A stretch of 64,000 nt of DNA, taken from positions 1 to 64,000 of the forward strand of contig NZ_BOOQ01000035.1 of NCBI RefSeq assembly GCF_016863315.1, read 5' to 3'. Source of the stretch: Planotetraspora silvatica. Its GTDB lineage: Bacteria; Actinomycetota; Actinomycetes; Streptosporangiales; Streptosporangiaceae. Positions 1-64,000 of the stretch are shown one piece after another; the stretch's first letter is position 1, and each line of letters starts with the position of its first letter. A model generated the notes under the pieces. That model was given only the letters and a program-made list of their open reading frames with translations. It made no database searches and was not told where the DNA came from. A program made the translations under genes and the position numbers.

Positions 1-2088
<2,088 letters not shown>

Positions 2089-2092
2089 CGTC

Positions 2093-2124
2093 TTCGGCCG
2101 CCGCCCTCGCGGGCGGCGGCCGAA
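2093..2124 (+). terminator. Strong hairpin after infB
   Basis: Perfect 14-bp inverted repeat: TTCGGCCGCCGCCC at 2093-2106, loop TCGC, complementary arm at 2111-2124. There is no T-run, as is usual for actinobacterial intrinsic terminators. It sits 5 nt after the infB stop, so it may terminate or attenuate, or protect the infB 3' end, while ylxP is read through. Confidence 0.7.
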
Positions 2125-2149
2125 CCGTCCGAGACGTGGACACGTACCC

Positions 2150-2449
2150 ATGTATGTAGGTGCTCTTTCTTTGGACATCCTGCTCGGCGACGTTCATTCG
2201 CTGAAGCAGAAGCGCTCCGTGATCCGCCCGCTCATCGCTGAGGTGCAGCGGCGGTTCCCCGGTGTGGCCGTGGCCGAGACCGGCCATCTGGACCTGCACC
2301 GTCGCGCGGAGATCGGCGTCGCCGTCGTCTCCGCGTCGGCGGCCAACTGCGACGAGGTGCTCGACGCGTGCGAGCGAGTGGTCGCCTACCACCCCGAGAT
2401 CGAGCTGCTGTCGGCACGGCAGCGGCTGTTCAACGACCACGAGGAATAG
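2150..2449 (+). CDS. ylxP: YlxP-like DUF503 protein
   Basis: Small protein of 99 aa, the normal DUF503 length, opening with MYVGALSLDILLGDVHSLKQ; the SLKQKR motif is typical. YlxP homologues sit between infB and rbfA in many Gram-positive genomes and have been linked to ribosome assembly, but their biochemical role is unsettled. The ATG lacks a clear Shine-Dalgarno sequence (only GTGGA about 10 nt upstream), so expression may be low or coupled to infB. Position between infB and rbfA supports the call. Confidence 0.9.
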   Translation: MYVGALSLDILLGDVHSLKQKRSVIRPLIAEVQRRFPGVAVAETGHLDLHRRAEIGVAVVSASAANCDEVLDACERVVAYHPEIELLSARQRLFNDHEE

Positions 2450-2497
2450 ACCGAACGGCCGGCGCGTCAGCCGTACATCGAACGAGGGAGCGTGAGC

Positions 2498-2983
2498 ATG
2501 GACGCAGCGCGCGCCAGGAAGCTGGCCGACCGCATCCAGCAGGTCGTCGCCGAGATGCTCGAGCGGCGGATCAAGGATCCGCGGCTCGGTTTCGTGACGG
2601 TGACGGACGCAAAGATCACCGCTGATCTGAGTGACGCGACGGTGTTCTACACCGTGTTCGGCTCAGAGGCCGAGCGGAGCGGCACCGCCGCCGCGCTGGA
2701 GAGCGCGAAGGGGATCATCCGATCCGAGGTCGGCCGTCAGACCGGCCTGAGGCACACGCCGACGCTCTCGTTCGTCCACGACCCGCTGCCCGACAGCGCG
2801 CGCCACCTGGACGATCTGCTCGCCGTGGCCAAGGCCAGGGACGAGGAGATCGCCAAGCGGGCCGAAGGCGCGGAGTTCGCCGGCGACGCCGATCCCTACC
2901 GGTTCGACGAGGAACTGGACGGCGAGGCCGGCGAAGAGGACGAGGACGAGACTTCGGACCGGGCAGGGCACCGCACAACGTGA
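2498..2983 (+). CDS. rbfA: 30S ribosome-binding factor RbfA
   Basis: KH-type ribosome maturation factor needed for late 16S processing and cold growth. The core runs from ARKLADRIQ through the [12 protein letters not shown] motif to [12 protein letters not shown]. An acidic tail ([10 protein letters not shown]) follows, common in actinobacteria. I prefer ATG at 2498 (161 aa) because GAGGGAG at 2483-2489 lies about 8 nt upstream of it; the in-frame GTG at 2492 would be only 2 nt from that site. The stop overlaps the next start (GTGA at 2980-2983), indicating translational coupling to the DHH phosphoesterase. Confidence 0.95.
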
Positions 2984-3999
2984 TCACGCACGGTACGGCC
3001 GTCGCCGAGACGGACTGGGAGCGGGCCGTGGAACTGGTCCGCGGCGCGGGCTCGGTCGCGCTCGCCTGCCATGTGTCCCCGGACGGGGACGCGCTCGGGT
3101 CGATGCTGGGCTTCGGTCTGGCCCTGCGGCAGGCGGGCACGGAAGTGGTCGCCTCGTTCGGGGACCAGGGGTTCGCGGTGCCCAGGCTGCTGCGATTCCT
3201 TCCCGGTCAGGACCTCCTGGTGGAGCCGGCGGCCTACCCGGCGGAACCTCCCCTGATGATCACGTTCGACGCCTCCACCATGGACAGGCTCGGCCTGCTC
3301 GTCCCCAACGCGGGCAGGGCCGGGGACCTGGTCGTGCTCGACCATCACGTCTCCAACACCGGTTTCGGGTCGCTGCACCTCATCGACCCGTCCGCCGCCT
3401 CGACCACCGTGATCGTGGAGGAGCTGATCCACCGGCTCGGGCTCACGATCGACCGGGACGTCGCCGTCTGTCTTTACACGGGGCTGGTGACCGACACCGG
3501 GTCCTTCCGATACTCGGCGACCACCCCGGCGGCCCACGCCATGGCCGGGCGGCTGATCGCCGCGGGCCTCCGCCCGGACGAGATCGCCCGCGAGTTGTGG
3601 GACCGGTCGCCGTTCGCCTATCTGCGGGTGCTGGGCGCCGCTCTCGACCGCGTCACGCTGGAGCCCGCCGAGGCCGCCGGCCACGGGATCGTGTGGACCT
3701 ACGTGACCAGGGCCGACCGCGCGGCACATGCCCTGCCGTACGACGAGGTGGAGGGCGTGATCGACGTCGTCCGCCGGGTCGACGAGGCGGACGTCGCGGT
3801 CGTGCTCAAGGAGGCCGACGACGGCGTCTGGAACGTCTCGACCCGCTCCAAGGGCGCCATCGACGTGGGCAGGGCCTGCACCACCCTCGGCGGCGGAGGG
3901 CATCCGTCCGCCGCCGGGTTCTCCTCCCACGTATCCCCGGAAGAGACGATGGCCGCCCTCCGCCCCCACCTCCGCCCCCCACACCCCCCTTCCGCGTGA
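2980..3999 (+). CDS. nrnA: DHH/DHHA1 phosphoesterase (nanoRNase / pAp phosphatase)
   Basis: Cytoplasmic Mn-dependent phosphoesterase of the NrnA group, expected to degrade short oligoribonucleotides and dephosphorylate pAp (family knowledge). Visible motifs: SPDGDALGS (metal-binding DxD), TFDAS, LDHHVSN (the DHH signature), TDTGSFR, and a C-terminal DHHA1 domain with [10 protein letters not shown]. Length 339 aa is normal. The GTG start overlaps the rbfA stop by 4 nt. The TGA stop at 3997-3999 lies inside the first unit of the 53-bp repeat array, so the repeat supplies the end of this gene; the last residues (RPPHPPSA) are low complexity. Confidence 0.93.
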
Positions 4000-4170
4000 T
4001 CATGCACAGGTTCGCGCGCAGGGGTCCCGACCTGCCCCAACCTGACCCGTGATCATGCACAGGTTCGGGTGCGACCTGCCTGACCTGCGACGACCCGATT
4101 CGTGATCATGCGCGAATTCCCGAACATGCACCCTGACCTGCGTACCCTCGTTTCGTGACCATGCATTGGA
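3996..4170 (+). repeat. 53-bp tandem repeat array, locus 1 (three units plus a partial)
   Basis: Unit starts at 3996, 4049, 4102 and 4155, exactly 53 bp apart. Units open with GTGATCATGCACAGGTTCG (first two), GTGATCATGCGCGAATTC (third) and GTGACCATGCAT (partial fourth). A second block, CCGACCTGC or CTGACCTGC, lies near position 31 of each full unit. The intervening sequence diverges. The array fills the whole nrnA-truB gap, overlaps the nrnA stop codon and ends just before the truB ATG at 4177. It reads in the same direction as nrnA. Related arrays are at 12.6 kb and 37.2 kb. Confidence 0.9.
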
Positions 4171-4176
4171 CCTCTC

Positions 4177-5076
4177 ATGAGTACGGCTAGGCCGCGCCGG
4201 CCCGCGCCCCCCAGTGGGCTGATCATCGTCGACAAGCCGGCGGAATGGACGTCGCATGACGTGGTCGGCAAGATGCGCGGCATCGCCGGAACCCGCAAGG
4301 TGGGCCATGCGGGCACCCTGGACCCGATGGCGACCGGGGTCCTGGTGATCGGCGTGGAGAAGGCGACCCGGCTCCTCGGGCATCTCGCGCTCACCGAGAA
4401 GGTCTACGAGGCCACGTTGCGTCTCGGCGCCACGACCAACACCGACGACGCCGACGGGGAGATCACCGCCACCACGCCGGCGGGCCACGTGGCCGAGGAG
4501 GACGTCCGCAAGGGGATCGCGGCGCTGACCGGCGAGATCATGCAGGTTCCCCCGCAGGTCAGCGCCATCAAGGTGAACGGTGAGCGGGCCTACAAGCGGG
4601 CGAGGGCCGGCGAGGAGGTCGAGCTCGCGGCCCGTCCGGTGACGATCCATGCCTTCGAGGTGACCGGGATCCGCCGGGAGGGGGAGTCGGTCGACGTCGA
4701 CGCCACGATCACCTGCTCCAGCGGCACGTACATCCGTGCCCTGGCCCGTGATCTCGGCGCCTCCCTCGGTGTGGGCGGCCATCTCACCTATTTGCGCAGG
4801 ACGCGGGTCGGGCCGTACGGCATCGAGTCGGCGAGGACCATCGACGACCTGTCGCGGGAGTGCGTGATCCTGCCCATGGCCGAGGCCGTGGCCGCCGCGT
4901 TCCCCCGCAGGGACGTGTCGGAGGAGGAGGCCCGGCTGGTCGCGCACGGAGGGCGCCTCGCGTCGGCGGGCCTGGGCGCCGGGCCTATCGGGGTCTTCGG
5001 CCCCGACGGCACGTTGCTGGCGCTCGTCGAGGAGCGCGGCGGGACGGCGAGGCCGCTCGCGGTCTTCGTGCCCTGA
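4177..5076 (+). CDS. truB: tRNA pseudouridine(55) synthase
   Basis: Makes Psi55 in the T-loop of tRNAs. Motifs seen: GLIIVDKPAEWTSHDVV at the N-terminus, the catalytic region GHAGTLDPMATGVL (Asp is the nucleophile), YEATLRLG, and GTYIRALARDLG. Length 299 aa fits the family. The ATG at 4177 follows the last partial repeat unit with only a weak ribosome site, so the repeat forms its 5' leader. It sits between nrnA and ribF as in other actinomycetes. Confidence 0.96.
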   Translation: MSTARPRRPAPPSGLIIVDKPAEWTSHDVVGKMRGIAGTRKVGHAGTLDPMATGVLVIGVEKATRLLGHLALTEKVYEATLRLGATTNTDDADGEITATTPAGHVAEEDVRKGIAALTGEIMQVPPQVSAIKVNGERAYKRARAGEEVELAARPVTIHAFEVTGIRREGESVDVDATITCSSGTYIRALARDLGASLGVGGHLTYLRRTRVGPYGIESARTIDDLSRECVILPMAEAVAAAFPRRDVSEEEARLVAHGGRLASAGLGAGPIGVFGPDGTLLALVEERGGTARPLAVFVP

Positions 5077-5089
5077 GCGAGTTCTGCAC

Positions 5090-5174
5090 CAGGCGCGGAA
5101 GCAGGCGCGGAAGCAGGCGCGGAACCAGGCACTGAATCAAGGCTCGGAATCAGGCCCTGAATCAGACGCTGATC
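5090..5174 (+). repeat. Degenerate 12-bp tandem repeat after truB
   Basis: About seven consecutive copies of a 12-13 bp unit. The first three are nearly identical (CAGGCGCGGAAG at 5090, 5102 and, with AAC at the end, 5114). Later copies decay to CAGGCACTGAAT, CAAGGCTCGGAAT, CAGGCCCTGAAT and CAGACGCTGATC. It fills much of the gap between truB and ribF. Looks like a local slippage minisatellite; no function evident. Confidence 0.75.
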
Positions 5175-5270
5175 GGAGACTGTCCAGGGGCTGGTTCCCG
5201 CAATCGCCGTAGGGCATGGCAGGCTTGTCTTCGGCCGGTTGGCGAAAGCCGTACAGGAATCGAGGTCGAG

Positions 5271-6239
5271 GTGCAGGGCTGGCACGGGCTGGAGGACGTC
5301 CCCGGGGACTGGGGCAGGTCCGTCGTCACGATCGGCGTGTTCGACGGTGTGCACCACGGTCACCAGCACATGGTGGCCAGGGCGGTCGATTTGGCCCGGG
5401 ACCTCGGTGTTCCCGCCGTGGCCGTGACCTTCGACCCCCATCCTGACGAGGTCGTGCGGCCGGGCAGCCACCCGCCGCAGCTGACCACTCCGCACCGGCG
5501 CACCCAACTGCTCGCGGCGCTGGGCGTCGACGCGGTGTGCGTGCTGCCGTTCACGCTCGAGTTCTCCCGGATGTCGCCGGACGAGTTCGTGCAGACCGCC
5601 CTGGTCGACCGGCTCCATGCGGCCGGGGTCGTGGTGGGGGAGAACTTCCGCTTCGGCCACAAAGCCTCCGGCGATATCGAGACATTGAGGACGCTGGGCG
5701 AAAAATACGATTACGTGACTGAAGGCGTGCCGTTGGTACGTGACGGCGAGGCCATTTCGTCGACCTTGATCCGCGAGATGCTGGCCGCGGGGGACGTGGT
5801 CGGCGCGACGGCGGCGCTCGGCCGGCCCCACCGCGTCGAGGGAGTGGTCGTCCGGGGTCATCAGCGCGGCCGGGCGCTCGGCTTCCCGACGGCCAACGTC
5901 GAATCGCCCCAGCACATGGCGATCCCGGCCGACGGGGTCTACGCGGGGTGGCTGCAGTGCACGCAGGAGCCCTCGCCGTACGAGGGGCAGCGGTGGCCGG
6001 CCGCGATCTCCATCGGTACGAATCCGACCTTCGACGGGGTGTCGCGCACAGTCGAGGCGTACGCCCTGGACCGCGACGATCTCGATCTCTACGGCGCGCA
6101 CGTGGCGGTCGACTTCTCGGAGCGGCTCCGCGACACCCTCAGGTTCGACTCGATCGAGGACCTGATCGTGCAGATGCGTGCGGACGTCGACGAGGCCCGC
6201 CGCCTGACCGTCGGGGATGACCGGACAAGTCGGGGATGA
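5271..6239 (+). CDS. ribF: Bifunctional riboflavin kinase / FAD synthetase
   Basis: Converts riboflavin to FMN and FMN to FAD. The N-terminal nucleotidyltransferase domain shows GVFDGVHHGHQ (HxGH-type site), TFDPHP, FRFGHKASG and STLIREML. The C-terminal riboflavin kinase domain shows RGRALGFPTANV and NPTFDG. Length 322 aa is normal. The GTG start at 5271 is preceded by ATCGAGGTCGAG, a modest ribosome site, and gives the expected short N-terminus before the HxGH motif. Placed between truB and rpsO. Confidence 0.95.
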   Translation: MQGWHGLEDVPGDWGRSVVTIGVFDGVHHGHQHMVARAVDLARDLGVPAVAVTFDPHPDEVVRPGSHPPQLTTPHRRTQLLAALGVDAVCVLPFTLEFSRMSPDEFVQTALVDRLHAAGVVVGENFRFGHKASGDIETLRTLGEKYDYVTEGVPLVRDGEAISSTLIREMLAAGDVVGATAALGRPHRVEGVVVRGHQRGRALGFPTANVESPQHMAIPADGVYAGWLQCTQEPSPYEGQRWPAAISIGTNPTFDGVSRTVEAYALDRDDLDLYGAHVAVDFSERLRDTLRFDSIEDLIVQMRADVDEARRLTVGDDRTSRG

Positions 6240-6415
6240 CCAGGGCAAGCCGGCGATGACCAGGCGAGATGACCGGCAGGCCGGGCGGGGACGACCGTCC
6301 GGACCCCTTCGCGATCGCGAGTGTGCGGCCCGCTGAGCTGCGGTGGTAGCCTTGCATGTCAGCCATGTTCAGATGGTGCTTCTCACCACCGGGCTGGCCT
6401 GTCACGGCGACTGTA

Positions 6416-6479
6416 GGCACGCACGGTCGTTCGCGGGCTTGAGAGTATTCCGCGTGCCTTCCCATGAGAAGGAGAAGCA
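6416..6479 (+). promoter_or_regulatory. rpsO leader: possible hairpin and strong ribosome site
   Basis: GGCACGC at 6416-6422 can pair with GCGTGCC at 6452-6458, just before GAAGGAG at 6468-6474, which is 5 nt from the rpsO GTG. A smaller TGGTG/CACCA stem lies near 6374-6387. S15 controls its own mRNA leader in several bacteria, so a structured leader is plausible here, but this one is only a pairing possibility. Confidence 0.35.
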
Positions 6480-6749
6480 GTGTCGCTTGACACCGCCACC
6501 ACCAAGGCCATCGTCACCGAGTACGGCACGGGCGAGGGCGACACCGGGTCCCCTGAGGTCCAGATCGCGCTGCTGAGCAAGCGCATCAGCGACCTCACGG
6601 AGCACCTGAAGACCCACAAGCACGACCACCACAGCCGTCGCGGTCTGCTCCTGCTGGTCGGCCGCCGCCGCCGGCTGCTGAAGTACCTGCAGGCCAAGGA
6701 CATCACCCGGTACCGCACGCTGATCGAGCGGCTGGGTCTGCGCCGATAG
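6480..6749 (+). CDS. rpsO: 30S ribosomal protein S15
   Basis: Primary 16S rRNA-binding protein of the central domain. 89 aa, full length, with the signature [37 protein letters not shown] and [10 protein letters not shown]. Starts with GTG behind a strong GAAGGAG. Followed by two overlapping hairpins and then pnp, the conserved rpsO-pnp order. Confidence 0.99.
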
Positions 6750-6758
6750 CGTGGGCGA

Positions 6759-6790
6759 GGAGCGGCGAGTCTTCGCCGCTCCTTTCTCGT
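6759..6790 (+). terminator. rpsO terminator with T-rich tail
   Basis: GGAGCGGCGA at 6759-6768 pairs with TCGCCGCTCC at 6773-6782 across a four-base loop, followed by TTTCTCGT. This is the best classical intrinsic terminator shape in the window. Its T-rich tail is also the left arm of the next hairpin, so the two structures overlap end to end. Confidence 0.8.
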
Positions 6791-6820
6791 AGCAGGCCAC
6801 AATTGGCCTGCTACGAGAAA
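6783..6820 (+). promoter_or_regulatory. Perfect 17-bp hairpin in the rpsO-pnp gap (likely RNase III target)
   Basis: The arm TTTCTCGTAGCAGGCCA (6783-6799) is perfectly complementary to 6804-6820 with loop CAAT. A 17-bp uninterrupted stem between rpsO and pnp matches the situation in Streptomyces coelicolor, where RNase III cleaves an rpsO-pnp intergenic hairpin and lowers pnp expression (established for that species). Its left arm doubles as the T-tract of the rpsO terminator. Confidence 0.7.
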
Positions 6821-7116
6821 GGTCCCGGGGAGCCGCCGGTGTGAGCGGCCCGGGACGAGACAACTGAATAGCCGAGAGGGAGAGGGAGCCGGAAGGCCGA
6901 CTCGACCCGACAGAACATGTGCCCCGCGTCCGCAAGCAAGCAGCACGCGCGATCCCGCGGCGTGAGAGGGCCGGTCCTCGGTAGTGGCCCCCGGTCAGTA
7001 CGGCGACAGCCGTACAGACGAAACCGGGCGCTTCGATCGAAGACCGGCACTGCACCTGAACGGGGAGCCCGGCAAACGGAAGGACGCGGGAGACCGACCC
7101 GAGAAGGAGGTCCCCC
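6821..7116 (+). other. Long pnp leader
   Basis: About 300 nt without a credible gene. It holds a small perfect hairpin (GTACGGC at 6998-7004 with GCCGTAC at 7009-7015, loop GACA) and ends in the strong ribosome site GAAGGAGG about 7 nt before the pnp GTG. Probably the pnp 5' leader after RNase III processing or from an internal promoter; I could not fix a promoter by eye. Confidence 0.5.
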
Positions 7117-9423
7117 GTGGAGGGTGTCCACAGCACGGAAGCCGTTATCGATAACGGCTCCTTCGGCACGCGCACGATCCGGTTCGAGACCGGTCGCCTC
7201 GCGCGCCAGGCGGCAGGAAGCTCCGTCGTCTATCTCGACGACGAGACGATGGTCCTGTCCGCCACCACCGCGTCCAAGAATCCCAAGGAGAACTTGGACT
7301 TCTTCCCGCTCACCGTCGACGTCGAGGAGCGGATGTACGCCGCGGGCCGGATTCCCGGCTCGTTCTTCCGCAGGGAGGGCCGGCCGTCCGAGGACGCGAT
7401 CCTCACCTGCCGCCTGATCGACCGGCCGCTGCGCCCGTCGTTCGTCAAGGGCCTGCGCAACGAGATCCAGGTCGTGGCGACCGTCATGTCGCTGCACCCG
7501 GACCACCTGTACGACGTGGTCGCGATCAACGCGGCCAGCCTGTCCACGCAGCTCGCCGGCCTGCCGTTCTCCGGCCCGATCGGCGGCGTCCGCGTCGCGC
7601 TGATCGAGGGCCAGTGGGTGGCGTTCCCGACCCACCCCGAGCTCGAGAACGCCACGTTCGACATGGTCGTGGCGGGTCGTGTCCTGGCGGACGGCGACGT
7701 CGCGATCATGATGGTCGAGGCCGAGTCGACGCGCGACACGCTCAAGCTGGTCGCCGAGGGCGCGGTCGCCCCGACCGAGGAGACCGTGGCCCAGGGCCTC
7801 GAGGCGGCCAAGCCGTTCATCAAGGTTCTGTGCGACGCGCAGGCGAAGCTGGCCGGGGTCGCCGCCAAGGAGACCGCGGAGTACCCGATCTTCCTGGACT
7901 ACCAGGACGACGTCCTGGAGGCCGTCACCGCGGCCGTCAGCACCGAGCTCGCCTCCGCGCTGACCATCGCGGGCAAGCAGGAGCGCGAGCTCGAGATCGA
8001 GCGGGTCAAGGCGCTCGCCGCGGAGAAGGTCCTCGCCGACTTCGAGGGCCGGGAGAAGGAGGTCGGCGCCGCGTTCCGGTCGCTGACCAAGAAGCTCATG
8101 CGCGCGCGCGTCATCAAGGAGGGCGTCCGCATCGACGGCCGCGGCCCCAAGGACATCCGGCAGCTCAACGCCGAGGTCCACGTGGTCCCGCGGGTGCACG
8201 GTTCGGCGCTGTTCGAGCGCGGTGAGACCCAGATCCTCGGGATCACCACGCTGAACATGCTCCGCATGGAGCAGATGATCGACACGCTGAACCCCGAGCG
8301 CACCAAGCGCTACATGCACAACTACAACTTCCCGCCGTACTCCACCGGTGAGACCGGCCGCGTGGGCTCGCCCAAGCGCCGCGAGATCGGCCACGGGGCG
8401 CTCGCCGAGCGCGCGCTCATCCCCGTGCTGCCCTCGCGTGAGGAGTTCCCGTACGCGATCCGGCAGGTGTCGGAGGCGCTGGGCTCGAACGGCTCGACCT
8501 CGATGGGCTCGGTCTGCGCCTCGACGATGGCCCTGCTCGACGCGGGTGTCCCGCTCAAGGAGATGGTGGCCGGCATCGCCATGGGTCTCATCGGCGAGGG
8601 CGACCAGTTCGTCACGCTGACCGACATCCTCGGCGCCGAGGACGCCATGGGCGACATGGACTTCAAGGTCGCCGGCACCAAGGACGTCATCACGGCCCTG
8701 CAGCTCGACACCAAGCTGGACGGCATCCCGGCCAGCGTGCTGGCGGCCGCGCTCAAGCAGGCGCGCGGCGCGCGGCTGGCGATCCTGGACGTGATGCAGG
8801 AGGCCATCGACTCCCCGGCGGAGATGAACCCGACGGCGCCGCGCATCATCACGATCAAGGTCCCGGTAGACAAGATCGGCGAAGTCATCGGCCCCAAGGG
8901 CAAGATGATCAACCAGATCCAGGACGACACCGGCGCCGAGATCACGATCGAGGACGACGGCACGATCTACATCGGCGCCACCGACGGCCCGTCGGCCGAG
9001 GCGGCCCGGACGCTGATCAACGGCATCGCGAACCCGCACATGCCGGAGGTCGGCGAGCGCTACCTGGGCACGGTCGTCAAGATCGCCGCCTTCGGCGCGT
9101 TCGTGTCGCTGCTGCCCGGCAAGGACGGCCTGCTGCACGTCTCTCAGATCCGCAAGCTGCACGGCGGCAAGCGCATCGAGAACGTCGAGGACGTCATGAG
9201 CGTCGGCGAGAAGGTCCAGGTCGAGATCGCCGAGATCGACGCCCGCGGCAAGCTGTCGCTGGTGCCGGTCGAGGTCGTCGAGAAGGAGGCCGCGGAGAAG
9301 GCGGCCGGTGGCGGCGACGAGGTCGAGAGCGCGCCCGTGGCGGCGGCGGAGCCGCAGGACGAGCAGCGCACGGAGAGGCCGCGCCGCCGCACCCGCGGTG
9401 GCCGGGACGACCGCAACTCGTGA
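7117..9423 (+). CDS. pnp: Polynucleotide phosphorylase
   Basis: 3'-5' phosphorolytic exoribonuclease; in actinomycetes it also adds RNA 3' tails and has been described as guanosine pentaphosphate synthetase. 768 aa: two RNase PH-like domains (the second around [13 protein letters not shown] and [17 protein letters not shown]), then a KH domain ([18 protein letters not shown]), an S1 domain ([20 protein letters not shown]), and an Arg/Asp-rich tail. GTG start with GAAGGAGG upstream. The stop overlaps the start of the M16 peptidase by 4 nt (GTGA), indicating coupling. Confidence 0.98.
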
Positions 9424-10730
9424 CCACCACGACTCTGCACCCCGGTAAGGACGGCGCGGGCGTCATTCGCCGCACCGTCCTTCCCGGCGGTCTCCGGGTG
9501 GTGACCGAGACCATGCCGACCGTGCGAAGCGTCGCGGTCGGCATGTGGGTCGGCATCGGATCACGTGACGAGGCCCCCGAGCACATGGGGGCCACCCACT
9601 TCCTCGAGCACCTGCTCTTCAAGGGCACGCCCACACGGGACGCCATGGAGATCTCGGCGTCCATCGAGGGCATCGGCGGTGAGATCAACGCCTTCACCGC
9701 CAAGGAGTACACCTGCTACTACGCCCGGGTGCTCGACGAGGACCTGCCGATCGCGATCGACGTGCTCGCCGACGTGGTCACCTCCTCGCTGGTCACCGCT
9801 GAGGACGTGGAGTCCGAGCGCGGCGTGATCCTCGAAGAGATCGCCATGCACGACGACGATCCGTCCGACGTGGTGCACGAGCAGTTCTCCGCCGAGTTGT
9901 ACGGCGACACGCCGATCGGGCGGCCGATCCTCGGCAACGAGGAGTCGATCAACGCGCTCACCCGTGACCGCATCGCCGAGTACTACCAGCGCTACTACGT
10001 GCCGCCGCAGACCGTCGTGTCGGTGGCCGGCAACGTGAGCCACGAGCGGGTGGTCGAACTGGTGGCCGCGGCGTACGAGCGGGCAGGGGCGCTGGGCAGT
10101 TCGGCCAGCCCCGCGCCTCCTCGGCTCGGCGGTCCCGGCGTCGAGGAGCGTTCCGGCATCAGGGTCGTCGACCGTCCCACCGAGCAGGCCAACCTGGTCC
10201 TCGGCATGACGGGCGTGTCCCGGACGGACGAGCGGCGTTTCGCCCTGGGTGTCCTGAACGCGGCGCTCGGCGGCGGCATGTCGTCACGCCTGTTCCAGGA
10301 GATCCGGGAGAAGCGCGGCCTGGCCTACAGCGCGTACAGCTACACCTCCCAGTACGCCGACACCGGCCAGTTCGGCATCTACGTCGGCTGCCTGCCGTCC
10401 AAGATCGACGATGTGCTGAAGATCTGCCGTGACGAGGTGGCCAGGGTCGTGGCCGAGGGCATCACCGCCGAGGAGATCGCCCGCGGCAAGGGCCAGATGC
10501 GCGGCGGGCTCGTGCTGGGGCTGGAGGACACCGGTTCCCGCATGTCCCGCATCGGCAAGAGCGAACTCGTCTACGAGGAGCTCATGTCGGTGGACGAGGT
10601 CCTCGCCCGGATCGAGGCGGTCACACCCGACGACCTCGCCGCCGTGGCCGGCGACATCTTGAACCGGCCGCTGACGCTCGCGGTCATCGGTCCCTACTCG
10701 GACAAGGACTTCGGCTTCGCGATCGCCTGA
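9420..10730 (+). CDS. M16 family zinc metallopeptidase
   Basis: Insulinase/processing-peptidase-like protein of 436 aa. The zinc motif HxxEH is intact at residues 60-64 ([11 protein letters not shown]), and the distal glutamate lies in the ERGVILEEI segment. The second half-domain includes [18 protein letters not shown], the usual Arg/Tyr site of this family. It matches the single-chain peptidase that follows pnp in most actinobacteria; its substrate there is not established. GTG start is translationally coupled to pnp. Confidence 0.92.
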
Positions 10731-11558
<828 letters not shown>

Positions 11559-11571
11559 GCGGCGCGCCAGG

Positions 11572-11604
11572 GTACGGCTGCCGGGGTTTCGGCGGCAGCC
11601 GTAC
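11572..11604. terminator. Bidirectional terminator between dapB and menA
   Basis: GTACGGCTGCCG (11572-11583) pairs perfectly with CGGCAGCCGTAC (11593-11604), loop GGGTTTCGG. It lies between two convergent genes and can serve both. Confidence 0.75.
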
Positions 11605-11615
11605 GGGCACGCGGG

Positions 11616-12485
11616 TCAGAGCGCGAGGCCGATCGCGAACAGGACGCCGAAGACGAGTTGGAGGCGCCCGGTCTGCTGGAGTGTGGCGATGAGCGCCGGG
11701 CCGGTCGCACCGGAGCGGACCGCCTTGACGGGAGCCGCCACAAGGGGAACGGCCAGCAGGGTGAGCGCGGCGAAGGGCCGAGCCGGCACCAGGACGAGCG
11801 CGATCACGATCGGCAGGATCAGCGCCGCGGAGTAGAGCACGCGTGTGCGGCCGTCACCGAGGACCACGGCGAGGGTCCGCTTGCCGGACACCACGTCGGT
11901 ATTGATGTCGCGCAGGTTGTTGACGACCAGCAGGGCGCACGCGAGCAGGCCCACGGGGATCGCCGCGACGAGGGACAGCCAGGTCAGCCGCTCCAGTTGG
12001 ACATAGGTCGTGCCCGCGACGGCCACCAGGCCGAAGAACACGAAGACCGAGATCTCGCCCATGGCGCGATAGCCGTACGGGCGGGAACCTCCGGTGTAGA
12101 ACCATGCGGCCAGGATGGCGGCGAGCCCGACCAGGAGCAGCCACCACGCGCCGGTCACGATCACGAGGGCGAGCCCGGCGACCGCGGCGGCGGCGAAGCA
12201 CGCGAGGGCGGCGGCGAGCACGGCCTTCGGCGGGGCCACGCCCGAGCCCACCAGTCGCATCGGGCCGACCCGGTCCCGGTCCGTGCCCTTGACGCCGTCG
12301 CTGTAGTCGTTGGCGTAGTTCACCCCGACCTGCAGGGCCAGCGCCACGAACAGCGCGATCACGGCCCGCCACCAGACCGCGCCGCCTTGCGAGATCGCCG
12401 CCCCTGTGCCGACGACGACGGGGACGACGGCCGCGGGGAGCGTACGGGGGCGTGCGCCCGCTAACCACTGAGCTGGTGTGGCCAC
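11616..12485 (-). CDS. menA: 1,4-dihydroxy-2-naphthoate polyprenyltransferase
   Basis: Integral membrane prenyltransferase that attaches the isoprenoid side chain in menaquinone synthesis. The UbiA-type first Asp-rich motif is NYANDYSDGVKGTDRDR, followed by RLVGSG; the second is NNLRDINTDVVSGKRT. Multiple hydrophobic segments fit the 8-9 helix fold. I choose GTG at 12485 (289 aa): AAAAGG lies 7 nt upstream and the protein then opens ATPAQWLAGARPRTLP, as in homologues. Longer readings would translate the 53-bp repeat array that forms its 5' flank. Confidence 0.93.
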   Translation of the reverse strand: MATPAQWLAGARPRTLPAAVVPVVVGTGAAISQGGAVWWRAVIALFVALALQVGVNYANDYSDGVKGTDRDRVGPMRLVGSGVAPPKAVLAAALACFAAAAVAGLALVIVTGAWWLLLVGLAAILAAWFYTGGSRPYGYRAMGEISVFVFFGLVAVAGTTYVQLERLTWLSLVAAIPVGLLACALLVVNNLRDINTDVVSGKRTLAVVLGDGRTRVLYSAALILPIVIALVLVPARPFAALTLLAVPLVAAPVKAVRSGATGPALIATLQQTGRLQLVFGVLFAIGLAL

Positions 12486-12539
12486 TTTCTTACCTTTTCT
12501 TGCTTGTCTTGCCTTCGCGGGACCGCGAAAGGGACGCCT

Positions 12540-12712
12540 GGGATGCATGATCACGAACTGAATGCCCACAGGTCACAGCCGCGCGCGCGAATCTGCGCAT
12601 GATCGCGCCCGAAGAGCGTGCTGGTCGGAGGCCATATGCACGAACCTGTGCATGATCACGCCCGGGGGGAGGGCAGGTCGGACGGGGTGGGCGCGAAGGT
12701 GTGCATGATCAC
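12540..12712 (-). repeat. 53-bp tandem repeat array, locus 2 (three units plus a partial)
   Basis: On the minus strand, unit starts fall at 12712, 12659, 12606 and 12554: spacings 53, 53 and 52. Units open GTGATCATGCACACCTTCG, GTGATCATGCACAGGTTCG, GCGATCATGCGCAGATTCG and GTGATCATGCATCC (partial). The second block reads CCGACCTGC, CCGACCAGC and TGACCTGTG at the equivalent place. It starts 20 nt after the GNAT gene's stop and runs in that gene's direction towards menA, so strand and gene context mirror locus 1. Confidence 0.9.
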
Positions 12713-12731
12713 GGCGGAGGGGGGCGGGGGG

Positions 12732-13316
12732 TCAGCTGATGTCGGTGGTCAGGCGGATCATGCGGATGGGGCGGCCCATGTCGAGCACGCGCTCCGCACC
12801 GTCCTCGCCCCAGCCGGCCGACTCCAGGAAGCCGACCATCGCGTGATCGTCGGCGAAGACCCACGTCACCACGGTGCGGATGCCGTCGTCGCGCAGGTGG
12901 TCGACGGTCGCGTTGAGGAGCCTGCTGCCGTGACCACGCCGGATGTGATTGGGGTCGATCAGCAGGGTGAGCAGCTCCGCGGTCGTGGAGGGGCTCACGT
13001 CCGGGTCCTCGGCCGGTCCGTGCGAGGCCAGCCCGACGACGCGATCGGAGTCCGACGACTCCTCGGTCTCCGCGGCGTCCGAGGTTTCGCTGTCGGGCAT
13101 GACGCGTTCCACGGCCACGAGCACGCGATGCCGGGGAGTGGGCGGCGAGACGATCGCCTCGTCCCACTGGCGGCGCCACATCTTCTCGGCGGCCGCACCC
13201 GTCATCTGCTCCAGCGGACCGGGCGGCAGGAAGTCGCGGTAGCCGTACTTCCACGCGCGGATCTGGGTGCTCGTCACCGCTTCGACGTCCTCGAGGCGAG
13301 CAGTCCTGACACCCAT
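12732..13316 (-). CDS. GNAT family N-acetyltransferase
   Basis: 194-aa acetyl-CoA-dependent acyltransferase; substrate unknown. The GNAT core shows LLTLLIDPNHIRRGHGSRLLNATVDHL, with the R-R-G-H-G acetyl-CoA loop (consensus Q/RxxGxG/A), and GFLESAGW at the end. An acidic Ser/Glu insertion (SETSDAAETEESSDSD) sits between early strands. ATG at 13316 is chosen: GGGAG lies 9 nt upstream, while the in-frame TTG at 13325 abuts it. The stop of the upstream CGNR gene ends 6 nt before this ATG, so the two form an operon. Confidence 0.88.
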   Translation of the reverse strand: MGVRTARLEDVEAVTSTQIRAWKYGYRDFLPPGPLEQMTGAAAEKMWRRQWDEAIVSPPTPRHRVLVAVERVMPDSETSDAAETEESSDSDRVVGLASHGPAEDPDVSPSTTAELLTLLIDPNHIRRGHGSRLLNATVDHLRDDGIRTVVTWVFADDHAMVGFLESAGWGEDGAERVLDMGRPIRMIRLTTDIS

Positions 13317-13321
13317 GTGGG

Positions 13322-13900
13322 TCAACTCCCTTCCTTGCCCGTCTCACCGTACTGGTCGTCGTGGCCTGATGGGTCGTCCGCCCGGCGTCGCGCCCGATAT
13401 GTCCGGGTTTTGCTGCGATTCCCGCACACGCGCATCGAGCACCAGGAGCGGGACCGGTTCTTCGAGGAGTCGATGAACGCCCACTGGCAGGTGCTCTCCG
13501 CGCACACCTTCAGCCGCGACCAGGACCCGTCGGCGTGGGCGGCGGGGATCAGCGCGGCGATCCTCGCCAGCCCGGCCGGTGCGCCGGCGACCGCCGGCTC
13601 CAGCGCCGGCGTCCCATCGGTCAGCGTCACCCGCATCGGCAGCGCGCGCAGGGCGGAGGCCAGGTCGCCGGAGACGTCGTACGGCGTGGCGTCGTGGTTG
13701 GCGATCAGGACGTGCCGCAGTCCTTCGCGCAGCCGGGTCGCCACCATGAGGTCGCCTTCCATGGCGCTGTCGGCGGCGTCGATCAGTCCCCGCTCACGAA
13801 GCCACAGGGACAGCTCGGCGGGGGAGGACAGCTCATCGGCGTCCTCCTCGACGTCGTAGGTGTTCACGAAGTCGCGGAGCAGCTCCGCCGGACTCGTCAT
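13322..13900 (-). CDS. CGNR zinc-finger / ABATE-domain regulator
   Basis: N-terminal ABATE domain (LRDFVNTYDVEEDADELS, then the MVATRLREGLRHVL helix) and a C-terminal CGNR zinc finger: C-x4-C...C-x4-C with the CGNR tetrapeptide near the end. The family is presumed to bind DNA; ligands are mostly unknown. ATG at 13900 gives 192 aa with the usual N-terminus; an in-frame GTG at 13945 would add 15 residues. A TATACT hexamer lies about 17 nt upstream of that GTG. Divergent from a 32-codon ORF at 14003; operonic with the GNAT gene. Confidence 0.87.
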   Translation of the reverse strand: MTSPAELLRDFVNTYDVEEDADELSSPAELSLWLRERGLIDAADSAMEGDLMVATRLREGLRHVLIANHDATPYDVSGDLASALRALPMRVTLTDGTPALEPAVAGAPAGLARIAALIPAAHADGSWSRLKVCAESTCQWAFIDSSKNRSRSWCSMRVCGNRSKTRTYRARRRADDPSGHDDQYGETGKEGS

Positions 13901-14002
13901 CTGGGTGATCGCCTCCTCCCACCACTGTAGGGGAGTCGCCGGCACGGAATATTCAACACCAGTATAAGTGTTTCACCGGTGTCGAGTATTTCTGGAGGAA
14001 CG

Positions 14003-14101
14003 ATGCGCATCAGCTACCTGGCCTACCTGGCCATGCAGGAGAAGAGCCGCCGCGACCGCAGGCGCGTGCCCGCCGCACGAAAGAAGGCCGGCACCCGTTG
14101 A
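14003..14101 (+). CDS. Small basic peptide, 32 aa, unknown
   Basis: Short ORF with an excellent ribosome site: GGAGGAACG directly before the ATG. The product starts MRISYLAYLAMQEKSRRDRR and ends in a Lys/Arg-rich stretch (14 of 32 residues are K or R), so a hydrophobic/aromatic half is followed by a strongly cationic half. It is read divergently from the CGNR regulator. The 60-bp upstream gap holds TATAAG- and GAGTAT-like hexamers. It ends 20 nt before the stop of the convergent MocR gene. I recognise no family; it could be a regulatory or signalling peptide. The strong SD plus precise ORF is the main support. Confidence 0.5.
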   Translation: MRISYLAYLAMQEKSRRDRRRVPAARKKAGTR

Positions 14102-14121
14102 GCGGGCCGAGAGCATGAACC

Positions 14122-15525
14122 TCACGGTTCGAGACCCCGGAGCGCGACCCCGAAGCGCCGGACGCCCTCGCCCAACTCGGCGAGGGTGACGGCCGCGATA
14201 TGGGTCAGCCGGAGCCGGGGGCCGGGCGGCTCGGAGGGGTAGTAGATCCGTCCGGGGCTGACCAGGACGCCCTCCCGGCGTGCCGCCTCCACGAGCATCG
14301 CCTCGTCGGTCTCCTGGGGAAGCCGCAACCAGACGTGCAGGCCTCCACGCGGGACGAGATGGACCTCCACCTCGGGGGCGTGCAGGGCCAGGCCGGTGAG
14401 AAGCGCCTCCTGCCGGACGTCGACCTCGTGCCCGACCGCCGCGATGTGCCGGCGCCATCCGGGTGAGCCGACGAACTCGAGGGCGGTCTCCTGGAGTGGC
14501 CCGGCGACGAAGAAGGACTCGACGACCTGGCTCGCCCGCAGACGCCGGGCGGCCGGGCCGCGCGCGATCAGACCGGCCACCCGGAGACTCGGCGCGGTGA
14601 TCTTGCTCAGCGACAGGATGTGGACGACCGTGCCGTGCCGGTCGAGGGTCACCATGGGCGGCGGCACCGGGCCCCGCGTGAGATATCTCGCGTAGTCGTC
14701 CTCGATCACGAAGGCTCCGGCCGCCGCGGCGACGGCCAGCACCTGTTCCCTGCGCTCGAGGGGCAGCGTCGCCCCGGTCGGATTGTGCAGTGTGGGCTGG
14801 CAGAGGAAGACCCGCGCGCCCGTGAGCGCGAAGGCCTCCGCCAGCAGGTCGGGCCGCACGCCGTCGACGTCGACCGGCACCGCCGTCGCCCGCAGCCCGG
14901 CCGCCTTTGCGGCTGCGAGCGCACCCGGATATGTGGGGGTCTCCACCAGCACGGCCTCGCCGGGGGCGGCCAGTGCACGGAAGGCGTGGGTGAGCGCCGA
15001 CTGGCCTCCGCTGACCACGAGGACGTCGCTCTGCGTCACCGTGCCGGCCACTTCGCTCGCGAACCACCGCCGCAGGTCGGGCAGGCCGCTGAGGGGCGGC
15101 ACCGCCCAGCTTCCCGGTCTCCGTACGGCTCTCGCCCCCGCAGCGGACAACTCCCGCACCGGCCGGAGTTCCGGATTCAGATAGCCGCCCGTCAACGGGA
15201 TCACACCGTCCGTCGGCTGTGCGAGCAGGCTCACGACACCCGAGTCGTCCACGACCCGGTCCCCGAGTGAGACGGTCTGCCACGACAGGTCCGGGGCCTC
15301 GGCCGCGGGCGTGCGGACAGAGGTCACGAACGCTCCGCTGCCCGGCCGGGTCACCACGCGCCCTTCCGCGGCGAGTTGGGCGATGGCCCGGGAGACCGTC
15401 ACCGGACTCACCCCGTGACGGCGCATGATCTCCCGGCTCGACGGCAGTCGCTCGCCGGGCCGCGACTTCTCCACCTCTTTCCGGAGGATCGCGGCAAGAC
15501 GCACGATACTGCTATCGTCATTCAT
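14122..15525 (-). CDS. MocR-type GntR/aminotransferase transcriptional regulator
   Basis: N-terminal GntR winged helix (LPSSREIMRRHGVSPVTVSR, AEGRVVTRPGSGAFV) fused to a fold-type-I aminotransferase domain. The PLP region contains NPTGA, VIEDDYARY and SLSKITAPSLRVAG, where the Lys would form the internal aldimine. 467 aa is standard. Such regulators sense PLP or amino-acid derivatives and often control a divergent transporter. The ATG is at 15525-15523 and shares bases with the ATG of the divergent EamA gene. A TATTGT hexamer just upstream suggests a leaderless transcript. Confidence 0.9.
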   Translation of the reverse strand: MNDDSSIVRLAAILRKEVEKSRPGERLPSSREIMRRHGVSPVTVSRAIAQLAAEGRVVTRPGSGAFVTSVRTPAAEAPDLSWQTVSLGDRVVDDSGVVSLLAQPTDGVIPLTGGYLNPELRPVRELSAAGARAVRRPGSWAVPPLSGLPDLRRWFASEVAGTVTQSDVLVVSGGQSALTHAFRALAAPGEAVLVETPTYPGALAAAKAAGLRATAVPVDVDGVRPDLLAEAFALTGARVFLCQPTLHNPTGATLPLERREQVLAVAAAAGAFVIEDDYARYLTRGPVPPPMVTLDRHGTVVHILSLSKITAPSLRVAGLIARGPAARRLRASQVVESFFVAGPLQETALEFVGSPGWRRHIAAVGHEVDVRQEALLTGLALHAPEVEVHLVPRGGLHVWLRLPQETDEAMLVEAARREGVLVSPGRIYYPSEPPGPRLRLTHIAAVTLAELGEGVRRFGVALRGLEP

Positions 15526-15546
15526 GAAGACTGACAATAGCGCTAT
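15503..15546. promoter_or_regulatory. Divergent MocR/EamA operator pair
   Basis: Two palindromes flank the shared start codons: ACGATA-CTGC-TATCGT at 15503-15518 and ATAGCGCTAT at 15537-15546. GATACT (15505-15510) could be the -10 for the rightward gene, and TATTGT (minus strand, inside 15536-15545) the -10 for the leftward gene. The arrangement suggests autorepression by the MocR protein plus control of the transporter. Confidence 0.55.
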
Positions 15547-16543
15547 CGCCTCTCCGCCGGTAGCGCTGCACATGGCGGCGGACCGGCGACGCGCCTGGCG
15601 GGGCACTCTGCTCGCGGGGATCGGAGTGATCGCGTTCTCCGGGTCGTTTCCCGCCACCGTCTTCGCGATGCGCGGCCTCGATCCCTATCTGGTGGCGATC
15701 GGGCGCGCCGCCTTCGCGTCGATCGTGGCCGTGATCTGCCTCAAGGTGGCGGGCGCGCCCCTCCTGCCGCCTCGTGCGCATCTCCGCTCGTACGGTCTGA
15801 TCGTCCTCGGGGTGGTCGTGGGCTTCCCGTTGTTCAGCGGGCTGGCCCTGCACAGTGGCGCGAGCACGGCGCACTCCGCGGTCGTCATCGGGTTGTTGCC
15901 GGCGGCGACCGCCGCCTGCGCCGTCCTGCGGGCGGGGGAACGCCCGCGGGTGCTCTTCTGGCTCGCGTGCGCCGGGGGAGTGGTGTCCATCACGGCGTTC
16001 ACCCTCACCAGGGGGAGCGGGGAGTTCGCGGGCGCCGACCTGCTGCTCGTCCTCGCCCTGCTCTCGGCGGCCGTCGGTTACACCGAGGGCGGCCGGTTGG
16101 CCCGTGCGGAGCCGGGCTGGCGGGTCATCTCGTACGCGCTGGTCATGGCGGCCCCCCTCACGGTGCCCGCGACCGTCGTCCTTGCGCTGGTGACCGATCC
16201 CCGGCTCACCGCCGTGTCCCTGGCGGGCTTCGCCTACGTGAGCCTGATCTCGATGTTCCTCGGCTTCATCCCCTGGTATGCCGGGCTCGCCATCGGGGGG
16301 ATCGCCCGTGCCGGGCAGGTCCAGTTGACGCAGCCGCTCCTCACCCTCGTCTGGGCCTGGCTGCTGCTGGACGAGCGGTTCGGCGTCGCGACCGTCGTGG
16401 CCGCGACCGCCGTCCTCGTCTGCGTCGCGGTGAGCCAGGGCAGCCGGAGGGGCGCCGATCCCGGGCGGGAGCGAGGGCTGCGGGCCCGCGCCCGGCGACG
16501 GTCGCTGCCGGACACGGGCGAGAGCGGAGCCGGAAGGGCTTGA
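15524..16543 (+). CDS. EamA/DMT superfamily transporter
   Basis: 339-aa membrane protein with about ten hydrophobic segments in two EamA repeats; the first repeat opens GTLLAGIGVIAFSGSFPATVFAMRGLDPYLVAIGR-like (split here: GIGVIAFSGSFPATV, AMRGLDPYLVAIGR) and the second ends LTLVWAWLLLDERFG. DMT exporters of this type move amino acids or metabolites outward. The ATG at 15524 is used; ATG at 15572 (MAADRRR) is an alternative giving 323 aa with a conventional short N-terminus. Divergent from, and probably regulated by, the MocR protein. Confidence 0.85.
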   Translation: MKTDNSAIASPPVALHMAADRRRAWRGTLLAGIGVIAFSGSFPATVFAMRGLDPYLVAIGRAAFASIVAVICLKVAGAPLLPPRAHLRSYGLIVLGVVVGFPLFSGLALHSGASTAHSAVVIGLLPAATAACAVLRAGERPRVLFWLACAGGVVSITAFTLTRGSGEFAGADLLLVLALLSAAVGYTEGGRLARAEPGWRVISYALVMAAPLTVPATVVLALVTDPRLTAVSLAGFAYVSLISMFLGFIPWYAGLAIGGIARAGQVQLTQPLLTLVWAWLLLDERFGVATVVAATAVLVCVAVSQGSRRGADPGRERGLRARARRRSLPDTGESGAGRA

Positions 16544-16608
16544 ATCGTGTAACAGGTCGGCGCAGGATAGGGCTGAAACTGTCACACCATACGAGCGGCG
16601 GTGGAGCG

Positions 16609-17631
16609 ATGACGGACGTCACGATTCCCGAAGGCGGTTTCTGGCCCGCGCCCGAGGTGCCGCAGCCGAACATCTACCCGATGGAGTGGCGGGTCGAGAC
16701 GGCGAAGCTGGCGGCGATCTACGAGAAGTCGAAGCGGATGGTGTGGAATCCCGCCGACCTCCCCTGGGACCTGCTCGATCCCGCGGCGTTCACCCGTGAG
16801 CAACGGCTGGGGATCATGTACTGGTTCTCCGTGCTGGCCAACTTCGACGCGTCGGGTCCCGCCGTCTTCGCCCGCGCGACGATCCAGGCGTTCGAGAAGC
16901 ACGAGGAGGATCCCGTCCGCAAGTGCTTCTTCTCGATCACCCGTGACGAGATGAACCACGAGGAGTGTTGCCAGCGGTCGATCTCCCGGCTGTGGCCGGG
17001 CGGGCCGCTCGGCTGGGAGCCGTCCACCGACCTGGAGCACGCCGCGCACAACAACATCGGCTGGCTCTACCACAACGGCGGCCGTTACTGGACGGGCTAC
17101 AACGCGGCCGTGGGGAAGTACTCGCTGGCCGTGCTCTTCACCAGCTTCATGATGGGGGAGATGGCGGCCTCGACGTTGTTCCGGGGCATGGCCGGCGCCA
17201 CCGGCCACCCCCTGTTCTCCGAGATGTTCCACAAGATCGGCCGGGACGAGTCGCGGCACCTGCAGATCTGCATGACGATCCTCGAGAACGAGTGGCCGGG
17301 GCTCACCGACGACGTGCGCAGCCTCATCACCAGGCAGCTACGGGCCGGTTTCGTGTTCCTGTCGATGATCCTCTGGGAGCCGCCGGAGGGCTTCTGGGAG
17401 CTCCCGCCGTACTTCCTGCACAACCACCGGGTCCTGATGGACCACGCGCGGGACGCCGGTCTCGGCGTGCTGTCCTACGACGAGCAGGCGGAGAACTGGC
17501 GGATCGCGATGGCACGCGTCCGGGTGATCGTCGAGCGGTGGGGGATCGAGTTTCCCGCGATCCCCGAACTGGACATCGAGGGCGTCGCGGTCGACGTGAT
17601 CGACCCCGAGGACATCATTCCGGTGTTCTGA
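16609..17631 (+). CDS. R2-like diiron (ferritin-superfamily) protein, possible oxidase
   Basis: 340-aa helical protein. Its putative metal ligands follow the ribonucleotide reductase R2 pattern rather than a bacterioferritin: D80 (ANFDASG), E114 and H117 (RDEMNHEE), E184 (MMGEMAAS), E214 and H217 (GRDESRHLQI). In E. coli R2 the set is D84, E115/H118, E204, E238/H241. The position of the R2 radical Tyr122 (His118+4) corresponds here to C121, so it is unlikely to be a functional RNR subunit, and no nrdA is adjacent. More likely a diiron oxygenase or ligand-binding oxidase of unknown substrate. GGTGGAG precedes the ATG. Appears monocistronic. Confidence 0.7.
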   Translation: MTDVTIPEGGFWPAPEVPQPNIYPMEWRVETAKLAAIYEKSKRMVWNPADLPWDLLDPAAFTREQRLGIMYWFSVLANFDASGPAVFARATIQAFEKHEEDPVRKCFFSITRDEMNHEECCQRSISRLWPGGPLGWEPSTDLEHAAHNNIGWLYHNGGRYWTGYNAAVGKYSLAVLFTSFMMGEMAASTLFRGMAGATGHPLFSEMFHKIGRDESRHLQICMTILENEWPGLTDDVRSLITRQLRAGFVFLSMILWEPPEGFWELPPYFLHNHRVLMDHARDAGLGVLSYDEQAENWRIAMARVRVIVERWGIEFPAIPELDIEGVAVDVIDPEDIIPVF

Positions 17632-17844
17632 CAGGCCTGATCGAGGGGACGGCGTGGTGATCGGCGCCGGGTGACCGGCCATCTCCCCGGGGGCGCTGAA
17701 GGGCCGCCCCGATTCGCCGGGGAGTCGGGGAGTCGGGGAAAGGACGCTCCAGGCCGTTCCGGAGCCCGGCAAGATCGTGGAGCATGGGTGACGCACACCC
17801 TCTGTCGACCAGACGTGGCCTCCCCTCACCCTCTGGAGTCCGAC

Positions 17845-18273
17845 GTGACCGAGCAGCCCCCGTACGGTCAGCCCGCCCGGCCGCCGCAGCCGAGCCGTAC
17901 GAACGGACTGGCCGTCGCGAGCCTCGTCCTCGGCCTGACGGGGTTCGTCACAGGCGGGTGCACGGGCGGTGGGCCCGCCCACGGCGACCACGAGGTGACC
18001 TTCGAGGTGACCGGCTCCGGCGGAGCGAAGACCGCCAGGTATCTCTCGTACAGCGTCGGGTTCGGCACAACGCAGCAGTCCGACGTCCCCCTCCCCTTCT
18101 CGACGACCGCCTCGGCGGAGGACGACGTGCACGCGCTGTCGCTGTTGATGCAGAGCGACGACACGGAGGGGACCATCACCTGCCGGATCAAGATGGACGG
18201 GAAGATCGTCGGCGAGGAGAAGGCCAACTCGTTCGGGTCATGCCAGGTCGAGGTCGACGGGCTCGGCGACTAG
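17845..18273 (+). CDS. MmpS-like small membrane/secreted protein
   Basis: 142 aa from the GTG at 17845. A Pro-rich N-terminus ([19 protein letters not shown]) is followed by one hydrophobic segment (LAVASLVLGLTGFVTGG) and a C-terminal beta-rich domain starting HEVTFEVTGSGGAKTARYLS and ending FGSCQVEVDG, which resembles the MmpS fold. The N-terminal layout looks like the DUF4190 membrane module with its second helix missing, perhaps a natural truncation. One cysteine follows the hydrophobic segment (TGGC), but it is a poor lipobox. No mmpL partner is nearby, so function is open. Confidence 0.6.
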   Translation: MTEQPPYGQPARPPQPSRTNGLAVASLVLGLTGFVTGGCTGGGPAHGDHEVTFEVTGSGGAKTARYLSYSVGFGTTQQSDVPLPFSTTASAEDDVHALSLLMQSDDTEGTITCRIKMDGKIVGEEKANSFGSCQVEVDGLGD

Positions 18274-18356
18274 ACCTGTACAGGCGCCGCCTCTTGGCGT
18301 GATCTGCAATACACGTGGCGTGGACGCCATGCCTCCCCTCTGGCCACCATGGGTCC

Positions 18357-19391
18357 ATGGAACGGCGTGTCGTGATCGTGGTCTTCGATGGCTTTCAACT
18401 GCTCGACCTGGCGGGTCCGGCGGACGTGTTCGCGACCGCGACGTTGCTCGCGGCCGAGTACGGCTATCGCATCGAGATGACCGCAGTGCGGGCCGGTCAC
18501 GTGTCGGCGCAGAACGGGATCACGACCGTCGTGGAGACCCCGCTCGACCAGGTCGCGGGGCCGATCGACACGCTCCTGGTCGTGGGCGGCCCGTCCGCGC
18601 AGAAGCACCGGCGTGATCGGGACCTGGTCGGGGGAGTCGCCCGCCTGGCGTCGGTGTCGCGCAGGGTCGCCTCGGTCTGCAGCGGCGCCTTCCTCCTCGC
18701 GGAGGCCGGACTGCTCGACGGCAGGCGGGCGACCACGCACTGGCTGACGGCGTCCGAGTTGGACGCCGAATATCCCGAGGTCGAGGTGGACGCCGACCCC
18801 ATCTACATCAAGGACGGGGACGTCTGGACCTCCGCCGGAGTCACCGCCGGGGTGGACCTCGCCCTCGCTCTCGTCGCGGAGGACCACGGCCACGCGCTCG
18901 CGCGGGACATCGCGTGCGGGCTCGTGGTCTACCTGCACAGGCCCGGTGGGCAGAGCCAGTTCAGCACCGCGATGCGGGCCGTCGTCCCCCGTCTGGAGCC
19001 TCTACGCGAGCTTCAGGCGTTCATCGACGCCAACCCGGCGGGAGATCTCAGCGTGCCCGCTCTGGCGCGGCGCGCGGGGATGAGCGAGCGCCACTTCTCC
19101 CGCGTCTTCACCGAGCAGACGGGCCTGTCGCCCGGCCGGTACGTCGAGCGGAGCAGGGCCGACATCGCCCGGAGGCTGCTCGAGGTCACCGCCCACCCTC
19201 TGGACCGGGTGGCGCGGGAGTCGGGGCTCGGGGCGCCGGAGACCCTCTATCGCGTCTTCCGCCGTCACTGGCGCATCTCGCCCGGCGACTACCGTCGCCG
19301 GTTCCAGTCGAAGGAGAACCGATCGTGCACGTCGCCATCCCCCTCTACCCCCGCTTCACCGCCCTCGACGCCGTCGGGCCGTACACGGTGA
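18357..19391 (+). CDS. GlxA-type regulator: DJ-1/PfpI domain plus AraC HTH
   Basis: N-terminal DJ-1/PfpI-like domain with the nucleophile-elbow cysteine C108 (SVCSGAFLLAEAGLL) and RRATTHW, then an AraC/XylS double HTH from about residue 220 (DLSVPALARRAGMSERHFSR, PLDRVARESGLGAPETLYR). 344 aa from ATG 18357; a further upstream ATG would add 14 residues. Its 3' end overlaps the next gene by 67 nt, and that gene encodes a stand-alone version of the same DJ-1 domain. Ligand unknown; the family includes activators of amino-acid and amine catabolism. Confidence 0.9.
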   Translation: MERRVVIVVFDGFQLLDLAGPADVFATATLLAAEYGYRIEMTAVRAGHVSAQNGITTVVETPLDQVAGPIDTLLVVGGPSAQKHRRDRDLVGGVARLASVSRRVASVCSGAFLLAEAGLLDGRRATTHWLTASELDAEYPEVEVDADPIYIKDGDVWTSAGVTAGVDLALALVAEDHGHALARDIACGLVVYLHRPGGQSQFSTAMRAVVPRLEPLRELQAFIDANPAGDLSVPALARRAGMSERHFSRVFTEQTGLSPGRYVERSRADIARRLLEVTAHPLDRVARESGLGAPETLYRVFRRHWRISPGDYRRRFQSKENRSCTSPSPSTPASPPSTPSGRTR

Positions 19392-19948
19392 TGGCGTTCG
19401 CGCCGGGCTGCACGGTCACCTTCGTGGCCGCCCAGGCCGGGCCGGTCGTCGACGACAGGGGAAGTCTCAGCCTGACGGCCACCGCGTCCCTCGCGGACGT
19501 CCCGAGGCCAGATGTGATCATCGTTCCCGGTGGTCCCGGCACGGCCGAGGCGCTGGAGGACGCCGACCTGGTCGCCTGGATCGCCGAGGCGCACGAGCAC
19601 ACCCTGTGGACGACGTCCGTCTGCAGCGGCTCGTTCCTGCTGGGCGGGGCGGGCCTGCTGAAGGGCAGGCGGGCGACCACCCACTGGGGGTGGCTGGAAC
19701 ATCTCGCCGGCTTCGGCGCCGAGCCCGTCAGCGAGCGTGTCGTCGTGGACGGGAAGATCGTCACCGCGGCGGGCGTCTCGTCCGGCATCGACATGGCGCT
19801 GACCCTGCTCGCGCGCCTCAGCGACGTGACGACGGCGCAGGCCGTTCAACTGGCGATGGAGTACGACCCCGAACCGCCGTTCGACGCGGGTTCGCCGGCG
19901 ACCGCACCCGAAGGACTGGCCGACCGGGCCCTGCGGCTGATCAGCTGA
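19325..19948 (+). CDS. DJ-1/PfpI family protein
   Basis: 207-aa single-domain protein with C100 in the nucleophile elbow (TSVCSGSFLLGGAGLLKG) followed by RRATTHWGW, close in pattern to isonitrile hydratase InhA and to the DJ-1 domain of the preceding GlxA-type regulator. The GTG at 19325 has AAGGAG 6 nt upstream, located inside the upstream gene, so the two are translationally linked by a 67-nt overlap. Probably an enzyme or sensor acting with the regulator; the exact reaction is not deducible. Confidence 0.82.
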   Translation: MHVAIPLYPRFTALDAVGPYTVMAFAPGCTVTFVAAQAGPVVDDRGSLSLTATASLADVPRPDVIIVPGGPGTAEALEDADLVAWIAEAHEHTLWTTSVCSGSFLLGGAGLLKGRRATTHWGWLEHLAGFGAEPVSERVVVDGKIVTAAGVSSGIDMALTLLARLSDVTTAQAVQLAMEYDPEPPFDAGSPATAPEGLADRALRLIS

Positions 19949-19979
19949 CCGATTCCCTTCGGTGGAGCGGGACGACGGT

Positions 19980-20462
19980 CTACGACCGGGGCTGCTCGTC
20001 CTCGGGGGAGACGAAGCTTCCCCGCTGCGGGACCGTGTAGATCCAGCCCTCCTCACGCAGGACGGCGATCGCCTTGCGCACGGTCTCGCGGGCCACGTCG
20101 TACTGCTGCACCAGCGTGGTCTCACTGGGGACGGGGCGACGGGGCCGCAGATCTCCGCCGCGGATGCGGTCGATGAGGTCGTTCGCGATCTGGCGGTACA
20201 GAGGAGTCCTGCGCGGTTCCCTCGCCGCCTCGCTCGGAGGGCCGACGAACGTGCCCTCTCCCTGGACCGTGTAGATCAGACCTTCTTCGCGCAGCAGATG
20301 GAACGCCCGCCGGGCCGTCGTCCTGGCCACGCCGAACTCGCTCTGGATCGTCGCCTCGCTCGGAACGGCGTGTCCGGGCGCGAGATCGCCGCGCAGGATC
20401 TGCTGCCGGATGATCTCGGCGATCTGCACGTACAGGTGAGTGTCACCGTCATGGTCGAGCAC
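19980..20462 (-). CDS. Regulator made of two tandem GntR winged-helix domains
   Basis: 160-aa protein with two complete GntR wHTH domains and no effector domain. Domain 1 is residues ~9-74 (LYVQIAEIIRQQILRGDLAP, VARTTARRAFHLL, QGEGTFV); domain 2 is ~88-152 (LYRQIANDLIDRIRGGDLRP, VARETVRKAIAVL, QRGSFV). I choose GTG at 20462 because it yields the usual MLDHDGDTHLYVQIA opening, with TATCTT 9 nt upstream (leaderless style); TTG at 20495 would add 11 residues. An internal duplication is the simplest origin. Three evenly spaced direct repeats lie in its upstream region. Confidence 0.85.
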   Translation of the reverse strand: MLDHDGDTHLYVQIAEIIRQQILRGDLAPGHAVPSEATIQSEFGVARTTARRAFHLLREEGLIYTVQGEGTFVGPPSEAAREPRRTPLYRQIANDLIDRIRGGDLRPRRPVPSETTLVQQYDVARETVRKAIAVLREEGWIYTVPQRGSFVSPEDEQPRS

Positions 20463-20512
20463 GCTCGAAAGATAGGCGACCTGGAACAGGGCCAATCGTA
20501 GAGCTATGTCTG

Positions 20513-20555
20513 TTTAGACCAAAGTATTCTACTAGACAGGTCAATACAACTAGAC
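20513..20555. promoter_or_regulatory. Three direct heptamer repeats at exact 18-bp spacing
   Basis: TTTAGAC at 20513-20519, ACTAGAC at 20531-20537 and ACTAGAC at 20549-20555 recur every 18 bp in an AT-rich gap upstream of the double-wHTH regulator. The last copy overlaps the radC stop codon. On the minus strand they read GTCTAGT-like, resembling half of the GTCTAGAC-type sites of the HutC/DasR branch of GntR regulators. A TTGACC hexamer (minus strand, 20544-20539) lies among them. Candidate autoregulatory operator. Confidence 0.55.
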
Positions 20556-21233
20556 GTATCTTCGATCCGTGTCAGAAGAAAGAGCGATCCTGCGCCAGGC
20601 GACGTCGGTGACGATCACGTGGTCGAGGAAGCGCAGGTCGACGGTCTCCGCGGCCTCGCTGAGACGGGCGGTGACGTCGAGGTCGGCGGCGCTCGGTTCG
20701 AGCGAACCGCTGGGGTGGTTGTGCGCGAGGGCGAAGGCGGCACCGCCGGAGATGAGGACGGTGGCGACGATGTCGCGAACGGGCGCGGAGGTGTGGTCGC
20801 TGCCGCCCTCGCTGATCACGGTCCGCCGGATCACGGCGCCGCGCGGATCGCAGACCACGATCACGAGCTTCTCGCGCGGACAACCGTGGAGCAGCGGAGC
20901 GGCCACCGTCGCGATGTCGGCCGAGCATCTGACGCGTAGCCGCTCGGGCTCGGCCTGTGCTCTCCGCATGAGATGGAAGGCGGCCGCGACGCGCGCGGCC
21001 TTGGCGGGCCCCACGCCGGGCACCGCCAGCAGCCGGTGCGCTTCGGATCGGGAGAGCTCGCCGAGGTCGCCGCAGTGGGCGATGAGCTGGGAGGCGAGCT
21101 CGACCGCGCTGACGCCCCTGCTGCCCGAGCCGAGCAGCAGGGCGAGCAACTCTCGATCGGCCAGGGCCGTCGCGCCCGAGTTCAGGAGCCGTTCACGAGG
21201 CTGGTCGGCCGGGGGCAGGTCCTTGACGCGCAT
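20550..21233 (-). CDS. radC: RadC-like JAB-domain protein
   Basis: 227-aa UPF0758/RadC protein: N-terminal helix-hairpin-helix (LLAVPGVGPAKAARVAAAF) and C-terminal JAB/MPN+ domain with the metal motif HNHPSGSLEPSAADLD. Despite the name, a DNA repair role is not established; it often marks mobile or accessory DNA. The ATG at 21233 has GGAGG 5 nt upstream; the in-frame GTG 6 nt earlier overlaps that site. Its stop codon lies within the last of the three 18-bp-spaced repeats. Confidence 0.9.
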   Translation of the reverse strand: MRVKDLPPADQPRERLLNSGATALADRELLALLLGSGSRGVSAVELASQLIAHCGDLGELSRSEAHRLLAVPGVGPAKAARVAAAFHLMRRAQAEPERLRVRCSADIATVAAPLLHGCPREKLVIVVCDPRGAVIRRTVISEGGSDHTSAPVRDIVATVLISGGAAFALAHNHPSGSLEPSAADLDVTARLSEAAETVDLRFLDHVIVTDVAWRRIALSSDTDRRYV

Positions 21234-21285
21234 CGGCACCTCCGGATGGGGAATCCGGAATGGTTGTACCAGCGGTCACCGACAG

Positions 21286-22023
21286 TCAGAGGGAGACGGG
21301 AATCCCGTAGACCAGGCGGAACTTGTCGCCCGGGATCACGATGTCACTGGTCTCCACCGGGCGCTCAGCGGCCCAGTGGGTTCGCTCGACGTGCAGGACC
21401 TGCACGCCGGTGGGCAGTTCGAGCAGGTCGCTCTCGGTCGGTTGCGGCACGCGCACGTGAACGCTCTCACTGATCTCCGTGATCTTGGTGCCGTTCGCCG
21501 CCATGCGGGACACCGTGCTCCTGCGCTCGGCGGTGCCCTCTTCCGGGGACTGGCTCTGGCCGAACTCGATCAGTTCGTAGGACGTGGCGAGCTGCATCGG
21601 CTTTCCGTCGCCACGGAAGACGAAGCGGATTCTGATCACCGGGCTCCACTGGCTGAGCTGCAGGCGCTGCGCGATCTCCGGCGGCGCCTCGGCGAGCTCG
21701 CTGCGCCAGTTCCAGCTCGGCTGCCGGCCGTTGGCCTGCATGTCCATGGCGAACGGTGTGTGGGGTTCGGGCACGCGGCTCCGGTAGGAAGGCAGGAGAG
21801 TCGGCTTTTCGCGGACCCGGTGTCCCGAGCCCACCCGTCCGACGATCAGGCCCTCCTGGGCCAGCACGCGCAGTGCGTGACGTGCGGCGGTCTCACCGAC
21901 GCTGTACTTCCGGGTGATCTGATGCCGCGAGGGGATCGGAGCTCCTGGCGGAAGCGTGCCGTCGACGATCTGACGGCGGAGGTCCTCGACTACGCGCAGG
22001 TAAACCGGATCAGAGTTGGCCAT
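21286..22023 (-). CDS. GntR/HutC-type regulator with UTRA domain
   Basis: 245 aa: N-terminal GntR winged helix (YLRVVEDLRRQIVDGTLPPG, VGETAARHALRVLAQEGLIV) and a C-terminal UTRA ligand-binding domain (from QPSWNWRSELAEAPP to RLVYGIPVSL). The ATG at 22023 is preceded by GAGGGATGG and gives the standard start MANSDPVYLRVV. No adjacent metabolic operon shows its ligand; it faces the uncharacterised gene at 22136. Confidence 0.88.
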   Translation of the reverse strand: MANSDPVYLRVVEDLRRQIVDGTLPPGAPIPSRHQITRKYSVGETAARHALRVLAQEGLIVGRVGSGHRVREKPTLLPSYRSRVPEPHTPFAMDMQANGRQPSWNWRSELAEAPPEIAQRLQLSQWSPVIRIRFVFRGDGKPMQLATSYELIEFGQSQSPEEGTAERRSTVSRMAANGTKITEISESVHVRVPQPTESDLLELPTGVQVLHVERTHWAAERPVETSDIVIPGDKFRLVYGIPVSL

Positions 22024-22135
22024 CAATCCATCCCTCGGGGGCTGGGCGGAAACCCAATCTTGGCGTATTCGGCAGACAACCCTGAGTAATGAAGCTCGCC
22101 TGTGGCTCCAACTTTGCCCGCTGAAAGGTCGCCAA

Positions 22136-22630
22136 ATGGTCCAATGTGGTGCTCCACGGTCAGGTCCCCCGATTCTGGATTCTTCGCGTAATCTCACGGC
22201 GGTCGCAGGCGGTTCGCGGCCACCGGACGATCCAGGCCGGGTGGCGGGCGCCGCCTGGCGGCCGGGGGGAACCCGTCCCGCCCCTCGGACCGCGGTGCCG
22301 TCCCGAGGCCGGACCCCGGCGAAGTCCCGGGCCCGCCGGTCGGTCGCGATCGCGCCGCCGTATCACGGCATCCACGTCGCGCCCCTCCAGCGGGAGCACG
22401 AGCGGATCAAGTGGATGAGGGACACGCGGCGTAGTGATCGCGTGCGGGTCCGCAGGCACACCTGCGACTGCAAGGAGACGATCTACGAGCTGTGCCACGC
22501 CGGCGGCCTGCTGTTCATCCGGCGGACCGTTCGCGAGCCCGGCGGTCCTGTGGCTCACGAGACCGAACGGCTCATCACCGTACGCATGGAAGATCTATGG
22601 ATGAGGCTGATTCTTGGGCAGGCACGCTGA
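22136..22630 (+). CDS. Uncharacterised protein with C-x-C and YELCHAGG motifs
   Basis: I recognise no domain. The convincing part is the last ~95 residues: APPYHGIHVAPLQREHERI, then HTCDCKETIYELCHAGGLLF and IRRTVREPGG, ending MEDLWMRLILGQAR. Three cysteines (CxC plus one 11 residues on) could bind metal. The ATG at 22136 has AAAGG about 9 nt upstream, but the first ~65 residues are Pro/Arg/Gly-rich and may not be coding; GTG at 22241 or 22295 are alternatives. Divergent from the GntR-UTRA regulator, which may control it. Similar short proteins beside GntR or XRE regulators occur in actinomycetes (recollection, not checked). Confidence 0.5.
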   Translation: MVQCGAPRSGPPILDSSRNLTAVAGGSRPPDDPGRVAGAAWRPGGTRPAPRTAVPSRGRTPAKSRARRSVAIAPPYHGIHVAPLQREHERIKWMRDTRRSDRVRVRRHTCDCKETIYELCHAGGLLFIRRTVREPGGPVAHETERLITVRMEDLWMRLILGQAR

Positions 22631-22713
22631 GCGTCCGCCGTCCCGCGGGGAGGTTCGGAAAAATTCTCTTCAGGAGCGTGTAACGCCGGCGTAAGACGCG
22701 GCGATTCTCCGGT

Positions 22714-22759
22714 AGAGGCCGCTGATGTGTGTACCCCCGAGCACATATCGGCGGTCTCT
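22714..22759 (+). terminator. 18-bp hairpin with three G-U pairs, then a T-rich stretch
   Basis: The arm at 22714-22731 pairs with 22742-22759 over 18 positions, three of them G-U, around a 10-nt loop (TACCCCCGAG), followed by TTTCGTT. Because the wobble pairs form only in plus-strand RNA, the structure is most likely selected as an RNA in this direction. Probable terminator of the 22136 gene upstream of the dapA promoter. Confidence 0.6.
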
Positions 22760-22871
22760 TTCGTTGCCCGCATGTGATGTGGATCGCCCTGCCTTGTCCC
22801 GCGTGTCGCGGCGGCGGCGGTGACTTCGGCATAACGGGGTGGCGGGGTCCACGGGCATGTCGGGATCCAGG

Positions 22872-22884
22872 TAGCGTTCCGTTT
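22872..22884 (+). promoter_or_regulatory. Leaderless-type promoter of dapA
   Basis: TAGCGT at 22872-22877 ends 7 nt before the dapA ATG, and no Shine-Dalgarno sequence precedes that ATG. The same hexamer and spacing occur before the DUF402 gene at 25786-25791. Confidence 0.55.
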
Positions 22885-23802
22885 ATGGCATCGCCAACTG
22901 GAACCTCCGACGCCCCCTTCGGCCGCATGCTCACTGCGATGGTCACGCCGTTCACCTCCGACGGCGCGGTCGACTACGAGGGTGTCCAGCGGCTCGCCAC
23001 CTACCTGGTGGACGAGCAGAGCAATGACGGTCTCATCGTCAGTGGCACCACGGGGGAGTCCCCCACCACCACCGACGAGGAGAAGGACCGCATTCTGCGA
23101 GCGGTCGTGGAAGCCGTGGGTGACCACGCCAGCGTGGTCGCGGGCGCGGGGACCAACGACACCCACCACAGCGTGGAGCTCGCCCGCGCCGCCGAGCGTG
23201 CGGGGGCGCACGGGTTGCTGGCGGTGACCCCGTACTACAACAAACCACCGCAGGAGGGGCTGTTCCGCCACTTCACGGCGGTGGCCGACGCGACCGAGCT
23301 TCCCGTGATGTTGTACGACATCCCCGGCCGCTCCGGCGTGCCGATCCACACCGAGACGCTGGTACGGCTCGCGCGGCATCCCCGCATCGTCGCCGTCAAG
23401 GACGCCAAGGGCGACCTGTTCGCGGGCTCCCATGTCATCGCCACCACGGACCTGGCGTTCTACTCCGGCGACGACCTGCTCAACCTGCCCTGGCTGTCGG
23501 TCGGCGCGGCCGGCGTCGTCAGCGTCATCGGCCATGTCGCGGGCGCCGAGCTGGCCTCGATGATCGACCTGTACCGCTCCGGTGACGTGGCGGGTGCCCT
23601 CGCCGTCCACCGTCAGTTGCTGCCGGTGGCCACCGGCATCATGACGCGGACCCAGGGTGCGATCATGGTGAAGGCGGCGTTGAAGCTGGCCGGCCTGGAC
23701 GCGGGCTTCGTCCGGCTTCCGCTGGTCGACGCCACCCAGGAGCAGGTCGTGGTGCTGCGCGAGGACCTCATCGCCGGAGGTCTCAAACTTGCCGACAGCT
23801 GA
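22885..23802 (+). CDS. dapA: 4-hydroxy-tetrahydrodipicolinate synthase
   Basis: Condenses pyruvate with aspartate semialdehyde, the first step of the DAP/lysine branch. 305-aa TIM barrel with the expected motifs: GTTGESPTTTDEEK, TPYYNKPPQEGL, MLYDIPGRSGV (catalytic Tyr) and VAVKDAKGD (Schiff-base Lys). The ATG at 22885 is 7 nt from a TAGCGT -10 hexamer, and the next upstream ATG would add 52 unrelated residues. Followed by rnj, the conserved actinobacterial order. The two KdgD proteins in this window are relatives with different motifs (FFPVTPF). Confidence 0.96.
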   Translation: MASPTGTSDAPFGRMLTAMVTPFTSDGAVDYEGVQRLATYLVDEQSNDGLIVSGTTGESPTTTDEEKDRILRAVVEAVGDHASVVAGAGTNDTHHSVELARAAERAGAHGLLAVTPYYNKPPQEGLFRHFTAVADATELPVMLYDIPGRSGVPIHTETLVRLARHPRIVAVKDAKGDLFAGSHVIATTDLAFYSGDDLLNLPWLSVGAAGVVSVIGHVAGAELASMIDLYRSGDVAGALAVHRQLLPVATGIMTRTQGAIMVKAALKLAGLDAGFVRLPLVDATQEQVVVLREDLIAGGLKLADS

Positions 23803-23807
23803 GTCAC

Positions 23808-23885
23808 GCCGGACGCGTCGCGTCCGGCCGTGCGCGGCCCTCGTGGCGCCGCGCCCCTTCGTCTTCGGCCGGAGCCCGGCTCCGG
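23808..23885 (+). terminator. Two hairpins between dapA and rnj
   Basis: First: GCCGGACGC (23808-23816) with GCGTCCGGC (23820-23828), 3-nt loop, directly after the dapA stop. Second: CCGGAGC (23869-23875) with GCTCCGG (23879-23885), followed by TCCTTTCG. Together they should end dapA transcription before rnj. Confidence 0.6.
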
Positions 23886-24027
23886 TCCTTTCGCCGCGTC
23901 CCCTTCCCCCAAGGAACCGGGGCTGCGGCGTTCAGCACGTTGTCCACAATCCCTGAGTCATATGGAGCCGAATGAGCGAGCGAAATACCAGAGATAGTCA
24001 TCGGCACGAGCGCGGGGAGGAGCTCTC

Positions 24028-25713
24028 ATGAGCCACCCGCATCCCGAGCTTGCGCCGCCCCCGCCGATGCCCGACAACGGGCTGCGCATCGTCGCGCTCG
24101 GCGGTCTGGGGGAGATCGGCCGCAACATGGCGGTCTTCGAGTACGAGGGCCGTCTTCTCGTCGTCGACTGCGGGGTCCTGTTCCCCGAGCCCGACCAGCC
24201 GGGCATCGACCTGATCCTGCCCGACTTCGACTACATCCGCGATCGCCTGGACGACATCGAGGCCGTCGTCCTGACCCACGCGCACGAGGACCACATCGGC
24301 GCCGTGCCGTACCTGCTGCGTGAGCGGGTGGACATCCCGCTGGTCGGGTCGCGGCTCACCCTGGGGCTGATCGAGAGCAAGCTGGCCGAGCACCGGATTC
24401 AGCCGGTCAAGGCCGAGGTCATCGAGGGGGAGCGGCGCCGGTTCGGGCCGTTCGAGTGCGAGTTCTTCGCGGTGAACCACTCGATTCCGGACGCGCTGGC
24501 GGTCGCCGTCCGCACGCCCGCGGGAATCGTGCTGCACACCGGCGACTTCAAGATGGACCAGTTGCCCATGGACGGGCGGCTGACGGATCTCGGCGGCTTC
24601 GCCCGGCTCGGGGCCGAGGGCGTCGACCTGCTCATGTCGGACTCGACCAACGCGGAGGTGCCCGGGTTCGTCACGAGCGAGCGGGAGATCGCGCCGGTCA
24701 TCGACGACGTGTTCCGCACGGCCGACAAGCGCATCATCGTGGCGAGCTTCGCCTCGCACATCCACCGCGTGCAGCAGGTCATGGACGCGGCGGAGCACCA
24801 CGGCCGCAAGGTGGCCCTCATCGGCAGGTCCATGGTCCGCAACATGGGCGTGGCCCGCGATCTCGGCTACCTCAAGATCCCGGCCGGCCTGCTGGTCGAC
24901 TCCAGGGAGATCGAGGAGTGGCCGCCGGAGGACGTGGTGCTGATCTGCACCGGCTCCCAGGGCGAGCCGATGGCGGCGCTGTCACGGATGGCCAACCGGG
25001 ATCACCCGATCCGGATCGCGGCGGGTGACACCGTCCTGCTGGCGTCCTCGCTGGTCCCCGGCAACGAGACGGCGGTCAACAAGGTCATCAACGGTCTCAC
25101 ACGCTGGGGCGCGAAGGTCATCCACAAGGGCAACGCGCGGGTCCACGTCTCGGGTCACGCGGCCGCGGGTGAGCTGCTGTACGTGCTGAACCTCACCAAG
25201 CCGTCCAACTTCATGCCGGTTCACGGCGAGTGGCGCCACCTGCGGGCGCACGCCCACCTGGCGAGCCTCTCGGGGGTCCCGCAGGAGAACATCGTGATCG
25301 CGGAGGACGGCGTGGTCGTCGACCTGGTCGACGGCAAGGCCTCCGTCGTCGGGGCGGTGCCCTGCGGTTACGTGTTCGTCGACGGCACCTCGGTCGGGGA
25401 CATCACCGATGTGGCGCTGAAGGACCGGCGCATCCTCGGCGACGAAGGATTCATCTCCATCGTCATCGTGGTCGACTCCACCACGGGGAAGCTGGCAGGC
25501 GGACCGGAGATCACCGCGCGTGGGTCCGGCATCGACCCGGAGGCGTTCGACGCGGTCATTCCGCAGATCGAGATCGCCCTCCAGGAGGTCGCCGCGGCCG
25601 GAGTGGCGGACATCATGCAGATCCGCCGCACGGTCCGCCGCACGGTGGGCCGCTGGGTCAGCGACACCTACCGTCGCCGGCCGATGATCATTCCGGTGAT
25701 CGTCGAGGTCTAG
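24028..25713 (+). CDS. rnj: Ribonuclease J
   Basis: Metallo-beta-lactamase/beta-CASP ribonuclease with endo- and 5'-3' exonuclease activity, central to mRNA decay and rRNA maturation. 561 aa with the metal motif THAHEDHIGAVP, HTGDFKMDQ, SDSTNAEVPG, beta-CASP elements (FASHIHRVQQ, ICTGSQGEPMAALSRMA) and HVSGHAAAGELL. Good ribosome site GGGAGGAG before the ATG. Lies directly after dapA, as in Streptomyces; there ftsK follows within a few genes, while here 23.6 kb intervene. Confidence 0.96.
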   Translation: MSHPHPELAPPPPMPDNGLRIVALGGLGEIGRNMAVFEYEGRLLVVDCGVLFPEPDQPGIDLILPDFDYIRDRLDDIEAVVLTHAHEDHIGAVPYLLRERVDIPLVGSRLTLGLIESKLAEHRIQPVKAEVIEGERRRFGPFECEFFAVNHSIPDALAVAVRTPAGIVLHTGDFKMDQLPMDGRLTDLGGFARLGAEGVDLLMSDSTNAEVPGFVTSEREIAPVIDDVFRTADKRIIVASFASHIHRVQQVMDAAEHHGRKVALIGRSMVRNMGVARDLGYLKIPAGLLVDSREIEEWPPEDVVLICTGSQGEPMAALSRMANRDHPIRIAAGDTVLLASSLVPGNETAVNKVINGLTRWGAKVIHKGNARVHVSGHAAAGELLYVLNLTKPSNFMPVHGEWRHLRAHAHLASLSGVPQENIVIAEDGVVVDLVDGKASVVGAVPCGYVFVDGTSVGDITDVALKDRRILGDEGFISIVIVVDSTTGKLAGGPEITARGSGIDPEAFDAVIPQIEIALQEVAAAGVADIMQIRRTVRRTVGRWVSDTYRRRPMIIPVIVEV

Positions 25714-25721
25714 TCTCCGCA

Positions 25722-25745
25722 GGGGCCGCACTCCGGTGTGGCCCC
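25722..25745 (+). terminator. rnj terminator hairpin
   Basis: GGGGCCGCAC (25722-25731) pairs with GTGTGGCCCC (25736-25745) with one G-U pair, loop TCCG, no T-run; 9 nt after the rnj stop. Confidence 0.65.
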
Positions 25746-25761
25746 CGTACGGCGATCACCG

Positions 25762-25798
25762 TTGCGCCCGGCGCGGACCCTGACGTAGCGTGCCGCCC
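25762..25798 (+). promoter_or_regulatory. Promoter of the DUF402 gene (leaderless type)
   Basis: TTGCGC at 25762-25767, an 18-bp spacer, then TAGCGT at 25786-25791, which ends 7 nt before the ATG at 25799. No ribosome site precedes the ATG, so the transcript is probably leaderless. Confidence 0.55.
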
Positions 25799-26371
25799 AT
25801 GTCTGAGGTGGGCGCGGACGAGGTGGGCGCGGACGAGGTGGGCGCGGACGAGGTGGGCGCGGATGGGGTGAACGTCGCCGAGGTGAGGGTGGTCTACCGC
25901 AAATACGGCGGCGGCCTGCACTGGAATCATTCCGGGCGGCTGCTCGGCGAGGACGAGCACGGGGTGTGGGTCGGTTGTCCCGCGGGGACCGTGGCCCGCA
26001 AGGGTCACGGTCCGCCGACGACGTGGGTGCAGGCGCATGTGGGCCTGTTCCCCCGCGACGCGTGGTGGACCGCGGTGTTCTACGCGGCCCCGCACACGAT
26101 GGAGATCTACTGCGATGTCACCACCGTGCCGCGGTGGCACGGTGACGAGGTGACCATGGTCGATCTCGACCTCGACGTCATCCGGTTCAGAGACGGCCGT
26201 CTTCACCTGGACGACGAGGACGAGTTCGCCGAACATCAGGTCCGGTACGCGTATCCGGACGACGTCATCAGCCAGGCGGAGCGGTCGGCCGCCTGGCTGA
26301 TGGACGCCGTGGGCCGCGCGTCCGGCCCTTTCGGCGGCGCGCACGCCCCGTGGTTGTCGCTCGTCAGCTGA
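25799..26371 (+). CDS. DUF402 domain protein with N-terminal EVGAD repeats
   Basis: 190-aa protein of the DUF402 group, a fold found in some nucleotide phosphatases and ribonuclease-associated proteins; activity here unknown. Core features: VYRKYGGGLHWNHSGRLLGED, DAWWTAVFY, YCDVTTVPRW and MVDLDLDVIRFRDGRL-like acidic strands typical of the metal site. Residues 3-22 are four copies of Glu-Val-Gly-Ala-Asp encoded by a 15-bp tandem repeat, which is not part of the domain. Convergent with the MFS gene, whose stop overlaps this 3' end by 8 nt. Confidence 0.82.
   Translation: MSEVGADEVGADEVGADEVGADGVNVAEVRVVYRKYGGGLHWNHSGRLLGEDEHGVWVGCPAGTVARKGHGPPTTWVQAHVGLFPRDAWWTAVFYAAPHTMEIYCDVTTVPRWHGDEVTMVDLDLDVIRFRDGRLHLDDEDEFAEHQVRYAYPDDVISQAERSAAWLMDAVGRASGPFGGAHAPWLSLVS
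25805..25864 (+). repeat. In-frame 15-bp minisatellite
   Basis: Four copies of GAGGTGGGCGCGGAC at 25805, 25820, 25835 and 25850 (the last ends GAT after position 25864). They are base-identical, so recent expansion or slippage is likely; copy number changes would keep the reading frame of the DUF402 gene. Confidence 0.85.
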
Positions 26372-27902
26372 CCGCGACGGGCCGGTCGGCCGGCTCCTCG
26401 TGCTCGGGGATCACCTTGGGGACCCCGCGCAGGGCGAACAGGGTGGCGCCCGCGAGGCAGACGAGGATCGCCGCGGCCGTCAGCACGGTGACCTGGATGC
26501 CGTCCACGAACGCCTGCTTGGCCGCGTCCGTGACGGCGGCGGCCAGGTCGCGGGGCAGCGTGGCGGCGGCCTCGATCGCGCCTCCGAGCGTGTCGCGGAT
26601 CTGGCCGTCCGCCGCGGCGGGTACCCCGGACGGCAGGTCGAGCCCGTTGCGGTAGGCGGAGTTGAGCACGCTCCCGAGCACGGCGATCCCCAGCGCGCCT
26701 CCGATCTCGTGGGCGGTCTCGGAGATCGCCCCCGCGGCTCCGGCCCGCTCCTTCGGCGCCGTCGCGAGAAGCGTGTCGTTGGTGACGGCGAAGGTGAATC
26801 CGATGCCCATGCCCTGGATGATCATGGCGACGAGGATGTAGGGATAGCTCACCTCGATCCCGATGCGGCTGAACAGCGCGAATCCGATGGCGACCATGAC
26901 CAGGCCGAGCGCGACGACCGGTCCCCGGCCGATCTTCTGGACGAGCGGTCCTGCCAGGGCGCCGCCGGCGCCGCCGGCCAGCCCGCCCGGCATCCCCGCG
27001 AGGCCCGCGATGAGGGGTGTCCAGCCCGCGACCAGCTGGAAGTACTGGGCGAAGACGAGCGACATCGCCAGCATGGCGAACATGGCGACCAGCTCCGCGC
27101 CCACCGACGCGGAGAACGACCGCCGGCGGAAGAGGCGAACGTCGATGAGGGGCTCGGCCAGTTTCGTCTGCCGCCGGACGAACACCACCAGCGCCGCGAG
27201 GCCGACGGCGGCGGAGACGACGACGGAGACCTCCGCGACACCGTGGTAGGCGGCCTCCTTCAGGGCGTAGACCAGCCCGAGGACACCGACCACCGAGAGC
27301 GGGACGCTGACCAGGTCGATCCGGCCGGGGTTGGGATTGCGCGACTCGGGCAATACGAACGCACCCGCGACGAGGATGAGCGCGACGACGGGCAGGTTGA
27401 TGAGGAAGACCGACCCCCACCAGAAGTGGTCGAGCAGCGCCCCGCCGATGATCGGCCCGAGGGCGAAGCCGATGGCCGAGACGCTGCTCCAGATGCCGAC
27501 GGCGGTGGTCCGCTGCCGCGGATCGGTGAAGACGTTGCGGATGAGCGACAACGTCGACGGCATGATGGTCGCCCCGGCGACGCCGAGCAGGGCCCGGGCC
27601 GCGATGAGCAGGCCGGGGCCGGAAGCATAGGCCGTCACGGCGGAGGCCACCCCGAAGGCGACCGTGCCGATGAGCAGCAGCCGCTTCCTGCCGATCCGGT
27701 CGCCCACGTTGCCCATGGTCACCAGCAGGCCGGCCAGCGCGAAGCCGTAGATGTCGGCGATCCAGAGCAACTGGGTCGCCGACGGGTTCAGGCTCACGAC
27801 CAGCTTGGGGACGGCGAGGTGCAACACGGTCAGGTCGATGGACAGCAGCAACATGGCGAGGCAGGCGATCACGAGCGTGCCCCATTTACGGGTGTCGTTC
27901 AT
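26364..27902 (-). CDS. DHA2-type MFS drug/metabolite exporter
   Basis: 512-aa proton-coupled exporter of the EmrB/QacA class with about 14 hydrophobic segments. Motif A reads GNVGDRIGRKRLL; motif C-like GIWSSVSAIGFALGPIIGG lies in segment 5. The N-terminus is short and ends in KWGTLVIACLAMLLLSIDLT. It lies 30 nt downstream of the AfsR-type regulator on the same strand, so the two probably form a regulator-exporter unit. Substrate cannot be told from sequence. Confidence 0.88.
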   Translation of the reverse strand: MNDTRKWGTLVIACLAMLLLSIDLTVLHLAVPKLVVSLNPSATQLLWIADIYGFALAGLLVTMGNVGDRIGRKRLLLIGTVAFGVASAVTAYASGPGLLIAARALLGVAGATIMPSTLSLIRNVFTDPRQRTTAVGIWSSVSAIGFALGPIIGGALLDHFWWGSVFLINLPVVALILVAGAFVLPESRNPNPGRIDLVSVPLSVVGVLGLVYALKEAAYHGVAEVSVVVSAAVGLAALVVFVRRQTKLAEPLIDVRLFRRRSFSASVGAELVAMFAMLAMSLVFAQYFQLVAGWTPLIAGLAGMPGGLAGGAGGALAGPLVQKIGRGPVVALGLVMVAIGFALFSRIGIEVSYPYILVAMIIQGMGIGFTFAVTNDTLLATAPKERAGAAGAISETAHEIGGALGIAVLGSVLNSAYRNGLDLPSGVPAAADGQIRDTLGGAIEAAATLPRDLAAAVTDAAKQAFVDGIQVTVLTAAAILVCLAGATLFALRGVPKVIPEHEEPADRPVAVS

Positions 27903-27932
27903 GCCGTCAGCGTGGACGGGAGCGCTGACGAG

Positions 27933-30900
27933 TCACCCACCGAACGCTGACAGGTGCCCTTCCAGGACGGTCAGTGCGGGCGCCGAGGCGTCGGGGACGG
28001 CGGTCATCCGTTCACCCGTCAGCAGCCTGCCGCGCTCGTACACGTCGTCGTAGGCGGCGTCGCCGAGAAGCGCGCGGCAGCGGGCGGCGACCCGGGCGGC
28101 GTCGGGGTCCCCTACGGACGGCGAGCCCCGCAGCGCCGACCCGACGCCGAGAAGCAGGGCCGCCCGTTCGCCGTCGTGGGAGAGCAGAGCGACTCCGGCG
28201 AGCCCTTCCGCGATCCGGGCGGCCAGGGAGAGGTCCCGGTCGCTGACCACCGTGGTGAGCGCCCGGCGGTGCCAGGCCAGGGCGTTCGCCTCGTCGCCCT
28301 CCATCTGTGCGATCCAGCCGAGCGCCAGGAACAGGCGGGTGCGTGCCTCCTCGGCGCTGTAGGAGTCCGCGGTGCACTCCGCCAGTGCATTCTCGAACAG
28401 CGAGCGGGCCTCGCCGAGGTCACCTCGCAGGCGGATCATCTCGCCGAGTCCCAGGTGCGCGGTGGCGAGGATCTCCGGCGCGCCGGCGCGCCTGGCCAGG
28501 CCCACGGCGCGCTTGTAGTCGGCGCGGGCTCCGGCCTCATCGCCCATCCGGGCCCGTCCCGCGGCCCGGCGGCACAGGATCTCGGCCACGTCCAGCACGG
28601 CGCCCAGCTGTTCGGCCAGTTCCAGTGCCTCGTTGCAGAGCGCCTCGACTTCGCCGTAGTCGCCTCGCAGGGTGACCAGGTCGGCGTGGGCGGAGATCAT
28701 GGTCACCAGCAACCAGCGGTCGCCGATGGCCCTGACCGCGGCGACCGACGCGATGACCTGGCGCTCGGCCTCCTGGAGCCGCCCGTTGAAGGCCAGGAGG
28801 AACGCGCCGCCGAAGTTGATGAGCGCACTCACCCACGGATCCACCCCGAGCAGACCGGGCGGGACCTGGATCTCGGTGCCCCGTTCCGGCGGGCCGCCCA
28901 CGGTCGCGCGGACCAGGAAGACGTACGGCTGGCGCGGAATGGTCTCCATGTGGTCCACCAGCCCGAGGGCGGTCTCCATGTAGCCGCCGAGTTCGGCGAC
29001 GTGACCGCCGCCCCACACGGCGAAGAACGCGGACAGTGCGTACTCCTCGTCGAGACCGGCCGGCACCTCCGGGCCGATCCGCGCCAGGAGGTCCCTCGCG
29101 AGGCCGGCGACCTCACTGCGCAGACCGCGCAGGAGCCAGTAACCGGTCGAGGCGGACAGCAGGCGCAGCGCGCGGACGGCGTCGCCCGAGCGGATCGCCC
29201 TGCGCACGGCCGCGTGCAGGTTGTCGTGCTCGTCGTCCAGCCGGCGCAGCCACTCCAACTGCTCCGACCGGCGCAGGTGGGCGTCCGCGGACTCCGCGAA
29301 CCGAAGGAAATACGCGGAGTGGGCGTCGTGCAGGCGTGCCTCCTCGCCCGCCTCCGCGAGCCGTTCCGCGCAGAAGGCCCTGATGGTCTCGAGCATCCGA
29401 TAGCGGTCGCCCACCACCTCGACCAGGGACTTCTCCACGAGGGAGGCGAGCACGCCGTCGGTGTCCGGAAGCCCGCACACCTGCTCGGCCCCTTCCAGCG
29501 TCGCTCCGCCCGCGAAGACCGTCAGTCGTCTCGCGAGCGCACGCTCGGTGTCGTCGAGCAGGTCCCAGCTCCACTCGACCACCGCGCGCAACGTCCGATG
29601 CCGTGGCTGCGCCGTACGGCTTCCGCGTGACAACAGGGCGAAACGGTCGGCGGGAGCGTCGTCCGCGACCCCGGAGATCGTCTCCACGTCGCCCCGCACG
29701 GCGACGCCGAGCCTGGTCGCGATCTCGGTGGCACTCATCGAGCGCAGCCGGGCGGCGGCAAGCTCGATGGCGAGCGGCAGCCCGTCGAGCGCGCGGCACA
29801 CGCGCAGGACGTCCTCGGCGATCGAGGCGTCGAGCTCGAAGCCGGGCCACACGGCGCGGGCACGCTCGGCGAACAGCTCGACCGCCGGGTAGGCGAGCGC
29901 TTCGCCGGCGCCGCTGCCCGACGGCGGAAGCGCCAGCGGCGGAACGGGGTAGAGCCGTTCGCCGGTGATGCCGAGCGCCTCGCGGCTGGTGGCGAGGATG
30001 CGGAGTGCGGGGCAGGCGGCCAGCAGCCGGTCGGCGAGCCGGGCGGTCTCCTCGACGACGTGCTCGCAGTTGTCCAGCACGAGCAGTGGCGGCCGGTCGG
30101 TGAGGGCCGCGACGAGCCTGGCGAGCGGATCCGGGAGCGCCGCCTGCCGTCCGGGGGCGGGGCCTGCCAGCAGGCCGGTCTCCTGGAGGCCGAGCGCGGC
30201 GAGCACCGTCTGGGGCACGTCCGTCCCGTCACCGAGCGGCGCCAGCTCGACGAAGCAGACGCCGCCGGACCGGCGCCCCGCGGCCTCGGCCGCGAGCCGG
30301 GTCTTGCCGGTGCCGCCGGGTCCCGTGAGGGTGACCAGCCGTGCCTCACTGAGCAGGGCGTCGATGAGCCGTAGCTCGTCCGCCCGCCCGACCAGCGTCG
30401 TGAGCTGGGCCGGTATCGACCGCCGGGCCGGAGAGGCGGGGGAGAGGGAGGGGTCGGAGCGGAGCACGGCCAGGTGGATCGCGGCCAGTTCCGCGGACGG
30501 ATCGGTGCCCAGCTCGTCGGCGAGCCGCCGCCGTGCGTCCTCGAAGGCCGCGAGCGCCTCGGCCTGCCGTCCGCTCGCGTACAGCGCGCGCATGAGCTGG
30601 CCGCGCGACCGTTCGCGCAGCGGATGGACCGTCACGCGCCGGTGCAACTCGGGCAGGAGATCGCGGTGCTCACCGAGCGCGAGCGCCGCCTCCGCGAGGT
30701 CCTCGGCCGTGTCCAGGCGCAGCTCTTCCAGCCGTGCGGCCTCCGCGGCGGCGAACGGCGCGTCGGGGATGTCGGCGAGCGCGGGGCCGCGCCAGAGGCC
30801 GAGCGCCTCACGCAGGAGCGCCGCGGCCGCGTGATGATCGCCGGATGCCAGGGCGCGCCGGCCTTCGGCCGCCAGCCGTTCGAACCGCGACACGTCCACG

Positions 30901-31178
30901 TCGTCGGGTTCGACGGCCAGGCGATAGCCGGCGGGGTGGCGCACCACGAGGTCGCCGATCTGTTGACGTAACCGGGAGACCTGGGCCTGCAGGGCGTTGG
31001 TCGCGCTCGCCGGAGGCTCGGCGCCGTAGAGGCCGTCGATCAGGCGCTCGCTGGTGACCACCCGGCCCGCGCCGAGGAGCAGCAGTCCGAGAAGCGCACG
31101 AAGGCCCGGGCCTCCGATGGAGACCGGGCGCTCGTGGTCGAGCCAGGCCTCTGTCTGGCCAAGAATGCCGAACCGCAT
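27933..31178 (-). CDS. AfsR/SARP-type regulator with NB-ARC ATPase and TPR-like repeats
   Basis: 1081 aa. Residues 1-90: OmpR-like winged helix (LRALLGLLLLGAGRVVTSER); ~95-240: BTAD domain (RFERLAAEGRRALASGD, VDELGTDPS-like end); ~255-560: STAND/NB-ARC ATPase with P-loop GPGGTGKT (286-293) and Walker B LLVLDNCEH; remainder: helical TPR-like repeats. Such proteins activate antibiotic or export genes in actinomycetes, often in response to phosphorylation or ligand. No biosynthetic cluster is adjacent; the likely target is the exporter just downstream. It begins 15 nt after the sugar-acid operon on the same strand, so read-through from there is possible. Confidence 0.9.
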   Translation of the reverse strand: MRFGILGQTEAWLDHERPVSIGGPGLRALLGLLLLGAGRVVTSERLIDGLYGAEPPASATNALQAQVSRLRQQIGDLVVRHPAGYRLAVEPDDVDVSRFERLAAEGRRALASGDHHAAAALLREALGLWRGPALADIPDAPFAAAEAARLEELRLDTAEDLAEAALALGEHRDLLPELHRRVTVHPLRERSRGQLMRALYASGRQAEALAAFEDARRRLADELGTDPSAELAAIHLAVLRSDPSLSPASPARRSIPAQLTTLVGRADELRLIDALLSEARLVTLTGPGGTGKTRLAAEAAGRRSGGVCFVELAPLGDGTDVPQTVLAALGLQETGLLAGPAPGRQAALPDPLARLVAALTDRPPLLVLDNCEHVVEETARLADRLLAACPALRILATSREALGITGERLYPVPPLALPPSGSGAGEALAYPAVELFAERARAVWPGFELDASIAEDVLRVCRALDGLPLAIELAAARLRSMSATEIATRLGVAVRGDVETISGVADDAPADRFALLSRGSRTAQPRHRTLRAVVEWSWDLLDDTERALARRLTVFAGGATLEGAEQVCGLPDTDGVLASLVEKSLVEVVGDRYRMLETIRAFCAERLAEAGEEARLHDAHSAYFLRFAESADAHLRRSEQLEWLRRLDDEHDNLHAAVRRAIRSGDAVRALRLLSASTGYWLLRGLRSEVAGLARDLLARIGPEVPAGLDEEYALSAFFAVWGGGHVAELGGYMETALGLVDHMETIPRQPYVFLVRATVGGPPERGTEIQVPPGLLGVDPWVSALINFGGAFLLAFNGRLQEAERQVIASVAAVRAIGDRWLLVTMISAHADLVTLRGDYGEVEALCNEALELAEQLGAVLDVAEILCRRAAGRARMGDEAGARADYKRAVGLARRAGAPEILATAHLGLGEMIRLRGDLGEARSLFENALAECTADSYSAEEARTRLFLALGWIAQMEGDEANALAWHRRALTTVVSDRDLSLAARIAEGLAGVALLSHDGERAALLLGVGSALRGSPSVGDPDAARVAARCRALLGDAAYDDVYERGRLLTGERMTAVPDASAPALTVLEGHLSAFGG

Positions 31179-31193
31179 GACAGTGATTGTCGC

Positions 31194-32324
31194 TCACCGG
31201 GCGATGGTCGCGGAGATCGCTTCCAGGCGGGCGGCCGAGGCGAGGCCGCCGTGGTACCAGTGGATCTCCTCGGCTCCCGCCGCGGTGTAGGCGTCGGCCA
31301 GCCACGACAGGGCCGCCGGGTCCGCGGGCCGCGGGGGAAGGGCCAGCAGGTAGGCGCCGACGCGCGGGCCGAGCCGCGCGAGCGCCCGCAGGCCGGCCTC
31401 GTCGACCTCGAGGGCGTTCCAGCAGTTGCCCACGAGCACGTCGGCGTCCACCCCGGCGGGCACGGTCGCGAAGGGTCCCGTCGCCCATGGGTCGGCGCTC
31501 GCGTGCAGGGCGACGGGCATGCCGGGCCGTACCGACCGGGCCTCGGCGAGGAGCAGGTCCCGCAACTCGCCCGCGAGCCCCGTCCGGAGATCCCGTACGG
31601 CTTCCGCCAGGTCGCCGAGGGCCTCCTCCACCGACGAGACGGACCGGGGGTCGCGGTCGACGGCCGCCCTGACCCTCGAACGCAGCACGGTGACGTCGAG
31701 ACCCGCCGACTCGTACCGGGAGACGCAGGCCGCGCAGAAGCACAGGGACAGCAGCGTGAGCTGGGCGGGGGACCAGTCGGTCCCGTCGGTCTTCTCGTGG
31801 TGGCCGCCGTGGCGGAACCCCAGCGCGCCGCATGCCTCGAGGATCAGCGCGTCAGGCTCGCCGAGCTCGACCACCTCGTGCACCAGCGTCCGGCAGTACT
31901 CACGCACGTCGCCGGACGCAGGGCAGAGCGCGTATCGATAGGACTCCCCGAAGGCGTTCCTGACGACGAGGTCGGGATTGGCCGCGCCCAGCAGCGAGTT
32001 GTGCGTGAGCACCGTCCAGGCGTGTACGGCCAGGCCCTCGGCGCGCAGACTGTCACGCGCCTCCCCGAACGGGTCGCCGGACGCCATCCACGAGGGCGTG
32101 CCGGGCACCAGGCGGCTGTTCTTCCACGCCTCCTCCCGGACCGGGACGTAACACGCGGAGTGCGGGGCGTCGACCAGCCGATGGGCCGGATGCAGGGGGG
32201 TGGCCGCCCGGGTCGTGTGGTAAGAGGCGGCCAGCGCCACGGCGTCGGCGCCGAGCGCCTTCAGACGCCCTGCGGCGGCGTCGTCGCCGATGAGGTCCCA
32301 GGGGTAGGCGTAGATGACGTTCAC
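31194..32324 (-). CDS. Uncharacterised probable TIM-barrel protein coupled to the acid-sugar dehydratase
   Basis: 376 aa, cytoplasmic (no signal peptide), no family I can name with confidence. Features: VNVIYAYPWDLIGDDAAAG at the start; HTTRAATPLHP; ALCPASGDVREYC; FRHGGHHEK; and CFCAACVSRY, a Cys cluster like the C-x-C-x2-C patterns seen in some glycosidase-like TIM barrels. The GTG at 32324 overlaps the stop of the upstream glucarate dehydratase-like gene by 4 nt (GTGA), so it belongs to the sugar-acid operon. A lactonase, epimerase or glycosidase role for uronates or aldarates would fit, but is only inference. Confidence 0.55.
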   Translation of the reverse strand: MNVIYAYPWDLIGDDAAAGRLKALGADAVALAASYHTTRAATPLHPAHRLVDAPHSACYVPVREEAWKNSRLVPGTPSWMASGDPFGEARDSLRAEGLAVHAWTVLTHNSLLGAANPDLVVRNAFGESYRYALCPASGDVREYCRTLVHEVVELGEPDALILEACGALGFRHGGHHEKTDGTDWSPAQLTLLSLCFCAACVSRYESAGLDVTVLRSRVRAAVDRDPRSVSSVEEALGDLAEAVRDLRTGLAGELRDLLLAEARSVRPGMPVALHASADPWATGPFATVPAGVDADVLVGNCWNALEVDEAGLRALARLGPRVGAYLLALPPRPADPAALSWLADAYTAAGAEEIHWYHGGLASAARLEAISATIAR

Positions 32325-33580
32325 CAGCGTGGCCTCCGGGCGGAGAAGGACGGGTGGAAGCGCTTCATGTACGACGTGTCGTCGCGTGAGCGTATCCCGC
32401 ACTTCTCATACTGCTCGTTCATGACCGCGAGAGTGTCGCGGTCGAGTTCGACACCGAGCCCCGGGCCGTCCGGCACGGGGACGGCCCCGTCCACGAAGCG
32501 CAGCGCGCCGGGCGCGACCACGTCCTGACCGTCCTGCCACGGCGTGTGGGTGTCGCAGGCGTGGGTGACGGCGGGCGTGGCCGCCGCCAGGTGGGTCATC
32601 GCGGCCAGGCTGATCCCCAGGTGCGAGTTGGAGTGCATCGACAGCTCGATGCCGAAGGTCGCGCACAACGTCGCGATGTGGGAGGACTTCACCAGCCCGC
32701 CCCAGTAGTGGTGGTCGAGGAGCAGCACGCCGATCGCCCCCTGCCGGACCGCCGGGGGGAGGTGGTCCGGTGTGACCACGCACATGTTCGTCGCCAGGCG
32801 CATGGGGACGTGCGGCGCGACGGCGGCCATCGCCTCGATGCCGTCGGCGGGGTCCTCCAGGTACTCCAGGACGCCGTCGAGCGCGCGGCCCACCTCGATC
32901 GAGGTGTCCACGCTCCAGGCCGCGTTGGGATCGAGACGCAGCGGGTGCTCGGGGAACGCCTCCCGAAGGGCCAGGACGGCCTCGACCTCCTCAGCGGGAG
33001 GGAGCACCCCGCCCTTCACCTTGATCGAGCGGAAGCCGTACCGGTCGACCAGCAGGCGGGCCTGCTCGACGAGGCCGGCGGAGTCGAGCGCCGCCCCGAA
33101 CACGTCGTCGGGCCCGTCCGGATGCCCGGCCCACTTGTAGAAGAGATAGGCGCTGTACGGCACGGCGTCCCTGACCTTGCCGCCCAGCAGGTCGGCGACG
33201 GGCCGTCCCGCGGCCTTGCCCTGGATGTCGAGGCACGCCACCTCGAACGGGGAGAACACCCGGTCGACGGTCTTCTCCCGTGTGGAGGCCCCGGTCAGCC
33301 CGTGCTTGTCGGTGACCACCTCGGCGCCGACGGAGGCGGCCACGGCCGTGTACACGGCGTTGCGGTGATAGGCGTCGAGCCCGATCAGCGCCCGCGCGGC
33401 CGTCCGCACCTTGCCGAGGTGGTCGAGATCGCCGTAGGTCTCGCCCAGGCCGGTGAGGCCCTCGTCGGTCACCACTTCGACGATCGTGCGCAGCGCCCAC
33501 GGCTCGTGCACGCCCGCCGCGTTGAGGAGCGGGGGGTCCCTGAAGGCGACGGGCGTGACCGTGACCTCGCGGATCAGCAT
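32321..33580 (-). CDS. Glucarate/galactarate dehydratase-like enolase-superfamily enzyme
   Basis: 419-aa enzyme of the GudD branch. Likely active-site residues: KxK pair K187-V-K189 (SIKVKGG), metal ligands D217 (LDPNAAW), E242 (YLEDP) and N265 (LATNM), and a catalytic His in SMHSNSHLGIS, as in E. coli glucarate dehydratase. It would dehydrate D-glucarate (or galactarate) to 5-keto-4-deoxyglucarate. Its ATG overlaps the kdgD1 stop by 7 nt and its stop overlaps the next gene by 4 nt, so the three are translationally coupled. KdgD immediately upstream uses the predicted product. Confidence 0.85.
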   Translation of the reverse strand: MLIREVTVTPVAFRDPPLLNAAGVHEPWALRTIVEVVTDEGLTGLGETYGDLDHLGKVRTAARALIGLDAYHRNAVYTAVAASVGAEVVTDKHGLTGASTREKTVDRVFSPFEVACLDIQGKAAGRPVADLLGGKVRDAVPYSAYLFYKWAGHPDGPDDVFGAALDSAGLVEQARLLVDRYGFRSIKVKGGVLPPAEEVEAVLALREAFPEHPLRLDPNAAWSVDTSIEVGRALDGVLEYLEDPADGIEAMAAVAPHVPMRLATNMCVVTPDHLPPAVRQGAIGVLLLDHHYWGGLVKSSHIATLCATFGIELSMHSNSHLGISLAAMTHLAAATPAVTHACDTHTPWQDGQDVVAPGALRFVDGAVPVPDGPGLGVELDRDTLAVMNEQYEKCGIRSRDDTSYMKRFHPSFSARRPRW

Positions 33581-34479
33581 GCGGCGATCTCCATTCCCCT
33601 CGTGATGAGGCGTTCGAGCAGCGCGACGTGCTCGGGCGCGGCGTCGATCAGGGGCGGGCGCACCACGCCGACGTCGAGCCCGCGCAGCGTGACGCCCGCC
33701 TTGACCAGGGCGACAGCGTAGCCCGGCACGAGATCGCGGAGCTCGACGAGCGGGCGGTAGAACTCGGCGAGCAGCCGTCGCGTCAGGACCTCGTCCCCTT
33801 GTGTGACCGCACGATGGAAGGCGAGCGCGACCTCGGGCGCGAAGCAGAAGGCGGCCGAGGAGTAGAGGTTCACGCCGAGCCCCCGGTAGGCGAGGACGGT
33901 CATCTCCGCCGTGGGCATCCCGTTGAAGAAGGCGAAGTCGCGGTCGGTGGCCTGCCGTACGGCCAGGACGATCCGCTGCAGCCGGTCGAGGTCGCCGAGG
34001 CCGTCCTTGAACCCCACGATGTTCGGCTCCAGAGCGAGCTCGGCCGCGGCGCCGGGGGTGAACACCGCGTTCCCGCGCTGGTAGACGATCGCGGGAAGAT
34101 CCGTCGCCGCGCACACCCGGCGGACGTAGCCCACCAGTCCGGCGGGGGGAGCGGTCACCAGATAGGGCGGGAACACCAGCAGGCCGTCCGCCCCGGCCAG
34201 GGCGGCGGTCTCGGCGCACGCCCGCGCGAACGGCAGCGGTCCTCCGGCGCCTGAGAACACGGGGACGCGCCCCGCCGTCGCCTCGACGGCGATCCGCACC
34301 ACGCGTGCGTACTCCTCCAGGCTCAGGGCATGGAACTCGCCGGTGCCGCAGGCGGCGAAGACCCCTCCGGCGCCCGCGCGCACGCCGTCCTCCACGTGCC
34401 GGCGCAGCGCCTCCTCGTCGAGCGTGCCGTCGGCGGTGAAAGGAGTGACCGGGAAGAACAAGACACCATCGAGACGCAT
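33574..34479 (-). CDS. kdgD: 5-dehydro-4-deoxyglucarate dehydratase (copy 1)
   Basis: Class I aldolase-fold enzyme of the DHDPS family converting 5-keto-4-deoxyglucarate to 2,5-dioxopentanoate with loss of CO2 and water. 301 aa; KdgD-type features are GVLFFPVTPF at the N-terminus, ACGTGEFHALSLEEY, AIVYQRGNAVF (catalytic Tyr) and NIVGFKDGLGD (Schiff-base Lys). I use ATG at 34479; an in-frame TTG lies 12 nt upstream. First gene of the leftward operon kdgD1-dehydratase-TIM barrel, with a clear promoter and operator upstream. A second copy lies at 38908-39825. Confidence 0.88.
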   Translation of the reverse strand: MRLDGVLFFPVTPFTADGTLDEEALRRHVEDGVRAGAGGVFAACGTGEFHALSLEEYARVVRIAVEATAGRVPVFSGAGGPLPFARACAETAALAGADGLLVFPPYLVTAPPAGLVGYVRRVCAATDLPAIVYQRGNAVFTPGAAAELALEPNIVGFKDGLGDLDRLQRIVLAVRQATDRDFAFFNGMPTAEMTVLAYRGLGVNLYSSAAFCFAPEVALAFHRAVTQGDEVLTRRLLAEFYRPLVELRDLVPGYAVALVKAGVTLRGLDVGVVRPPLIDAAPEHVALLERLITRGMEIAAC

Positions 34480-34551
34480 CGATCCACGCAATCTTCGTAG
34501 CCGTCACCGTCGGCGCGGCCAGGCCGGAGCCGAGGGCGACATCCATCTCTG

Positions 34552-34625
34552 TTCATATACGTGAATCAGAGTCAGGATTGTGAACTGTCCTCGGCAACTG
34601 TAAGAATCGGTACTAACGGTGTCAA
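34552..34625 (-). promoter_or_regulatory. kdgD1 promoter and palindromic operator
   Basis: Minus strand: -35 TTGACA (34625-34620), 17-bp spacer, -10 TACAGT (34602-34597). Downstream, between promoter and start codon, is the palindrome TTCATATACGTGAA (34552-34565, plus-strand reading). A 13/14 match of this site lies at the kdgD2 promoter. The region is AT-rich against its surroundings and divergent from udh. Confidence 0.72.
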
Positions 34626-34744
34626 GGTTCCCTAAATAAGCGGACATAGATGCTGATATCTGACAGGTGGAGATTACGGGAGAGGCCGCCACGACGGGCC
34701 GGCAAGGCCAAGGTGCGGCGGGTTCGACGTCGGACAGGAGAACC

Positions 34745-35545
34745 ATGCGAATTCTCATGACGGGGGCCGCGGGCGGCGTCGGCACCCTGCTGCGTCCCAG
34801 ACTGGCCCGCGAGGGGCGGGTCCTTCGCCTGCTCGACCTCGCCGCGGTCGAGCCCGGCGACGGCGAGGAGGCGGTCACGGCCGACGTGACCGATCCCGAG
34901 GCCATGGCCGGGGCCATGGACGGCGTCGACGCCGTGCTGCACCTCGGCGGGTACAGCGTGGAGCACCCCTGGCAGGACATCCTGGACGTCAACATCAACG
35001 GCACCTACGTGGTGCTGGAGGCCGCCAGGAAGGCCGGCGTCCGGCACGTCGTGCTCGCGAGCAGCAACCACGCCGTCGGCTTCCACCCTCGGGAGGCCGA
35101 GGCCCCCGACTATCTGTTCCCCCGCCCGGACACCTTCTACGGCGTCAGCAAGGTGACCAAGGAGGCGCTCGGCTCCCTCTACCACGACAGGTACGGCATG
35201 GCGGTGACCTGTCTGCGCATCGGGTCGTGCTTCGCGCGGCCGAGGGACCTGCGCATGCTCTCGACCTGGTTGTCGCCCGACGACTGCGCCCGGCTCACCG
35301 AGGCGTCGCTGGCCGCGGACGGATATCACGTGGTCTGGGGGGTCTCCGCCAACACCCGCGGCTGGTGGTCGCTGGAGGAGGGCCGGGCCATCGGCTACGA
35401 GCCCAAGGACGACGCCGAGGTCTACGCGCCGGACCTCATCGCCGAGCTCGGTGAGCCCGATCCGGAGAGCATGGAGCACGCGCTGCTGGGCGGGCGGTTC
35501 TGCGGACCCGCGCTCGACGTCGACAACCTCACCCGGGAGCGCTGA
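34745..35545 (+). CDS. udh: NAD-dependent uronate dehydrogenase
   Basis: Oxidises D-galacturonate or D-glucuronate to the aldarolactone, the entry step of the oxidative hexuronate pathway. 266-aa short-chain/extended-SDR protein: MTGAAGGVGTLLRP (NAD loop), DVTDPEAM, HLGGYSVEHPW, SSNHAVGFHP, and the catalytic YGVSK. These strings are characteristic of Udh. ATG at 34745 has GGAG 4 nt upstream; further upstream starts lack support. Divergent from kdgD1. Its stop lies 1 nt before the next ATG, so it is co-translated with the aldehyde dehydrogenase. Confidence 0.92.
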   Translation: MRILMTGAAGGVGTLLRPRLAREGRVLRLLDLAAVEPGDGEEAVTADVTDPEAMAGAMDGVDAVLHLGGYSVEHPWQDILDVNINGTYVVLEAARKAGVRHVVLASSNHAVGFHPREAEAPDYLFPRPDTFYGVSKVTKEALGSLYHDRYGMAVTCLRIGSCFARPRDLRMLSTWLSPDDCARLTEASLAADGYHVVWGVSANTRGWWSLEEGRAIGYEPKDDAEVYAPDLIAELGEPDPESMEHALLGGRFCGPALDVDNLTRER

Positions 35546-35546
35546 C

Positions 35547-37097
35547 ATGACCGGCATCGACACGGTGATTGACACGGTGGTGGAACGCGCGGCCGCGGCG
35601 GGGGCGAAGTGGCGGGCCACCCCGGCGGCGGAGCGCGCGACGATCCTGGAGGGCGTCGCCGACGCGCTGCTGAAGCATCTCGACGAACTGTGGCCGGTCG
35701 CCGACGCCGAGACGCACCTCGGCGAGGTGCGGCTGCGCGGTGAGGTGGGGCGGACCGCCTCGCAGTTCCGGCTGTTCGCCGAGGTGCTGCGAGACGGCGG
35801 CTCGGCCGAGGCCGTCATCGACCACGCGGATCCGGGGGCGACGCCTCCCCGTCCCGACGTGCGGCGCATGAACCACCCCGTCGGGGTCGTGGCGGTCTTC
35901 GCGGCGAGCAACTTCCCGTTCGCGTTCTCGGTGGCGGGCGGCGACACGGTCTCGGCGCTCGCGGCCGGCTGCGCCGTCGTGGTCAAGGCGCACGAGGGCC
36001 ACCCGGAGACCTCCGACCTGACCGCCTCCGTCGTACGGCAGGCCCTGCCGGATCCCGACCTCCTCGGGCTCGTGCACGGCTTCGACGCGGGCGGACCGCT
36101 GGTGCGGCATTCGCTGGTGTCGGCGGTCGGCTTCACCGGCTCGCTCGCGGGCGGCACGGCCATCAAGGGGCTGATCGACCAGCGGCCGGATCCGATCCCC
36201 TTCTACGGCGAGCTCGGCAGCGTCAACCCGGTGATCGTGCTGCCCTCGGCGGACGCGGCGGCCGTGGCGGCGGGGTTCGCCGCCTCGCTGACGCTGGGCG
36301 TCGGGCAGTTCTGCACCAACCCCGGCCTGATCTTCGTGCCGGAGGGCCCGGATGGCGACACGGCCGGTGACGCGGGCGGGCACAGGGTCCGTGACGCGGG
36401 CGAGTTCGAGCGGGCGATCGGGGACGCGGTCGCCGCGACCACCGGCGGCCGGATGCTCACCGCCAAAATCCACGACGGGTATCTCCGCGCGGTCGACCGG
36501 CTGTCCGTGCGGGCCGGCGTGGCCCGGCTGGCGACCGGCGCCGCCGGGACCGTCGCGGACGCGGTGACTCCCCAGGTCTTCTCCGTTCCGCTGGAGGCCT
36601 TCGCCGACGGGCTTCCCGAGCTGGGGGAGGAGTGCTTCGGCCCCGCCGCGATAGTCGTGAAATATCGCAATCCGTCCGACCTGCCTGCCGTACTTCGGCG
36701 GCTGCCGGGCTCGCTGACGGCAACCGTCCACTCGGCCGTACAGGGAGGCGCGCAGGAAGCCGCGCAGGCGGGCGGTCAGAGAGTTGATCAGAGAGCCGAT
36801 CAGGGGGCCGGGCCTGAGGAGGCCGCTGACATCGTGCCGGTCCTCGAACGGCTCGCCGGCCGCCTCATCTGGAACGGCTGGCCGACCGGGGTCGCCGTCA
36901 CGTGGGCCATGCACCACGGCGGCCCGTGGCCCGCGTCTACCGCCCCCGCTCACACCTCGGTCGGAGCGGCCGCGATCAGGCGGTGGCTGACCCCCGTGGC
37001 GTACCAGGACTGGCCCGAGGCACTCCTGCCGCCCGAGTTGCGCGACGACAACCCGCTCGGGGTGCCCCAGCGCGTGGACGGCCGTCTGCGCGCCTGA
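35547..37097 (+). CDS. 2-oxoglutarate semialdehyde (2,5-dioxopentanoate) dehydrogenase
   Basis: 516-aa NAD(P)-dependent aldehyde dehydrogenase that finishes the oxidative uronate pathway, giving 2-oxoglutarate. Motifs: VAVFAASNFPFAFSVAGGDT (active-site Asn), AHEGHPETS, FTGSLAGGTAI, FYGELGSVNPV (general base Glu) and LGVGQFCTNPGLIF (nucleophile Cys). The H-x-G-H-P-x-T string and length place it in the KGSADH subgroup. A Gln/Ala-rich repeat-like insertion (GGAQEAAQAGGQRVDQRADQ) occurs near residue 410. Immediately downstream of udh. Confidence 0.9.
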   Translation: MTGIDTVIDTVVERAAAAGAKWRATPAAERATILEGVADALLKHLDELWPVADAETHLGEVRLRGEVGRTASQFRLFAEVLRDGGSAEAVIDHADPGATPPRPDVRRMNHPVGVVAVFAASNFPFAFSVAGGDTVSALAAGCAVVVKAHEGHPETSDLTASVVRQALPDPDLLGLVHGFDAGGPLVRHSLVSAVGFTGSLAGGTAIKGLIDQRPDPIPFYGELGSVNPVIVLPSADAAAVAAGFAASLTLGVGQFCTNPGLIFVPEGPDGDTAGDAGGHRVRDAGEFERAIGDAVAATTGGRMLTAKIHDGYLRAVDRLSVRAGVARLATGAAGTVADAVTPQVFSVPLEAFADGLPELGEECFGPAAIVVKYRNPSDLPAVLRRLPGSLTATVHSAVQGGAQEAAQAGGQRVDQRADQGAGPEEAADIVPVLERLAGRLIWNGWPTGVAVTWAMHHGGPWPASTAPAHTSVGAAAIRRWLTPVAYQDWPEALLPPELRDDNPLGVPQRVDGRLRA

Positions 37098-37199
37098 AGG
37101 ACGCCTCCGCGCCGGCCCTAATCGTCGGTACTCCTCAACACGCTGTCGGCTGTGCCCTGCTTTCGGCTTCTACGCCGCTGTGGCCTCGTGACGCCCCCA

Positions 37200-37322
37200 G
37201 GCTTCTGCATGATCACCATGACCGGCGGTGCAGGTCAGCGGGCACTCTTCCGAATCCGTGCATGATCATGCTTGAAGAATTCGCAGGCGGAGGGGTGCAG
37301 GACCGAACTTGTGCATGATCAC
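37200..37322 (-). repeat. 53-bp tandem repeat array, locus 3 (two units plus a partial)
   Basis: Minus-strand unit starts at 37322, 37269 and 37216, exactly 53 bp apart. Units open GTGATCATGCACAAGTTCGG, ATGATCATGCACGGATTCGG and GTGATCATGCAGAAG (partial). The second block reads CCGCCTGC and CTGACCTGC at about position 31. The array lies just downstream of a hairpin and overlaps the 3' end of the pectate lyase frame, which reads V-I-M-H-K-F-G through the first unit. Confidence 0.88.
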
Positions 37323-38846
37323 GCCCACTCGGGGGCCGGGCTCGATGGCGAGCCCGGCCCTGAGCGCCCTGGGCGCCCTGGGCCTGAGGCGCCCCGGGCC
37401 CGGCGCGATCGCCGCGCCGGTCGGGACGGGGACGGGGCAGGACAGGTGACCCGCACCCGCGTGGCGGGACACCTCCCGCCTGACCGTGCCCGCGGGGTCG
37501 ATCCGCGTGTGCAACGTCGGGGTCCATCCCGCGTCGGTGCCCAGGTCGGGGTCGTGGGCCGCGTTGTAAACGCCGACCAGGTCGATCGGCCGCTCCTTCC
37601 CGCCGACGCGCAGCAGGTTGCCGCGTGCGGTCAGCGTCGTGCCGCCCCAGTCGTAGAGCAGCGCCGCCGGGTCGACGGCGCGGCTCAGCCGGAAGTAGTT
37701 GTTCTCCGCGACGATCTGGGACTGCACGCCGACGCCGATCGCGTAGACGAACGTGGCTGCGTCGGGGACCTCGTAATAGTTGTCGTAGACGTGGACCTTG
37801 CCGAACCGCACGCGGGGCAGTCGCTGGAGCGTGTCGGAGAAATGGTTGTGGTGAACGGTCACGCTGAGCTTCCCGGCATCGGCCGCCGGGTTGTTGGTCG
37901 AGCCGATCAGCATGGTCTTGTCGTGGCCGGAGAACTCGTTCCATGACACGGTCACGAAGTCGGACCCGTTGGTGATGTCCGTCTGCCCGTCGTGCACCTG
38001 GTACGGCCGGCCGAAGTAGAGCGGCTGGGCGGAGTCGGGGTTGGTGCCGTCGGTGAAGGTGTTGTGGTCCACCCAGACGTGTGTCGAGCCGGTCACCGAG
38101 ATGTTGTCGTAGAGCGAGTTCCAGTTGCCCGTCTCACCGTCCGTGGGGTCCCACTGGGGGAAGCAGTCGACCGCGTCCTCGAACCGGATGTTGCGGATGA
38201 TGACGTTGTCGGCCTTGTCGACGTGCAGGTTGAGATGCCGGATCGTCGCGCCGGGCAGGCCGACGATCGTGGTGTCCGACGGCACCTTCAGCTTGATGTG
38301 GGCGGTCTGGTTCGCCGCCGAGGCGGCCCTGGCGTCTTCGAGGGGGCCGGACGGCTCGGCGTCCCTGCCCCAGACGGCCGGGTCGTAGGCGGCGAGGTAG
38401 CCCGCGAGCGTGTATCCGTCCGTGGCGTAGTCGGCGCAGCTCCTGCCGCTGTCGAGGCGGCCCTTGACGTAGATGATCCGGGGACCGGGCGCGGCCAGCG
38501 CCGCCGCGAGCTGCGACCGGCTGGTGACGGTGTGGACGTTCGCCGGTGGGGCCGCGGCTCCACCGGTCGTCCCGGTCCCCGCGGACGCCCAGCCGTCGTT
38601 CGCGGGCAGGATCCGACGGCCGAGCCCGGCGCCGAGCCCGGCGCCGTGCTCGGCGCCGGCGGTGCTGACGGCGCCGGCACCCGTGCCGGTAGTCGTGTCA
38701 GTGGTCGTGTCGGTAGCCGTGGCGATGGTGCTGACGACGCCGGTGGCCGTCCCGGTGGCGGCCGCCTCGCTCGCGGTCGCCGCCCCGGCGGGCGCGGCCG
38801 TCGCGAGCGCCAGAACGGCCGACAGGAGGAGGGTCTTGTTGCGCAT
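37266..38846 (-). CDS. Secreted pectate lyase, PL1 family, with an extended C-terminus
   Basis: 526 aa with a signal peptide (MRNKTLLLSAVLALATAAPAG, cleavage after AGAATA is likely), a Thr/Gly/Ala linker to about residue 75, and a PL1 right-handed beta-helix: HVWVDHNTFTDG (calcium Asp), SGHDKTMLIGS and LPRVRFGKVHVYDNYY (catalytic Arg region). Ca-dependent beta-elimination of polygalacturonate. PL1 homologues end near HAGAGHL; here about 60 Pro/Arg/Ala-rich residues follow, running through a terminator-like hairpin and into the 53-bp repeat, so the true stop was probably lost or lies upstream by frameshift. Downstream of kdgD2 in the same direction. Confidence 0.9.
   Translation of the reverse strand: MRNKTLLLSAVLALATAAPAGAATASEAAATGTATGVVSTIATATDTTTDTTTGTGAGAVSTAGAEHGAGLGAGLGRRILPANDGWASAGTGTTGGAAAPPANVHTVTSRSQLAAALAAPGPRIIYVKGRLDSGRSCADYATDGYTLAGYLAAYDPAVWGRDAEPSGPLEDARAASAANQTAHIKLKVPSDTTIVGLPGATIRHLNLHVDKADNVIIRNIRFEDAVDCFPQWDPTDGETGNWNSLYDNISVTGSTHVWVDHNTFTDGTNPDSAQPLYFGRPYQVHDGQTDITNGSDFVTVSWNEFSGHDKTMLIGSTNNPAADAGKLSVTVHHNHFSDTLQRLPRVRFGKVHVYDNYYEVPDAATFVYAIGVGVQSQIVAENNYFRLSRAVDPAALLYDWGGTTLTARGNLLRVGGKERPIDLVGVYNAAHDPDLGTDAGWTPTLHTRIDPAGTVRREVSRHAGAGHLSCPVPVPTGAAIAPGPGRLRPRAPRALRAGLAIEPGPRVGVIMHKFGPAPLRLRILQA
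37333..37360. terminator. Perfect hairpin inside the pectate lyase 3' extension
   Basis: GGGCCGGGCTCG (37333-37344) and CGAGCCCGGCCC (37349-37360), loop ATGG on the plus strand. In position it looks like the original terminator of the pectate lyase gene, but the present reading frame continues through it by about 65 nt. Confidence 0.6.
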
Positions 38847-38907
38847 GAGCTGACTCCGTTTCCGGTGGCCCGGGGCCGGCTCCCGCGATCGCTGCCGAGC
38901 CGCGATC

Positions 38908-39825
38908 TCATGGCGGGTCCGGGGATCGCTCCAGGTCCTCCATCAGGGCGAGGCCGCGCTCGATCAGCTCCGCGAGCCTGCTCACGTGCTCGGGGCTCGG
39001 ATCGACGAGCGGCCGGCGGACGGGTCCCACGTCCTGACCACGCAGGCGCACCCCCGCCTTCACCAGGGAGACGGCATATCCGGGGCCCAGGCCCCGCAAT
39101 TCGACGAGCGGCAGATAGAACTCCTTCATCAGACGGTCCGCGACGTCGTCCCGCCCGTCGCGGAAGGCGTCGTGACAGGCCAGTGCCAGCTGCGGCAGGA
39201 AGCAGAACACCGCGGAGGAGTACCGGACCACCCCGAGGTCGCGGTAGGCCCGCTGGGACGTCTCGGCGGTCGGCAGGCCGTTGAAGTAGAGCAGCCCGGA
39301 GGGCGCGGCGGCGATGATCCGCCGCATCAGATCCAGGTCGCCGTGGCCGTCCTTCAGGCCGATGATCCCGGGATGCCGGGCGAGTTCCGCCACGGTCTCC
39401 GGCTCGAAGACGGCGTTGTCCCGCTGGTAGAGGATGATCGGCAACCGGCTCCCGTCGGCGAGCGCCTCGTAGTGGCGGCGCAGGCCGTCCTGGCCGGCCT
39501 GGACGAGGTACGGCGGGAGCGCCAGCAGGCTCTGGGCCCCCGCGTCCGCCGCGGCCGCCGCGAACTCCAGGGCCATCGCCGTGCCGTACCCGGTGCCGGC
39601 GACGACGGGCACCCGGCCGCCGGCCTCCTCGACGGCGGCCGCCACGCAGGCCGCGTAGTCGCGCAGGTTCAGCGCGGCGAACTCGCCGGTCCCGCAGCAG
39701 GCGAACACGGCTCCGCAGCCCGCCTCGACGCCCTGGCGGACATGCCGCCGGAAGGCTCCGAGATCGAGCCGCTCCTCCTCGTCGCAAGGCGTGACCGGGA
39801 AGAACAGCAGGCCGTCGAACGACAA
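38908..39825 (-). CDS. kdgD: 5-dehydro-4-deoxyglucarate dehydratase (copy 2)
   Basis: 305-aa paralogue of the gene at 33574. Same KdgD signature: FDGLLFFPVTPC, CCGTGEFAALNLRDY, PIILYQRDNAVFEP (Tyr) and GIIGLKDGHGDLD (Schiff-base Lys). The start is TTG at 39825: AGGGG lies 6 nt upstream and the protein then opens LSFDGLLFFP, matching copy 1; upstream in-frame starts would read across the operator and promoter. First gene of a kdgD2-pectate lyase unit with its own TTGACC-N17-TACCGT promoter. Confidence 0.88.
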   Translation of the reverse strand: MSFDGLLFFPVTPCDEEERLDLGAFRRHVRQGVEAGCGAVFACCGTGEFAALNLRDYAACVAAAVEEAGGRVPVVAGTGYGTAMALEFAAAAADAGAQSLLALPPYLVQAGQDGLRRHYEALADGSRLPIILYQRDNAVFEPETVAELARHPGIIGLKDGHGDLDLMRRIIAAAPSGLLYFNGLPTAETSQRAYRDLGVVRYSSAVFCFLPQLALACHDAFRDGRDDVADRLMKEFYLPLVELRGLGPGYAVSLVKAGVRLRGQDVGPVRRPLVDPSPEHVSRLAELIERGLALMEDLERSPDPP

Positions 39826-39855
39826 CTGGCACCCCTGACATGTCTCTGGACGGAA

Positions 39856-39905
39856 TTCATATACATGAACACCCGGACGGTAAGCCCGGCACGCCCCGCG
39901 GTCAA
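39856..39905 (-). promoter_or_regulatory. kdgD2 promoter and operator
   Basis: Minus strand: -35 TTGACC (39905-39900), 17-bp spacer, -10 TACCGT (39882-39877). The palindrome TTCATATACATGAA (39856-39869) starts 7 nt after the -10, covering the expected transcription start. It matches the kdgD1 operator at 13 of 14 positions, so both copies should answer to one repressor. Confidence 0.72.
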
Positions 39906-39965
39906 GACATCGAGCCGAAATCAGGAATGCGGAGATCGGAAACATTTCGAATAGGACACGACTCC

Positions 39966-40025
39966 TTGACAACCCCCTGACCGAACATCACCGTGGAGGC
40001 CGTCCACGTTTGTGAACCTGGTTCA
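39966..40025 (+). promoter_or_regulatory. ABC importer promoter and palindrome
   Basis: TTGACA (39966-39971), 17-bp spacer, CACCGT (39989-39994, weak -10), then the palindrome TGAAC-CTG-GTTCA at 40013-40025, before the first permease ATG. The layout matches the two kdgD promoters, although the palindrome sequence differs, so a related or second regulator could bind. Confidence 0.55.
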
Positions 40026-40055
40026 GAAATGTGTCATCTTGAGAGGTGGGTGCCG

Positions 40056-40922
40056 ATGGCGTCCCTGCGCCGCAGAGCGGTGCCGTACCTGCTGATATCC
40101 CCGACGGTGGCGCTCATCGCCGCGTTCCTCGTCTATCCGATCGGCAGCGTCGCGTACTACAGCCTGCAAAATCGCAACCTGACCCGGCCGTGGGCCGACG
40201 GGTTCGCCGGGCTGGAGAACTTCCGCCGCATGCTCTTCGAGGACGAGCTCTTCTGGCAGAGCCTGGGCTTCACCGCGAAATGGGTGGTCGCGGAGATCGG
40301 CCTGCAACTCCTGCTGGGTCTCGCGCTGGCACTCATCGTGAATGAAAGTTTCATCGGCAGGGGGCTCGCCCGGTCGCTGGTGTTCTCCCCGTGGGCGGTC
40401 TCCGGCGTGCTCACGACGGGCATCTGGATCCTCCTCTACACACCGGGGACCGGCGTGCTGAGGTTCCTGGGTCAGCCGGAGACGGCCGTCCTCGGAAACC
40501 TCGACACGGTCTTCCCCGCCGTCGTCGTGACGGAGTTGTGGCGCGGGGTGCCGTTCTTCGCGATCCTCCTGCTCGCCGGACTGCAGGGCATCCCCGGTGA
40601 GCTGTACGAGGCGGCGGCCGTCGACGGCGCCGGCCGTGTCCGGCGGTTCCGCCACGTGACGCTGCCCCATCTGCGTGACGCGATCGTGCTGGCCACGTTG
40701 CTCCGCTCCGTGTGGGAGTTCAACAACGTCGACCTGCTCTACACGCTCACCGGCGGCGGCCCCGCGCAGGTCACGACCACGCTGCCGCTCTACGTGGCGC
40801 AGCGCGCCATCGACTCGAAGGACTTCGGCTACGGCTCGGCGCTGACGATGGCCGGGTTCGTGATCCTGCTGTTCTTCTCCCTTCTCTATCTCCGGCTCAG
40901 CCGGTTCGGGGAGGAACGATGA
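40056..40922 (+). CDS. Sugar ABC transporter permease (MalF-like)
   Basis: 288-aa inner-membrane permease of the CUT1 class, six predicted helices beginning VPYLLISPTVALIAAFLVYP. The EAA loop that contacts the ATPase is ELYEAAAVDGAGRVRRFRHV. ATG at 40056 follows GAGAGGTGGG; a GTG 6 nt upstream is an alternative. First of three transporter genes (permease, permease, binding protein); no ATPase gene is present, which is normal for actinomycete CUT1 systems that share an MsiK-type ATPase. Neighbours indicate uptake of oligogalacturonides or uronates. Confidence 0.88.
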   Translation: MASLRRRAVPYLLISPTVALIAAFLVYPIGSVAYYSLQNRNLTRPWADGFAGLENFRRMLFEDELFWQSLGFTAKWVVAEIGLQLLLGLALALIVNESFIGRGLARSLVFSPWAVSGVLTTGIWILLYTPGTGVLRFLGQPETAVLGNLDTVFPAVVVTELWRGVPFFAILLLAGLQGIPGELYEAAAVDGAGRVRRFRHVTLPHLRDAIVLATLLRSVWEFNNVDLLYTLTGGGPAQVTTTLPLYVAQRAIDSKDFGYGSALTMAGFVILLFFSLLYLRLSRFGEER

Positions 40923-40952
40923 CGGGCGAAGCCGAGGAGATGGGCGACCGGA

Positions 40953-41840
40953 ATGAGCACTGACGTCGCGATCCGGCCGGGGCGGGCGCACGCGCCGCAG
41001 AACCGATCCCGCAGGCGGCCCCGGCCGAAGCGGGACCGCGGCCGTGTCCTTCGGCTCTACGTGCCGCTCGGGCTGTACCTGGTCTTCACCCTCATCCCCT
41101 TCTACTGGATGGTCGTCTTCGCGGTGCGGCCCTCGGGTTCGACCACGCCCGTGCCCTGGCCGATCACCTTCGAGCACTTCGAGACGGTGTGGAACGACAT
41201 CGGCTACGCGGTGTTCTTCCGCAACAGCGTGATCGTGGGGGTCTGGTCGCTGCTGGCCACCACCGTCCTCGCCGTGATGGGCGGGTACGCCCTGTCCAGG
41301 TTCCGGTTCAGGGGCCGGAGCCTGTTCATGGTCGTGCTGTTGTGCACCCAGTTCATCCCCGGGGCGATGTTGCTCATCCCACTGTTCACGATCTTCAAGA
41401 CGCTCGGGCTGATCAACAATCTCGGCAGCCTCATCGTCGCGGACACGGTGTTCAACCTGCCGCTCTCGGTCATCCTCATGAGCGGATTCATCTCGGCCGT
41501 TCCCTTCACGGTCGAGGAGGCGGCCATGGTCGACGGCTGCACCCGGCTGCGGGCCTTCCTGGCCGTCGTCCTGCCCCAGTTGCGGCCGGGGCTGATCGCC
41601 GTCGGATCGTTCGCGTTCATCCACACGTGGAACAACTTCCTGTTCGCGCTGATGTTCGTCAGCCGGCAGGACAGCTTCACGATCCCCGTCGGGCTCAGCT
41701 ACACGATCGGGGAGTACAGCGCCGACTTCGGGGCTCTCGCGGCCGGGGGCGTCGTCGCCGCCGTTCCCGTGGTCTGCGTGTTCGCAGTGGTCCAGCGCTA
41801 TCTCGTGACCGGTATCAGCGCCGGGGCGGTGAAGGGATAG
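40953..41840 (+). CDS. Sugar ABC transporter permease (MalG-like)
   Basis: 295 aa with a basic N-terminus (QNRSRRRPRPKRDRGR) before the first helix, five more helices, EAA loop TVEEAAMVDGCTRLRAFLAV and the C-terminus ISAGAVKG typical of MalG-type partners. Forms the membrane pore with the preceding permease, 30 nt upstream. Followed by the binding protein 26 nt later. Confidence 0.88.
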   Translation: MSTDVAIRPGRAHAPQNRSRRRPRPKRDRGRVLRLYVPLGLYLVFTLIPFYWMVVFAVRPSGSTTPVPWPITFEHFETVWNDIGYAVFFRNSVIVGVWSLLATTVLAVMGGYALSRFRFRGRSLFMVVLLCTQFIPGAMLLIPLFTIFKTLGLINNLGSLIVADTVFNLPLSVILMSGFISAVPFTVEEAAMVDGCTRLRAFLAVVLPQLRPGLIAVGSFAFIHTWNNFLFALMFVSRQDSFTIPVGLSYTIGEYSADFGALAAGGVVAAVPVVCVFAVVQRYLVTGISAGAVKG

Positions 41841-41866
41841 CTCCCCCGCCACCATCAGGAGGAACC

Positions 41867-43159
41867 ATGAAGAGAACAACGGCCTGGGCGGCGACAGCCG
41901 TCCTCGCGGTCGCGGTCGCGGGCTGCGGCTCGGGATCCGATCCGGGCTCGGCGGAGTCCGGCAAGACGACGATCACCTTCTGGGACAACAACGGGGGCAC
42001 GCGCACCCCGATCTACCAGGAGCTGATCAAGCGGTTCGAGACCGCCAACCCGACGATCCACGTCGAGTACGTCGGCATCCCGATCGCCTCGGTCCAGCAG
42101 AAGTACGACACCGCCGTCGCGGGCGGCGACACCCCGGATGTCGGCGGCGTGACCACCTCCTACCTGGCGAACCTGGTCGGCCAGCAGGCCCTCGAGCCCG
42201 CTGACGACTGGCTCGGCAAGAGCGCGGTGAACGGCAAGCTGGCCGCGCCCATGCTCGACTCGGTCCGCGACACCGTGCCGGACGGCAAGCTGTACCTCGT
42301 TCCCGGCACCTCCAACCTGGATGTCGTCTGGTACCTCAAGGACAAGCTTCCCGAGGCGCCGAAGACGTGGGACGAGTTCTTCACCGACGCGCACGAGCTC
42401 ACCAAGGCCCCCGACCAGTACGGCTACACGATCCGCGGCGGCGCGGGCTCGATCTTCCAGGTGCTCGCCGAGATGTACGCCTACTCGGGCGTCACCGAGT
42501 TCTTCGACGCCTCGGGCAAGAGCACGGTGAACGACCCGAAGAACGTGGAGTACCTGACCAAGCTGGCTGGGCTGTACAAGAAGGACACGCCGGAAGCCGA
42601 CGTCACCAACGACTTCCCGAAGATGGTGGCCGCGTTCGGCACCGGGAAGATCGCGATGATGCACCACAACCTCGGCTCGTACAACGACCACGTGAAGGCG
42701 CACGGGGCCGACAAGATCGGCGCGTTCGCGCTGCCGACCGGCCTGTCCGGCAAGCGCACGATCGTGGCCAACCCCGTCGACGGCTTCGCGGTCTTCAAGG
42801 GCAGTGAGCACAAGGACGCCGCCTGGAAGTTCGTCGAGTTCCTGGTCTCCAAGGAGAGCAACAGCTACTGGAACCAGCAGACGGGCCAGATCCCGGCCAA
42901 CACCGAGGCGCAGGGCGACTCCTGGGTGACGGCCCTGCCGCACCTCAAGACGGCGGTGGACGCGCTCAACGACCCGAACACCGCGGTCGTGTCGCCGCCC
43001 TACTACCTGCCGCAGTTCTCCTCGATCACGAAGGCCGACACCGAGCCGCTCTTCCAGAAGGTGCTGCTCGGGCAGATGAAGCCGCAGGAGTTCCTCGACA
43101 CCATGGCGCAGAAGCTCACCGACGCCCAGGCCGAATGGAAGAAGGCGACCGGCGGCTGA
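41867..43159 (+). CDS. Sugar-binding lipoprotein of the ABC importer
   Basis: 430-aa extracytoplasmic solute-binding protein. Signal sequence MKRTTAWAATAVLAVAVAGC with lipobox VAGC, then TTITFWDNNGGTRTPIYQEL, VEYVGIPIASVQQKYDTAVA and DTPDVGGVTTSYL, typical of the family-1 sugar-binding fold. AGGAGG precedes the ATG at 41867. Downstream hairpin may stabilise this segment of the mRNA. Ligand by context: pectic oligosaccharide or uronate. Confidence 0.9.
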   Translation: MKRTTAWAATAVLAVAVAGCGSGSDPGSAESGKTTITFWDNNGGTRTPIYQELIKRFETANPTIHVEYVGIPIASVQQKYDTAVAGGDTPDVGGVTTSYLANLVGQQALEPADDWLGKSAVNGKLAAPMLDSVRDTVPDGKLYLVPGTSNLDVVWYLKDKLPEAPKTWDEFFTDAHELTKAPDQYGYTIRGGAGSIFQVLAEMYAYSGVTEFFDASGKSTVNDPKNVEYLTKLAGLYKKDTPEADVTNDFPKMVAAFGTGKIAMMHHNLGSYNDHVKAHGADKIGAFALPTGLSGKRTIVANPVDGFAVFKGSEHKDAAWKFVEFLVSKESNSYWNQQTGQIPANTEAQGDSWVTALPHLKTAVDALNDPNTAVVSPPYYLPQFSSITKADTEPLFQKVLLGQMKPQEFLDTMAQKLTDAQAEWKKATGG

Positions 43160-43169
43160 CCCCTGGACG

Positions 43170-43201
43170 GGGCCGGTGCGACCCTGACCTCGCACCGGCC
43201 C
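43170..43201 (+). terminator. Hairpin after the binding-protein gene
   Basis: GGGCCGGTGCGA (43170-43181) pairs perfectly with TCGCACCGGCCC (43190-43201), 8-nt loop. Likely terminator or 3' stabiliser separating transporter and dehydratase expression. Confidence 0.65.
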
Positions 43202-43217
43202 TCAGGAGCGACCGGAA

Positions 43218-43256
43218 GAGGCCCAGAAGAGGCCCAGAAGAGGCCCAGAAGAGGCA
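43218..43256 (+). repeat. 11-bp tandem repeat before the second dehydratase
   Basis: Three identical copies of GAGGCCCAGAA at 43218, 43229 and 43240 plus a partial GAGGCA, ending about 20 nt before the start codon at 43277. The purine-rich copies could vary the leader length by slippage. Confidence 0.75.
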
Positions 43257-43276
43257 TCGAGAAAGGAAGCGGGTAC

Positions 43277-44440
43277 ATGGCGGTCGTCGAAAGCGTCGAG
43301 GTCACCGTGTTCACGACGGTGACCAGATCCGTGGTCGACGGGCACGGCCACCGGCATCCGGGACCGCCGCGCGAGGTCCAGGAGGCGCTGTTCACCGTCA
43401 CCGACAGCGACGGCGTGACCGGCCACTGCCTGACCCAGCCGGACACGGTCAGGGAGACCGTGATCAGGAACCACATCGGGCCCGCGCTCCTCGGGCAGGA
43501 CAGCCTCGAACGCGAGCGGCTGTGGCACCGGATCGCCCACCGTCAGCGCGGCGCCCAGGGGAATCTCTCCGACCGCGCGCTCAGCACCGCCGACCAGGCC
43601 TTGTGGGACCTGGCCGGGCGCACGGTCGGCCTTCCCGTGTGGAAGCTCCTCGGCGGCGCCCGGTCCGAGGTCCCCGCCTACGCGAGCACGATGTGCGGCG
43701 ACGACATCCCCGGCGGGCTGGCGACGCCGGAGGACTACGCCGCCTTCGCCAAGGACCTGGTGTCCCGCGGCTACCGCGCCATCAAACTGCACACCTGGAT
43801 GCCGCCCATGCCGTACGGCGTGGCCCGCGACATCGCGGCGTGCGCCGCGGTCCGCGAGGCGGTCGGGCCGGACGTCGCGCTCATGCTCGACAGCAATCAC
43901 TGGTACTCCCGGTCGGAGGCGCTGACGCTGGGGCGGGCGCTCGACGGCCTCGGCTTCGCCTGGTACGAGGAGCCGATGGAGGAGGCGTCGGTCCAGTCCT
44001 ACCGCTGGCTGGCCGATCAGCTGAGCACGCCGATCCTCGGGCCGGAGACCTCGTGGGGCAAGCACATGGCCCGCGCCGAATGGGTCGCCGCCGGGGCGTG
44101 CGACATCCTCCGAGTGGGCGTGGTGGGATCCGGCGGGGTCATCCCGGCGCTCAAGGCCGTGCATCTCGCGGAGTCGTTCGGGATGGAGTGCGAGATCCAC
44201 GGCAACGGCTCGGGGGCGCTCGCGGTCATCGGCGCCACCACGTGCGGGCACTGGTACGAGCGGGGGCTGCTGCATCCCCATTCGGACTACGACACCGCGC
44301 CGCCGCATCTGCGGTCGATCGTCGACCCTCTGACCGGCGGAAACGTCCGGATGCCCACCGCTCCGGGGCTGGGCGACGACCTGGACCACGATTACATCGC
44401 CGCCCACGCGGTCGCGTCCTGGGGAACCCGCTCACAATAG
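43277..44440 (+). CDS. Mandelate racemase-family acid-sugar dehydratase (KxH type)
   Basis: 387-aa enolase-superfamily enzyme distinct from the GudD-like gene. Likely residues: K170-L-H172 (YRAIKLHTWM), metal ligands D205 (LMLDSNHW), E231 (WYEEPM) and E257 (GPETSWG), and a His in CEIHGNGSG. The KxH rather than KxK signature suggests a different substrate stereochemistry; galactarate, galactonate or a galactarolactone are reasonable given Udh and pectate lyase nearby. Starts with ATG 43277 after AAAGGAAG. Followed by the IclR gene 30 nt later. Confidence 0.8.
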   Translation: MAVVESVEVTVFTTVTRSVVDGHGHRHPGPPREVQEALFTVTDSDGVTGHCLTQPDTVRETVIRNHIGPALLGQDSLERERLWHRIAHRQRGAQGNLSDRALSTADQALWDLAGRTVGLPVWKLLGGARSEVPAYASTMCGDDIPGGLATPEDYAAFAKDLVSRGYRAIKLHTWMPPMPYGVARDIAACAAVREAVGPDVALMLDSNHWYSRSEALTLGRALDGLGFAWYEEPMEEASVQSYRWLADQLSTPILGPETSWGKHMARAEWVAAGACDILRVGVVGSGGVIPALKAVHLAESFGMECEIHGNGSGALAVIGATTCGHWYERGLLHPHSDYDTAPPHLRSIVDPLTGGNVRMPTAPGLGDDLDHDYIAAHAVASWGTRSQ

Positions 44441-44470
44441 GAGGCGGACAGGCGGGTCAGGGAGGTACAC

Positions 44471-45244
44471 ATGGCGGAACCGGTGCCACACGTGAAGTCG
44501 GCGCTGCGAACGGTCGAGTTGCTCGACTTCTTCGCGCAGTATCCCGGGCAGCACAGTCTCACCGACCTCCAGGGGAAGCTCGGCTACCCCAAGAGCAGCC
44601 TGCACGCCCTGCTGCGGACGCTCGTGGACCTCGGCTGGATCGAGACCGACGTCACCGGCACGCTGTACCGCATCGGCATGCGGGCCCTGCTCGTCGGCGC
44701 GACCTACATCGACGGGGACCCGCTGGTGCAGATCGCCCATGACGCGCTCGACTGGCTGGCCGAGACCACGGGGGAGACCGTCCACCTGGCCCGGCTAGAC
44801 CACTTCGACATGGTCTACCTCGCCACCCGGGCGTCCCGTCACTATCTGCGGCCGTTCTCCCGGGTCGGCAGGCGGCTGCCCGCCAGCACGACCTCTCTGG
44901 GCAAGGCGATCCTGGCGACCAGGGACGACGCGGAGGTCCGCACCCTGCTGCCGGCCGAGCTCCCCGCGCTGACCCGGCACACGATCGTGGACCACGACCG
45001 GCTCGTCACCGATCTGCACAGGGTCCGCAAGCGCGGCTACGCCGTCGACCGGGAGGAGAACACCGAGGGGCTGCGCTGCTTCGGCGTCGCCCTGCACATC
45101 ACCGACCCGCCCCGCGACGCCATCAGCTGCTCGGTGCCCGTGCCGCGGCTGACCGCCGAGAGGGAGAAGGACATCGTCGCCTGCCTCCTGGAGGCGCGGG
45201 AGCGCATCGAACGGTCGGCTCTGCGGCAGCGCCGCGCCTACTGA
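44471..45244 (+). CDS. IclR family transcriptional regulator
   Basis: 257 aa: N-terminal winged helix (SALRTVELLDFFAQYPGQHS, GYPKSSLHALLRTLVDLGWI) and an IclR effector domain (LARLDHFDMVYL, LPASTTSLGKAILA, DREENTEGLRCFGVAL). It closes the transporter-dehydratase gene string and is the best candidate regulator of the pectin/uronate genes, as KdgR-type IclR proteins are elsewhere. It could also control the deaminase operon that follows. A fitting IclR-style site lies upstream of the PfkB gene at 49194. Confidence 0.9.
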   Translation: MAEPVPHVKSALRTVELLDFFAQYPGQHSLTDLQGKLGYPKSSLHALLRTLVDLGWIETDVTGTLYRIGMRALLVGATYIDGDPLVQIAHDALDWLAETTGETVHLARLDHFDMVYLATRASRHYLRPFSRVGRRLPASTTSLGKAILATRDDAEVRTLLPAELPALTRHTIVDHDRLVTDLHRVRKRGYAVDREENTEGLRCFGVALHITDPPRDAISCSVPVPRLTAEREKDIVACLLEARERIERSALRQRRAY

Positions 45245-45358
45245 ACCCGCGCCCCCGGAGTCCGCGCCCCCGGCGGTCGCGCCGCATGCGCCCGCCACCG
45301 GATTCGTGTCACGGACGTTGCGCGGATCGCACGGCCGTCCATCGGGCCCTTTTGGGAC

Positions 45359-45380
45359 GTCCGGAGATCTTCTCCCGGAC
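45359..45380 (+). terminator. Hairpin in the gap after the IclR gene
   Basis: GTCCGGAGA (45359-45367) pairs with TCTCCCGGAC (45371-45380), one bulged C, 3-nt loop. Lies in a 230-bp gap before the deaminase operon, which has a GATAGT -10-like hexamer shortly downstream (near 45396). Confidence 0.45.
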
Positions 45381-45474
45381 GCCCCGAAGGCGGATAGTGG
45401 AGGTGGCGGACACCGCGGCCCCGGCCGCGTGATCCTCCGTCGCAGGTCCCTTCGCGGAGCGGAGAGGCGGCCCG

Positions 45475-45933
45475 ATGACAGACGGACGTGACGACGCGGA
45501 CCTCGCCATGCTGGCGGTCGCCGTCGAAGAGGCGAGGAAGGGATACGCCGAAGGCGGCATCCCGATCGGGGCGGCCCTGTTCGCCGCCGACGGCCGGTTG
45601 CTGGGCAGGGGCCACAACCGCAGGGTCCAGGACGACGACCCCTCGGTCCACGGCGAGACGGCGGCCTTCAGGAACGCGGGCCGCCAGCGCGGCTATCACG
45701 GCACGACCATGGTGACCACGTTGTCGCCCTGCTGGTACTGCAGCGGCCTGATCCGGCAGTTCGGCATCTCCCGCCTGGTGGTCGGCGAGTGCCGAACGTT
45801 CATGGGCCGCCACGAGTGGCTGGCCGAGGCGGGTGTCGAGGTCCACGTCCTCGACTCCCGGGAGTGCGTCGATCTGATGACCGAGTTCATCGCGGCCCGT
45901 CCCGAGCTGTGGAACGAGGACATCGGGCGCTGA
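45475..45933 (+). CDS. Cytosine deaminase-type nucleobase deaminase
   Basis: 152-aa zinc deaminase of the small (fungal-type) cytosine deaminase group. Zinc site: SVHGETAAFRNAG (His and catalytic Glu) and TLSPCWYCSGLI (two Cys). The N-terminus has EEARKGYAEGGIPIGAALF, and the C-terminal ELWNEDIGR is typical of cytosine deaminases (WNEDIG). It would convert cytosine to uracil; enzymes of this group also accept 5-methylcytosine or 5-fluorocytosine. First gene of an operon with a 2OG oxygenase 31 nt downstream and an NCS1 permease. Confidence 0.88.
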   Translation: MTDGRDDADLAMLAVAVEEARKGYAEGGIPIGAALFAADGRLLGRGHNRRVQDDDPSVHGETAAFRNAGRQRGYHGTTMVTTLSPCWYCSGLIRQFGISRLVVGECRTFMGRHEWLAEAGVEVHVLDSRECVDLMTEFIAARPELWNEDIGR

Positions 45934-45964
45934 AAACCCCTGATCCGCCGCCTTAGGAGGGCCC

Positions 45965-46912
45965 ATGCGGACCGTCCCGACGATCGACCTCACGCCCTGG
46001 TTCGAGGGCGGCCCAGCGGACCGGCGGGACGTCGCGGAACGGGTCGACGCCGCCCTCCGCGAGGTGGGGTTCCTGCTCATCACCGGCCATGGCGTGCCCT
46101 CCGGCCTGCGGGCCGACGTGCGGGCGGCGGCCAAGCGGTTCTTCGGGCTGCCGCAGGAGGCCAAGACGCGATATGCGGCCAAGGTCGGCGAGCGGGGGTG
46201 GCTGCCGCCGGGAGTGGAGGCCAACGGGTACGCCGAGGGCACGCCGACCCCTCCCGACCTGAAGGAGACGTTCGCCGTGGGGGCCGACCGGCCGATCGGC
46301 GACCCGTCCGTCGACGACGTCTGGTTCCCGGCCAACGTCTATCCGGCAGAGGTCCCCGACCTCGAACCGCTGATCGTCGAGTATCTGGCCCGGATGCGCG
46401 CCCTCGCGGACGAACTGCTGGTCATCTGCGCGAAGGCGCTTGATCTCGACGGTGGCTTCTTCACCTCACGCGCCGCCCACCCGTCGTACACCATGAACAT
46501 CAACAGGTATCCGCCGCTGTCGCAGGTGGGAGAGCCGGAGCCGGGCCAGTTCCGGATCGGGCCGCACACCGACTTCGGCACGGTCACCGTCCTCGACCGC
46601 CAGCAGGGCGTCGGCGGGCTGCAGGTCTGGGCCGACGGCGAATGGGTGAACGCCCCCTACGCCGAGGACTCGTTCACGATCAACATCGGTGATCTCCTGG
46701 CCCGGTGGACGGGGGACCGTTGGTGCTCTAACCGGCACCGCGTCCTGCCGCCCGACCCGAGCGCCCCCGACGAGGAACTCGTCTCGCTCATCTACTTCTA
46801 CGAGTGCGACCCCGGCGCCCTCGTCGAGTCGCTGCCCGTCGGCACGGCCACCTACCCGCCGGTGCGGGCGTCCGACTACCTGCTGGAGAAACTGAGGGCG
46901 ATCAGCCTATGA
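45965..46912 (+). CDS. Isopenicillin N synthase-like 2OG-Fe(II) oxygenase
   Basis: 315-aa non-haem iron oxygenase. DIOX_N domain (VPTIDLTPWFEGG, GFLLITGHGVP), then the catalytic core with facial triad H201-x-D203 (IGPHTDFGTVTVL) and H258 (WCSNRHRVLPP). Strong AGGAGG 5 nt before the ATG. It shares an operon with a cytosine deaminase and an NCS1 nucleobase permease (ATGA overlap with the latter), which points to a nucleobase substrate; thymine 7-hydroxylase belongs to this same IPNS-like group. Substrate remains inference. Confidence 0.87.
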   Translation: MRTVPTIDLTPWFEGGPADRRDVAERVDAALREVGFLLITGHGVPSGLRADVRAAAKRFFGLPQEAKTRYAAKVGERGWLPPGVEANGYAEGTPTPPDLKETFAVGADRPIGDPSVDDVWFPANVYPAEVPDLEPLIVEYLARMRALADELLVICAKALDLDGGFFTSRAAHPSYTMNINRYPPLSQVGEPEPGQFRIGPHTDFGTVTVLDRQQGVGGLQVWADGEWVNAPYAEDSFTINIGDLLARWTGDRWCSNRHRVLPPDPSAPDEELVSLIYFYECDPGALVESLPVGTATYPPVRASDYLLEKLRAISL

Positions 46913-48276
46913 CCACCACAGGGCCTGCCGTACGGGAAGGCGAGTACGGCGACAGGGTCGCCGCCGTCGAGCCCGGCGGCCTGGAGTTCATCCCCTTGAC
47001 GGAACGCCACGGCAGGCCCCTCGATCTGCTGTGGACCTGGATGTCGCCCAACCTCGAGTTCGCGACCGTCTTCCTCGGTGTGCTGGCGGTCGCGGCGTTC
47101 GGGCTGAGCTTCTGGCAGGCCGCGCTGGCCGCCGTGGTCGGCACCGGCCTGGGTGCCCTCGCCCACGGCGTGCTCTCGGCCCGCGGCCCGTCGGCCGGAG
47201 TGCCGCAGATGGTGCTCGGCCGGGTGCCGTTCGGCTTCTGGGGGAACCTGCTGCCGTCGGCGTTCAACACGGTGGCGGCGGGCATCGGCTGGTTCGCCGT
47301 CAACAGCGTGAGCGGGGCGCTGGCCCTCAACACGCTGACCGGGCTGCCGGGCTGGGCGTGCCTCGTCATCGTGGTCGCGGTGATGGTCGCGCTCGGGTTC
47401 TTCGGCCACAACCTCGTGCAGGCCTTCGAACGGTACGCCTTCCCCGTGCTCGCCCTGATCTTCCTCATCGCCGCGGCCGTCATCCTCGGCAAGGCCGATC
47501 CCGGCTACGCGGGCACCGGGGGAGGGACGGGCGGCTTCCTGCTGGCCGTCGGCGCCACGTTCGGGTATGCGGCCGGCTGGAACCCCTACGCCGCCGACTA
47601 CACCCGTTACCTTCCGCCCGGCTCCAGCAGGCGGGCGGTCGGGCTGTCGGCCGGGCTGGGCGTGTTCGTCTCGTGCGTGGTCCTCGAGGTCGTGGGAGCG
47701 GCGTCGGCGACCATCGGCGGCGACGCCCTCGGACAGCCGACGACGGCGTTCACCGGTCACCTGCCCGGCCTGGTGGCGAACCTGACCCTTCTCGCCATCG
47801 CCCTGGGCGCGATCTCGGCCAACGCGCTCAACGTCTACTCGGGCGCGATGTCCCTGCTCGCCCTCGGCGTACGGCTCCCGCTCACCCTGCGGCGCGCGAT
47901 CGTCGCGCTGGCCTGCGGCGTGGCGGGCTTCCTCGTGGCGCTGTCGGGCCTGGAGGACGCCGGGCACAAGTACGAGGCGTTCCTGCTGATCATCGCCTAC
48001 TGGATCGGACCGTGGCTCGGCGTCGTGCTCGCCGACCGTTACCTGCGCCGCGACCGTGACATCGAACGCCTGCTGTTCGACACCCGGCACGTCAACTGGG
48101 CCGGGCCGATCGCGATGGTGGCGGGCGTCGTGTTGTCGGTCTGGCTGTTCTCCAACCAGGAGCGGTACGTCGGCCTGGTGCCCGCGCGGGTCCCCGAGGT
48201 GGGCGACATCGCCTTCGAGGTGGGCTTCGTCATCTCCGCCGTGGTCTACGCGGTGCTCAGGCCGCTTCGCCGATGA
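46909..48276 (+). CDS. NCS1-family nucleobase permease (cytosine permease-like)
   Basis: 455-aa membrane transporter with about 12 helices. Starts after a cytosolic leader at FIPLTERHGRPLDLLWTWMS; key strings are ARGPSAGVPQMVLGR, NTVAAGIGWFAVNS and GWNPYAADYTRYLP, characteristic of the cytosine/purine/allantoin NCS1 carriers. Its ATG overlaps the oxygenase stop by 4 nt. Likely imports the substrate used by the deaminase and oxygenase. Its 3' end overlaps the convergent PfkB gene by 20 nt. Confidence 0.9.
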   Translation: MTTTGPAVREGEYGDRVAAVEPGGLEFIPLTERHGRPLDLLWTWMSPNLEFATVFLGVLAVAAFGLSFWQAALAAVVGTGLGALAHGVLSARGPSAGVPQMVLGRVPFGFWGNLLPSAFNTVAAGIGWFAVNSVSGALALNTLTGLPGWACLVIVVAVMVALGFFGHNLVQAFERYAFPVLALIFLIAAAVILGKADPGYAGTGGGTGGFLLAVGATFGYAAGWNPYAADYTRYLPPGSSRRAVGLSAGLGVFVSCVVLEVVGAASATIGGDALGQPTTAFTGHLPGLVANLTLLAIALGAISANALNVYSGAMSLLALGVRLPLTLRRAIVALACGVAGFLVALSGLEDAGHKYEAFLLIIAYWIGPWLGVVLADRYLRRDRDIERLLFDTRHVNWAGPIAMVAGVVLSVWLFSNQERYVGLVPARVPEVGDIAFEVGFVISAVVYAVLRPLRR

Positions 48277-49180
48277 GGGCGTGGATCTCCTCCGTCGTGG
48301 CGACCCGGCCCGTGCCGCCCTGGCCGTGCAGGGAGATCGCCGCGGCGGCCGTGCCCGCCCGGACCGCCTGCACCAGGTCGGCGCCCCTGGCCAGCCAGCC
48401 GGCCAGCGTGCCCGCGAACGCGTCGCCCGCGCCCGTCTGGTCGACGACGGACTCGGCGGGGATGGCGGGGACGTGCAGGACCGAGCCGTCCTCCGTACCG
48501 AGGAGCACTCCCTCGGCCCCCATCGTCACCGCGGCCGCCCGCGCGCCGAGGCCGAGGCAGGCGCGGAGCACCTCGTGCGGGTCGTCGGTGCCGAAGAGCG
48601 GGCCGCTGTCGCCGGGGCACGAGGGCACCACCAGGGCCGCGTGCGGCGCCACCGCCTTCAGGACGTCCCGCGCGGCCTCGGGTCCGGTGAGCCTCGACCG
48701 GAAGTTGGGGTCGTAGACGACCTTGCCGCGGGCGGTCGCCGCCGCGTGCCGTACGGCCTGGTCGCACGATGGTGACAGAGCCGCGGTCACGCCGGAGAGC
48801 AGCACGACGCCCGCGGTGGAGACGGGGGAGCGGTCGACGTCGCCGGGACCCATGCGGGAGGCCGCGCTGCCGGCGCGCATGTAGGCGAACGCCCGTCTGC
48901 CGGTCGGGTCCGCGCTCAGGGCGTACGCGCCGGTGGAGCCCTCACCCGTGACGATCCACCGGGTGTCCACGCCGTGCCCCGCGGCGAACCGGACCAGGCG
49001 CTCCCCGAACTCGTCGGCGCCCACGCGGGCCACGAGAGCGGCGCTCGCCCCGGTGGCGGCGGCCGCGACGGACGCGTTCAGCGCGTCACCGGAGAAGGAG
49101 AGGCGGAACAGGTCGGCCCGATCGAGGGAGGCCGCCGTCGAGAACTCCACCAGGGGCTCGCCCAGCACCACGACATTCAT
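48257..49180 (-). CDS. PfkB-family carbohydrate kinase, probably 2-keto-3-deoxygluconate kinase
   Basis: 307-aa ribokinase-fold enzyme: substrate glycine motif SFSGDALNASVAAA, RAFAYMRAGSAASRMGPGD (Tyr/Arg region seen in KDG kinases), and the ATP/anion-hole motif DQTGAGDAFAGTLAGW with catalytic Asp. ATG at 49180 has GGGAG 5 nt upstream; ATG at 49192 is less well placed. A KDG kinase would serve unsaturated pectin products via KDG, fitting the pectate lyase. A nucleoside kinase role is the alternative because the nucleobase operon converges on it. An IclR-like operator lies just upstream. Confidence 0.78.
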   Translation of the reverse strand: MNVVVLGEPLVEFSTAASLDRADLFRLSFSGDALNASVAAAATGASAALVARVGADEFGERLVRFAAGHGVDTRWIVTGEGSTGAYALSADPTGRRAFAYMRAGSAASRMGPGDVDRSPVSTAGVVLLSGVTAALSPSCDQAVRHAAATARGKVVYDPNFRSRLTGPEAARDVLKAVAPHAALVVPSCPGDSGPLFGTDDPHEVLRACLGLGARAAAVTMGAEGVLLGTEDGSVLHVPAIPAESVVDQTGAGDAFAGTLAGWLARGADLVQAVRAGTAAAAISLHGQGGTGRVATTEEIHALIGEAA

Positions 49181-49193
49181 GAGTGCTCCCATG

Positions 49194-49208
49194 TTCCATG
49201 TAGTGAAA
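49194..49208. promoter_or_regulatory. IclR-style operator before the PfkB gene
   Basis: TTCCA-TGTAG-TGAAA at 49194-49208: an inverted repeat with one mismatch and a 5-bp centre, the form often bound by IclR-family regulators. It lies 14-28 nt upstream of the kinase ATG, in the gap shared with ftsK. The window's IclR protein (44471) is the candidate ligand-sensor. Confidence 0.5.
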
Positions 49209-49302
49209 CACTGTTACGCCCCTATGCAACAGCCAGTGTAGAGCTATCCGCCTTCGGCGAGTCTTCCCGAAATCTCCTGGCCACCCCGGTACCTTCGGCA
49301 TC

Positions 49303-51816
49303 ATGGCCACCCGTACGTCCGGAAAGGGTCCCGGGAAGCGCCCGACAGCGCGCTCCGGGTCTCGCACGACTTCCGCGAAGCGTTCACCGGCCCGGGGCAG
49401 GACGTCCTCCCGGCCCGCACAGAAGCGCCCGGTGGCGACAGGCCAGGATCCCGTCAGCTGGGTCTTCCTGATGATCGGCAAGCTGGTCATCGGCCTGTGG
49501 CTGCTGCTCGCGCACGGCATGGGCGCGGCGGCGAGGGCGCTCGGGCAGGGCGCGCGCGACCTCGACCCGGCGCACCGCCGCGACGGCGTCGGCCTGTCGG
49601 TGCTCGCGGGTGCGATCGTGCTGGCGACGATGATCTGGCGCGACACCAAGACCGGGATCGCCCTGGTCGTCGACGTGGCGCTGCGCGGGGTCGTGGGGTC
49701 GTTCGCCTGGTGCGTGCCCGTCCTGCTCGCGCTGCTCGCGTGGCGGCTCCTGCGCCACCCGGACCAGAACGCGGAGACCGGCCGGATGGGGATCGGCTGG
49801 ACGGCGCTGCTCGTCGGCGTTCTCGGTGTCGTGCACGTCGCGCACGGCACGCCGTACCCCTCGGGCGGCCCCACCGACGGCATGGACAAGGTGTCCGCGG
49901 CGGGCGGCATGCTCGGGTTCATCGTGTCGGCTCCGCCGTCGAGCATCCTGCCCTCGTTCATCACGATCCCGCTTCTGCTCATGTTGTCCGGGTTCGGCGT
50001 GCTGGTGATCACGGCCACTCCGATCCACCGGATCCCGGAACGCTTCGCCGAGATCAGGCACCTGCTCTTCCAGCGGCCGGACGAGGACGGCGAGCCGAAG
50101 CCCGCGACGCCGCCGAGGAAGCGGACCAAGAAGCCGGCGGACGGCAAGCGTGAGGTCGGCGACAACGTCAAGCCGTACGACACGCCGGTCCTGTCGGAGA
50201 AGGACCACTCTCCCGAGATCGTGCCCGGCCTGGTCGACGACGCGGAGGCGCCGGAGGGCGTCGAGACCGAGCCGGCGAAGTCGCCCTCTCAGCCGCCTCT
50301 TCCCACACCCGCCCCGCGCAAGGTCGAGCAGCTCGTGCTCTCTCCGCAGGCCGGGCCGTACACGCTGCCCGACCCGAAGCTGCTGCGCCCGGGGAGCGCG
50401 CCCAAGCCGCAGACCAAGGCCAACACGATCGTGGTGAACGCCCTGACGAGCGTGCTGGAGCAGTTCGGCATCGACGCCCAGGTGATCGGGTTCACCCGCG
50501 GGCCGACGGTCACCCGCTACGAGATCGAGCTCGGCCCGGCGGTCAAGGTGGAGAAAGTCACCGCCCTCACCAAGAACATCGCCTACGCCGTCAAGTCGGC
50601 CGACGTCCGGATCCTGTCCCCGATCCCCGGCAAGTCGGCGATCGGGGTGGAGATCCCGAACACGGACAAGGACCTCGTCTCGCTGGGCGACGTGCTGCGT
50701 TCCCAGGTGGCGCAGGCCGACCACCATCCCATGATCGTCGGCTTGGGCAAGGACGTCGAAGGCCGCACGATCGTCGCCAACCTGGCGAAGATGCCGCACA
50801 TCCTCATCGCGGGCGCCACCGGCGCGGGCAAGTCGACCTGCATCAACGGCCTGATCTCCTCGATCCTCATGCGGTCCACGCCCGATGAGGTGCGCATGGT
50901 GCTGGTGGACCCCAAGCGGGTCGAGCTCAACACCTACGAGGGCATCCCCCACCTCATCACGCCGATCATCACGAACCCCAAGAAGGCCGCCGAGGCCCTC
51001 GAGTGGGTCGTGGGGGAGATGGACCGCCGGTACGACGACCTCGCGGCCAGCGGCTTCCGGCACGTCGACGACTTCAACAAGGCCGTCCGGGCGGGCAAGC
51101 TGGTGCCGCCGCCCGGAAGTGAGCGCGTCTACCAGCCCTACCCCTACCTCCTCGTGATCGTCGACGAGCTCGCCGACCTGATGATGGTCGCTCCGCGTGA
51201 CGTCGAGGACTCGATCGTCCGCATCACCCAGCTCGCCCGTGCCGCGGGGATCCACCTGGTCATCGCGACCCAGCGGCCCTCTGTCGACGTGGTGACCGGC
51301 CTGATCAAGGCCAATGTGCCGTCGCGTCTCGCGTTCGCCACCTCCTCCCTCGCCGACTCGCGGGTCATCCTCGACCAGCCCGGCGCCGAGAAGCTGGTCG
51401 GGCAGGGCGACGCGCTCTTCCTGCCGATGGGTGCGAGCAAGCCGATCCGGCTGCAGAACGCCTTCGTCTCCGAGAAGGAGATCGCGGAGGTCGTCGCGCA
51501 CTGCAAGACCCAGATGCAGGTCGAGTACCGCGACGACGTGGCCGCGCCGGCCGCGGCGAAGCGCGAGGTCGACGAGGAGATCGGCGACGATCTCGAGTTG
51601 CTGGTGCAGGCCGCCGAGCTGATCGTCTCCACCCAGTTCGGCTCGACCTCGATGCTCCAGCGCAAGCTGCGGGTCGGATTCGCCAAGGCGGGCCGCCTGA
51701 TGGACCTGCTGGAGAGCCGCAACGTCGTGGGGCCCAGCGAGGGTTCCAAGGCGCGCGAGGTCATGGTCAAACCCGACGACCTGCCCGGTCTGCTGGCCGA
51801 CCTCCGCGGCCAGTGA
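49303..51816 (+). CDS. ftsK: DNA translocase FtsK/SpoIIIE
   Basis: 837-aa septal DNA pump. Basic N-terminus (residues 1-50), four hydrophobic segments to about residue 245, a Pro/Lys-rich linker, then the RecA-like motor with Walker A GATGAGKST and Walker B LLVIVDELADLMM, and the C-terminal winged-helix gamma domain (VSTQFGSTSMLQRKLRVGFA). Start ATG at 49303. Begins the conserved ftsK-rodZ-like-rimO-pgsA-cinA-clgR block of actinomycetes. Confidence 0.97.
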   Translation: MATRTSGKGPGKRPTARSGSRTTSAKRSPARGRTSSRPAQKRPVATGQDPVSWVFLMIGKLVIGLWLLLAHGMGAAARALGQGARDLDPAHRRDGVGLSVLAGAIVLATMIWRDTKTGIALVVDVALRGVVGSFAWCVPVLLALLAWRLLRHPDQNAETGRMGIGWTALLVGVLGVVHVAHGTPYPSGGPTDGMDKVSAAGGMLGFIVSAPPSSILPSFITIPLLLMLSGFGVLVITATPIHRIPERFAEIRHLLFQRPDEDGEPKPATPPRKRTKKPADGKREVGDNVKPYDTPVLSEKDHSPEIVPGLVDDAEAPEGVETEPAKSPSQPPLPTPAPRKVEQLVLSPQAGPYTLPDPKLLRPGSAPKPQTKANTIVVNALTSVLEQFGIDAQVIGFTRGPTVTRYEIELGPAVKVEKVTALTKNIAYAVKSADVRILSPIPGKSAIGVEIPNTDKDLVSLGDVLRSQVAQADHHPMIVGLGKDVEGRTIVANLAKMPHILIAGATGAGKSTCINGLISSILMRSTPDEVRMVLVDPKRVELNTYEGIPHLITPIITNPKKAAEALEWVVGEMDRRYDDLAASGFRHVDDFNKAVRAGKLVPPPGSERVYQPYPYLLVIVDELADLMMVAPRDVEDSIVRITQLARAAGIHLVIATQRPSVDVVTGLIKANVPSRLAFATSSLADSRVILDQPGAEKLVGQGDALFLPMGASKPIRLQNAFVSEKEIAEVVAHCKTQMQVEYRDDVAAPAAAKREVDEEIGDDLELLVQAAELIVSTQFGSTSMLQRKLRVGFAKAGRLMDLLESRNVVGPSEGSKAREVMVKPDDLPGLLADLRGQ

Positions 51817-51868
51817 GAGCCCGGCCGAAGAGGGCCGGTGAATGCTCTGAGTGGACTCGCCTGTACTC

Positions 51869-51906
51869 TGCGTAGCGATTACTCGCTGAATGTGATTAAC
51901 TACGCA
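51869..51906. promoter_or_regulatory. Inverted repeat upstream of the RodZ-like gene
   Basis: TGCGTAG (51869-51875) and CTACGCA (51900-51906), 24 bp apart, in the AT-richer gap between ftsK and the HTH membrane protein. TACTCT near 51864 could be a -10. Possible operator; no known consensus matched. Confidence 0.35.
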
Positions 51907-51948
51907 ATGTAGGACGAGGTGGAAGCTCGGGCGAGGGGGCGTGACCAA

Positions 51949-52680
51949 ATGAGTGTTGGCGCTGCTCTGTCGGAGGCGAGACAGAACGCCGAACTGACCG
52001 TTAGCCAGCTCAGCGATCGCACGAATATCCGAGAAACGATCATTCACGGCATCGAACGGGACGACTTCTCCGCGTGCGGCGGCGACTTCTACGCTCGCGG
52101 TCACATCAGGGCGATAGCGGGCTATCTGGGAGTGGAACCGGAGTCGATCATCCGGGAGTACGACGACGTGCACGCCGACACGCGGCCTCCCGTCCGCGCG
52201 GCGACCGTGTTCAACGTCAACAACCTGTTCCCCGGCAAGCACGGGCGCCGGATACCGAACTGGACGATGGCCGCGGCGGTCGCCCTGGCGATCGTGGTCA
52301 TCTTCGCGATCGTGCGGCTCCTCGGGGGGTCGGACGCGAAGACGGGGCAGACGGCGGCGGAGGCGCCCGTGGGCTCGTCGGACGCCAAGGTGCAGCACGC
52401 GAAGGCGCCGCACGTCGCCCGTGACGTCGTCGTCGTCAAGGTGTCCGCCGTAAAGCCGGCCTGGATCAACGTCAGGGACGCCAAGAACCACCGGCTCTTC
52501 CAGGGCACCCTGGAACAGGGGAAGACGGCCACATGGACGGCCAAGGACAAGGTGAAGGTCGTCATCGGTGACGCGGGTGCGGTCCGGTTCGAGGTCAACG
52601 GCAAGGACATCGGAGCCATCGGCAAGGATGGGCAGACCGTGCGCCGGTCATTCGGGCTCGGCATCCCGAGTGCCCGTTAG
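51949..52680 (+). CDS. RodZ-like HTH membrane protein (DUF4115)
   Basis: 243 aa: cytoplasmic HTH_25 domain ([40 protein letters not shown]), one transmembrane helix ([19 protein letters not shown]), and an extracytoplasmic DUF4115 beta domain ([13 protein letters not shown] to FGLGIP). Resembles the bactofilin/MreB-linked RodZ, but mycelial actinomycetes use it in a different context, so function is uncertain. ATG at 51949 gives the standard N-terminus; GTG at 51919 would add ten residues. Between ftsK and rimO as in Streptomyces. Confidence 0.88.
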
Positions 52681-52709
52681 GGGCCTACTCCCGATACCGT
52701 AGGTTCATC

Positions 52710-54125
52710 ATGTCTTCTCGCCGAACCGTATCGCTGGTCACATTGGGTTGCGCACGCAACGAGGTCGACTCTGAGGAGCTCGCGGCCCGGCTCGAGGCTG
52801 CCGGCTGGCAGATGCACGACGACGATCCGGACGTCATCGTCGTCAACACGTGCGGGTTCATCGACTCGGCGAAGAAGGACTCCATCGACACCCTGCTCGC
52901 CGCGTCCGACTCCGGCGCGAAGGTGGTGGCGGCGGGCTGCATGGCCGAGAGGTACGGCGAGCAACTCGCCGGCGCTCTGCCTGAGGCCGCCGTGATCTCC
53001 TTCGACGACTACGCCGACATCGGGGCGCGTCTCGACGACGTGCTCGAGGGCAGGGCGCTGACACCGCACTCGCCGCGTGACCGGCGGACGTTGCTGCCGA
53101 TCAGTCCCGTGGACCGCTCCGCCGCGCACGCGCACATCCCCGGGCACGGCGCACTCCCGGAGGCCCTTCCTGAGGGTCTTGCGCCCGCCAGCGGGCCGAG
53201 GACGCTCAGGAAGCGGCTGACCGGGGGACCGGTCGCCGCGCTGAAGCTCGCGTCGGGGTGCGACCGCCGGTGCACGTTCTGCGCGATCCCGGCGTTCCGC
53301 GGCTCCTACGTGTCCCGCAGGCCTGAGGACCTGCTGGCCGAGGCCGAGTGGCTGGCCGGCGAGGGAGTGCGGGAGCTCGTGCTCGTCAGCGAGAACTCGA
53401 CCTCCTACGGCAAGGATCTGGGGGACCTGCGGGCGCTGGAGAAGCTGCTGCCCCAGCTCGCCGGGACCAAGGGGATCGAGCGCGTCAGGGTCAGCTACCT
53501 CCAGCCCGCCGAGCTGCGTCCCGGCCTCCTGGAGATCATCGCCTCGACCGAGGGCGTCGCGCCGTACTTCGACCTGTCCTTCCAGCACGCGAGCGGGCCG
53601 GTGTTGCGGCGCATGCGGCGGTTCGGCGATCCGCGGCGCTTCCTCGACCTGCTGGAGCGCGTCCGCGAACTGGCGCCGGAGGCGGGTGTGCGCTCCAACT
53701 TCATCGTCGGCTTCCCCGGGGAGACCCAGGAGCAGTTCGACGAGCTGACCGCGTTCCTCGAAGAGGCGCGGCTCGACGTGATCGGCGTCTTCGGCTACTC
53801 CGACGAGGAGGGCACAGAGGCGTTCTCCTTCGACGACAAGCTCGACCAGGACGTGGTCGACGAGCGGGTCGCCGCACTGAGCGAGCTCGCCGAGGAGCTG
53901 ACCGCTCAGCGGGCCGAGGAGCGCATCGGAACCGAGCTCGAGGTCCTCATAGAGGAGGACCTGGGAGACGGCGGCTACGAGGGCCGTGCGGCCCACCAGG
54001 GGCCCGAGGTGGACGGGTCGGTCACCGTTCAGGGCATCGGCCTGGTCCCCGGTCAGATCGTCCAGGCGGTCGTCGTCGATTCGGAGGGGGTTGACCTGAT
54101 CGCCCGCATCAAGGCAGGCGCATGA
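52710..54125 (+). CDS. rimO: Ribosomal protein S12 methylthiotransferase
   Basis: Radical-SAM enzyme that methylthiolates an Asp of S12. 471 aa: N-terminal UPF0004 domain with cysteines in [29 protein letters not shown] and [13 protein letters not shown]; radical SAM motif [14 protein letters not shown] (CxxxCxxC); C-terminal TRAM domain. The [21 protein letters not shown] stretch closes the TRAM barrel. Overlaps pgsA by 4 nt (ATGA). Confidence 0.96.
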
Positions 54126-54781
54126 CGGAGCGAATAGAGCCCCCCTCCGGCGTTCCGAGCCCGCCGGAAGCCGCGCCGGCGGCTCAGCCCCCCTCCGTCG
54201 CGGACGCGTCCGCCGAGCCGCTGATCCGGCGCGTCAGCACGTGGAACATCGCCAACGTGCTGACCATCGCCCGGCTGGCGATCGTCCCCGTCTTCACGGT
54301 CTTCCTGTTCTTCGAGGGGTCCGGGTGGCGGATCGCCGCCCTGGCCGTCTTCATCGTCGCCTCCGTCACCGATCAGCTCGACGGCTGGCTCGCCAGGAAG
54401 TACGCCCTGATCACCGACTTCGGCAAGATCGCCGACCCGATCGCGGACAAGGCGCTGATCGGCGCCGCGCTCGTCAGCCTGTCGATCCTCGGTGAGATCC
54501 CCTGGTGGGTGACCATCGTCGTCATCGCCAGAGAGGCCGGCGTCACCCTCCTGCGCTTCCTGGTGATCCGCCACGGCGTCATTCCGGCGAGCTACGGCGG
54601 CAAGGTCAAGACCGTCCTGCAGATCGTCGCCATCGGCCTGTACATCCTCCCCGGCGTCCCGGACCTGCTCCGGTGGGCCGTCCTCGGGCTGGCCCTGGCC
54701 GTGACCATCGGAACCGGCGCCGACTACGTGTTCCGGGCCGTCCGGCTCAGGCGGGTGGCCAAGGCGGCGCGGTCCGAATGA
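54122..54781 (+). CDS. pgsA: CDP-diacylglycerol-glycerol-3-phosphate 3-phosphatidyltransferase
   Basis: Membrane enzyme making phosphatidylglycerophosphate. 219 aa with the CDP-alcohol phosphotransferase signature [20 protein letters not shown] followed by ADPIADK (D-x2-DG-x2-AR-x8-G-x3-D-x3-D). A Pro-rich cytosolic leader precedes the first helix. Start and stop both overlap neighbours by 4 nt. Confidence 0.94.
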
Positions 54782-55254
54782 CGGCCGACGCCGCGCGGAT
54801 CCTCGCGTCGCTGGTCCGGCGCAACGCCACGATCTCCGTGGCCGAGTCCCTGACGGGCGGGCTCATCGGCGCGACCCTGACCGGCACGGCGGGGGCGTCG
54901 GCCGCGTTCCGCGGGGGCGTGATCGCCTACGCGACCGAACTCAAGGCCGAGTTACTCGGCGTGCCCGCGGATCTGCTCGAAAGAGAAGGCGCGGTCCACC
55001 CGGACGTCGCCGCGGCGATGGCGGCCGGAGTGCGCAAGCTCACAAGATCCGACTACGGGCTCGCGGTGACCGGAGTGGCGGGACCCGACCCTCAGGACGG
55101 CAGGCCGGTGGGCACGGTCCACATCGCTCTGCGAGGTCCCGGGGACCGCGTCTGGCACCGGGATCTGCTCCTTGACGGGGACCGCGAGGCGATACGAACC
55201 GGGACATGTCTGGAGGCTTTGGGCCTGCTCGCAGGTGTGCTGGAGGCAAATTGA
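54778..55254 (+). CDS. cinA: CinA C-terminal family protein (NMN amidohydrolase PncC-like)
   Basis: 158-aa protein matching the stand-alone PncC/CinA-C domain: [58 protein letters not shown] and GTVHIAL. The family deamidates nicotinamide mononucleotide. ATG overlaps the pgsA stop. Sits immediately before clgR as in Streptomyces. Confidence 0.9.
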
Positions 55255-55525
55255 GGGGAACATTCTGGGTGATTACCGCGTTACGTCACCAGCGAACATG
55301 CTCACCACGGTCTGCCGCGGTGTTGCCCTCTACAGGTACGGTGGATGTGTGAGTGAGGTCCGTGAGCCATCGGCGAGGAGCAAGTCAGGCACGCGTCCGG
55401 CGAAGGGGCCGAGCGAATCGATGATGACGGCGAGGAGCATGTACGAAGGGCGTTCGAAGAACGGGCGACATGAGCCCACCGCGCGAGGCGTCGTCAAGGC
55501 GCCCCCGCTGGGGAGGGAGCGACAG

Positions 55526-55891
55526 ATGGTCCTGCTGCGTCAGCTGCTCGGTGACGTGCTGCGGCGGCTGAGGGTGCGGCAGAATCGCACCCTTCGCGAG
55601 GTCTCCACTCTCGCGCGCGTCTCGCTCGGGTACCTGTCCGAGGTCGAGCGCGGCCAGAAGGAAGCCTCGTCGGAGCTGCTCGCCTCGATCTGCGGCGCCC
55701 TCGGCGTGCCGCTTTCTCAGGTGTTGCGTGAGGTGTCCGACCAGTTCGCGCTCGCCGAACTCCAGGCCGCCCCGGTGATGGCCGATGTGCCGGAGCACGA
55801 GCGGCTTCCCGTTGCGGAGACCGTGCCGGGTGCCATTTCGGACTCGGGTTTCGACGGTTTCCCCGAAGTGAAGGACATGGTCGCCGCCTAG
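55526..55891 (+). CDS. clgR: ClgR-type XRE regulator of Clp/Lon proteolysis
   Basis: Helix-turn-helix activator of clp and other stress genes in actinobacteria. 121 aa from ATG 55526, with GGGAG about 6 nt upstream; the protein opens [20 protein letters not shown] and has the ClgR HTH ([38 protein letters not shown]). It ends in VAA-like residues (MVAA), consistent with the Clp-degradable AA tail of ClgR proteins. An in-frame GTG at 55349 lies next to a TACGGT hexamer and could give a leaderless 180-aa form. Overlaps the convergent glycosylase gene by 4 nt. Confidence 0.9.
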
Positions 55892-56673
55892 CCGGGCTGG
55901 CACACACGGCACCAGAAGATCAACCGTTCGTATGGCTGTTCCCCCATCTCTCCGCTGCTGACCGGGTTTCCGCAGAGGCGGCAGGGTCGGCGGGCCCTGC
56001 CGTACACGAAGAGTGAGCGCCCGGGTCGGAGATCCCCCGTCGTGACCGGTAGCGGCGCGTCCTTGCTCGCGTCCATGAGCCGGTGCGCGAGCGTCACCAG
56101 TGAGTGCAGCTCATCGGGTGGAATCGACTCCACCGTCCGCCACGGCGACAGACGCGCGGCGAAGAGCGTCTCGGCCCGCCAGATCGTGCCGATCCCCGCC
56201 AGGTGGCGTTGGTCCAGGAGCGCCTCCCCGATCGTGCGCCGCGGTTCCCCGAGCAGGTTCGACGCCGCCACCGCCGCGTCCCAGCCCGGGCCGAGCAGAT
56301 CCGGCCCCAGATGGCCGATGACACGATCCTCCCGATCCGTGGGAACCAGGTCGACCATGCCCAGCCTGACGCCCAGGGCCGTCCATTCCGCGTTGGCCAG
56401 GATGAGCCGGACGACGTCGCCTCGTGGCGCGGGACGCCCCGTCGCGACCACCCGCCAACTGCCGTCCATCCGCAGATGGGTGTGGACGGTGACCCCGCCC
56501 TGGACTCGCGTGAGCAGGTGCTTGCCGTACGAGATGGTCGTGACGACGGCGCGACCCCGCAGGTCGGCGGTGGCGTGACGGGGGACCCGGAAGTCCGACC
56601 GGGTCAGCACCCGGCCGTCGAGGGCCTCCCTGAGCCGTTTCGCGGTCCGGTGGACGGCGTCACCTTCGGGCAT
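55888..56673 (-). CDS. Fpg/Nei-family DNA glycosylase
   Basis: 261-aa base-excision repair enzyme of the endonuclease VIII (Nei) branch: catalytic P2-E3 (MPEGDAVHR), a Lys in YGKHLL, helix-two-turn-helix around [17 protein letters not shown], and the C-terminal zinc finger CRLCGNP...CRVC. Removes oxidised pyrimidines and nicks the AP site. ATG at 56673 is required to place the catalytic Pro at position 2. Confidence 0.94.
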
Positions 56674-56740
56674 GCGGACCGTCTCTCCGGCGCGTCGCCG
56701 CGCCACCTGCTCGGAAAGATCTTGGCGTCGCCGCCGGTTC

Positions 56741-57205
56741 TCAGACCGGAGTGTGCGAGTTCCACGCCGACGGGTCGGAGGAGAGCTCGGTCACGCGGGC
56801 GGGCAGCTCACCCTTGGCGATCTGCTCGAGCGTGACCTCCTCCAGGATGGCCCGCTCGCTGGCCCGCAACGCGATCCACACCTGCTGCAGCGCCTGGGCC
56901 GCGCCCAGGTAGCCCACGTGCTCGGGCCGCTCACCCCTGACGTTGGCAAGCGGTCCGTCAACGGCGCGGATCACGTCCGCGAGCGAGATCTGGCTGGCCG
57001 GCCGGGCCAGCACGTAGCCGCCCTCAGGGCCGCGCTGGCCGCGGACGAGCCCGGCACGGCGCATCTGGAGGAGGATGTTCTCCAAGTATTTAGGGGGCAT
57101 TTCCTGCCCCTTGGCCAGCTCGCCCACCGTTGTGGGGCCCTCGCCCGCGGCGGCGAGCTCGGCGGCGGCACGGAGGGCGTAGTCGACACGGGCAGAAAGT
57201 CGCAT
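56741..57205 (-). CDS. Rrf2-family regulator lacking cysteines
   Basis: 154-aa winged-helix protein: MRLSARVDYALRAAAELAAA, MPPKYLENILLQMRRAGLV and GPEGGYVLARPASQISLADV are diagnostic of Rrf2. It has no cysteine, so it cannot hold an Fe-S cluster as IscR, NsrR or RsrR do; a CymR-like protein-ligand or small-molecule mode is more likely. Start ATG at 57205 is 8 nt from GATAAT, suggesting a near-leaderless promoter. Divergent from the Fe-S photolyase gene, which it may control. Confidence 0.9.
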   Translation of the reverse strand: MRLSARVDYALRAAAELAAAGEGPTTVGELAKGQEMPPKYLENILLQMRRAGLVRGQRGPEGGYVLARPASQISLADVIRAVDGPLANVRGERPEHVGYLGAAQALQQVWIALRASERAILEEVTLEQIAKGELPARVTELSSDPSAWNSHTPV

Positions 57206-57299
57206 GTAGTCGATTATCCCGCCTGGTTGGCACTGGTTAGACGGCAACCTCGCAACTGGCGGCCCCGGAGATCGTCATCGGGCCCGCCTAGCATGAAGT

Positions 57300-58781
57300 A
57301 TGGGGAACGGACCCAGGCGGTGGCTGTTCGCCGACCAGCTCGGAGACCACTTCCTGGACGACGGCGACCAGCCGGTGCTGCTGGTGGAGGCCCGTTCGGT
57401 GCTGGAGAGAAGGCGCTTCCACCGGCAGAAGGCCCACCTGGTCCTGTCCGCTCTGCGCCACCGGGCGGCGGAGCTCGGAGACCGGGTGATCTTCATCAGG
57501 ACCGGCACGTACGGCGAGGCCCTCGACGCGGTCGGGGAGCCGCTCACCGTGTGCCATCCGACCAGCCACGCGGCGGCGGCCTTCGTCTCCGGACGGGCGA
57601 AGGTGACCGTGTTGCCGGCCCGTGGGTTCACCACGACGCGGGAGGACTTCGCGGCCTGGGCCGAGGGACGTGGTGACCGCCGGCTGCTCATGGAGGACTT
57701 CTACCGCGACGCCCGGCGCCGGCTGGGCGTGCTGATGGACGGCGACGAGCCCGCCGGCGGCCGATGGAACTTCGACGCGGACAACCGGGAGCCACCGCCG
57801 CGCGGCGGCCTCGGCGTGCCGGGGCCGTGGCGCCCGGTGGAGGACGAGATAGACGAGCAGGTGCGGCGGGATCTCGACCGCTGGGAACGCGACGGCGTGG
57901 TCGCCTTCGTCGGCAGGGACGGCCCGCGCGCCTTCCCCGCGACCCGGGCCGAGGCGGCCGACGCGCTGGCCTGCTTCGTCGCCCGGCGTCTGCCGTGCTT
58001 CGGCCCCTACCAGGACGCCATGTCGTCGGCCGACCCGGTGATGGCCCACAGCCTGCTGTCGCCCGCGCTCAACCTGGGCCTGCTCGATCCCCTGGACTGT
58101 GTGCGGGAGGCCGAGGCCGCCTACAGGGAGGGCCGGGTGCCGCTGCGGAGCGCGGAGGGCTACATCCGGCAGCTCATCGGGTGGCGGGACTACGTCTGGC
58201 ACCTCTACTGGCATCTCGGGCCCGGATACCGGCGGGAGAATCGGCTGTCCGCCCGTACTCCGCTGCCCGAGTGGTTCGCCGAACTCGACGCGGACGCGGT
58301 GGAGGCGCGCTGCCTGTCGTGGGCGCTCGGCCAGGTCCGCGACCACGGGTTCGCCCACCACATCGTCCGGCTGATGGTGCTCGGCAACTACGCCCTTCAG
58401 CGCGCGTTCGAGCCGGGGCAGCTCACGGACTGGTTCCACCGGTGTTTCGTCGACGGCTACGACTGGGTGATGACGCCCAACGTCGTCGGCATGTCCCAGC
58501 ACGCCGACGGCGGCGTGCTCGCGACCAAGCCCTACGCCTCCGGCGGGGCGTACATCAACCGGATGAGCGACTTCTGCCACGCCTGCCGGTACCGGCCCGA
58601 CCGGCGGACGGGGGCCGACGCCTGTCCCTTCACCACCGGCTACTGGTCGTTCATCGCGCGCAACGAGGAACGCCTGGCCGCCAACCCGCGCATGGCGCGC
58701 AGCGTGCGGGGGATGCGACGGCTGAACGACATCGACGAGGTCCGCGCGATCGAGGCCGATCGCGGGGACGCGCCCCCGTGA
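57300..58781 (+). CDS. Fe-S bacterial cryptochrome/photolyase (FeS-BCP, PhrB-like)
   Basis: 493-aa cryptochrome/photolyase-related protein. N-terminal FLFADQLGDHF-like Rossmann domain (RRWLFADQLGDHFLDDGDQP), then the FAD domain (SAEGYIRQLIGWRDYVWHLY, MTPNVVGMSQHADGG). Cys in EARCLSW plus C-x2-C-x12-C in FCHACRYRPDRRTGADAC match the 4Fe-4S ligands of Agrobacterium PhrB, a (6-4) photolyase. The ATG at 57300 is 5 nt from a TAGCAT hexamer (leaderless style). Divergent from the Rrf2 gene across a 94-bp gap. Confidence 0.9.
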   Translation: MGNGPRRWLFADQLGDHFLDDGDQPVLLVEARSVLERRRFHRQKAHLVLSALRHRAAELGDRVIFIRTGTYGEALDAVGEPLTVCHPTSHAAAAFVSGRAKVTVLPARGFTTTREDFAAWAEGRGDRRLLMEDFYRDARRRLGVLMDGDEPAGGRWNFDADNREPPPRGGLGVPGPWRPVEDEIDEQVRRDLDRWERDGVVAFVGRDGPRAFPATRAEAADALACFVARRLPCFGPYQDAMSSADPVMAHSLLSPALNLGLLDPLDCVREAEAAYREGRVPLRSAEGYIRQLIGWRDYVWHLYWHLGPGYRRENRLSARTPLPEWFAELDADAVEARCLSWALGQVRDHGFAHHIVRLMVLGNYALQRAFEPGQLTDWFHRCFVDGYDWVMTPNVVGMSQHADGGVLATKPYASGGAYINRMSDFCHACRYRPDRRTGADACPFTTGYWSFIARNEERLAANPRMARSVRGMRRLNDIDEVRAIEADRGDAPP

Positions 58782-58888
58782 GCGCGCCGGCGGGTGGCGA
58801 CGCCCCCGGGCGGGTGCCGTACAGGCGGGGCGCGACGGGAACGGCCTCCCTGGAGCGCTGCACGGCCTTGTCGGCTCGCTAAGCTTGC

Positions 58889-58904
58889 AGGAAACTTTGT
58901 TGAC
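58889..58904 (+). promoter_or_regulatory. Possible ROK operator
   Basis: AGGAAACTTTGTTGAC at about 58889-58904, upstream of the ROK gene. The GGAAACTTT core resembles palindromic GGAAACTTTCC-type sites reported for actinobacterial ROK regulators, but the right arm is degenerate. Confidence 0.35.
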
Positions 58905-58960
58905 GATTTGCGGGCGCGGACGGCGCCGGTTCCACGGGGGCGACGATAGAAAGCAGGAGC

Positions 58961-60139
58961 ATGGAGCGACGTCCTGGCGTGCCCAGGCTGCTCCGGGAGA
59001 TAAACGACCGGGCCGCACTGGAGTTGTTGCTCGCCTCGGGGCCGCTGACGCGCGGCCAGATCGGCGAGCTGACCGGGCTCTCGAAGGTCACCGCCTCACA
59101 GACGCTGGCCCGTCTCGAGGAGCGCGGTCTGGTGGAGGTCGTCGGGGAGCAGGCGGGCAACCGCGGGCCGAACGCGGCGCTCTACGGCGTCATCCCGTCC
59201 TGCGCCTACGTCGCGGGTCTCGAGGTCGGCCCCGACTCGGTCACCGCCGCGATCGCGGACATCAACGGCGACATCGTCGCCGAGGTCACCGCGTCGCCGA
59301 GTGGGCAGGACGATCCCGTCTCGGTCGTGCACAACGCGGTGGTCAAGGCGTGCCGTTCGGCCAAGGTGGCGCTGTCGCGCCTGCGCGGCGTCGTGATCGG
59401 CGCCCCGGGCGTCGTGGACCCGCGCACCGGTGACGTGCGCTTCTCCTTCGACCTGCCGCACTGGCACGAGGGAATCCACGAGGCGCTGGCCAGGGATCTG
59501 CGCCGGGACCTCACGATCGAGAACGACGTGAACCTCGCCGCGATCGCCGAACGGGCCAAGGGGGCCGCTCAGGAGGTCGACGACTTCGTGCTCCTGTGGG
59601 TGGGACGGGGCATCGGTCTCGCGGTGGTGCTCGGCGGGCGGCTGCACCGCGGTCGTTCGGGGAGCGCCGGTGAGATCGGGTACCTCCCCGTGCCCGGCGT
59701 GCCGCTGGCCGAGGACGTCAAGGCCACACCCGGCCGATTGCCGTCCCTCGCGGGAGGCCTCCAGTCGCTGGTCAGCGCGGAAGCGGTGACCGAACTCGCC
59801 AGGGAGTTCGGCTTCACGGGGACGAGCGCCGCCGACTGCGTGACCCAGGCCGTGGCGGCGGGCGACCGGGGCGACCGGCTGCTCGACGAGATCGCCTCCC
59901 GGCTCGCGCTCGGCGTCGCGTCGGTGTGCGTGGTGCTCGACCCCGGCCTCGTGGTGCTCGCCGGGGAAGTGGGGCAGGCGGGGGGAGCCGGCCTGACCTC
60001 CCGGGTGGAGGAGGCCGTCGCCCGGATCTGCCCGATCCGTCCCGAGGTCGTCACCAGCGAGGTCGGCGGCAAGCCGGTTCTGCGCGGCGCCGTCCTCGCC
60101 GCCCTCGACCAGGCACGCGAGGGCATCTTCGCCTCCTGA
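58961..60139 (+). CDS. ROK-family transcriptional regulator
   Basis: 392 aa: N-terminal winged helix (PLTRGQIGELTGLSKVTASQ, LARLEERGLVEVVG) and a ROK sugar-kinase-like domain (YVAGLEVGPDSVTAAIADI, GVVIGAPGVVDP, ENDVNLAAIAERA). The usual ROK zinc motif CxCGxxGCxE after the GEIGYLPV strand is absent; the region reads VPGVPLAEDVKATPGRLP instead. GGAG precedes the ATG. Convergent with a GH3/ABC cluster for N-acetylhexosamine sugars, its likely regulon. Confidence 0.9.
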   Translation: MERRPGVPRLLREINDRAALELLLASGPLTRGQIGELTGLSKVTASQTLARLEERGLVEVVGEQAGNRGPNAALYGVIPSCAYVAGLEVGPDSVTAAIADINGDIVAEVTASPSGQDDPVSVVHNAVVKACRSAKVALSRLRGVVIGAPGVVDPRTGDVRFSFDLPHWHEGIHEALARDLRRDLTIENDVNLAAIAERAKGAAQEVDDFVLLWVGRGIGLAVVLGGRLHRGRSGSAGEIGYLPVPGVPLAEDVKATPGRLPSLAGGLQSLVSAEAVTELAREFGFTGTSAADCVTQAVAAGDRGDRLLDEIASRLALGVASVCVVLDPGLVVLAGEVGQAGGAGLTSRVEEAVARICPIRPEVVTSEVGGKPVLRGAVLAALDQAREGIFAS

Positions 60140-60156
60140 CCCCACGGAGAGGTGAA

Positions 60157-60194
60157 CCACTCGCGGCGCCGCCCCCGCTGGCCGCCGCGAGTGG
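60157..60194. terminator. Bidirectional terminator between ROK and GH3 genes
   Basis: CCACTCGCGGCG (60157-60168) pairs perfectly with CGCCGCGAGTGG (60183-60194), 14-nt loop. Lies between convergent genes. Confidence 0.75.
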
Positions 60195-60198
60195 TGGT

Positions 60199-61692
60199 TC
60201 AGGCGGTCAGCAACTCGGCGGCCGCCTGAGCGTTGGGGCGGGCGGCGCCGTACGTCGCGATGTAGGCGGCGGCCTCGGGGCGCCAGACCGGCAGGCCCAT
60301 CTCGACGACGATCGCGTCGGGGCGCGCGGAGACCAGGTCGGAGACGAACGACCGGGTACGCGGGTGGCGGTGGGCGTCCTTGACCACGATGACCAGCGAC
60401 CGGCCCCCCGCCCGGCCGAGCAGTTCTCGGCCGTCGGCCTCCTCGGGCTTCACCCGGACGACCTCCGCCTCCGGAAGCCAGGGGGCGAACCCCCACGGCA
60501 CGTCGCCGACCGCGATGGTCGGCGGGGTGTCCACCTCGATCACGAGCGGGTCGACCAGGGGCGCCGCCGACCCGGTCAGCGAGACCGCGCGGCGCGCGGC
60601 GTCGAGGCCGATGACGTTGCCCTCGCCGGTGTTCTGCCGCGGCGCGGCGAACCATTGCCGCAGCCGTTCGACCCGCTCGTTGGCCTCTTCCAGCCGGGCG
60701 GCGGGCAGACGGCCGTCGTGCACGGCGGACACGATCTCGGCGAGCATCGCCTGGATCTCCTCGGGCGTCGGCAACGGCCCCAGGCAGAGCAGGTCCGAGC
60801 CCGCCCGCAGCGACAGGACTGCGCCGCCGCCGAGCCCCACACTCTTGGTGATCGCGTGCATGTCGAGCGCGTCGGTGATCACCACGCCGTCGTACGCCAT
60901 CTCCTGCCGGAGCAGGCCGGTCAGCGCCGCCGTGCTCAGCGTGGCGGGGGTGGTGCCGGTGAGGCCGGGGACGGAGACGTGCGCCGTCATGATCGACTTG
61001 GTGCCGGCTGTGATCGCCGCGCGGAACGGCACGAGTTCGCGCTCCCACAGCAGTTCGGGGGACGCGTCGACGACCGGGATCTCCAGGTGGGAGTCCTGCC
61101 GGGTCGCCCCGTGGCCGGGGAAGTGCTTGACGCAGGCGGCCACCCCGAGTGACTGGAGTCCGCGGACCGCGGCCACGGTGTGCCGCGCCACTAGGCCGGG
61201 TGACGCGCCGAACGACCGGGTTCCGATCACCGGGTTGTCGTCGGCGGTGTTGACGTCGGCGACCGGTCCCATGTCCAGGTTCACCCCGCAACGGACCAGT
61301 TCGGACGCGATGGAGTGGTAGACCCGCTCGGTCAGCTCGACGTCGTCGACGGCGCCGAGAGCCGCGTTGCCCGGATAGGGGCTTCCGGTGTGGTAGGCCA
61401 GCCGCGTGACGTCGCCACCCTCCTCGTCGAGGGAGATGACCGGGCGTCCCGCGCCTGTGAGCTGCCCCGTCAGGGTGGCGAGCTGCGCGGAGTCCGCGAC
61501 GTTGAAGCCGAAGAGGGTGACGCCTCCGAGCCCGTTCTCCAGTGCCTGGAGGACCCAGTCGGGGGCGGTGGTGCCGGGAAAGGCGACGAGCAGCGTGCCG
61601 GCCGCGAGACGATGCAGCCCCCGATCGCTGATGTTCGCGGAGAAGCCTGCGATCCCCTCCGATGGAGGGAGATCGCGGGATGAGGCAGACAT
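60199..61692 (-). CDS. GH3 beta-N-acetylhexosaminidase (NagZ-like)
   Basis: 497 aa without signal peptide, so cytoplasmic. GH3 barrel with the NagZ signature VKHFPGHGATRQDSH and the nucleophile region VVITDALDMHAI, plus PVISLDEEGGDVTRL. A C-terminal alpha/beta domain (~residues 360-497) extends beyond the minimal barrel. Last gene of the leftward ABC importer operon, the layout of the Streptomyces das locus in which an N-acetylglucosaminidase gene follows the chitobiose transporter. Likely hydrolyses imported chito-oligosaccharides or cell-wall amino sugars. ATG 61692 has AAGGAG about 10 nt upstream. Confidence 0.88.
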   Translation of the reverse strand: MSASSRDLPPSEGIAGFSANISDRGLHRLAAGTLLVAFPGTTAPDWVLQALENGLGGVTLFGFNVADSAQLATLTGQLTGAGRPVISLDEEGGDVTRLAYHTGSPYPGNAALGAVDDVELTERVYHSIASELVRCGVNLDMGPVADVNTADDNPVIGTRSFGASPGLVARHTVAAVRGLQSLGVAACVKHFPGHGATRQDSHLEIPVVDASPELLWERELVPFRAAITAGTKSIMTAHVSVPGLTGTTPATLSTAALTGLLRQEMAYDGVVITDALDMHAITKSVGLGGGAVLSLRAGSDLLCLGPLPTPEEIQAMLAEIVSAVHDGRLPAARLEEANERVERLRQWFAAPRQNTGEGNVIGLDAARRAVSLTGSAAPLVDPLVIEVDTPPTIAVGDVPWGFAPWLPEAEVVRVKPEEADGRELLGRAGGRSLVIVVKDAHRHPRTRSFVSDLVSARPDAIVVEMGLPVWRPEAAAYIATYGAARPNAQAAAELLTA

Positions 61693-61738
61693 GCTGTCTC
61701 GGCTCCTTACCTGTAGGAGGTGCGGATTCACGGGCATG

Positions 61739-61779
61739 CCCGTACGGGCCACGCCTTCGTGAGGCGGTGGCCGTACGGG
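61739..61779. promoter_or_regulatory. Intercistronic hairpin between permease and GH3 genes
   Basis: CCCGTACGGGCCACGCC (61739-61755) pairs with GGCGGTGGCCGTACGGG (61763-61779) with single-base bulges. It may attenuate GH3 expression relative to the transporter or protect the transporter mRNA. Confidence 0.5.
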
Positions 61780-61795
61780 GGGCCCGAAGGCGGGG

Positions 61796-62647
61796 TTATC
61801 CCTTGACCGCGCCCGCGACGAGTCCGGAGACCATGCGCCGCTGGACGAGCAGGAAGAAGATGAGCACCGGGATGGTCATCAGGGTCGAGGCGGCCATGAT
61901 GCCGCCCCAGTCCGTCGACCGCTGGCCGACGAAGAACTGCAGGGCGACCGGCATCGTGTACTTGCCCTGGTCGCCGATGAGGGTGAGGGCGAAGACGAAC
62001 TCGTTCCACGTCGTGATGAACGAGAAGATGCTGGTGGCGACCAGGCCGGGGGCGACCAGCGGGAACAGGACCCGCCAGAAGGTGGTGAACCGCCCGGCGC
62101 CGTCGATCCAGGACGCCTCCTCCAGTTCCTTCGGGACCGCCGCGACGAACGTGCGCAACATCCACACGGAGAACGGCAACGTCAGGGCGACGTTGATGAC
62201 GATCAACCCGAGCAACTGGTCGTACAGGCCGAGCCGTTTGACCATGGTGAACAGCGGGATCAGCAGCGCCTCGCTGGGCACCATCTGCACGATCAGCAGC
62301 AGGATGAGGAACGAGGTGCGGAACCGGAACCGGAACCGCGCCACCGCGGTCGCCGCGAGCAGCGCGAAGACCGCGCCCATGACGACCGCGCTGAGGGCCA
62401 CGATCGTGCTGTTGAGGAGGTAGCGCCAGACGGAGTGCCCGGCCACGCCCTCAGTGAAGACCCGGGAGACGTGGTCCATCGACGGTGGGTCGGGGAACGG
62501 GATGAAGCTGGTGGTGAAGATCTGGTCGTTCGGCTTGAAGGCGGTGGTGACCATCCAGTAGACGGGGAAGACGGCGAACAGGAACACCGCTATCCCGGCG
62601 GCGTTGAGCGCGACGCGTCCGAGCCTCTTCCTGGTGATCGGGCTCAT
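61796..62647 (-). CDS. Sugar ABC transporter permease (MalG-like)
   Basis: 283 aa, six helices, EAA loop ELEEASWIDGAGRFTTFWRV and C-terminus LVAGAVKG as in MalG-type CUT1 permeases. ATG overlaps the upstream permease stop (ATGA). Its neighbours (GH3 hexosaminidase, ROK regulator) point to chitobiose or N-acetylglucosamine-type substrates. Confidence 0.88.
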   Translation of the reverse strand: MSPITRKRLGRVALNAAGIAVFLFAVFPVYWMVTTAFKPNDQIFTTSFIPFPDPPSMDHVSRVFTEGVAGHSVWRYLLNSTIVALSAVVMGAVFALLAATAVARFRFRFRTSFLILLLIVQMVPSEALLIPLFTMVKRLGLYDQLLGLIVINVALTLPFSVWMLRTFVAAVPKELEEASWIDGAGRFTTFWRVLFPLVAPGLVATSIFSFITTWNEFVFALTLIGDQGKYTMPVALQFFVGQRSTDWGGIMAASTLMTIPVLIFFLLVQRRMVSGLVAGAVKG

Positions 62648-63657
62648 CGCACGTCCTCCGTCTTCACGATGTTCCGTACGTAAACGAAGGTGATCACCAG
62701 CAGGATGGCCGTGAGCACGACGGCGATCGCGGCGCCGAGTCCCATCTTCGGCGGACTGCTGAAGGCCTCGGCGTAGCTCCACAACGAGAGGTTGAACGCG
62801 TCGCGGTTCACCGTGCCGCCCGCCAGCAGGTAGAGCTGGGTGAAGACCTTGAAGTCCCAGATGGTCGACAGGACGATCAGCACCGAGAAGACCGGCTTGA
62901 GCAGCGGGAAGGTGATCTTCCGGAACGTGCCGACACCGGTGGCGCCGTCCATCCGGGCCGCCTCGTACAGTTCCGAGGGGATGCTCTTGAGTCCCGCGAG
63001 CACCGACACCGCGATGAACGGGAAAGACGCCCACACGACGGCGATGATGAGCACGAGATAAAGCGTGATCGTGTCGTTGAACCAGGGTTGCCCGCTCCAG
63101 TCCGACCGGCCGAAGACCAGACTCGACAGCCAGTCGGGCAGCAGGTTCAGCGCCCAGTTGACCACGCCGGCGTCGGAGTCGAACAGCCATTTCCAGACGA
63201 CGGCCTGTGCCGTGGGCGGGGTGGCCCAGGCGGCCATGATGCCGACGACGACGAACGTCGACATCTTCGGGCCGAGCTTGTTGAGCAGGAGGCCGACGAG
63301 GGTCCCGAGGATCAGCGTCAGCGCGACGGTCACGACCGCGAAGACCACGGTGTTGCGCAGAGAGGTCCAGAAGAGGTCGGAATCGAGGATGCTGGAGTAG
63401 TTGTCGAGCCCGACGAACTCGGCCGGGCTGGGGTTGACGGCCCTGATCTGCCGGAGTCCGACCTGGTGGAAGGACATGTCGACCAACTGGTACAGCGGAT
63501 AGAGCAGCAGCGCCGCGATGACCAGAAGGCCGGGCAGGAGGAGGGCGTAGGGGACCAGCCAATCGGGGAGGCCGGTCCTGCGGGCCTGGGGCTTGTTCCG
63601 GCGCACCGGGGCGGAGGGTTCTCCTCCGCCCCGGGCGACGGTTGACGTGTGGGCCAT
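62644..63657 (-). CDS. Sugar ABC transporter permease (MalF-like)
   Basis: 337 aa with a cytosolic leader (residues 1-30), first helix WLVPYALLLPGLLVIAALLL, and EAA loop ELYEAARMDGATGVGTFRKI. Pairs with the MalG-like permease downstream. No ATPase gene follows, consistent with a shared MsiK-type ATPase. Confidence 0.88.
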   Translation of the reverse strand: MAHTSTVARGGGEPSAPVRRNKPQARRTGLPDWLVPYALLLPGLLVIAALLLYPLYQLVDMSFHQVGLRQIRAVNPSPAEFVGLDNYSSILDSDLFWTSLRNTVVFAVVTVALTLILGTLVGLLLNKLGPKMSTFVVVGIMAAWATPPTAQAVVWKWLFDSDAGVVNWALNLLPDWLSSLVFGRSDWSGQPWFNDTITLYLVLIIAVVWASFPFIAVSVLAGLKSIPSELYEAARMDGATGVGTFRKITFPLLKPVFSVLIVLSTIWDFKVFTQLYLLAGGTVNRDAFNLSLWSYAEAFSSPPKMGLGAAIAVVLTAILLVITFVYVRNIVKTEDVR

Positions 63658-63663
63658 CGATGC

Positions 63664-64000
63664 CTACTGGTTCAGGATCGTCTCAAGCTCGGAGTTGGCG
63701 TCCGTAAGAGCCTGGTCCACCGTCTTCTTGCCGTCGATCACCGCGCGGGCCGCGTTCTGCAGGACCGCCTTGGTGTCGTTGGCCTCCGCCCAGTTGGGGC
63801 TGGCCGGGAAGCCCTTGGCCACCTTGAAGGTGTCGGTGAAGGGCTTTTGGGCCGGGTCGCTGCCCAGCTCCGCGAGCGCGTCCGGGTAGAGCGGGAGCAG
63901 GCCGCCCTCCTTGGCGTAGCGGACGCCGAACTCCTTGCCCGAGGCGAGCTTGAGGTACTCGGCCGCGAGTTCGACGTTCTTGCTGTCCTTCCAGATGGCG
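63664..64000 (-). CDS. Sugar-binding lipoprotein, C-terminal part only
   Basis: Frame open to the window edge; only the last ~112 codons are present, ending ELETILNQ and TAG at 63666-63664. The segment AEYLKLASGKEFGVRYAKEG, LYPDALAEL and GFPASPNWAEAN is typical of the C-terminal lobe of CUT1 solute-binding proteins. It precedes the two permeases on the same strand, giving the usual binding protein-permease-permease order. Confidence 0.85.
   Translation of the reverse strand, partial: AIWKDSKNVELAAEYLKLASGKEFGVRYAKEGGLLPLYPDALAELGSDPAQKPFTDTFKVAKGFPASPNWAEANDTKAVLQNAARAVIDGKKTVDQALTDANSELETILNQ

Follow-up and report, generated by a model that had tools for sequence, protein, structure and literature searches.

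Several described systems share traits with the repeat arrays analysed here. REP/BIME elements and their RAYT partners have in common with the arrays hundreds of intergenic copies, inverted pairs, a species-specific sequence and a patchy distribution, and BIMEs bind gyrase. The REP/BIME unit is, however, a palindromic hairpin of 20-40 bp, whereas the arrays consist of 53-bp units that are not hairpins, with three to five ordered cores at orthologous sites. Rho-dependent terminators likewise have, at the ends of genes, a sense-strand stretch of 70-80 nt that is C-rich and G-poor, but no phased and conserved multi-site motif follows downstream of the known ones, and termination at the arrays is a prediction. 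DNA uptake sequences (DUS) of Neisseriaceae and Pasteurellaceae are short genome-wide motifs with dialects and with facing pairs at gene ends; to our knowledge, they lack a fixed 53-bp multi-core array, a second conserved block (block B, see below) and an upstream C-rich tract. CRISPR arrays also consist of short repeats at regular spacing, but the arrays described here have at most five to six cores, occur at hundreds of loci and keep conserved positions in their spacers, which share TTCG, GACCTG and AC.C at fixed places. In eukaryotic rDNA, the Sal-box/TTF-I and Reb1 roadblock terminators are polar repeated sites that lie directly downstream of a gene and in its orientation. Here, the likeness is an analogy of working principle only, since the sequences are unrelated, the arrays are spread over the genome rather than confined to rDNA, and their protein is putative. 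None of the families tested matches the array architecture. The open-access literature searched contained no description of the repeat, and an earlier description elsewhere is possible.

Architecture of the arrays

We analysed a stretch of 64,000 nucleotides from Planotetraspora silvatica (hereafter the window), in which the initial annotation had reported a dispersed, non-coding repeat with a strict 53-bp period at three loci. All three arrays were recovered with exactly the reported unit starts and spacings, one spacing being 52 bp (Table 1). With up to three mismatches allowed, block A matched eight times in the window, seven of these matches lying within the three arrays, compared to 0.00 matches in 100 dinucleotide shuffles. 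In the whole 8.66-Mb genome, 747 copies (383 forward, 364 reverse) were found, and none with the reversed pattern used as control. Across several Planotetraspora species, 178 arrays were measured: neighbouring cores were 53 bp apart in 491 cases, 52 bp in 21 and 54 bp in five. The annotation had considered a functional element unlikely if the genome held no further copies, or held them at random places without the 53-bp spacing; the genome-wide search revealed neither situation and bore out a dispersed family of fixed geometry.

The elementary structure, termed an arm, is polar and consists of three to five cores (GTGATCATGCA) at 53-bp spacing with a C-rich, G-poor tract in front. The core is near-palindromic. 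The 42-bp spacers retain TTCG, [CT]GACC[TA]G[CG] and AC.C at set positions, the last core of the arms is bare, and the sequence of a unit depends on its rank, the first unit being the most uniform. Arms are single or in facing pairs; among the paired arms, all face each other and none were seen back to back. In one genome, the last cores of facing arms were exactly 13 bp apart in seven of 26 pairs, with unrelated sequence in between (p about 6e-9, assuming a probability of 0.01 for a given distance), and other facing-pair centres contained hairpins resembling ordinary terminators. A helical phasing of facing arms outside the 13-bp class was rejected: the pooled gaps seemed periodic, but the nR2 of about 2 in a single genome was not significant.

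Table 1 Coordinates of the three arrays in the 64-kb window and of the features belonging to them.
Feature	Positions	Strand	Description
Arm 1	3996..4165	+	cores at 3996, 4049, 4102 and 4155 plus three 42-bp spacers; nrnA/truB interval
nrnA stop TGA	3997-3999	+	inside first core of arm 1
C-rich, G-poor tract of arm 1	3918..3995	+	44 C, 13 G, C/G 3.4; before first core, overlaps nrnA 3' end
Block A, first unit of arm 1	3996..4014	+	GTGATCATGCACAGGTTCG, exact family consensus
Block B, first unit of arm 1	4028..4035	+	CGACCTGC, unit positions 32-39
Last core of arm 1, bare	4155..4165	+	GTGACCATGCA; no TTCG after it; truB start codon 11 bp on
Arm 2	12544..12712	-	cores at 12712, 12659, 12606 and 12554 (spacings 53, 53, 52); GNAT acetyltransferase gene before, UbiA-family gene after
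C-rich tract of arm 2	12713..12790	-	C/G 2.35; before first core, spans GNAT stop
Terminator-like hairpin	12495..12543	-	CCTTTCGCGG..CCGCGAAGG, directly beyond bare last core of arm 2; fold z -2.1
Arm 3	37206..37322	-	cores at 37322, 37269 and 37216; between convergent pectate lyase and aldehyde dehydrogenase genes
Region before arm 3	37323..37400	-	C/G 1.0, no tract with C above G; hairpin GGGCCGGGCTCG..CGAGCCCGGCCC instead

Location relative to genes

In order to count locations, 1.65 Mb of the genome was used, with intergenic regions of at least 120 bp and with genes from a Markov-model caller instead of an existing annotation. Convergent regions contained arms in 16 of 75 cases, tandem regions in 28 of 383 and divergent regions in 5 of 189 (p = 3e-6 for convergent versus divergent), an intergenic siting with few copies in divergent promoter regions as in REP/BIME. 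Arm-side gaps were bordered by a gene 3' end in 48 cases and by a gene 5' end in 27. Of the 48 arms at gene 3' ends, 13 had the stop codon TGA inside their first core, none started 0-6 bp downstream of the stop, and the remaining ones mostly started 7-50 bp downstream; in a larger, partly non-independent set, the stop lay inside the first core in 28 of 118. Arm 3 begins within the pectate lyase reading frame; this frame stops at the TGA of the second core. The arrays run in the direction of the gene in all three cases in the window, but not in general, given the 27 gaps at gene 5' ends, and a strict co-orientation with the upstream gene was not supported by the single arms in tandem regions (10 co-directional versus 6 opposite, p = 0.23). 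Some arms end near the next start codon, as for truB in the window and for an argG-like gene in L130. Genes enclosed by widely spaced arms (typA, a cobD-like gene, a P450 gene and others) are housekeeping genes, for which reason an autonomous mobile element between the arms was rejected. At window positions 37266-37400, the pectate lyase frame continues across the first 53-bp unit of arm 3 (..GVIMHKFG..).

Conservation, dialects and distribution

The positions of the arrays are orthologous in five Planotetraspora species, often in a neighbouring genus and sometimes in a third, and the same arrays were found in P. kaengkrachanensis, P. mira and P. phitsanulokensis. All five Planotetraspora species and the neighbour genus g59 have the nrnA-truB array, which the nine other genera read at that locus lack; its truB-proximal unit is near-invariant across the five species. 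Within a 100-kb region, the arms of the window genome have orthologues in P. mira and P. kaengkrachanensis wherever this region was covered, mostly also in G022 and P. phitsanulokensis, and at three of the four positions mapping to G059. Some positions are common even to g34; one of them is the 3' end of leuA, which has retained both the array and the terminator hairpin but with block A respelled. In P. phitsanulokensis, the 100-kb region has fewer units and two arrays are missing. The genome of this species (G078) contains 147 53-bp pairs compared to 522-631 in its sister species, i.e. about a quarter, and its arms are shorter; possibly, the species is losing the array system.

Between two species, identity amounted to 96% in the core, 80% in the tail of block A, 78% in block B and 54-55% in the spacers, compared to 70% in the sequence beyond, in agreement with the earlier proposal that selection acts on geometry and not on spacer sequence. 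The spelling of block A is genus-specific; it was altered throughout the genome and without a move of the sites, whereas the C-rich tract, block B and the 53-bp frame are constant. It reads GTGATCATGCACAGGTTCG in arm 1 of the window, GTGATCATGCAGAAGTTCG in G022, ..CAGGTTCCCG in G059, GTGATCTTGTAGTTTGTCGCA in g65 and GTGATCTTGC..CTCGCA in g34. In G022, 784 copies near GTGATCATGCAGAAGTTCG were counted and only 10 of the CAC form, and orthologous sites were recoded in place between dialects. A scan of the order (347 genomes) revealed abundant 53-bp GTGATC pairs only in g1, g59, g34 and five of sixteen g65 species; it also yielded two pairs in g51 and, in two g61 species, one orthologous relic each.

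RNA structure and mobility

No pairing covariation was detected in 524 units, coupling being mostly between adjacent columns, and the middle units showed no excess folding (z -0.31 compared to -0.35 for random DNA). An RNA hairpin as the repeat unit was therefore rejected, and the initially suggested 3'-UTR element was not supported as a folded RNA. A GC-rich hairpin with a T run, as in intrinsic terminators, is not the repeat unit; hairpins occur only beside some arms. Well-folding sequences were found at 43% of the two-arm centres, and at four of 59 single-arm ends the loop of a strong hairpin contained the last core. Such stable hairpins enclosing the last core (fold z -3 to -9) are located at C2:346914 in G000 and at L088:2808, L112:977 and L138:379, and give the impression of a terminator added to the core. 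Rfam gave no match at the arrays; its sole match in the window is Actino-pnp, a known cis-regulatory RNA, at 6970-7048 upstream of the gene at 7117.

With regard to mobility, Y1_Tnp (PF01797, RAYT) was absent from the window genome and six other array-bearing genomes (G000, G105, G126, G078, G059, G187 and G216), and a Y1 transposase does occur in some other array-bearing genomes. A REP/RAYT system was rejected, as the window genome lacks Y1_Tnp and the units are not hairpins. Searches of phages, plasmids and IMG/VR did not find the arrays, and an origin from phage or plasmid was discarded on this basis. At the one presence/absence site that was read, the array is found in two lineages and missing in others, and the flanks in this single case have no repeats. 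The idea that a mobile process had copied the arrays was not supported, given their orthologous positions, the unrepeated flanks at this one empty site and the lack of a REP-type transposase in the window genome.

The C-rich tract and Rho

The excess of C over G before the first core forms a strand-specific gradient across roughly 70 bp that rises towards the core. In the 78 nt before the arms, the median C/G was 1.86 after a gene 3' end and 2.23 after a gene 5' end, compared to 1.04-1.05 at control sites (p = 2e-19 and 1e-13, respectively), and the tract is also retained in g34, G059, G022 and g65. The tract, which arms 1 and 2 of the window have and arm 3 lacks, shows the surplus of C over G that is part of the published description of rut sites and is the one used by RhoTermPredict (PMC6407284). 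Canonical Rho was present in all eight genomes searched. A template-strand G-quadruplex as the cause of the C-rich tract was rejected, the signal being weak (19 of 76 versus 11.5 in shuffles). A second Rho gene, which had seemed a promising partner protein because of its place next to arrays in Planotetraspora and G059, was also rejected, since its distribution does not track that of the arrays: every g65 species tested has it, whether or not arrays are present, as do some further genera, but the array-bearing g34 lacks it.

Possible function of the arrays

We propose, with a probability of roughly 45%, that the arms are polar multi-site arrays for one putative sequence-specific DNA-binding protein and mark transcription borders, perhaps with the involvement of Rho. 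Recognition of DNA by a protein is suggested by conservation by position, by the lack of covariation and folding and by the fixed geometry of the centres; a protein-binding array near gene ends, one of the readings put forward in the initial annotation, is likely. The transcription border reading is based on the location of the arms, their contact with stop codons, their polarity and the C-rich tract. According to this model, protomers would bind cores 53 bp apart, and three to five sites would make up one directional complex; since 53 bp correspond to about five helical turns, the cores would lie on the same face of the helix. A polymerase arriving from the C-rich outer side would meet the bound array and halt. 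The C-rich tract before the first core would probably act as a rut-like loading site, and Rho loaded there is proposed to release the stalled polymerase. Some arms would additionally finish in a hairpin terminator, and two facing arms would insulate a border from both sides. The dialects may have arisen by co-evolution of the sites with one trans-acting protein, which would fit better than gene conversion; the latter is an unlikely source since the short blocks change in concert although the spacers of a genome are unrelated to one another.

Some observations argue against the boundary model. For about a third of the arms (27 of 75), the gene end that they face is a 5' end, and the single arms in tandem regions are weakly co-directional (10 versus 6). 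In addition, the nrnA-truB array lies within the conserved gene series infB-rbfA-nrnA-truB, with 11 bp between its end and truB, so that a strong terminator at this place would require a promoter inside the array. Since some arms adjoin ordinary hairpin terminators, arms would not always be the sole terminator. Arm 3 of the window has no C-rich tract, and the distribution of the second Rho gene, found in array-free g65 species but not in g34, differs from that of the arrays.

The 5'-facing arms agree with a topology or nucleoid site, for which gene co-orientation is not required: the array would anchor a nucleoid protein or a topoisomerase between genes, with a secondary effect on transcription. 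Location bias like that of known intergenic gyrase and IHF sites, a phased multi-site build and the preferred 13-bp centre of facing arms point in the same direction, but neither the strand-specific surplus of C rising to the first core nor arm starts in stop codons or no more than about 30 bp from them would be explained, and we regard this reading as rather unlikely. We consider it improbable that the arms derive from a non-autonomous MITE- or REP-like element that spread early, is now inert and was purged near promoters by purifying selection. High copy number, patchy distribution (five of sixteen g65 species), inverted pairs and the array found in two lineages and absent from others are in line with such an origin; orthologous positions within and partly between genera, cores conserved despite diverged spacers, a motif altered in place, unrepeated flanks at one empty site, the lack of Y1 transposase in the seven genomes checked, the housekeeping genes between arms and the failure to find copies in phages, plasmids and IMG/VR speak against it.

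Slightly more improbable still is an operator array through which a global regulator would act on initiation at the downstream gene, as the promoter-rich divergent regions are poorest in arms (5 of 189) and two-arm elements lie between convergent genes, where there is no promoter to control, even though some arms come close to the next start (truB, the argG-like gene in L130) and the truB-proximal unit is near-invariant in five species. To a folded RNA element of the 3' UTR we give very little credit: facing cores would be able to pair as RNA, and the folding of 43% of two-arm centres and the last core in a hairpin loop at four of 59 single-arm ends would suit it, but 524 units without covariation, unfolded middle units and no Rfam match at the arrays largely refute it for the units, though not for the terminal hairpins. 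Sequence drive, in which a DNA-processing machine would favour copies of the motif and give rise to species dialects, appears equally far-fetched, because the fixed 53-bp multi-core array, block B and the C-rich tract differ from what we know of DUS. The arrays do resemble DUS (PMC3630211 and PMC2397512) in numbering hundreds of copies, in having vertical dialects and in forming facing pairs at the ends of genes.

If polar transcription boundaries are indeed what the arms form, gene borders in some bacteria would be marked by a dedicated phased protein array, beyond hairpins or Rho alone, and polar roadblock terminators would then have a counterpart in bacteria. The most far-reaching version, a new bacterial boundary system in which one putative protein would act at hundreds of polar arrays by directional polymerase block together with Rho, and would co-evolve with its sites into genus dialects, is possible but doubtful. 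The dialects would then be a natural experiment, in which a protein and several hundred sites shift specificity together. The presence of arrays in five of sixteen g65 species would offer a route to the putative binding protein. With its patchy distribution and high copy number, the array family is a strong lead.

Further core-like and array-associated sequences

In L160 (G061), from a genus without arrays, short tandem repeats around TTGATCATGAGCC, which are core-like, directly follow the nrnA stop. In genus g50 (G050:C124:533-599 and G091:C2:54838-54893), GTGATCATGCACTT[AG]TTCG occurs in close inverted pairs without the 53-bp spacing, and these pairs may be unrelated to the arrays. The second Rho gene, which is N-terminally short (L290:777-1964, G000:C81; L291-L296), is located near aldehyde dehydrogenase genes; arrays flank it in four of the five Planotetraspora species, and in G059 it also lies beside arrays.

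Follow-up and report, generated by a model that had tools for sequence, protein, structure and literature searches.

A possible single-subunit aryl-CoA epoxidase in an uncharacterised family of R2-like diiron proteins with Cys in place of the radical tyrosine

Several described dimetal proteins offer points of comparison for the protein analysed here. Methane monooxygenase hydroxylase (MMOH) is a monooxygenase whose chains (PDB 1mmo, 4gam and others) read D143-E144-I-R-H147-T-H-Q-C151, and the question of what a cysteine does at the radical-tyrosine position of R2-type proteins has so far been bound mostly to the large methane monooxygenase complex. R2c, another member of this group, lacks the radical-storing tyrosine found four residues after a ligand histidine (His+4). 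In the R2-like oxidase R2lox, Val72 and Tyr162 are the cross-link residues (PMC4118035), and AurF-type N-oxygenases carry a seventh ligand histidine, four residues before the last ExxH motif (PMC12154687). BoxB is a monomeric diiron protein that epoxidises aryl-CoA (PMC4498308); the same review describes a division of PaaZ between two proteins, an aldehyde dehydrogenase and a hotdog hydratase.

We analysed a stretch of 64,000 nucleotides from Planotetraspora silvatica (contig NZ_BOOQ01000035.1, positions 1 to 64,000), referred to here as the window. A first-pass annotation had described one of its open reading frames (ORFs) as encoding an R2-like diiron protein that carries Cys at the position equivalent to Tyr122 of R2. 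Our results support an R2-like dimetal carboxylate protein with this cysteine that is not a subunit of ribonucleotide reductase (RNR), and translation confirmed the limits of the frame and every residue named in it (Table 1). The motifs are D80, DEMNHEECC (D113-E114-M-N-H117-E-E-C120-C121), GE184 and DE214SRH217. Among GTDB contigs, the counterpart in P. mira is 99% identical.

Table 1. Positions in the window of the diiron gene, its predicted functional residues and its upstream elements
Feature	Position	Strand	Remarks
R2-like diiron oxygenase gene (putative)	16609..17631	+	340 aa, ATG start, TGA stop
D80 codon, first predicted metal ligand	16846..16848	+	D in 100/100 core, E in 4/4 sister clade
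E114-M-N-H117 codons, predicted ligands two and three	16948..16959	+	invariant
C120 and C121 codons	16966..16971	+	C121 invariant, C120 variable outside Actinomycetes
E184 codon, predicted ligand	17158..17160	+	invariant
E214-S-R-H217 codons, predicted ligands	17248..17259	+	invariant
C221 codon (H217+4), second core-invariant Cys	17269..17271	+	Ala/Phe in sister clade
Promoter-like TTGAAT-N17-CAGGAT	16540..16568	+	directly upstream; putative function
Inverted half-sites GTGTAACA (16547-16554) and TGTCAC (16580-16585)	16547..16585	+	flank -10 box
EamA-type transporter ORF	15425..16543	+	upstream; named from translation; syntenic in 73 relatives' loci

We assessed conservation in 104 distinct homologues drawn from GTDB contigs, whole genomes and plasmids, comprising 100 members of a core family and 4 of a sister clade (33-37% identity). 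All six predicted ligands (D80, E114, H117, E184, E214 and H217), together with C121, were present in 100 of 100 core homologues. Because of this complete conservation, the ligand pattern is not a product of chance, and its order and spacing are those of RNR R2, as had been noted. A second cysteine, C221, was likewise found in 100/100 core homologues; it sits four residues past ligand H217, such that C121 and C221 lie at equal spacing after the first and second ExxH motifs, respectively. C120, by comparison, was Cys in 89 of the 100, in the Actinomycetes branch only, and V, M or L in the rest. The first-pass annotation had drawn attention to a cysteine pair at 120 and 121: both residues are there, but the pair that is conserved is C121 with C221. 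In the four sister proteins, Glu takes the place of D80, residue 121 is Ala or Ser, and residue 221 is Ala or Phe; C121 and C221 were thus lost together. Since this clade has Ala/Ser at 121, the cysteine is not essential to the wider group. Alignment searches of samples of hundreds of actinobacterial genomes gave bit scores of >560 for core members, about 265-290 for sister proteins and at most about 30 for everything else; as judged by these scores, the family is sharply bounded.

The first-pass annotation had also suggested, with reservation, that Cys was unknown at the Tyr122 position. This suggestion proved wrong: MMOH D143-E-I-R-H-T-H-Q-C151 and D113-E-M-N-H-E-E-C-C121 of the window protein share DExxHxxxC (the MMOH residues are those of the chains in the PDB file). 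In toluene monooxygenase hydroxylase and in phenol hydroxylase, the position equivalent to C121 is occupied by other residues. When the family was aligned with the host's own R2 by hhalign, C121 fell on the R2 tyrosine, with a score that is not significant. The position was thus assigned correctly, and the cysteine is precedented; the earlier observation is therefore correct, but its novelty was overstated, as Cys at this position is known already, in a monooxygenase. MMOH and the other PF02332 monooxygenases resemble the window protein further in their carboxylate-rich dimetal ligands. They differ from it in that the window protein is a single 340-aa subunit, whose gene neighbourhood showed no beta, gamma or regulatory protein, and has Asp, not Glu, as its first ligand.

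Two AlphaFold2 predictions, made with 35 and 32 alignment rows, yielded all-helical models (pLDDT 80.9 and 83.2, pTM 0.87). In the second model, helices 63-97, 101-128, 173-197 and 201-228 bear D80, E114/H117/C121, E184 and E214/H217/C221, respectively, while the first model places D80 in a break between two helices; model confidence is low around helix A, which surrounds D80 (pLDDT about 65). For both models, Foldseek searches of the PDB returned R2lox as the top match, followed by R2 proteins, ACP desaturases and ToMO hydroxylase. The R2lox match had a probability of 1.00, an E value of about 5e-5 to 9e-5 and a TM score of about 0.46-0.55; Foldseek TM scores were only about 0.45-0.55, with an rmsd near 9 Å. 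These matches to predicted models set the fold class, and the surroundings of C121 are accordingly described at the level of the fold only.

Sequence searches of the PDB with the family gave nothing credible. No NCBIfam model scored above its cut-off for the window protein or any of four relatives tested, and the window protein had no match to PF02332 (Phenol_Hydrox) or PF05138 (PaaA/PaaC); PF02332 was absent from genome G000 as well. An hhalign comparison of the family with one phenol hydroxylase homologue gave no significant score, PADLOC gave no match, and no relative was found in viral contigs. We rejected membership of the R2lox, PF02332 and PaaA/C families; the Pfam AurF match is borderline. 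Across the Pfam, NCBIfam and PDB comparisons, we found no characterised family that includes the window protein; membership of such a family is what the first-pass annotation had named as one finding that would overturn its reading. As far as these models reach, the family is without a Pfam or NCBIfam assignment of its own, and we found no publication on it in the open-access papers searched.

The relation to RNR is one of fold class and of ligand order and spacing. Two relatives match PF00268, the class I R2 family, but below its 33.6-bit cut-off, and the sole match in the host genome is a different protein, on contig C10 (E 5.6e-79), which has an R1-like ORF beside it and Tyr at His+4 (EEAVHVQFY). 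Because this ordinary R2 and its R1-like ORF lie on C10, the window protein is an R2-like protein distinct from the host's R2, and it has no R1 partner. The earlier statement that nrdA is not nearby holds, and nrdB is absent from the vicinity too. No core member has a radical-storing tyrosine at ligand His+4, where C121 replaces it throughout.

The gene neighbourhoods of relatives point to a catabolic role. In Variovorax, in Vitreoscilla and in 7 of 7 strong relatives from the order of genome G081 (from an actinobacterial lineage that lies outside the class of the window; one contig, 99% complete), the diiron gene adjoins a reductase gene. The reductase has, by Pfam, an N-terminal Fer2 domain followed by FAD_binding_6 and NAD_binding_1, and its nearest NCBIfam models are BenC and MmoC, a further likeness to the methane monooxygenase system. 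The Variovorax cluster also encodes PaaN (TIGR02288, above cut-off), an enoyl-CoA hydratase-type protein (ECH), a thiolase, a ligase, a MaoC protein whose match is to PaaZ's C-terminal domain, and a 2-oxoacid oxidoreductase that carries the annotation indolepyruvate ferredoxin oxidoreductase. PaaN and the MaoC protein correspond to the division of PaaZ described in PMC4498308. On the Variovorax plasmids (L005, L007), an FAD-linked oxidase, an indolepyruvate ferredoxin oxidoreductase family protein, an ABC transporter and the Paa-like pathway occur together, and this cluster looks like one for aryl-lactate or arylpyruvate catabolism. Locus L126 holds a ligase, a PaaJ-like thiolase, PaaI (TIGR02286, above cut-off), a TetR regulator and PaaG-like and PaaH-like proteins; L175 has the same set plus MaoC. 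In the sister clade (L182-L184) the order is diiron protein, MaoC, ECH, ligase.

Genome G081 contains PaaZ (897.7 bits against a cut-off of 562.8), and no PF05138 match was found on its whole contig. Because PaaZ is present and PF05138 absent, the diiron protein with its reductase is the obvious candidate, judged by gene content, for the epoxidation step in this organism. L126 and G081:C1:97513-99519 (L187) belong to a nearly complete actinobacterial genome in which PaaZ and PaaGHIJ-like genes are found but PaaA/PaaC are not. The family shares with PaaABCE and the BoxAB epoxidases the reaction and pathway position that we propose for the relatives, and with BoxB the property of being a single-subunit diiron enzyme. 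It differs from PaaABCE/BoxAB in that no family model matches it; BoxA, moreover, carries two 4Fe-4S clusters. The relatives' reductase resembles PaaE in being a 2Fe-2S/FAD protein, but PaaE has its ferredoxin domain at the C terminus and the relatives' reductase at the N terminus. On these grounds we consider that the relatives in catabolic clusters are probably aryl-CoA epoxidases. A less likely reading, yet the one among the alternatives to which we give most weight, is that the relatives hydroxylate a free aromatic acid or an accessory substrate that feeds the CoA pathway, and do not epoxidise a CoA thioester. The Vitreoscilla plasmid argues for it: there the diiron-reductase pair lies beside a complete paaABCDE set, flanked by homoprotocatechuate-type genes, and because that complete set adjoins, the pair is not simply a replacement in that organism. 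The lack of PaaA/PaaC in G081 despite its PaaZ and PaaGHIJ-like genes, and the sister clade's diiron-MaoC-ECH-ligase operon, both fit CoA-ester epoxidation better.

We regard it as unlikely that the family consists of AurF/CmlI-type N-oxygenases acting on an amine. PF11583 (AurF) was indeed the best Pfam match for every member tested, and two relatives just exceed its 29.6-bit cut-off (L126 at 30.7, L182 at 34.7), with the window protein below it at 18.8. The seventh histidine of the N-oxygenases is missing, however, as position 210 is Ile or Val in all family members. The family differs from AurF/CmlI also in its Cys at the Tyr122 position, and the relatives' clusters are catabolic CoA pathways and not ones for amine biosynthesis.

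Slightly less probable still is a radical-generating role, in which Cys121 would carry or relay a thiyl radical, or would undergo an oxidative modification such as the cross-linking of R2lox, on behalf of a partner enzyme. The place of C121 at the Tyr122 position, its invariance in the core, shared with C221, and R2lox as the nearest solved fold would all accord with such a role. Against this, MMOH has Cys at the same place, no R1-like radical partner is adjacent to the gene, and the sister clade, which sits in a CoA-pathway context, has replaced both cysteines. The presence of the residue in MMOH and its loss in the sister clade speak against an obligatory cysteine radical. So does the relatives' conserved partner, which is an electron donor, a reductase of the kind expected for a monooxygenase; we therefore rejected a Cys-radical R2 as the main reading. 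Equally improbable is an R2lox-type manganese/iron or diiron oxidase acting on a bound long-chain ligand, since, despite the top Foldseek match, identity to R2lox is only 16-18%, the NCBIfam model gives 11.9 bits against a cut-off of 194, the first ligand is Asp instead of Glu, and the cross-link residues are absent, with G/A83 and S179 at the V72 and Y162 positions and R192 at that of Y175 (offsets counted from the ligands).

Taken as a whole, the evidence favours an O2-activating diiron monooxygenase of the ferritin/R2-type fold, not an RNR radical subunit, with an aryl-CoA substrate probable in the relatives' clusters; we hold this with reasonable, though by no means full, confidence, and we infer that the family as such is one of single-subunit diiron monooxygenases. 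In the mechanism that we propose, D80, E114, H117, E184, E214 and H217 would hold two irons, and an external FAD/2Fe-2S reductase would reduce the dimetal centre. The reduced irons would then activate O2, and a small molecule bound by the enzyme would undergo a two-electron oxygenation. C121 would form part of the pocket wall beside the irons, like Cys151 of MMOH, and would not serve as a stable radical store. In relatives outside Streptosporangiales and the allied actinomycetes, the substrate would probably be an aryl-CoA thioester (phenylacetyl-CoA or similar) that is epoxidised, after which PaaG-like, MaoC-like and PaaN/PaaZ-like enzymes would open the ring; in those clusters, one diiron subunit and one reductase would take the place of the PaaABCE complex. 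The gene of Planotetraspora and other Streptosporangiales, which stands alone with its own promoter, may have kept the same chemistry.

More tentatively, and at somewhat less than even odds in our judgement, we suggest an undescribed family of single-subunit diiron aryl-CoA epoxidases with a methane monooxygenase-like pocket cysteine and a dedicated MmoC/BenC-like reductase, which would replace PaaABCE non-orthologously in some bacteria and whose orphan Streptosporangiales branch would perform a different oxidation. If this is true, ring opening of the phenylacetyl-CoA type would be possible without the four-protein PaaABCE complex, and an oxygenase of 340 residues that works with one reductase would lend itself far more readily to study and use. 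A natural single-subunit system would then also be available for examining the role of a cysteine at the radical-tyrosine position in diiron chemistry. The larger point is that this uncharacterised family of diiron oxygenases may contain a single-subunit aryl-CoA epoxidase.

The window's own branch differs in context. The diiron gene of Streptosporangiales, like that of several further actinomycete families, is an orphan: no reductase of this kind lies close to it. We found no close homologue of the relatives' reductase in the host genome (the best, at 32%, is a flavohaemoglobin-like protein), the other host reductases examined are of C-terminal-ferredoxin types, and PaaA/PaaC and PaaZ had no matches in this genome. 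Because the host lacks PaaA/PaaC, PaaZ and a close reductase homologue, the substrate and electron donor of the relatives cannot be transferred to the window protein.

We compared loci for the best 80 of 505 related loci in GTDB contigs. Among these, the diiron protein is 86-99% identical, well above the values for the two neighbouring gene products, the MocR-type regulator and the EamA-type transporter. The promoter-like element, as TTGAAW-N17-CAGGAT, lies upstream of the diiron gene in 60 of the 80 loci, and a regulon search with it gave a single match in the host genome, the diiron gene's own; the element therefore suggests dedicated regulation of this gene. The inverted half-sites at the element, with the consensus GTNAC/GTCAC, form a possible operator. 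From this conservation, the diiron gene appears clearly to be functional and separately controlled in the Streptosporangiales branch.

The region 14122-16543 holds the MocR-type regulator gene, divergent, and the EamA-type transporter gene, a pair that keeps its synteny with the diiron gene in 73 relatives' loci; the start listed for the EamA ORF may be too far upstream. Co-transcription with the transporter was considered as a clue to function and is weakened by the private, conserved promoter-like element between the two genes. On the other side of the diiron gene (18315-19948) lie two neighbouring DJ-1/GlxA-like ORFs, of which the first has an AraC-type tail; only a few relatives have them.
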